From a virus: DNA of 22,359 bases. The notes under the pieces are model-generated. The model was not told where the DNA came from, ran no database searches, and saw only the letters and a list, made by a program, of their open reading frames with translations. The DNA lies in the IMG/VR virus record IMGVR_UViG_3300027852_000180, positions 1-22,359 of that record. The stretch is one strand, 5' to 3'. Positions 1 to 22,359 of the stretch are shown piece by piece. Each line of letters begins with the position of its first letter. Positions within the stretch are counted from its first letter, which is position 1. Made by a program: the position numbers and the translations under genes.

Positions 1-699
1 TGTCCGGCTATCGAGAGTGGCAACGTAGACCTCCTCCGAGAAGAGATCAGTGTTGGCTACGAAGAAAGCGTCCCGGGCGGAGTTCGCGACCCCGTTTATA
101 ATTGTCCGGGTTATAGCGTTAGCGTTCCGCCGGGTGATCTCTGTAAGGCCATTACGACCGGACGTCCTAGTTGTGCCTACAATCCGACGGCTGATCTGGG
201 AGGCGCTCTCGCCTTGAACCATACCGATCCTCACTGACCCGAGGATGCGGTCAAGGTCGGTCTGCGCTACTCCCTTGGCCCAATCCTTCAGAACCTTTCC
301 TTGGTACGGACGAGCGTTGACGAGCGCCTCAAGAAGGGGTGATCCGGGGAGGATCGTATCAAGGACTACCGGCGCGACTGTGTGGAGGAGGCCTTGGACA
401 AAAGCAGGCTCAGTCTTCGCCAGCTCCCTCATCTCCTTGACCCAAAGGTCTGTTACCTCGTCCCAAGCCCGGAGCCGGGTCGTTCGGATGGACCTCTCAA
501 GGAGCCTCAAGCGAATGAAGTTCTGTGTGGTCGGGCCATCCGGGAAACGCTTAGCTCTACGGGCGATCTGGGAAACAATATCAGCCTCGGTCTCGTCAAG
601 AATACGTTCTATGCTCTTCTGCATACCCTGGGAGAGGCGGAGCAGGAAGACTTGGTGACGCACCAGGGCGTCGAAGAACTCCTCGTTGACGGTGGCCAT
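1..699 (-). CDS. Phage head morphogenesis protein (SPP1 gp7/Mu gpF-like), C-terminus cut off by the window edge
   Basis: An open frame runs from an ATG at 699 to the window edge without a stop, so at least 233 residues are seen and the C-terminus is missing. The visible part is mostly helical and charged. It ends in a stretch around residues 150-230 (GMVQGESASQISRRI, then TRTIINGVANSARDAFF) that resembles the SPP1 gp7/Mu gpF minor head protein domain, where repeated Arg/Asn helices precede the conserved core. Such proteins sit inside the procapsid beside the portal and help head assembly or DNA ejection. The neighbours fit: terminase, portal and this gene lie in one same-strand run. The start follows the stop of the 74-residue gene after one base. 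The assignment rests on sequence style and gene order, not on a complete domain. Confidence 0.7.
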   Translation of the reverse strand, partial: MATVNEEFFDALVRHQVFLLRLSQGMQKSIERILDETEADIVSQIARRAKRFPDGPTTQNFIRLRLLERSIRTTRLRAWDEVTDLWVKEMRELAKTEPAFVQGLLHTVAPVVLDTILPGSPLLEALVNARPYQGKVLKDWAKGVAQTDLDRILGSVRIGMVQGESASQISRRIVGTTRTSGRNGLTEITRRNANAITRTIINGVANSARDAFFVANTDLFSEEVYVATLDSRT

Positions 700-700
700 A

Positions 701-925
701 TCAATTCCCAATCAATTTCGGTTCGACCGGGAGAAGGTTACAAGGCATTCCGATATCAATGTCAGCTTTCATCTTACCCTGCTTTTCAGGCCAGACTGAG
801 GCGAACCTCAACTCATCTACCCACTCAGGTCCATTCCCTGCGCGTCCGAAGTACCTGCCATTGCGTTCTATGACTACGAGTTTCTGGTATCTCTTCAAGG
901 GTCGATCCTTTCTAAACTTCGTCAA
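701..925 (-). CDS. Small hypothetical phage protein, 74 aa
   Basis: A short basic protein (MTKFRKDRPLKRYQKLVVIE at the N-terminus) with no family that I recognise. It has no membrane segment, signal peptide or Cys cluster. It overlaps the end of the upstream metallophosphoesterase gene by 14 bp, and its stop is one base from the start of the head-morphogenesis gene. It is therefore almost certainly co-transcribed and probably translationally coupled with both. The residues GRYFGRAGNGPEWVDEL look like a small beta fold, but this is only an impression. Its position between head genes suggests a structural or assembly accessory role; nothing in the sequence proves it. Confidence 0.6.
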   Translation of the reverse strand: MTKFRKDRPLKRYQKLVVIERNGRYFGRAGNGPEWVDELRFASVWPEKQGKMKADIDIGMPCNLLPVEPKLIGN

Positions 926-2183
926 GCATTTCTGGGGAGATATTGACTGTGCCTGTCTGTCCCCAACGGCTGTGGTAGGTTATACCTCGGGCCTCTCGAA
1001 GGGAACCCCACCCCCGGCGTGCTGCGTAGGCGTCCCTGGTAGCCAGCGTTGGGTGTTGTATGACCCGGGCACCTCTCGGTTCGACTTCAGTCGCATAGTG
1101 AAGGTGGCCAGTGTGGATATAGACTTTCTTTGCCTGACCCCACATCTCCCGAAACTCGTCTGCAAAGATCGCGGTTAGGTCCTCAGCGTTCTTCGGAGCC
1201 TTTCCCAAGGACTTGTAGTGACCGTGGTGGAACCCAACGAAGACGTCCCCGACCAGAACTGCATAGTATGGGCGCTCGTCTTCGACGACTGTGACCCGGG
1301 GCTCGTTCTCGAAGGCCACAATGAAGAGTTCGCGCAACCAGTTCGCTGCGATGATATCGTGGTTCCCCTCGGCGACGAGTAGGGTGACGGTCTCGTGATG
1401 AAGGAGGGCCTCGTTGACGACCCGGCGAGCGATCCTGATCGCGGTCTTGTTCATCTTACCGCGACGACCGTCGCTGTCCAATATATTACCCGACAGGGTC
1501 GTCACAGCCTCAAACTTATCATAGTGCATCCAGTCCCCGAGGAGGGCTACGATAGCGTTGGAGGCTGAAGGCGAGGCGTGGATCATAGTCGCCATTGCCT
1601 TCGTGAACATAACCTCAGCAATAGCAAGGTCCCAATCATCCCCAACTTCAGGAGCCCAAGACAAACCGCCGATATGGGCGTCCGATAGGACATACAGGTT
1701 GGTGAGGTCGGGCTGGTAGAGGAGAGCCTCAGTAGGGGTAGGTTCAATCCTGGTGATGTCTTCGGAGAGGGCCTCGGCCATCTCCTTCATATTATTTGCT
1801 GCTTCTTCCTCGCCGGGGGTCGTTATCTCCCACTGAGCCCTGATCTGCCCGTCGGCCCCTCGAAGGGTAGAGACCCTGACTGGTCGGGCGAGGGGATCGG
1901 CGAAGACGTCGTCCTCAAGTTGCGGCATCTCTTGTACGGAATATGAAGTAGGGGTTCCGTCCCGATCCAGCTGCGTCGAAACCTTGGTGATTTTCCGTCC
2001 CGACCCGGGCTTCCAGTTCGGGACTGCTCGATCTTTGTTGAGCTTCCCTTTTTCTACACAGCTCTTAATCCGCTTGTATACAGTGCGCTGTGATAGGCCA
2101 AGACGCTCAGCAAGGTCCTTGTAGGTCCCTTCGTTCGCCAGGTACTCATGAATAAAAACTTCCTCTGAGACCTTAGTCGGCAT
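912..2183 (-). CDS. Metallophosphoesterase with N-terminal helix-turn-helix domain
   Basis: A 423-residue protein with two parts. Residues about 5-45 form a helix-turn-helix (GTYKDLAERLGLSQRTVYKR), which suggests DNA binding. From about residue 155 there is a calcineurin-like metallophosphoesterase with its metal ligands in order: D168 and H170 in LSDAHIGG, G216-D217 in LLGDWMH, GNHD at 273-276, H319/H320/H322 in FHHGH, and GHLH at 359-362. Such enzymes use two metal ions to cut phosphodiesters or phosphomonoesters in nucleic acids or nucleotides. All ligands are present, so it should be active. The start at 2183 has a Shine-Dalgarno AAGGAA that overlaps the upstream stop. It lies among head genes, an odd place for a nuclease-like enzyme; a role in packaging, in DNA end processing or as a late regulator is inference. 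Confidence 0.85.
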   Translation of the reverse strand: MPTKVSEEVFIHEYLANEGTYKDLAERLGLSQRTVYKRIKSCVEKGKLNKDRAVPNWKPGSGRKITKVSTQLDRDGTPTSYSVQEMPQLEDDVFADPLARPVRVSTLRGADGQIRAQWEITTPGEEEAANNMKEMAEALSEDITRIEPTPTEALLYQPDLTNLYVLSDAHIGGLSWAPEVGDDWDLAIAEVMFTKAMATMIHASPSASNAIVALLGDWMHYDKFEAVTTLSGNILDSDGRRGKMNKTAIRIARRVVNEALLHHETVTLLVAEGNHDIIAANWLRELFIVAFENEPRVTVVEDERPYYAVLVGDVFVGFHHGHYKSLGKAPKNAEDLTAIFADEFREMWGQAKKVYIHTGHLHYATEVEPRGARVIQHPTLATRDAYAARRGWGSLREARGITYHSRWGQTGTVNISPEMLDEV

Positions 2184-2193
2184 AGGTTGTTCC

Positions 2194-2430
2194 TTAATGC
2201 TCGGGAGGGTTTAGAATGTCCTCTGCCATCGTTCTTAGACTTCTTTCGTCTTCGGAGTCAATACGATAGCACCAAGGGCAAGTTGGATGGTTAGGGTCAA
2301 AAAGGCCGTCGCAAAGACGAGCTCCCCTACAGACGAGGATATCTCCCCCGGGCTCAAGTATAGAGAGGGCTGAGTCCAGGGCCTCTTCAAGGAGACTAAG
2401 CGTCTCCTCCGTTGGTATTGGTGTCGTCAT
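2194..2430 (-). CDS. Small Cys-containing hypothetical protein, 78 aa, possible zinc site
   Basis: A 78-residue acidic protein of unknown family. Four cysteines (C34, C40, C51, C54) with H48 are arranged as C-x5-C ... H-x2-C-x2-C (CRGARLCDG and HPTCPWC), which could hold one zinc ion. The start at 2430 lies inside the end of the portal gene (35 bp overlap). The portal codons for its acidic tail are repeats of GAGGAC, so they also place Shine-Dalgarno-like GAGGA sequence just ahead of this ATG, and translation is probably coupled to the portal. It could be a head-joining or portal-associated accessory protein, but no homologue is recognised. Confidence 0.6.
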   Translation of the reverse strand: MTTPIPTEETLSLLEEALDSALSILEPGGDILVCRGARLCDGLFDPNHPTCPWCYRIDSEDERSLRTMAEDILNPPEH

Positions 2431-3898
2431 TCTCGTCCTCGTCCTCGTCCTCGTCGTCTACACCACGATCATCGCCCTCAATTAAGGGCTCTTCAGCCGC
2501 TATCAAAGCCATTTCTTCTTCGAAGTCGATCTCTGTGACGCCCTTCTTCTCCATAATCGAGTGAATCGTCTGGTTAGAAATTGGTGCGCCCATAGTCTTA
2601 GCTGTCATATACTCGGCGAGAGAACGGCTGTCCAGCTGGTCGTCAACAAAGTCAAGGTTCGGAGTAACCACTACTGAGGAAGGATCGGCCCCGACCCACT
2701 CAGCGGCGTGGCGCAGTGACCGTTCGAGGCCAGCGGCACCTGATAAAGCGACCGTTTGAAGGGTAGCCGTCCGAGATGAAACGCGAATGGCCAGAGCGTC
2801 GCCGCTCTCCTTCTGACGAGACGTGGAGTCAAGCAACTGACCGCCCTTCTGTCCAGCCTCGGCAAGGAGGTTCTCAATAGCGGTTCGTTGTTCAGATAGC
2901 CCTTCAGAAGACACCCCAATGTATTCGGCTGTTCCGCCCATAGGGAGATCAATCCGAGCCCCTGCACCAGTACGAAGAGCCTTGTCAGCGTCCTCAGAGA
3001 TAAAGCCTGAGGTGACCAGAGTATCCTGGCCCTGCATATAAAGGTTCTGTTGGTAGTCTGCTTCCGCCCGGTACGCGGAAATTGACAGATCAGCAAGGCC
3101 CTTGAGGGGAGGATCGTCCGGGCTTGGAATAATATCCTTGGAATTGATAAACACGAACGGAATAGAGCCCGGGACGTTACCTCCAATTGAAGGGGTCGCC
3201 ATAACAGCCTCGTTGAAGGTAGCGTTCGCCCCGGCGAAGACGCCGTATTTGTAAGCAGCAGCCTCTCCTTTGCCTTCGTTCTCTGTAGCGTCACCAAGCA
3301 AGAGGACGCGATAGCGCTCTTCCCAATCCCAAGTGAAGATATTCTTTCGAATGTTCCCGCTCTCGTTCAACACAACGAGGTTAAGGTTGCCCAGGCGAAG
3401 ATCGGAGCCAAGGGCGTCGTCCCAGTTAATGATAGCTTCAGCCTGGTACAGGGCGATGTAAGGCAGGACCTTTGCCGACGGAGAGGCCGGGAGGTCTACC
3501 AACAGCCCAAGACGACCAGCGACAAGCTGCTGCTCATTAATCCGACGAAGAAGCTGCTCAAGGCTCTCACCATTGGCCGTCGCGTTATCGCGCATAAACT
3601 CAAGCTGCTCTGGTAGCTCGATCACCGGAGGCTTCATATGCATGACGCCAAGAGCGCCTTCAACCGCGTCCGAGACAAACTCGTGGAAGATCGCTCTGTC
3701 CTTGTAGGCGTGATAAGCGTTGTATCCTACCGTGTTCACGTTCGGATAGCCGTCCTCCCGGTGAGCACCAGTAGGGGGCAGGTAGACTGTGGACTGGTCC
3801 TTGATAACCCGAGAGCCGCGATAGGTGTGACGCATAGTGATCCAGTCTTCAACGAACTCCGAGAAACTCGGATGCTTGTTGTTTACAGTGTCGGTCAT
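2396..3898 (-). CDS. Portal protein (DUF4055-type)
   Basis: A 500-residue protein directly downstream of the large terminase gene (3 bp gap), the usual place for a portal. The N-terminal half (WITMRHTYRGSRVIKDQSTV; LPPTGAHR; AYHAYKDRAIFHEFV) and the core around residues 130-165 (EQQLVAGRLGLLVDLPAS, PYIALYQAEAIINWDD) match the DUF4055 phage portal-like family in style and length. A portal forms the dodecameric ring at one capsid vertex, through which DNA is packaged and ejected and to which the neck attaches. The C-terminus is a strikingly acidic tail of Asp/Glu pairs followed by Asn/Thr/Gly. The family call comes from motif style and context; structural homology was not tested. Confidence 0.85.
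   Translation of the reverse strand: MTDTVNNKHPSFSEFVEDWITMRHTYRGSRVIKDQSTVYLPPTGAHREDGYPNVNTVGYNAYHAYKDRAIFHEFVSDAVEGALGVMHMKPPVIELPEQLEFMRDNATANGESLEQLLRRINEQQLVAGRLGLLVDLPASPSAKVLPYIALYQAEAIINWDDALGSDLRLGNLNLVVLNESGNIRKNIFTWDWEERYRVLLLGDATENEGKGEAAAYKYGVFAGANATFNEAVMATPSIGGNVPGSIPFVFINSKDIIPSPDDPPLKGLADLSISAYRAEADYQQNLYMQGQDTLVTSGFISEDADKALRTGAGARIDLPMGGTAEYIGVSSEGLSEQRTAIENLLAEAGQKGGQLLDSTSRQKESGDALAIRVSSRTATLQTVALSGAAGLERSLRHAAEWVGADPSSVVVTPNLDFVDDQLDSRSLAEYMTAKTMGAPISNQTIHSIMEKKGVTEIDFEEEMALIAAEEPLIEGDDRGVDDEDEDEDENDDTNTNGGDA
2432..2455 (-). repeat. Four tandem hexamers encoding the acidic portal tail
   Basis: Four perfect copies of CTCGTC (plus strand) lie end to end and encode Glu-Asp pairs at the C-terminus of the portal. 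On the coding strand they read GAGGAC and sit right before the ATG at 2430, so they also look like a row of Shine-Dalgarno sequences for the 78-residue gene. Such short tandem repeats can change copy number by slippage. Confidence 0.8.
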
Positions 3899-3901
3899 AC
3901 C

Positions 3902-5482
3902 TTACGTTCCTCTAGTCGTGCCACCGCCGGATTGACGCTCGGCGTGACGGACCATATATCGCGTTTCGTCGGCGATGTGGTCTTCAGTCTCTGTGTTGAC
4001 GTCGTCTTGGTCTTTGTCATCTCGCGTGAGGACCGGTACAGTCCGAAGGAATTGCTCACAATACTCGGTAATGAACAAACCCTTGTTCTCTCGCGGTTCG
4101 CCGTTCGGCCCCCGCTTGGAGGCCTTGAAGCGGGTCCGCATAGCGTTCCAGCCCTGTTTCCGAGAGCCTGGACGCTTATCGGCGCGGTGCCACATAGTCC
4201 CGTTGACCTGCTCGCCACTATCAAGTCGGACTTTCTTCGACATATCCGCAGCGATGCCGGTCCCGTTCTCGATATCATGGATCGAGCTATCGGCGACGCC
4301 GGGTTGTACTCTTCCGATGATGCCCCATAGCTTCTCACGTTCGCGAATACCTTTCGAGATATCTTTTGCAAGGGCCTTGATCCCCTCATTGGGTTCCCCG
4401 GTCCAACCATACCATTCCCTGACACGTATCAGGTCGCCCCGGATAGTAGACCGAACCGTCCCGTCCGGCAAGGTCAGGTCAGAGCCATCCGAATGTGCCC
4501 ACCAACCTACTGCGAAGGGCTTGGAGGAGCCCCAGTCAAACGAGCGATCTATCTTCCACGTGCTCGGAATCATGTCCCAGGGTATCTTCGGAAGAACGTG
4601 GACTGTGTCGTCCCATACGTCGTCAAACATTCCTCCAGCAACGATGTTCCAGTCACCCTCCATCCACGCCTTGAGCTCCGCCTCAGATCGCGCCGAAGAC
4701 CGGAGCCTGTTGACGTAGCTGGGGTCAGCCGATAGCAGGACCTTGTTCTCTACGAGCTTGCCTCGGAAAACCGCCCGGTTGGGCTGCGGGTTGCCGTCCT
4801 TGTCCTCCAGGTTCTTCAACAGCTGGTAAGGTTTGTTAGCCGGTATAGGCAGGTGGAAGTACGACTTCACTGCGTTATGGCCTGGGCCGTAGGGGTTCGT
4901 GGTCGAGCGAATACGGATCGGCATTCCAGGTACAGGAGAACGCGAACAAGACTTCATCTTGTGGTAACCGTTCATATCTGGCCAGGTGGTGAGCTCTTCC
5001 CAAGCCATCCAAGGGTAGGCGTGGCCGTGGTAGGCCCAATAGTCGGCGATCCGTAGGAAGTGCCTGAACAGGAGCTTCTCCCCGTCCAGGAAGGACCACT
5101 CAGACTTTGATTCATTGAACTTGGCTTCCGGGTAGAACATAGGAAACCATTTCTTGCTCTTCTCGATAACGTCTTGGAGCTCGGGATAGGTACGACGGAA
5201 CAAGATACCACGCCACTCCCGGCCCCAGCCTTTGTCTACGTCCCGAGTGAAGTCAAAAAGGAGGGCGTCAGTCTTACCTGGACCTCGCGTCCCTTCGTAC
5301 AAGACCTCGGTCGTGTTACACCGGAGGAAGTTCCGTTGAGAGCCGTCGAGCGGTGCCCAGTCGCACTTGGTAGGCTTAGCCCCAGGAGTAGATTGGACAA
5401 AGGCTCGGAGACCCTCGTCCGTCATACGCCAGCTGTAGATGCCGTGCGTTTGGTCTATGGCGCTCTGTAGGGCGGCGCTCAC
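3902..5482 (-). CDS. terL: Terminase large subunit
   Basis: A 526-residue packaging motor and nuclease. Walker A is GTRGPGKT at residues 64-71, and a Walker B-like WMAWEEL with the catalytic glutamates lies at about 158-164. The C-terminal RNase H-like nuclease domain has plausible metal carboxylates D316 (RSFDWGSSKPF), D398 (GVADSS) and D501/D505 (EDHIADETRYM). The protein pumps DNA into the procapsid through the portal and cuts concatemers. The length is normal for the family. The start at 5482 overlaps the terS stop by 4 bp (ATGA), which argues for coupled translation of the two subunits. The packaging strategy (pac, cos or terminal repeats) cannot be read from this. Confidence 0.93.
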   Translation of the reverse strand: MSAALQSAIDQTHGIYSWRMTDEGLRAFVQSTPGAKPTKCDWAPLDGSQRNFLRCNTTEVLYEGTRGPGKTDALLFDFTRDVDKGWGREWRGILFRRTYPELQDVIEKSKKWFPMFYPEAKFNESKSEWSFLDGEKLLFRHFLRIADYWAYHGHAYPWMAWEELTTWPDMNGYHKMKSCSRSPVPGMPIRIRSTTNPYGPGHNAVKSYFHLPIPANKPYQLLKNLEDKDGNPQPNRAVFRGKLVENKVLLSADPSYVNRLRSSARSEAELKAWMEGDWNIVAGGMFDDVWDDTVHVLPKIPWDMIPSTWKIDRSFDWGSSKPFAVGWWAHSDGSDLTLPDGTVRSTIRGDLIRVREWYGWTGEPNEGIKALAKDISKGIREREKLWGIIGRVQPGVADSSIHDIENGTGIAADMSKKVRLDSGEQVNGTMWHRADKRPGSRKQGWNAMRTRFKASKRGPNGEPRENKGLFITEYCEQFLRTVPVLTRDDKDQDDVNTETEDHIADETRYMVRHAERQSGGGTTRGT

Positions 5483-6216
5483 TCCTCAATCTCCTGTTGC
5501 TTGGCCTTGTCAATAGCATCGCCGAGGCCAACCGTGTTCTCAGGCAAGTCTGGGTACTCGTAGTTATCAGCCCAATCCTGAAGCTCCTCGTCAGTGGCGG
5601 GGGTCTCGGGCAGAGCGATAACGCCTCCTGCCCCGGTGACGTTGAGGTCTTTCTTCTCGTTGTACTCAGGCATACGACGACGAAGCTCGCTCATTAAGAG
5701 GTTGCTGTCCTTCTCCATGACAACTGCGACAACTGTATCCTTATCAGGTCCGCCGATTATCGGCTTTGGCAGACCCTCAAGAACGCGACGCTGAAGCTCG
5801 TTGAAGATGATCTTGTTATAGTGTTCGCGAGCCTCGTCCACAGCTTCCTGAAACTCTGGCTCCCGCTCCATGTGGTCATAGACCGTCGAGGGTACGACCC
5901 CGGACGCCCGAGCTGCGGTCGGGATTGACTGGCCCATACGAAGCATAGCGAGGCAACGACCCTTTGCAGCGTCGTCAAACTTCGTCGGGATACGGCGCTC
6001 CTTGATCTGCGGTCTCCAAGAGCCCCATCCACCTACAGGCTCTGTGATCGGATCGTCGTCGCCTACAACACCACCATAGATCGGGGCGTCATATTCGTCG
6101 TTCCAATCGTCCGGCTGATACATCTTGTCCTGACGGTCCCGGCGCTCTTGTAGCTTCCGAGCCGCCTCGGCTGCGATAGCCTCTTCCTGATCCTTGGTGA
6201 GTTTCTTCTTTGCCAC
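5479..6216 (-). CDS. terS: Terminase small subunit
   Basis: A 245-residue protein just upstream of terL. A helix-turn-helix at about residues 85-108 (MLRMGQSIPTAARASGVVPS) is followed by a helical oligomerisation stretch ending near EYNEKKD, the layout of terminase small subunits that recognise the packaging site and hand DNA to TerL. The N-terminus is a Lys/Glu-rich coiled-coil-like helix and the C-terminus is acidic (probable TerL contact). It starts with GTG (6214-6216) behind a GGAG about 10 bases upstream. It is the first gene after the large non-coding region, and a good sigma-70-like promoter lies about 70 bp upstream, so it probably opens the packaging/head operon. Confidence 0.85.
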   Translation of the reverse strand: MAKKKLTKDQEEAIAAEAARKLQERRDRQDKMYQPDDWNDEYDAPIYGGVVGDDDPITEPVGGWGSWRPQIKERRIPTKFDDAAKGRCLAMLRMGQSIPTAARASGVVPSTVYDHMEREPEFQEAVDEAREHYNKIIFNELQRRVLEGLPKPIIGGPDKDTVVAVVMEKDSNLLMSELRRRMPEYNEKKDLNVTGAGGVIALPETPATDEELQDWADNYEYPDLPENTVGLGDAIDKAKQQEIEE

Positions 6217-6287
6217 TGTATCTTGCTCCGTGGTGGTCTCTCGCGCCTACGCTCGCGAAGAGCCTCCGATTGTTTCGACGTGATCAG

Positions 6288-6316
6288 AGCATAGAGGCAG
6301 TTGGAACAAGGGTCAA
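6288..6316 (-). promoter_or_regulatory. Sigma-70-like promoter for the packaging and head genes
   Basis: On the minus strand TTGACC (-35; plus-strand 6311-6316) is followed by exactly 17 bases and TATGCT (-10; 6288-6293). It points at terS, whose GTG is about 70 bases downstream. It matches 5 of 6 consensus bases at -35 and 4 of 6 at -10, with ideal spacing, in a non-coding region. It was found by eye only. Confidence 0.65.
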
Positions 6317-6334
6317 GCCCACAACAAACTCTCT

Positions 6335-6361
6335 TCATGTGTTCATATGATTCATACGATC
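6335..6361 (+). repeat. Control-region repeat, copy 1
   Basis: TCATGTGTTCAT, five bases, then TCATACGATC. It shares both half-motifs with two further copies in the same non-coding region, and TCATATGA inside it is itself palindromic. It lies just upstream of the terS promoter, so it could be an operator or activator site; this role is inference. Confidence 0.7.
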
Positions 6362-6480
6362 CCAACTACAATCGAATGAAGTCATTTGGTCCATTTCTAT
6401 TGTGTTTTCATTACTTCTTTACTTCTTACTTAAAAATAGTCAGAGATATACTATACATGAAGACTACGGAACTGAAAGCG

Positions 6481-6505
6481 GATCGTATGACGCATGAACA
6501 CATGA
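6481..6505 (-). repeat. Control-region repeat, copy 2 (inverted)
   Basis: On the minus strand it reads TCATGTGTTCAT, GCG, then TCATACGATC. It is almost the same as copy 1 but in the opposite direction, about 120 bp away, so copies 1 and 2 form a long-spaced inverted repeat. Confidence 0.7.
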
Positions 6506-6532
6506 GCCTTCCCACTTCCTTGGGCTTACAGA

Positions 6533-6550
6533 TCATGTGATCATACGATC
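6533..6550 (+). repeat. Control-region repeat, copy 3 (compact)
   Basis: TCATGTG followed at once by ATCATACGATC, then CC as in copy 1. It is the short form of the same element with the linker missing, in the same orientation as copy 1. Its first part GATCATGTGATC is a near-perfect palindrome. Confidence 0.65.
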
Positions 6551-6575
6551 CCAGCCCTAAATCCTATCATATGGG

Positions 6576-6605
6576 TAAAAAGAGAGGCGACCCGGAAGCC
6601 GCCTC
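6576..6605 (-). terminator. Rho-independent terminator after the exonuclease gene
   Basis: On the minus strand GAGGCG (6600-6605) pairs with CGCCTC (6584-6589) around a 10-base loop and is followed by TCTTTTT. It begins about 30 bases after the exonuclease stop codon at 6634. A GC-rich stem with an immediate T-run in the right direction makes this a convincing end of the right-hand transcript. Confidence 0.8.
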
Positions 6606-6633
6606 AATTCGGTTATACCGAGCCCAATAGAGC

Positions 6634-7206
6634 TTAAGTCGAGCGCTCAATCTCGCTTAACCCGGTGAAAAGGGCCTCGGATATTCCCTGGACGTCGAGC
6701 GTCTGAGCATAACAGTCGGCTATCGCTTCATGAGGGTCTTTGCTTGCGGTAGACTGCCAATGCGAGCCAGACTCAATAGCGTAAACCCACTTCAGAGTTC
6801 GAAGGTCTAGCCAGTTTCGGAAGGAGCCGACTGCCCCTTCTTCCCCATGCCGCTTCGCAAAGGCTTCCATCTGAATACAGTCAAAACTCGGCGAGTTTGC
6901 GAAGATATATTGGACGCCGAGATTGTCTAGTAATTCCCTAATCATATCCATTGCCATCGCCGGGGAGTAAACTACGGAGGACTCATGGCGGTTGTAGCCT
7001 CGCTCCCGGTGCCACTGGATAGTCTCCGGATCGACGGATGCCCCAGCCAGCAATTCTGCCGTTACGTCCACTTCGAGGGAGACGGCGACGAGGGTCTTCC
7101 AAGTTCCAAATTCAAATATTTGAAGGCCAATCTGATAGATTGCGGAGCCTGTTTCGGTCCCGAGGGTTTCAATATCCAGCTGCGCATAGGGTATTTTCAT
7201 ATTCAT
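6634..7206 (-). CDS. 3'-5' exonuclease of the DEDD (RNase T/Rv2179c-like) superfamily
   Basis: A protein of about 190 residues. The first catalytic motif is LDIETLGT (D11 and E13, counting from the chosen start), the second is FANSPSFDC, and the third is HEAIADCYAQ near the C-terminus with the spacing of a DEDDh active site. These match the Rv2179c-like or RNase T-like exonucleases that many phages carry, which trim RNA or single-stranded DNA ends. The start at 7206 is chosen because AAAGGAAC lies about 9 bases upstream and just after the stop of the previous gene; an in-frame ATG at 7242 would sit inside that gene. It is the last gene before the terminator at 6576-6605. The substrate cannot be decided from sequence. 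Confidence 0.8.
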   Translation of the reverse strand: MNMKIPYAQLDIETLGTETGSAIYQIGLQIFEFGTWKTLVAVSLEVDVTAELLAGASVDPETIQWHRERGYNRHESSVVYSPAMAMDMIRELLDNLGVQYIFANSPSFDCIQMEAFAKRHGEEGAVGSFRNWLDLRTLKWVYAIESGSHWQSTASKDPHEAIADCYAQTLDVQGISEALFTGLSEIERST

Positions 7207-7217
7207 TTCTTGTTCCT

Positions 7218-7715
7218 TTAAAGTTTGAAGGCTGTGCGCCACTCATCTGAGTTTAGTTGTTTTGATACAACATTCGGTATTGCGAGGGCGATCTTCGGAT
7301 TGACCGGCTTTTGGCCGGGATCAAGGTGCTCTAAGTAGCATTTCCATCGGTCAGAACAAGCACGGATGATAGAGCCGACCTTCCCAACTTTCGCCCCCTC
7401 CCGGAACATTGGCCACGGAAGTTCGTGGAGGCGGCTGAGGTCTATCTGTAGGAACTCTTCCACTTCGAATTCCATTGCCCCGATCCGAGGGAGATTTTCA
7501 ATCCGGTCTAAGCAATAGCCTTTCAACCAAACAGTACCGAGCTGGTGCCGGTGCTTCTCGTAACCCGGGAGGAGGGACCTATCTTGCCACAGCCTTCCGT
7601 CGGGGTCGCCGAACGTAATACAAAGACTGTTGTCAATTATGGCCGCACTTGCTTTCCCTATATCGACCGTTGAAGCGATTAAGATGTTCTCACGAGCTAC
7701 GATAACGGTGAGCAT
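7218..7715 (-). CDS. Hypothetical protein, 165 aa
   Basis: I recognise no family. The protein starts with a hydrophobic beta-like stretch (MLTVIVARENILIAS), then ITFGDPDGRLW, and has a Trp/Pro-rich middle and a basic C-terminal third (SIIRACSDRWKCYLEHL). It has no transmembrane segment or signal peptide. The start overlaps the upstream stop as TAATG and has a strong Shine-Dalgarno GGAGGA, so the gene is clearly translated as part of the operon. Confidence 0.65.
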   Translation of the reverse strand: MLTVIVARENILIASTVDIGKASAAIIDNSLCITFGDPDGRLWQDRSLLPGYEKHRHQLGTVWLKGYCLDRIENLPRIGAMEFEVEEFLQIDLSRLHELPWPMFREGAKVGKVGSIIRACSDRWKCYLEHLDPGQKPVNPKIALAIPNVVSKQLNSDEWRTAFKL

Positions 7716-7999
7716 TATGAGTCCTCCGTAATAGGGCCAAAGAAGCGGCCTAGGAACTCATGACAGGGGCGGGTCCAAGTAACAGAGGGGCTACTACCCG
7801 AGCCCCCCAGTTGCCGGTAGACAACGACGACTGAGAGATCGGCTTCGACGAAGCCAACGTCAATAACTATGTATACAGTACCGCTCTTTTCGTGCTTCCA
7901 AATTGTCCCCGGAGGTACGGCCCGGAGGTAGGCGGCTTGAAGCCGCCGTATCTGATCCGGAGAGAGCTTTTGCTTAGGACTTTCAGCTACAGGGGGCAT
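7715..7999 (-). CDS. DUF1653-like small protein, 94 aa
   Basis: The pattern GTIWKHEKSGTVYIVIDV, then VVVVYRQLGGSG, then WTRPCHEFLGRF follows the DUF1653 layout (G-x-[YW]-x-H...GxxY.V, VVYRxL, W.RP...F). That is a small beta-barrel-like domain, found in bacteria and phages, with no established biochemical role. The N-terminal 25 residues are a basic helix (KLSPDQIRRLQAAYLRAV). It shares one base with each neighbour (TAATG junctions at both ends), which indicates coupled translation. The family call is by motif memory and moderate in strength. Confidence 0.55.
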   Translation of the reverse strand: MPPVAESPKQKLSPDQIRRLQAAYLRAVPPGTIWKHEKSGTVYIVIDVGFVEADLSVVVVYRQLGGSGSSPSVTWTRPCHEFLGRFFGPITEDS

Positions 8000-8391
8000 T
8001 AGACGAGGCCCAAGGCGAGCGAGAGATTCAGACGAATATGCATAGGAGCTTCCAGGTCCGACTTCCCTGGGTTAGCCGTCAGCCAACGGTCCATACGGCG
8101 AATAGCCCGAACCTTTGCTGCTTCCGTCATGGTTGGGGCGATGTTGCCGTCATAGCGGAGCTTCTCCCACCAAGACAGAAAACCCTCCATCGGTGTTGCC
8201 TCAAGCTCGGCCCGGGACTTCCGGACGATCCGACGGCGGGACTTCATAAACTTTCCTATGCTAGCCAACAAGAGGATCGCCTGGTCTTCATGCTCACGAT
8301 TTTGGCTATCAATCTTAGCCGCTCGGCGTTTCATCTGATCCTGCTTTATCTGCTCCTGGGTTGGTAGGGGGCTTGGCCGATTGGTGTCCAT
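7999..8391 (-). CDS. Hypothetical protein, 130 aa, helical and basic
   Basis: A highly charged, probably all-helical protein: a Gln/Lys/Arg-rich N-terminal half (RREAKIDSQ-like composition, KFMKSRRRIVRKSRAEL) and a C-terminal part with SWWEKLRYD and AIRRMDRWL. I recognise no family. Basic helices could bind nucleic acid, but that is inference. The ATG is preceded by CGGAGA at a good distance. The 63 bases upstream (8392-8454) hold no further gene. Confidence 0.6.
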   Translation of the reverse strand: MDTNRPSPLPTQEQIKQDQMKRRAAKIDSQNREHEDQAILLLASIGKFMKSRRRIVRKSRAELEATPMEGFLSWWEKLRYDGNIAPTMTEAAKVRAIRRMDRWLTANPGKSDLEAPMHIRLNLSLALGLV

Positions 8392-8454
8392 GATTTTCTC
8401 CGATTTTAATATTGATGACCTGCTATGGCCGTTATGTTTGGTAGGGGTTTAACG

Positions 8455-8925
8455 CTAGAACCCGCAGTCCCCGTAGTTGTAGTCAGAAGGGGTACGCCCC
8501 TTATGGTCTATAGGCCCCTTCTTCCGCTGCGGGGCGACGTAGGTGTCGAGAGCCCCCTTCTGAGCCAGCCGTTGCTTCTCGTTGCGTTCCTGGTCACGCT
8601 TCACCCGTTCGAGGACCCGCTTCCGCTCGGCGGCAACCGGATCATCGGTGGTAATACGAATGGTCCCGTACACGAGGTTGAGGATCGTCGTTGAGCCGCC
8701 AACCTCGATACCGAGAGACCACTCCCAGCCTCCGCCGAAGCGCCCTAGACCTCCGGTCCGTATCTTCCAGCCGTAGGGCTTGCCCATGTCGTCAGGGTGG
8801 TTAGCGATCCCGATCCGATACTGCCAGGGCCACCGGTCGGCTTTCCACCAGAGCTTTAAAAGAGGTACTTTGCGGTAGGCCCTAGCCCGCTTCTTGTAAA
8901 CCCTGAGTTGTTCATGAGTTAGCAT
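8455..8925 (-). CDS. Hypothetical protein, 156 aa
   Basis: The N-terminus is basic (YKKRARAYRKVPLLKLWWK), the centre is rich in Gly and Trp (GRFGGGWEWSLGIEVGG) and looks like beta strands, and from about residue 95 there is a Lys/Arg/Glu-rich helix (AERKRVLERVKRDQERNEKQ), probably coiled coil. The tail ends in Tyr/Asn/Gly. No known family is recognised. A textbook Shine-Dalgarno (AAAAGGAG) precedes the ATG at 8925. Confidence 0.6.
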   Translation of the reverse strand: MLTHEQLRVYKKRARAYRKVPLLKLWWKADRWPWQYRIGIANHPDDMGKPYGWKIRTGGLGRFGGGWEWSLGIEVGGSTTILNLVYGTIRITTDDPVAAERKRVLERVKRDQERNEKQRLAQKGALDTYVAPQRKKGPIDHKGRTPSDYNYGDCGF

Positions 8926-8961
8926 GTTCTTTTCTCCTTTTCTAGGGTAGGCTTCCCGAGG

Positions 8962-9276
8962 CTACTGCCCGGGGATACCGTTGTCTTCCTGCGCTTGGCG
9001 CTCGGCTTCAACCTTTGCGAGTTCGTTGAACGCTCGAATTGCCTTCTGGGCTAGGACCGCCAGTCCGTCAGCCATTGCCTCGCTCTCGCGGATCGCGGCT
9101 AGAGGAACCTTATTGGTGGCCAGAGCGTTCCGGATTGTATCCGAGTTCTGTTGAGCCGCCTGGGCCAACCAATGGGCCTCCTGGATCGCCAGCTGTACCG
9201 TCCCAACGTGGGAAACGCTAATGATCTTGGCGGCTTGGTTCCCGATAGCGGAGAGGTCGGCGTCTATAGTTGACAT
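8962..9276 (-). CDS. Hypothetical helical protein, 104 aa
   Basis: An Ala-rich, probably entirely helical protein with no Cys or Trp cluster and no hydrophobic span long enough for a membrane. The C-terminal half (AIRAFNELAKVEAERQAQ) looks like coiled coil. The start lies 5 bp after the stop of the small two-span membrane protein, with AAAGGCTGA as ribosome site, so the two are expected to be made together. The function is not recognisable. Confidence 0.55.
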   Translation of the reverse strand: MSTIDADLSAIGNQAAKIISVSHVGTVQLAIQEAHWLAQAAQQNSDTIRNALATNKVPLAAIRESEAMADGLAVLAQKAIRAFNELAKVEAERQAQEDNGIPGQ

Positions 9277-9281
9277 GTCAG

Positions 9282-9491
9282 TCAGCCTTTCATTTGGGAG
9301 GCGATCTTCGCTGCAACCACCAAGATTACGGCTATTGGCAACAAGATCGGCCAGAAAACTAAGATAGAGATGGTTGCGAGGACGTTCATATCGTCCCCGT
9401 TCTTCTCTGCGTTATTCGCTACGACGTGGATCAGTACAGCACCCACGGCAAAGTGAAAAAGGTAATAGGTGCCCCCACCCAGAATAGTCAT
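9282..9491 (-). CDS. Small membrane protein with two membrane spans, 69 aa (possible holin)
   Basis: Two hydrophobic segments are clear: about residues 8-26 (YYLFHFAVGAVLIHVVAN) and about 38-64 (VLATISILVFWPILLPIAVI and on), joined by a short polar turn NAEKNGDDM, with a Lys at the end. Size and shape would fit a class II phage holin or another small inner-membrane protein, but no lysin gene lies next to it in this window, so holin is only one option. The gene starts at the base after the stop of the secreted acidic protein, so the two are probably translated together. Confidence 0.6.
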   Translation of the reverse strand: MTILGGGTYYLFHFAVGAVLIHVVANNAEKNGDDMNVLATISILVFWPILLPIAVILVVAAKIASQMKG

Positions 9492-9974
9492 TTACTTACG
9501 ACCTCCGCTGTTGCCCGGGCGATCATTTCCGCCTGAGTTGTTTTCTGCGTTGTTATGACCACCTGAGCCGCCGGGAGCGTCTTGGTCGCCGTTACCCCAG
9601 CCGTTGTTTCCGCCTTGGTCGGGGCGGTCGTTGCCCGGGCGATCCGGCTTTTCACGTTCCCAATCGTCGTCTTCGTCTGGGACGTCTGGATCGTCGTCAA
9701 CAGGATCGTCGTCAACAGGATCGTCGTCAACAGGGGATTCAGTTTCCGGGGGATTTGGGTCATAACCCTCATCACTATTGTCATCCCCAAAGGTCTCGTC
9801 GGTAACAGACCCGGTCGAGCAAGGCAACAGCCCAAACAAAATACGGCAACGTCTGTCCGAGGGAGTGTTGGGGTCGAGAACGACGACTGGGTCTTCCAGT
9901 GCCGGGTTAAATGATCCTGCGCCAGCCAAGGTCGGCGTTAGCAAGATTGCGGTTGTCAAAAACAGTTTCTTCAT
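9492..9974 (-). CDS. Secreted low-complexity acidic/Gly-rich protein, 160 aa
   Basis: The N-terminus is a clear signal peptide: MKKLFLTTAILLTPTLAGAG, with a likely cleavage after Ala-Gly-Ala. The mature part has two cysteines close together (CRILFGLLPC), which could form a disulfide. It then becomes low-complexity: three perfect PVDDD repeats, a run of Asp/Glu, and a Gly/Asn/Asp-rich tail (GGNNGWGNGDQ) ending in GGRK. There is no lipobox, so it is not a typical outer spanin. It probably acts in the periplasm, at the cell surface or outside. The acidic repeats might bind Ca2+ or be a flexible linker; I know no homologue. AAGGAC lies ahead of the ATG. Confidence 0.6.
   Translation of the reverse strand: MKKLFLTTAILLTPTLAGAGSFNPALEDPVVVLDPNTPSDRRCRILFGLLPCSTGSVTDETFGDDNSDEGYDPNPPETESPVDDDPVDDDPVDDDPDVPDEDDDWEREKPDRPGNDRPDQGGNNGWGNGDQDAPGGSGGHNNAENNSGGNDRPGNSGGRK
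9688..9732 (-). repeat. Three tandem 15-bp repeats encoding PVDDD
   Basis: The plus-strand unit GGATCGTCGTCAACA occurs three times without mismatch and keeps the reading frame, giving three five-residue repeats in the secreted protein. Identity at third codon positions suggests a recent expansion. Confidence 0.85.
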
Positions 9975-9989
9975 GTAGTCCTTCTTTCA

Positions 9990-10003
9990 ATGTGCCCCCA
10001 CAT
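9990..10003. promoter_or_regulatory. Perfect inverted repeat ATGTG-CCCC-CACAT before the secreted protein gene
   Basis: The two five-base arms pair exactly around CCCC and lie 16-29 bases ahead of the ATG at 9974, in the leader of that gene. It could be an operator or an mRNA hairpin near the ribosome site. A second weak inverted repeat (TTGCTT...AAGCAA) lies nearby at about 10020-10040. No clear promoter was found in the 125-base gap. Confidence 0.4.
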
Positions 10004-10099
10004 TTGGTGACGGGAGTTTTGCTTTCGTTTGTAAGCAATTTCGTATTAGTAATTTTACCGAGGATCGTCCTGGCTAGGCTAAAAGTAAAGAGGACGGGG

Positions 10100-10372
10100 T
10101 CAAATCGTAGCGTCCTCAATATAGCTTGAGAAGCCGCTGAGAACCTCTTCCGCGTCGAGAGAGTCAATGGCGTAGTCAACCTCGTTGATAGCGTCCGTCA
10201 TAGCGCAGCCTCGGTCAGCCAACTGAAGGCTCTCTGGGAGGTTCTCCAGAGCTTCGTCTTCCTCGTCGCGGAGGGTTTCAAGTTCACCCTTTGCCTCTTC
10301 GAAGAGTTGGTCGAGCTTAGCTTTTAGGTTGATCTCGACCTGTTTGAGGGCTTTACGCCGTGTGTTGTTCAT
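10100..10372 (-). CDS. Conserved phage helical protein, 90 aa (NLPESLQ type)
   Basis: The middle of this small acidic helical protein, LRDEEDEALENLPESLQ, followed by a Gly/Cys turn and a second helix, follows a pattern I know from many small hypothetical phage and prophage proteins that carry an E-x-NxPESLQ signature. They have no established function. The N-terminus is basic (NNTRRKALKQ) and the rest strongly acidic, with coiled-coil character. It starts 4 bp after the preceding gene's stop, with only a weak ribosome site, so translation probably depends on coupling. Confidence 0.6.
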   Translation of the reverse strand: MNNTRRKALKQVEINLKAKLDQLFEEAKGELETLRDEEDEALENLPESLQLADRGCAMTDAINEVDYAIDSLDAEEVLSGFSSYIEDATI

Positions 10373-10376
10373 GATT

Positions 10377-10562
10377 TTACCGTTTGATTACGTTGTTGGA
10401 AACGTCGAGAAACTTGGCGCCAGTTTCTTTCGCTCCGAAAACACCGATGTCCATGTTGGCGATACCGTCGGCCAGAGCGTCGCCTAGGCCTGAACCGATA
10501 TAGTTGACAGCAACAAGGGCGAGAGCGATTGAAACGGCTGAGATGATTGTAAACTGTGACAT
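10377..10562 (-). CDS. Small single-span membrane protein, 61 aa
   Basis: A hydrophobic segment at about residues 4-25 (TIISAVSIALALVAVNYIG) probably spans the membrane, or is an uncleaved signal anchor. The rest (FGAKETGAKFLDVSNNVIKR) is polar and basic. I recognise no family. The gene has its own promoter candidate at 10589-10617 and a strong AAAAGGAGAC ribosome site, the same leader form as the next gene upstream. Confidence 0.6.
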   Translation of the reverse strand: MSQFTIISAVSIALALVAVNYIGSGLGDALADGIANMDIGVFGAKETGAKFLDVSNNVIKR

Positions 10563-10588
10563 TGAGTAAGTCTCCTTTTCTATCTTCG

Positions 10589-10617
10589 ATCTTACTTTCC
10601 CCGTTCGCAGAAGTAAA
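10589..10617 (-). promoter_or_regulatory. Sigma-70-like promoter P2 (TTTACT-17-TAAGAT)
   Basis: On the minus strand TTTACT (plus-strand 10612-10617), 17 bases, then TAAGAT (10589-10594), directed at the 61-residue membrane gene whose ATG is 27 bases downstream. The same -35 hexamer with the same spacing occurs at 11268-11296, and both are followed by an AAAAGGAGAC leader. Confidence 0.6.
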
Positions 10618-10641
10618 GTGTTTTCTGGCCTTACAGGTAAA

Positions 10642-11235
10642 TTACTTCTTAGAGGCGGTGACGTTGATCCACTGGTCTGTCTGAACGAGGACCTCTTTGA
10701 TCCCTGGGGTCGCCGTCGTATGAAGAAAGTGGTTCAGCCAGTGGCGGTAGAGGCTCCCGGCCCGATTGATAGCCGTGTTGCGACGGAGGCGGAGGCGGTC
10801 TTCGCTAGGTTTGAGATCGAGAAGACGCTCAACCTCTATGGCAGAGGCTACCAAAAGTCTCGCTGACGCTGAGAGGTCGCTGTCTGAGAAGTCCCGGAAG
10901 TCGCCTTTGGTTGGTACGAGAGCTAAGGCTCCACGGAGAAGGGCGTCTGCTAATTCGAGGTTACTCCCGCGCGGGAAAGAGGTTTCAGCCGCCTCGCGGA
11001 GCGTTAGACAATCTGCCGCGACTGGCTCCCCGTCTACTAGAACGGTATTGAGGTTCGGATAGTTGTCAGCAATCCAGACCCAAAGACCGTCCTCAGTGTC
11101 GCACTCTGCGATATCCCGGACGCTTTGGTGGCCAGTCCCGTCCCCGTCTGCGTCGAGGTCTATAATGATTGCTCTGATCGACGTCTCGCTCGGGTATTCT
11201 AGGGTGAGAGCTAGGTTGAGAGCTAGGTTGGTCAT
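10642..11235 (-). CDS. Hypothetical protein, 197 aa
   Basis: I recognise no family. The N-terminal third contains an acidic loop IIIDLDADGDGTGHQ, which resembles a Ca2+-binding DxDxDG loop but sits in no clear EF-hand or dockerin pattern. The middle is helical and Ala/Leu-rich (LELADALLRGALALVP, SASARLLVASAIEVERLL), and the C-terminal part is basic. The first 12 codons include a repeated AGCTAGGTTGAGAG on the plus strand, giving NLALNLAL. A promoter (11268-11296) and a strong AAAAGGAGAC ribosome site stand just upstream, so it opens a transcript. Confidence 0.6.
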   Translation of the reverse strand: MTNLALNLALTLEYPSETSIRAIIIDLDADGDGTGHQSVRDIAECDTEDGLWVWIADNYPNLNTVLVDGEPVAADCLTLREAAETSFPRGSNLELADALLRGALALVPTKGDFRDFSDSDLSASARLLVASAIEVERLLDLKPSEDRLRLRRNTAINRAGSLYRHWLNHFLHTTATPGIKEVLVQTDQWINVTASKK

Positions 11236-11267
11236 TTAGTCGTCTCCTTTTCTGATCTTGTGGCCCT

Positions 11268-11296
11268 TATCTAAGCAACAAGACCGAAGAAGTAAA
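11268..11296 (-). promoter_or_regulatory. Sigma-70-like promoter P1 (TTTACT-17-TAGATA)
   Basis: On the minus strand TTTACT (plus-strand 11291-11296), 17 bases, TAGATA (11268-11273), directed at the 197-residue gene that starts at 11235. It is the same architecture as the 10589-10617 promoter. Confidence 0.6.
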
Positions 11297-11403
11297 CCCC
11301 GCCCGGACAATTAATTTACTCCAGATCAAAGAATTGCCTTTTATTCTGGGCCCCGCGCCTCATATCTTTCTTCTTGTTGGGTATTAACCGCTGGCGTAAC
11401 CAA

Positions 11404-11438
11404 CCCCGCGACCGAGCCCAACTGGACGGATCGCGGGG
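11404..11438 (-). terminator. Possible terminator hairpin after the primase-helicase
   Basis: CCCCGCGA (11404-11411) pairs perfectly with TCGCGGGG (11431-11438) around a 19-base loop, starting 8 bases after the primase-helicase stop. The following minus-strand sequence TTGGTTACG is only weakly T-rich, so it may be a terminator, an mRNA 3'-end stabiliser or a partial barrier. The rest of the 210-base gap (11236-11445) holds the P1 promoter and nothing else I can support. Confidence 0.5.
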
Positions 11439-11445
11439 CTTCGGG

Positions 11446-13923
11446 TTAGAAGCCAGGGAGGTCTTCCTCTTCTTGGGCATTTTCCTTCGCTTTCATAACT
11501 CCGCCCCAATCGACTTCGCCGAGGAGCTTTTCCCACGCGGCCCGAGCGTCTTTCAACGACGGGACCTCGTACATCATAGGACTGTCAATCGTCACGTCCT
11601 CGCCGTTGTGGTCTCGGTAGGACAAGGGCCGGTTGTAGGCTTGGCCAAGCTTCTTCAGGCCCTTCTTCGCCATTAGGTTCGCGAAGGATCGCTCGCTCAT
11701 CATCTCAGCTCGGCTCACTCCGCGATAAGCGCGGCGGAACTCAGAATAGAAGCTCTTGATTGGAACCTCCAAGCGCCACTCAGCGTCCTCCGGAAATAGA
11801 CGTCCTTCAACCAGCTTCTGGAACCAGAAGTCAGTGTCCGTGTTAAGGCTCTGACGCTGCTGATCTCGGAGAGCTTCGGTCCTTGGAAAGTTGCGAACCT
11901 CGAAGCCCTTTATGTCCCGGTTAAGGAGATAGAACAACAATGACTCATAGCCGCCGTCTTTCATATCCTCAGACAACTTCTTAAAATAGGCGTTGTCTTG
12001 TCGGCGTTTAGTACCGCAATCCAGTACGAAAAAGCGTCTCTCGTGCTCCCCAGCGGGAATGACCCAATCAGAGTTCGAGGCGAGGATCAGCCGAATATAG
12101 TTCGGCCCCGGCATAGGGTCCTGCCCCTTCTTCTCGTACATCATATGCTTTTCGGTCACAAGGGTCTTCAGCACACCTTCATGCTTCTTATCACCAGCGA
12201 AGAAGGCTTCGTCGCCGAACAGCAGGAGGCAATCTCGGAGGTGTTGGTTGAAGTGGCCGACGAGGTGCTGACTCTCTGAAGTGTGGAGGAAGTGACGACC
12301 GAAGAGCGTTCCGAAGTGCTCGGCAAATTGAGACTTACCCGTCCCGCGTTGGCCCCTTAGAACGACCGCCACTTGACCGTTCGAGGCCGGGAACTGAACG
12401 TTGCGAGCCATCCAGTTAAGGAGATATTCTGAATGCTCCTCGTTCCCGTCGCAGATGTTCTCTCTGATATGGTCGAGGAACTGATCGTGCTTTTCACCAG
12501 GGAGCGGCTGAACCGCCCAACCACGCCATAGGTTATAGGCCCCCTTGACCTCGTCCGTAGGCGAGAATGTGATCGTGTCGTACTGGCGACGGGTAGCTTG
12601 GTTAAGCCACCAAGAGCCCTTAGGCGCGAAGACGTCTAGCCCCTTGGCGTCCTTACCGATCAGGACCCTCTGATTGTCGTACCGGTTCCGGATCGCAGCG
12701 AAGCTCTGGAAGGTTAGGGCGTGGCGCTCCATAGCTGGGTCCCAGACCTCTTCAATCACCTCGCAACGTCCTCCAGCGTTACCAATGACGGCGTGCTTCA
12801 GGTTCATCTCCGAGAGTGCTGGATTGAAGGTGAACTCATGGGCCCGTTCAATCTGGCGCACAGCGTAGTTGTGGGCGTTTATAGCCGAGAGCTTCTTCCC
12901 GTTCTTAGTCAATAAGACCGCGTCGCCGATCCCAAGGGTCGGATCGGTAATGATCGCGTAGATTGTCTGGTCGGGGACCTCAGCTCGGACGAGAGCGCAA
13001 ACAACCTCGAAAAGGTAGGCCGACCGGCTGGTATCCTTCCCCTCGTCTATCTTCTTCTGCTTCCGCGCCTCGTCGATCTCGTCGCCTTGGACGATTATCC
13101 CGAGGATATACGGTGGAATGCCTTCATAAGAGGCCTTGAGGTCGTCGATAGATACCCGCTCAATATTCCCCGTGTCAATCCGAACGCTGTCAACCTCGCT
13201 CTTGAGACCGGCTCCGTGGACGCCTGGATCAACCGCCTTCTTGAACTTTGATATGTCGTATCGGTTCTTGGTATTCTCGAATACGACAGTAGCTAGGGCA
13301 GGAACTCGCCCAACAGAGCGCTTCTTCGCGTCGGGTACGTTGATAGAGCCCGGGAGCCGCATCAGGCGGTCGATATTGTGGCAGTGATCTGCCTTGAAGA
13401 TACTCTCCAACTGCTGGTTGTACCGCTTAGCTTCTTCCGCCTTCTCGATATCACCGTCGATTGGGATCGGTTCTTTGAGCGACCAAAAGGCTTGGTACCC
13501 GCCGCCGGAGTACACAACGTAGGTCGGCTCTGGAACTGCCTTGGGACGACCGGACATCAAGAGTTCAAAAGCTCTCTTTTGCTCCTCCTTCAGGAAAGCG
13601 GCTCGCTCAACGTCGTCGAATTTCGGATCGGGCTTGCGCGGATCGACGTCCACGTGTAGCTGAATCATTGACTTTATGTTTTCCCGGCGAGCCTTCTTCG
13701 ACATAGCCGCCATAACCGGGTTCACGTGGAAATAGAGGTTGTGCTTCCCGTTATGAAGCTGGAGGTAGGCCTCGCAGTCCTTGACTGTTTTAGGTCCGAA
13801 AGTCTGAGCATGTAGGTTTGCTCGCTCTTCTGGGTCTATAGAGACAAGAAGCCAAGGACCTTTCGGAAACATAGCCTTGAGGAATTTGATCGCCACATCT
13901 GAGCGTGGTTCGACGGTCTTCAT
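11446..13923 (-). CDS. Primase-helicase: archaeo-eukaryotic primase-like N-terminus and SF3/D5-type (DUF5906) helicase
   Basis: An 825-residue replication protein. The N-terminal part looks like an archaeo-eukaryotic primase or RepB-like domain: the acidic metal motif LHVDVDPR (D92, D94) and the later SGGGYQAFW at about 139-147. From about residue 500 comes a superfamily 3/D5-like helicase: Walker A GQRGTGKS at 524-531, Walker B LLLFGDEA at 566-573, the sensor LASNSD at 614-619 and an arginine pair R629-R630 as probable finger. The layout fits the DUF5906 phage helicase group. It should prime and unwind DNA at the fork for the Pol A encoded upstream. Its ATG follows the HTH gene stop with no gap. 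In the primase motif the usual His (SGxGxH) is replaced by Gln. Confidence 0.88.
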   Translation of the reverse strand: MKTVEPRSDVAIKFLKAMFPKGPWLLVSIDPEERANLHAQTFGPKTVKDCEAYLQLHNGKHNLYFHVNPVMAAMSKKARRENIKSMIQLHVDVDPRKPDPKFDDVERAAFLKEEQKRAFELLMSGRPKAVPEPTYVVYSGGGYQAFWSLKEPIPIDGDIEKAEEAKRYNQQLESIFKADHCHNIDRLMRLPGSINVPDAKKRSVGRVPALATVVFENTKNRYDISKFKKAVDPGVHGAGLKSEVDSVRIDTGNIERVSIDDLKASYEGIPPYILGIIVQGDEIDEARKQKKIDEGKDTSRSAYLFEVVCALVRAEVPDQTIYAIITDPTLGIGDAVLLTKNGKKLSAINAHNYAVRQIERAHEFTFNPALSEMNLKHAVIGNAGGRCEVIEEVWDPAMERHALTFQSFAAIRNRYDNQRVLIGKDAKGLDVFAPKGSWWLNQATRRQYDTITFSPTDEVKGAYNLWRGWAVQPLPGEKHDQFLDHIRENICDGNEEHSEYLLNWMARNVQFPASNGQVAVVLRGQRGTGKSQFAEHFGTLFGRHFLHTSESQHLVGHFNQHLRDCLLLFGDEAFFAGDKKHEGVLKTLVTEKHMMYEKKGQDPMPGPNYIRLILASNSDWVIPAGEHERRFFVLDCGTKRRQDNAYFKKLSEDMKDGGYESLLFYLLNRDIKGFEVRNFPRTEALRDQQRQSLNTDTDFWFQKLVEGRLFPEDAEWRLEVPIKSFYSEFRRAYRGVSRAEMMSERSFANLMAKKGLKKLGQAYNRPLSYRDHNGEDVTIDSPMMYEVPSLKDARAAWEKLLGEVDWGGVMKAKENAQEEEDLPGF

Positions 13924-14238
13924 TTAGTTTGTCTCCCAGTACTCAATCAGCTCGGAGGGCTCTTCGAGACCGCTTTCCATTCGTGATACCCAAAGGCGCG
14001 AGCGTCCAATCATAGAAGCGACTTCGGCCTGGGTCAAGCCTGATCTTTTGCGATAGACCCAGGCGATCTCATAGTCGCCCAGAACCTCAGGCCCATCCTC
14101 GACCATAGCATGAATTAGCGGAGAGGCAACTTGTACTTTATCGGTCGCCAGCCGCCCATTTGTTCGGGGGAGCTTCATCGCTAATCGCCGCCGCAGCGTC
14201 GCCTCAGCTTCTCCGTAGGTCAATTGCTCTATAGCCAT
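13924..14238 (-). CDS. Small helix-turn-helix (XRE-like) protein, 104 aa
   Basis: The C-terminal half holds a clear Cro/CI-type helix-turn-helix, YRKRSGLTQAEVASMIGRSR at about residues 62-81, followed by LWVSRMESG, the typical recognition-helix ending. The N-terminal half (YGEAEATLRRRLAMKLP) is basic. The start at 14238 is chosen because AAAGGAG lies 8 bases upstream; the frame stays open to 14598, but that part only shadows the nuclease gene. It overlaps the nuclease by 10 bp and touches the primase-helicase start. It may be a regulator or a replication-associated DNA-binding protein. Confidence 0.75.
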   Translation of the reverse strand: MAIEQLTYGEAEATLRRRLAMKLPRTNGRLATDKVQVASPLIHAMVEDGPEVLGDYEIAWVYRKRSGLTQAEVASMIGRSRLWVSRMESGLEEPSELIEYWETN

Positions 14239-14624
14239 TCGTCCAACTCCTTTCGCGTTGGTTTTTGATCCCAGAGGTAGATCGTATTGCGCCTGATCTC
14301 GGCCTGGGTCGCGGTTCCAATGTTGTCGGCAGCCCAAAGACCGTCCATTAGCGCCCATTCGTAGCCTACGACGAGTAGAAAGAAAATCTTTCCGCCGCAA
14401 GCGTCTCGGCGTCGGGCGAATACCCGTTGCTGGGACGTGTAGGTCGGAATTTTGATCGCCGTCGTTGGTCGCTTGGGCCAAGCCTTCAGGTGCTTCATCT
14501 CGATCCACCCTCCGTCGTAGTTGACGTCGGGCGTTCCGGGCTTCGCTGGGTTCTCGACCGGGATCGCGTGACGGTGCGATAACTTTCTTACAATCCAAGC
14601 CCGGTCGTCTGTCTCAGTCGCCAT
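14229..14624 (-). CDS. PD-(D/E)XK nuclease (VRR-NUC/Holliday-junction-resolvase-like), 131 aa
   Basis: The catalytic core is visible: GTPDV (D33) followed after a short strand by WIEMKH (E42, K44), the D...ExK signature, and then a helix QQRVFARRRDACGG with the conserved Gln/Arg face, and KIFFLLVVGYEWAL as the next strand. The compact size resembles VRR-NUC and phage resolvase-like nucleases, which cut branched or single-stranded junctions during replication and packaging. The start at 14624 lies inside the dCMP deaminase end (11 bp overlap); the longer frame to 14723 is only a shadow. The location between polymerase and helicase supports a replication or recombination role. Confidence 0.72.
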   Translation of the reverse strand: MATETDDRAWIVRKLSHRHAIPVENPAKPGTPDVNYDGGWIEMKHLKAWPKRPTTAIKIPTYTSQQRVFARRRDACGGKIFFLLVVGYEWALMDGLWAADNIGTATQAEIRRNTIYLWDQKPTRKELDEWL

Positions 14625-15051
14625 AAAGTTCGATCTCGACCCCAGCTTCTTCAAGCATGATCGTCGCGTGGCCGAAGCTCTCTTCGAACCGTTCTGCCAT
14701 AGCTCCAGAGGGGAGGGGAGCAACGACCCGGGCGATCCCGGACTGGATGATCGCTTTGGCGCACTCGTTACAGCAGAAATGTGTCACGTGAATTGTATAG
14801 CCATGGAGAGGCTCTCGGGCGGTTAGGATCGCGTTGAGCTCCGCGTGAACCACCCGAGCATACTTGGTAGGACGGTGGTCGTAGAGACCGGGGTCGTCGT
14901 TACAGCCCCGGGGGAAACCGTTAAAGCCGGTAGAGACCACACTCTTGTCTGGACGAGTAATGACCGCCCCGACTTGGGTTGAGGGGTCCTTCGACCAGAC
15001 AGCTACGGCGGCGGCGAGGTTAGCAAAGCGTTTATCCCAATGGCTAAACAT
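14614..15051 (-). CDS. Deoxycytidylate (dCMP) deaminase
   Basis: A 145-residue zinc deaminase. The motif VVHAELNAI gives the zinc ligand H69 and proton shuttle E71, and HFCCNECAKA gives C94 and C97 as the other ligands. The earlier STQVGAVI and TGFNGFPRGC match the nucleotide-binding part of dCMP deaminases, including the usual phage length. The enzyme turns dCMP into dUMP, the substrate of the thymidylate-synthase-family enzyme encoded at 18507-19565. It overlaps the MazG-like gene by 8 bp and has a GGAGA ribosome site. No second regulatory domain is present. Confidence 0.93.
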   Translation of the reverse strand: MFSHWDKRFANLAAAVAVWSKDPSTQVGAVITRPDKSVVSTGFNGFPRGCNDDPGLYDHRPTKYARVVHAELNAILTAREPLHGYTIHVTHFCCNECAKAIIQSGIARVVAPLPSGAMAERFEESFGHATIMLEEAGVEIELYGD

Positions 15052-15343
15052 GTTGGTAGTCTCCTGACTTGGTCTTCGCCCAGCGGCGAGTAACGTTGAT
15101 AGCCATTTTCTTTTCTACCTCTTCGAGCAGATCGAAGCCCTCTTCCTCAGCCACTTGGAATAGGATGATCAGAACGTCCGCAGCTTCGCCCCGGACCTCC
15201 GCTCGTTTATCATTGTAGAGGGCGGTGAGTAGCTCCGCCATCTCTGTGTTTGCCCTGATCGCAATCTGGAGGCTATCGCTCCGACCAAATTTAGACCGGG
15301 ACCACTTGGTGATCTTGAACTGGTTCCATAGCTTTTGCATCAC
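15044..15343 (-). CDS. MazG-like nucleotide pyrophosphohydrolase, 99 aa
   Basis: A short all-helical protein with the MazG-like metal motif: ANTEMAELLTAL (E-x-x-E type) and EAADVLIILFQVAEEEG (E-x-x-D type), followed by a Lys/Arg-rich helix EVEKKMAINVTRRW. Members cut NTPs or dNTPs to monophosphates and pyrophosphate. In phages they adjust nucleotide pools or alarmone levels. The frame opens with GTG at 15343, immediately followed by ATG at 15340; both overlap the polymerase stop (GTGATG junction), and either could be the start. Confidence 0.8.
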   Translation of the reverse strand: MMQKLWNQFKITKWSRSKFGRSDSLQIAIRANTEMAELLTALYNDKRAEVRGEAADVLIILFQVAEEEGFDLLEEVEKKMAINVTRRWAKTKSGDYQHV

Positions 15344-17352
15344 TGCTCGACCTCTTTAATATAGCCCCAATTGGGACCGATTTCCGTATCAACCCGGAAC
15401 GGTACTCGACCCGGGACGACGTCTGTCATAATTTTACCGATGGCAACGCCCTCTGCTACTGAGCCAACTGTACAGTCGGTTTCGTCGTGAACCTGTAGCT
15501 GAAGGTTGTAGCCCTCCGCATCAATTTGAACCATCGCCTTTTTCATCTGGTCGGCAGACGATCCTTGGATGATCCGGTTCAAAGCTCGGTGCGTGAAGTC
15601 GTAGTTGCCTCGGCTGTCTTTCTCGAAGTTTAGGACCCGTCCGAGGATCGTCCGAACCTCGCCGACCGACTTCGCTTGCTTCTCGGCCTCCTTGGCCAGC
15701 TTACGGATGAACGGAGCCCGGTCGTCGAACGTGTCGATGACCCTTTGCCCTTCTTCTCCAGCGGTCTCGTAGACAAAGCCTTCACCGATCTCTCCCCGAC
15801 GCATAGCCGCGTCGTAGCCGTCCTCAAAGAACTCCTGAACGCGGTGGCGTCCGTCGCGGTAGGCTACACACCAACGGGTTGGAAGACCCAAATCGAGGCA
15901 TAGCTTCTTTCCGCCCTCGCCGTAGCAGAGACCAAGATACAAGTTCTTGGCGCTCTTCCGAGGGAGGCCGGTCAGCTTCGCCATGAAGTCGTGATTGTCC
16001 AGCTTCGGGTTATCGTGGTAGGCTTGGGCTGCGGCTCTCGCTCCTGGTAGATTCATCTCGGCAGCGAAATGGGTCGTCCAGCGAGGCTCCTGCTGGGAAT
16101 AGTCGTTACAGCACCAGAGACCTCCCTCGTCGGGTATGTAGACTGAGCGCCACATCTTTGCGAAATAGTCGCGGGATGGTTGCTGCTGGAGGTTCGGGTT
16201 CACGGCGCTACAACGACCGTAGCGAGCACCCTTCTGTTCTCCGGCCTCGGTCTCCCGGGCGATCTGGTTAAATGTACAGTGGATACGACCGTTGACTTGG
16301 TACGTCCGAAGGGACCCAACGAACGTCGTCCGGAGCTTGTTGACCTTCCGAGCATTAGCGAGTGCCCAACCGACCTTTCCGCCGATCCTCTTGAATGTGT
16401 CTTGGGTGACCTCCTTCTGACCTTGGGTCGTCAGAGGTAGCTCCTCCCCGGTGAAGGCTTCAATTGCCCGGCCCATAGCCTCCGAGTTGTTGACGTTCCC
16501 GACGCCAACCTGAACTCCGGTCTCCCGGGCGACGATATCTAGGCTCCAACGTTCCCGGTCTAGGCTCCACTTCTCTATCTGGTCAATCTTCTCCCAATCG
16601 ACGGCGACGCCTCGGCGTCTCATCTTGACGAGGATCGGGAGGACCTTTGACTCAACGTCCCAGATATCGGAGCGAGAGCGTCCCCAACGGTTTTTCTCAA
16701 GCAGTTTGACTTCCTGCTTCTCAAGGATTTCAAGAGGGCTCGTCACGTCCCGCTCGGCGTAGGTTCCAACGAACCGCCCCGGGAGTTTCCACATCTCTTT
16801 CTTCGGATCGACCCCGTAGATCGCTGCGGCTTCGCGGAGTAGCTGCTCGCTTTTACTCTCCACACCCCAACGCTTCCCGATATTGATCAGGGAGTAGCTG
16901 AATTGAAGCTCGTTGATAAGGGGGTCGGCAATTTGAATGTCTCGGTAGAACTCGACCTGCGGAAACACAACGCCGTTCTCCCATAGGTAGTCGAGATCGT
17001 AGTCGAGCCGCGCACCGACAACTTCGCCTCGGAACCGCTTGGCGTTCTCCTGGAGATAACGCCAGACTTGGTCAATGTCGAGGTTGTCCCCGCCAAAGTG
17101 TCTGATCGGTAGATAGTAGCCTCGACCGATAGGCTCGCCCTTCACCTGACAGGAGAAAGATATGCCTGTCACGTACCCGCCGCGCCGAACTCCGATCCCC
17201 AACTGTTTTAGTTGGGGATCGCAAGTCTCAACGTCTACGCAGACACGGTTAAAACGCGACCAGTCAGGCAAATCGTTTAGATCAGGGGGAACCCAGTCAC
17301 ATTCCGGCTCAAACATCGGAAGTTGAAGACCAGAGTCAGTCTTCTTCGCCAT
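15340..17352 (-). CDS. DNA polymerase, family A, with 3'-5' proofreading domain
   Basis: A 670-residue replicative polymerase. Exonuclease motifs come first: VDVETCD (D40, E42), GARLDYDLDYLW (D117 or D119) and YAERD (Y198, D202), so proofreading should be active. The polymerase domain has motif A DYSQQEPR at 417-424, the O-helix RKSAKNLYLGLCYG with R465 missing its usual second Arg (Lys instead), K469 and Y477, and motif C QVHDE at 620-624. There is no 5' nuclease domain, as is usual for phage enzymes. The residue aligned with E. coli Pol I Phe762 is Leu473. The start is coupled to the upstream stop by a TAATG junction. Confidence 0.95.
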   Translation of the reverse strand: MAKKTDSGLQLPMFEPECDWVPPDLNDLPDWSRFNRVCVDVETCDPQLKQLGIGVRRGGYVTGISFSCQVKGEPIGRGYYLPIRHFGGDNLDIDQVWRYLQENAKRFRGEVVGARLDYDLDYLWENGVVFPQVEFYRDIQIADPLINELQFSYSLINIGKRWGVESKSEQLLREAAAIYGVDPKKEMWKLPGRFVGTYAERDVTSPLEILEKQEVKLLEKNRWGRSRSDIWDVESKVLPILVKMRRRGVAVDWEKIDQIEKWSLDRERWSLDIVARETGVQVGVGNVNNSEAMGRAIEAFTGEELPLTTQGQKEVTQDTFKRIGGKVGWALANARKVNKLRTTFVGSLRTYQVNGRIHCTFNQIARETEAGEQKGARYGRCSAVNPNLQQQPSRDYFAKMWRSVYIPDEGGLWCCNDYSQQEPRWTTHFAAEMNLPGARAAAQAYHDNPKLDNHDFMAKLTGLPRKSAKNLYLGLCYGEGGKKLCLDLGLPTRWCVAYRDGRHRVQEFFEDGYDAAMRRGEIGEGFVYETAGEEGQRVIDTFDDRAPFIRKLAKEAEKQAKSVGEVRTILGRVLNFEKDSRGNYDFTHRALNRIIQGSSADQMKKAMVQIDAEGYNLQLQVHDETDCTVGSVAEGVAIGKIMTDVVPGRVPFRVDTEIGPNWGYIKEVEQ

Positions 17353-17987
17353 TACTTTTCTTCCGCTTCGTTGTATCCGAAGGGGGAAGGGTGATCGACC
17401 AATCCAAAGCCCTCAACCACATTACCCTCCTCTTCCTGAGAAAGGCGAAGTTCCTTCAATTCGCGAAGACGGCGCTCAATAGCGCTCTCCTCTCTTTGTG
17501 GAGGGGCAACGACCTCAACACTGGTAGGTTGAACCCGCCCTTGGATCGGAGGAGCGTATCCCCCAGCTGCTAGACGTAGGTGAGCGTTCATAGCCGCCTT
17601 CTCGCTGTCCTCAGCGTTGTCGCGGTGAGTGGCCCCGAAGCCTCGGGCGACAAGGTCGCTCTCGACTAGCAGGAGGTAGCGGCGGAGGTCGCGGATATCG
17701 TCGATCACGCCCTCGGATCGCTGATCCGCTTCGACGTGCTCAAAGATGTCGTATCGGTTCGCCCCGGGAGCCTCGTTCTTGATTGGGCTTCCCGCGACAA
17801 CTCTCTTCAACCGGTTCTCAAGCCTGTCCCACTTCCGAGCTAACATCATGAAAGCTCCGACGCCGCCACGGGATTTCCAACTGTTCCCGTAGCTCGCTTG
17901 GGCTTTCTTCAGACCGGCTACGTCGTCGCGAGCAATCTGGTCGAGTTCGGCGAGATATCCTTCGCCTTGGGGGTCAAACTTATCCAC
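17352..17987 (-). CDS. DUF1599 (nucleotide modification associated domain 1)-like protein, about 211 aa
   Basis: The central part has the pattern KKAQASYGNSWKSRGG, then LARKWDRLENRL, then SEGVIDDIRDLRRYLLLVES. This follows the DUF1599/Nmad1 layout (YG..W, K..RL, a degenerate E..DD..DL helix), an all-alpha, MazG-like fold found beside base-modification genes. The C-terminal third is Pro/Glu/Arg-rich and probably flexible. The GTG at 17987 is preferred because AAAGGA lies 8 bases upstream and it overlaps the HD gene by only 8 bp. The frame is open to an ATG at 18029, which also has a GGAG, so 14 more residues are possible. It may help adjust nucleotide pools; the exact reaction is unknown. Confidence 0.6.
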   Translation of the reverse strand: MDKFDPQGEGYLAELDQIARDDVAGLKKAQASYGNSWKSRGGVGAFMMLARKWDRLENRLKRVVAGSPIKNEAPGANRYDIFEHVEADQRSEGVIDDIRDLRRYLLLVESDLVARGFGATHRDNAEDSEKAAMNAHLRLAAGGYAPPIQGRVQPTSVEVVAPPQREESAIERRLRELKELRLSQEEEGNVVEGFGLVDHPSPFGYNEAEEK

Positions 17988-18507
17988 GTGTCCATTCCTT
18001 TGTTTCTCCAGACCAATCGAGAAGAACATGCTGAAGCTCCGGCGGGATATCGTTCCAGCCGAGTGCGATCATGTGATCACACGCCTCTTGGTCCTTGATG
18101 TAGGTACGAGAACCCAACTTCTCCTGTTCTTGGGTCCACCACCAGAAGTCGAGGAGGTCGAGCCACTTGAGCCAACGCGCCTCTGTCGGGTTCAGATCGG
18201 GTATTTGGAGACCGCGCTCCTCCCGGACTGAATCCTCGGCGTCTTCGTAAGCCGCCCCGAGTTCAGGAAAGCCCTTCTTGCCGCCGTGCGGCATATCCCC
18301 AACGACGCGCTCCGAGGAGGTGTCGTGAAGTGAGATCGCCCGGAGTAGAGCCAGAGAAGGCCCAGGATGGAGCAGGAGGCAAGCGGAGAGCATACCGTAG
18401 GTGTGGAAGCCGTTGTTGTAGCTTCCGATATGAGGCTTCGTGTGGCAACGTTCGACATAGCTGCCTTCCCGTATGTCCCGAAGCCTTTGAGCATCTGTCG
18501 CTACCAT
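17980..18507 (-). CDS. HD-domain phosphohydrolase (YfbR-like 5'-nucleotidase family)
   Basis: A 175-residue protein with the ligands of an HD metal site in order: H35 in NNGFHTYGML, H61-D62 in SLHDTSSER, then VVGDMPHGGKKG and a later Asp in WLKWLDLLDFWWW (D117 or D120). The GDMPH segment and helical spacing resemble YfbR-like 5'-deoxynucleotidases, which remove phosphate from dNMPs. It sits between the thymidylate-synthase-like gene (TAATG junction) and the DUF1599-like gene, so a role in removing or recycling a deoxynucleotide is sensible. Which nucleotide it uses cannot be read from the sequence. Confidence 0.78.
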   Translation of the reverse strand: MVATDAQRLRDIREGSYVERCHTKPHIGSYNNGFHTYGMLSACLLLHPGPSLALLRAISLHDTSSERVVGDMPHGGKKGFPELGAAYEDAEDSVREERGLQIPDLNPTEARWLKWLDLLDFWWWTQEQEKLGSRTYIKDQEACDHMIALGWNDIPPELQHVLLDWSGETKEWTRG

Positions 18508-19565
18508 TAGGCCAGCCCCTTATCAATTGCTGCCTGGCGGCGACGTTCCAGCCATTCAGTAGCAGCGAGTTTCCAGTCCTCAGACTGACATTGGGAGACG
18601 ATCTCAATCGCCCCGTCGTAGCGGTCCAAACCCTCGCCTTCAGAATAATGCTGGTGGGCCATAAGCATCGGGATAGCTACGCGACGAAGCCAGGGGATGC
18701 GTATCCCAACAACGGGACCTTCTTCAATCAGCATCCCAATATCCTCGCGCCAAACTTGGTCGTTGGTCGAGGCGTTATTATAGAAGATTGGAAGGGCCGA
18801 GACCGTTCCCCTGGAATAGCGTCCCCTGAACGGCTCCATCTTCGTCGTAAGGTCAATCAGAGGGGCGCACTTATCCCACATACCGCCCAACTCTGTATAA
18901 GCATGCATATTAGTGCTTACCTGAGTATAGGCCCCGACTTCGACGCCGATCAGACCGGCTAGGTATTCTTGGAGGAACGAGAAGTGAACCGCGTTCGCTC
19001 CAAGAGCGCCCCAGATAAGGTCATTGGACCGGTTGAAGACAGTGAGGTCTAGCTTCCCGTTCGGAGCGATCTTCGGGATCGCTAAGAGGTTACAGGGAAT
19101 GTCTTTCGAGTTCAGACCAAAGTCGTGGTGGCCGTCCCACATAGAGATAAGAAGACGACGACCGGTCGGGTCCTTCTTCAACGCTTGAACAATCGTCTGT
19201 ATCTGGTCGATAGGGTAGCCGTCGGACGTCTCGAAGTGGAAGCGCCAGCGGTAGCCGTAAGCCCCGTTGAATGTTTTTCCGTTATCAGAGAACTGACCGA
19301 AGTTCTTCACAAATCGAGCTGGGAACTCGACATCATTGCGTCCTGCAATCATCCAAAGACACTCGGCCAAGTGGAAGAAAGGGTTGGCATCCCGCTCCGG
19401 GAAGAACAGAACCCGCTCTGTTGGGTTCTCGTACCGGATCGCGACGTCCTGATCGAACTGGCGCACTGGGCCGTTACGGCTTGGGCGTTCAACACCTAGG
19501 CGCTCAATCGCCCGTAGCATTTCCGGGAGCGCCTCTTCGACGTTTCTGAAGTTGTATGATCTCAT
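18507..19565 (-). CDS. Thymidylate synthase family enzyme (dTMP synthase or dUMP hydroxymethylase)
   Basis: A 352-residue protein of the thymidylate synthase fold. Visible landmarks: FHLAECLWMIAG at about 64-75, GAYGYRW at 101-107, GRRLLISMWD at 135-144 (phosphate-binding Arg pair), the catalytic Cys158 in KDIPCNLLAIP, RSND at 179-182, an Asn at 191 and H221-x-Y223 in the nucleotide pocket. The His-x-Tyr and Asn favour dUMP over dCMP as substrate. It is longer than E. coli ThyA (264 residues). In phages with hypermodified thymine the same fold adds a hydroxymethyl group to dUMP instead of a methyl group. The kinase and glycosylase-like genes upstream make that variant a serious possibility, but sequence alone does not decide it. 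Confidence 0.85.
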   Translation of the reverse strand: MRSYNFRNVEEALPEMLRAIERLGVERPSRNGPVRQFDQDVAIRYENPTERVLFFPERDANPFFHLAECLWMIAGRNDVEFPARFVKNFGQFSDNGKTFNGAYGYRWRFHFETSDGYPIDQIQTIVQALKKDPTGRRLLISMWDGHHDFGLNSKDIPCNLLAIPKIAPNGKLDLTVFNRSNDLIWGALGANAVHFSFLQEYLAGLIGVEVGAYTQVSTNMHAYTELGGMWDKCAPLIDLTTKMEPFRGRYSRGTVSALPIFYNNASTNDQVWREDIGMLIEEGPVVGIRIPWLRRVAIPMLMAHQHYSEGEGLDRYDGAIEIVSQCQSEDWKLAATEWLERRRQAAIDKGLA

Positions 19566-19681
19566 TTCTTAGACTTCCTTTCAAGCCAAAGTTTCATTTT
19601 GATCGCGGGGTCCCAGCGAATAGGAATAAACGCTAGTACGCCACAGATTGCGAGCAGGATATATCCAAACCAATCGGTCAA
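19562..19681 (-). CDS. 39-residue single-span membrane peptide with TTG start
   Basis: This fills the 112-base gap between the cupin and the thymidylate-synthase-like gene. The frame TTG ACC GAT TGG begins on the cupin stop (TTGA overlap), has GGAGAG 5 bases upstream, and ends with a TGA that overlaps the next ATG (ATGA). Its peptide has one hydrophobic stretch, DWFGYILLAICGVLAFIPIR, followed by a basic tail WLERKSKK, so it is probably anchored with the positive end inside. Overlaps at both ends and a good ribosome site support it, although nothing of its function is known. Confidence 0.6.
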   Translation of the reverse strand: MTDWFGYILLAICGVLAFIPIRWDPAIKMKLWLERKSKK

Positions 19682-20136
19682 CTCATCTCTCCGCAACCAC
19701 GACCAGGCGAGCCTGGATTATTTGGATCCACGAAGTCGGTCCACTCAACGAAGCCCTTAGGGCAGTGAAAGCCCCATTCGCGGATACGGGGACCCGTTAT
19801 AAACAACGTTTCACAGGGCTCGCCGTGAATAAGCTCAAGGCGGTGGGCGTCAGTTGGAGGGCGAAAGACAACGTCTCCTTCCTTAACAACTCTGCTCTCT
19901 CCGCTCGGAAGCACCTCGGCCATACGGCCTTTGGTGCAGAGCGAGATCGACGGCCAAGGATGGTCGTGAAGTGCCCGGTCATCATCGTCGTGGAGCACTT
20001 CGTGGTAGTAGATATTGAACTCAGTGTTCCGAGGGATCAGCCACCAACGCCGCATATAGGGGTCGTCTTTGTTTGGCCCAATCAAGAAGTCTGGCTCCCG
20101 GCTAGGCTTCAGGTTCTTGTAGGATGAATAGATCAT
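19678..20136 (-). CDS. Cupin-domain protein, 152 aa
   Basis: A single small cupin barrel. Motif 1 has H57-D-H59 in RALHDHPWPSISL with E74 in GRMAEV further on. Motif 2 is KEGDVVFRPPTDAHRLEL with H98. These His residues could hold an Fe2+ or other metal ion, as in cupin dioxygenases, isomerases or hydrolases. The start at 20136 is chosen for the ribosome site GGGAGGGG; the frame is open to 20187 inside the upstream gene. It lies between the glycosylase-like hypermodification gene and the thymidylate-synthase-like gene in one overlapping run, so it may tailor the modified base, but this is inference. Similar cupins of unknown role occur in other phages. Confidence 0.75.
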   Translation of the reverse strand: MIYSSYKNLKPSREPDFLIGPNKDDPYMRRWWLIPRNTEFNIYYHEVLHDDDDRALHDHPWPSISLCTKGRMAEVLPSGESRVVKEGDVVFRPPTDAHRLELIHGEPCETLFITGPRIREWGFHCPKGFVEWTDFVDPNNPGSPGRGCGEMS

Positions 20137-20137
20137 A

Positions 20138-21172
20138 TCAGTATCCCCTCCCTTCAATATATTTGGCTCGCATCTTACCCTCGCCACGTTTCATGCGGAG
20201 CCACTTATCGACTTCACAAAGGGAGTGCTCAATATCACGAATTTCGAGATCGCCCCAAGGGAACCAGCTGGCCCATTTACCCTCGTGGCCGCGCTCTCGG
20301 GCGAGATCGAGTAGCTCGCGCATGAGGGCGGAAGCCGTTGACTGATTAAGGGCTGTGTTGTGGTGAAGGTCCCGGAGACGGTTGAGACCCCGAAGAGCAC
20401 CGGGTCCGGCGTTGCCCCACTGGTAGATATCCGGTGCCTCTTCGAGATAGCGGGTATGGCGTAGGTCAGTGACGACTTCATAGGCCATGAACGGCCCCCA
20501 ACCGATGAAGTCTTTCTCTTTAGCAAGGCTTTCCCAGACCTCTTTTAGCTTGAGCTCCTTACAGGCGAATAACTCACCAAAGTGGCCGCGCTCTTTCCAG
20601 AGACGTCCGATCACGATCTGAGCGATATACTGATTCTTGGTCCAGTTGTACCATTCTGCCTTCCGATTGCTTTCGGCTCTGATCATGTAGGCCCCAGTAT
20701 AAACTTTGACCCCTTTCGCTTGATAGGTGTCGAGGGCATCCCCCATGTCAGCTGGGTCCCAATCGGAGGCGAGCGGCCAAGCCCCGGGGGTATTGATCAA
20801 CATTTCTAAGGTTGGCGGCCAGTTGATGTACCGAGCAATTGCCAGCATGATCCACAGGTTCGGATGATCCGCGAAGGGCTCCCGGATATTCTCCCTGACC
20901 CAGATTGTAACCGTATCCAGTTCGCGGAAGACGTTACAGAAGCGACCCTCGGCGAGGACTGCGTCCCGAGTGAACGAGGTCCCTTTTGGGTGTAAAGCAA
21001 AGTGATCCGGGTCGGCTTCTTCGAGATCGGCCTCCTCCGGGACGTATAGTGTCCCTGGGTCGATCCCCTCCCGGATACTCTTCCGGATATAGATCGCGTG
21101 GCGCTCTTCCATCCAAGCCCAAAGAGGGCCGGGAGCAAAAGCTGATCCGATAGCTTTTTCGTTATCCGACAT
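20138..21172 (-). CDS. DNA base hypermodification protein, HhH-glycosylase-like (aGPT-Pplase/HMUDK-helical family)
   Basis: A 344-residue helical protein. It carries signatures I associate with the glycosylase-like proteins of thymine hypermodification operons: RFCNVFRELDTVT at 77-89, GWGPFMAYEVVTDLR at 224-238, GPGALRGLNRL at 256-266 (helix-hairpin-helix-like) and DIEHSLCEVDKW at 313-324, with a basic C-terminus. Related proteins (alpha-glutamyl/putrescinyl-thymine pyrophosphorylases and the helical domain of hydroxymethyl-dU DNA kinases) act on phosphorylated hydroxymethyl-dU in DNA and put an amine in place of the phosphate. It overlaps the P-loop kinase by 11 bp, the expected partner. The amine donor is unknown. 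GGAGAG precedes the ATG. Confidence 0.7.
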   Translation of the reverse strand: MSDNEKAIGSAFAPGPLWAWMEERHAIYIRKSIREGIDPGTLYVPEEADLEEADPDHFALHPKGTSFTRDAVLAEGRFCNVFRELDTVTIWVRENIREPFADHPNLWIMLAIARYINWPPTLEMLINTPGAWPLASDWDPADMGDALDTYQAKGVKVYTGAYMIRAESNRKAEWYNWTKNQYIAQIVIGRLWKERGHFGELFACKELKLKEVWESLAKEKDFIGWGPFMAYEVVTDLRHTRYLEEAPDIYQWGNAGPGALRGLNRLRDLHHNTALNQSTASALMRELLDLARERGHEGKWASWFPWGDLEIRDIEHSLCEVDKWLRMKRGEGKMRAKYIEGRGY

Positions 21173-21842
21173 GAGGCTCTCCGTTGACTATGTCGCGCAA
21201 GAAGTTCCCTTGCGGACTGTTCGCAATAATCGTATTGTGGCCAGCGTCTTCCAGGTCCTCGTCTACAATACAGGTTTCAACCCGGAAACCAGCGGTTGCT
21301 GCTTTCTGAAGGGAGGATTCAACCGCCGATATCTTAGCAGCGACCTGTTCCTCGTTCACAGGCTTACCTCCGTTGCGTCGTTGGATGCGGGCAAGGGCGA
21401 CGTCGAGCGGGACTTCTAGTCCCATGAAAATAAACTCATGACCCTCGTCGCGCATCTCCGCAGCGAAGGCTCCCCAAGAGCCCCAGACGGTTGAGGCGAG
21501 GATACCTTCGAATACAACTGCCTTGAATTCGTGAAGCTCAGCAAGTTCGACGGCCTTTCGGATCGCGGCGAAGGCGTATTCGAATTTCTTAATTTTATCC
21601 ATACCTCCAGCCATTGTCGAATAGTCGCCGACGACGATCACAAGGTCGTCATTATTGGCGTACCCTTCGACAAACCGGTCTTTCGTCCCGGTCTTCATCT
21701 CTTCGGTATAGTAGTGGAGGTCGATCTTCTTCACCGGCGAATTTTCGTTACCGGAGAAGTTGGCGGGCTCGTGCTGGAGGAAGGTTCGAATTGCCGTTGA
21801 CTTGCCGGTTCCGTTCGTTCCTCTTACGTTGATGAGTTTCAT
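21162..21842 (-). CDS. P-loop nucleotide kinase, probable 5-hydroxymethyl-dU DNA kinase
   Basis: A 226-residue P-loop protein that starts directly with Walker A: MKLINVRGTNGTGKST (G8 to T16). A central DLVIVVGDYSTMAGGMD and AVVFEGILASTVWGSW act as the substrate-side strands, with ALARIQRRNGGKPV as a possible lid arginine helix. N-terminus and context resemble the 5-hmdU DNA kinase (HMUDK) family, which phosphorylates hydroxymethyl-dU in DNA. An ordinary deoxynucleotide kinase is the main alternative. It overlaps the glycosylase-like gene downstream by 11 bp, and a promoter candidate lies in the 62-base gap upstream. Confidence 0.65.
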   Translation of the reverse strand: MKLINVRGTNGTGKSTAIRTFLQHEPANFSGNENSPVKKIDLHYYTEEMKTGTKDRFVEGYANNDDLVIVVGDYSTMAGGMDKIKKFEYAFAAIRKAVELAELHEFKAVVFEGILASTVWGSWGAFAAEMRDEGHEFIFMGLEVPLDVALARIQRRNGGKPVNEEQVAAKISAVESSLQKAATAGFRVETCIVDEDLEDAGHNTIIANSPQGNFLRDIVNGEPHVG

Positions 21843-21869
21843 GGTTCTCTCTTTCTAGGTTCTAGGGGG

Positions 21870-21898
21870 ACTTTACTTCTCTAAGCCGCGCCGGGCAA
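21870..21898 (-). promoter_or_regulatory. Possible promoter before the kinase gene
   Basis: On the minus strand TTGCCC (plus-strand 21893-21898), 17 bases, TAAAGT (21870-21875), ahead of the kinase ATG at 21842. Each hexamer matches 4 of 6 consensus bases. The same stretch holds a short CCGC...GCGG stem and a CTAGAACCTAG palindrome, so it might also be an attenuator. Confidence 0.4.
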
Positions 21899-21904
21899 GC
21901 GGTT

Positions 21905-22359
21905 TTACTTGCGGGGGACGAAGTCTTGGAGAGAGCTGGCGAGGTCTCCCCAATTACTCAGAGAAGATCGAAGGTGTTTTGTGTCGGTCCCGATCTTGTA
22001 GCGCCCGTTCCTGGCGCTCTTCCATTTACAGAGGACGGTCTCCACCTCTTGTATATTGACTTTGCGATCCAGACGCGGAGGGGCGTCCATATAGCGGTAG
22101 GCCTCAAGGAAGATCGGTCCTACCTTCTCTGGGTTGTCCACTCCCAACAGAGGCATCGCCATCTCTGCCCCTTTTCGCGGGTCGCGGTATAGGGTTACGA
22201 TACGATTGGAGAACGTAACAGGGCGACCTAGAACGCGCTCGGCCATATCAGCAATCTTAAAGGCAATCCAGGGGCCCATTTGGGGGACCTGCGTCGTCCG
22301 CTTCACGATATCTCTCTGGGACACTACCCCGGGTTTGTCGTTGATCGTCACAAAGTCAA
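21905..22359 (-). CDS. Second glycosylase-like base hypermodification protein, N-terminus outside the window
   Basis: The frame is open to the right edge, so only the last 151 residues or so are seen; a GTG at 22351 is probably internal. The motif VPQMGPWIAFKIADMAERVL matches the GPFMAYEVVTDLR motif of the 344-residue neighbour at GP-[FW]-[MI]-A-[YF] and following positions. This suggests a related helix-hairpin-helix glycosylase-like fold, as in the clades of alpha-glutamyl/putrescinyl-thymine pyrophosphorylases. The rest is basic and helical (LRSSLSNWGDLASSLQDFVP). It is the first visible gene of the modification block and would act on DNA. Its exact clade and reaction cannot be given from a fragment. 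Confidence 0.5.
   Translation of the reverse strand, partial: DFVTINDKPGVVSQRDIVKRTTQVPQMGPWIAFKIADMAERVLGRPVTFSNRIVTLYRDPRKGAEMAMPLLGVDNPEKVGPIFLEAYRYMDAPPRLDRKVNIQEVETVLCKWKSARNGRYKIGTDTKHLRSSLSNWGDLASSLQDFVPRK

Follow-up and report, generated by a model that had tools for sequence, protein, structure and literature searches.

An uncultured phage contig with the downstream part of a probable M6-type thymine-hypermodification cassette and a cupin in its variable slot

The window analyzed here is the whole of a viral record of 22,359 bp, the last gene of which is cut by the record end. Judging from gene content and order, we consider it likely that it represents the downstream portion of a thymine-hypermodification cassette of the M6 type from a tailed phage, that a working copy of this cassette would give 5-(2-aminoethyl)-dU (5-NedU), and that the cupin and the 39-aa peptide encoded inside it are cargo. 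The analysis established the identity of the genes, their order, and their linkage to a radical SAM gene. Some bacterial viruses decorate the thymines of their DNA with enzymes of this kind and thereby resist host restriction enzymes.

An open reading frame check of the window confirmed six frames on the minus strand, in the order given by an earlier sequence-only reading. These genes and the flanking ones are as follows.

21905..22357, minus strand: C-terminal portion of the amino acid:DNA transferase ADDT (formerly aGPT-Pplase2), the 5' end of which lies outside the contig (PF18724, E 1.1e-12; phrog_6364, 3.7e-34)
21162..21842, minus strand: 5-hmdU DNA kinase (HMUDK), P-loop GTNGTGKST (PF18748, E 1.7e-12)
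20138..21172, minus strand: HMUDK_hel (formerly aGPT-Pplase1), the helical-domain protein of the 5-hmdU DNA kinase (PF18723, E 6.4e-41)
19678..20136, minus strand: cupin, phrog_4786 ("cysteine dioxygenase"), ATG start (phrog_4786, 4.7e-50)
19562..19681, minus strand: 39-aa peptide, a single hydrophobic helix predicted, start codon TTG preceded by GGAGAG
18507..19565, minus strand: thymidylate synthase (TS) homologue, probable dUMP hydroxymethylase (phrog_5131, 3.1e-114; Pfam Thymidylat_synt, 6e-22)
17980..18507, minus strand: HD-type protein, possible nucleotidase, next gene in the M6 order (43% identity to M6 gp59; phrog_6047, 1e-38)
15340..17352, minus strand: DNA polymerase A (PolA), flanking the cassette downstream as it does in M6 (47% identity to the M6 polymerase over 673 aa)
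15044..15343, minus strand: MazG-like NTP pyrophosphohydrolase, flank (PF12643, 1.3e-5, below the curated cut-off; phrog_9147, 1.6e-14)
14614..15051, minus strand: dCMP deaminase, which would supply dUMP (PF00383, 1.8e-21; 51% identity to M6 gp65 over 109 aa)

The run of minus-strand genes with mostly overlapping junctions and a 62-base gap before the kinase, as described previously, is all present in the window. The gap between ADDT and the kinase (21843-21904) was confirmed, the kinase and HMUDK_hel overlap by 11 nt, HMUDK_hel and the cupin are 1 nt apart, and the cupin/peptide and peptide/TS junctions are overlaps of 4 nt each. The "glycosylase-like fragment" reported at the upstream end does exist as a gene, but it is not a short one: it is ADDT, truncated at the contig end.

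Family matches of the core genes were far above chance in the Pfam and PHROG profile searches. The proposal of a thymine-hypermodification operon is borne out by these matches, in which both aGPT-Pplase families are represented alongside a 5-hmdU DNA kinase and a TS of the hydroxymethylase type. In the profile HMM check suggested for the kinase and the two glycosylase-like proteins, HMUDK, HMUDK_hel, and ADDT all matched their Pfam families (PF18748, PF18723, and PF18724) above the curated cut-offs. Both aGPT-Pplase proteins had been taken for transferases, which holds for ADDT, with relatives in the PDB such as 8z2m, a "Glycinyltransferase" (1.7e-26), and 25qc, another ADDT-domain protein (6e-24), but not for the old aGPT-Pplase1, which corresponds to the kinase helical domain of Pfam.

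ADDT of the window is 57% identical to that of Rhizobium phage TM26, and HMUDK_hel is 54% identical to M6 gp55 and 51% to its TM26 counterpart. HMUDK has an identity of only 27 to 35% to its relatives (35% to both M6 gp54 and TM26), and its Walker A motif is intact in the alignment. The TS homologue is 49% identical to M6 gp58 and keeps the catalytic Cys, as well as the Asn of RSND..GAN, in the alignment; its closest solved relative by sequence is the CMP 5-hydroxymethylase 5jnh, rather than a TS. For many phages, both RefSeq (e.g., NC_007809.1 gp054 and NC_047876.1) and PHROG 800 label HMUDK as "terminase small subunit", an apparent mislabel that hides such cassettes.

The sequence-only reading saw no radical SAM gene and left the final group open. 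This conclusion does not hold, as the gene seemed to be missing only because the window contig stops inside ADDT. Another IMG/VR contig, L004 (4,352 bp), shares 2,411 bp with the end of the window, differing from it only at two Ns of its own, and extends ~1.9 kb upstream. The extension encodes the N-terminal portion of ADDT, a small HEVLH-motif protein, and, in a 5'-truncated gene that ends <1 kb past the window edge, a radical SAM protein. The radical SAM protein is 76% identical to that of Rhizobium phage I72, 66% to that of Pam3, and 64% to M6 gp53. It matches phrog_9252 (1e-175), had no Pfam match in the profile search, and keeps the CxxxCxxC motif in the alignment, except that L004 has an N at the first Cys. 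Genes that seem absent at the end of a contig can be misjudged: here, the decisive one is located just past it.

ADDT is distributed over both contigs: its C-terminal part lies in the window, and L004 encodes the N-terminal part in a different frame; the split falls near codon 115, just outside the window. The frame break (L004, ~1,850-1,950) adjoins a conserved RRHWRG motif. L004, which holds three Ns, is the only cover of this spot, and no second contig was found for it. The break may be an assembly error or may reflect a dead gene. The small protein between radical SAM and ADDT belongs to phrog_1233 and is found in many cassettes (L004:1057-1545, L013:3104-3475, L014:11331-11684, and also L015-L018 and L020), the HEVLH motif being that of the L004 copy.

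For comparison, 99 HMUDK_hel loci from IMG/VR and GenBank were mapped (the window counted in and a few contigs fetched twice), together with 24 further loci from bacterial genome contigs. The usual order in the mapped loci is PLP, radical SAM, (HEVLH protein), ADDT, HMUDK, HMUDK_hel, a slot, TS, and HD, with PolA further on. An M6-type PLP (PALP) gene was present in 18/18 tested records bearing radical SAM and in 0/8 of those with a flavin enzyme, which gives a simple genomic rule, radical SAM being accompanied by PLP and the flavin enzyme occurring without it. No PLP gene was found in the window or on L004, which ends before the place expected for it; given the 18 records, the population in the window very probably carries this gene too. 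The radical SAM gene in L004 and the rule together point to the known 5-NedU as the predicted product. Several Hyphomicrobiaceae and other, mostly alphaproteobacterial, contigs (L196, L197, L198, L200, L202, and L208) have HMUDK_hel and TS followed by a homologue of the window gene at 17352-18029; neither HMUDK nor ADDT was recognized within 6 kb in these contigs, which possibly represent a reduced or different system.

In the pathway that we propose, dCMP deaminase and the TS-like hydroxymethylase would generate 5-hydroxymethyl-dUMP, which the phage polymerase would incorporate, and the 5-hmdU DNA kinase, with HMUDK_hel as its partner, would phosphorylate the base in DNA. ADDT would then swap the phosphate for an amino acid, which is most likely glycine. 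The radical SAM enzyme encoded just past the contig end would rearrange this glycine, and an upstream PLP enzyme, outside the sequence at hand, would remove the carboxyl group. Lee et al. reportedly described in 2021 that ADDT puts glycine on phosphorylated 5-hmdU, that the radical SAM enzyme isomerizes it, and that the PLP enzyme decarboxylates it. The cupin and the 39-aa peptide, as cargo in the variable slot between HMUDK_hel and TS, would probably stand outside this pathway.

At other loci, this slot is either empty or occupied by Nmad5 (20/66 entries), by homing endonucleases of the HNH or GIY-YIG type, by an APS kinase together with a sulfotransferase-like protein, or by other small genes, which makes it a variable site to mine for real tailoring enzymes. 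Nmad5 was not found in the window, in a search without a positive control. In the locus with the APS kinase (PF01583, 2.7e-12) and the sulfotransferase-like protein (L082/L188, IMGVR_UViG_3300033143_001775, 1-3022), a PIG-L-type de-N-acetylase is located upstream of HMUDK_hel, together with a possible glycosyltransferase fragment that has no family match and is suggested by reading of the sequence. This set of genes hints at a thymine that is glycosylated, de-acetylated, and sulfated; IMG/VR yielded no close relative of the locus.

The 39-aa peptide has a best 18-residue Kyte-Doolittle mean of 2.26 and no family match in the Pfam and PHROG profile searches. That it forms a travelling pair with the cupin was rejected, with a small hydrophobic ORF found after 2/91 cupins versus 4.7% after other genes. 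Neither is it convincing as a conserved gene preceding TS: 7/66 entries pass, and five of these are one near-identical peptide of a single group. A near-identical 35-aa hydrophobic peptide (MWTWLTTPPDDAW...) is found just before TS in L046, L047, L048, L025, and L027, at the position of the 39-aa peptide of the window, and M6 gp57 (37 aa, Trp-rich) occupies the same place.

The cupin was aligned and modeled with the window and IMG/VR sequences only as input. Residues H57, H59, and H98 are invariant in the alignment (A3, 25 sequences), and the AlphaFold model (pLDDT 83.5) matched the cupin fold in the PDB; on this evidence, the protein is a genuine cupin with a predicted three-His metal site. 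The fold matches many metal cupins at tied scores, including dioxygenases and the nucleoside dehydratase Pac13. In the fold search with the cupin model, Bacillus subtilis CDO (4qm9) had a Z of 10.9, tied with many unrelated cupins at 10.7 to 12.0, and therefore the substrate cannot be named from the fold. Among the phage cupins of phrog_4786, that of the window is 62% identical to Labrenzia phage V1 and 66% to L108; the relatives examined sit in phages without a hypermodification cassette, unlike the window cupin. In GenBank, the family accounts for 76 records, most of them from phages of Mycobacterium and Gordonia, with no cassette in the six surroundings read. IMG/VR adds >500 stretches with relatives, and no hypermodification genes were found within 6 kb in the best 80. 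Among the 66 locus entries with HMUDK_hel and TS, plus the window, only this population has a cupin in the slot, and the 24 loci from bacterial genomes have none. As many relatives live in phages without the pathway, the cupin most probably occupies the variable slot as a passenger. A tie to DNA methyltransferases was also considered and dropped, as some lie within 1 kb but only 4/88 are adjacent, with no strong link. In L094, L098, and L101, a distant cupin lies 0.7 to 4 kb from HMUDK_hel; no cassette kinase or TS was recognized beside it, so this is a different arrangement.

The sequence-only reading proposed that the cupin may supply a new tailoring step, which gene context across relatives does not support. 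As a metal-dependent tailoring enzyme (for instance, a lyase or oxygenase with the attached amino acid or 5-NedU as its substrate), it would make the final base differ from that of M6. The gene is inserted between HMUDK_hel and TS with tight junctions and is therefore probably cotranscribed with both, its three His are invariant over 25 relatives, and the fold resembles that of metal cupins, dioxygenases and Pac13 included. The slot, moreover, often harbors Nmad5, a family named for nucleotide modification, and once the APS kinase and sulfotransferase-like pair. We nevertheless hold this role to be doubtful, since the cupin is in no other hypermodification cassette mapped, since it occurs away from the pathway in the best 80 of the >500 viral relatives and in the GenBank phages whose surroundings were read, and since homing endonucleases in the slot indicate that it accepts unrelated cargo. 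Rarity by itself does not exclude a role, because a cupin can be recruited once. A more ambitious version, in which a recruited metal enzyme would oxidize or cleave the side chain that thymine carries, be it the amino acid or the aminoethyl group, to yield an undescribed DNA base, and the slot would act as a plug-in site for tailoring enzymes, appears unlikely to us.

Loss of function would have a different outcome: were the cassette degenerate in this population through a broken ADDT, its DNA would have only 5-hmdU or its phosphate. The frame break is indeed found in the sole contig covering the middle of ADDT. Decay is nevertheless quite improbable, given that L004 has ambiguous bases, that the C-terminal part of the gene remains open with good conservation, that the rest of the core genes are intact, and that ADDT runs as one uninterrupted frame in nearly all relatives. 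That these are ordinary nucleotide metabolism or repair genes (a dNMP kinase, DNA glycosylases, and a true thymidylate synthase), with no base modification, is scarcely credible. TS and P-loop folds are common to such enzymes, and HMUDK_hel and ADDT had been read as glycosylase-like, but the family matches are specific and above curated cut-offs, the order is in common with M6, and the closest solved TS relative is a hydroxymethylase. We thus retain the M6-type cassette with cargo in its slot as the best explanation, the points against it being the broken ADDT frame in L004, the PLP gene missing from both contigs, the N at the first Cys of the radical SAM motif, and the low identity of the kinase to its relatives.

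M6 DNA contains 5-NedU (PMC6449724), and the M6-like cassette as published consists of a hydroxymethylase, Nmad5, aGPT-Pplase1, a kinase, radical SAM, a PLP enzyme, and aGPT-Pplase2, upstream of a polymerase (PMC9476957). The M6 cassette shares with that of the window population the TS-type hydroxymethylase, HMUDK_hel, HMUDK, radical SAM, ADDT, HD protein, PolA, and dCMP deaminase, in the same direction and nearly the same order. However, in M6, ADDT and the PLP gene come before radical SAM, while here radical SAM comes before ADDT; the M6 slot is occupied by Nmad5 instead of the cupin; and M6 has a PLP gene, whereas the two contigs of the window population show none. Pseudanabaena phage Pam3 has the order of the window (PALP, radical SAM, ADDT, HMUDK, HMUDK_hel, slot, TS, and HD), again with Nmad5 in the slot where the window has the cupin.

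The Rhizobium phages RHph_I72 and RHph_TM26, which rank with the nearest in sequence (radical SAM 76% identical to I72; HMUDK_hel 51% to TM26), have the same order of radical SAM (I72) or FAD enzyme (TM26), ADDT, HMUDK, HMUDK_hel, and TS, but they lack the cupin and contain a PNK-like gene and small genes inside the cassette, TM26 being of the flavin-type branch. The PaMx11-type flavin/acetyltransferase branch likewise shares ADDT, HMUDK, HMUDK_hel, and TS with the window, but has an FAD enzyme and an acetyltransferase in place of radical SAM and PLP; the radical SAM gene in L004 argues against this branch for the window population. The comparison extends the M6-type cassette, in all likelihood, to another uncultured phage population.
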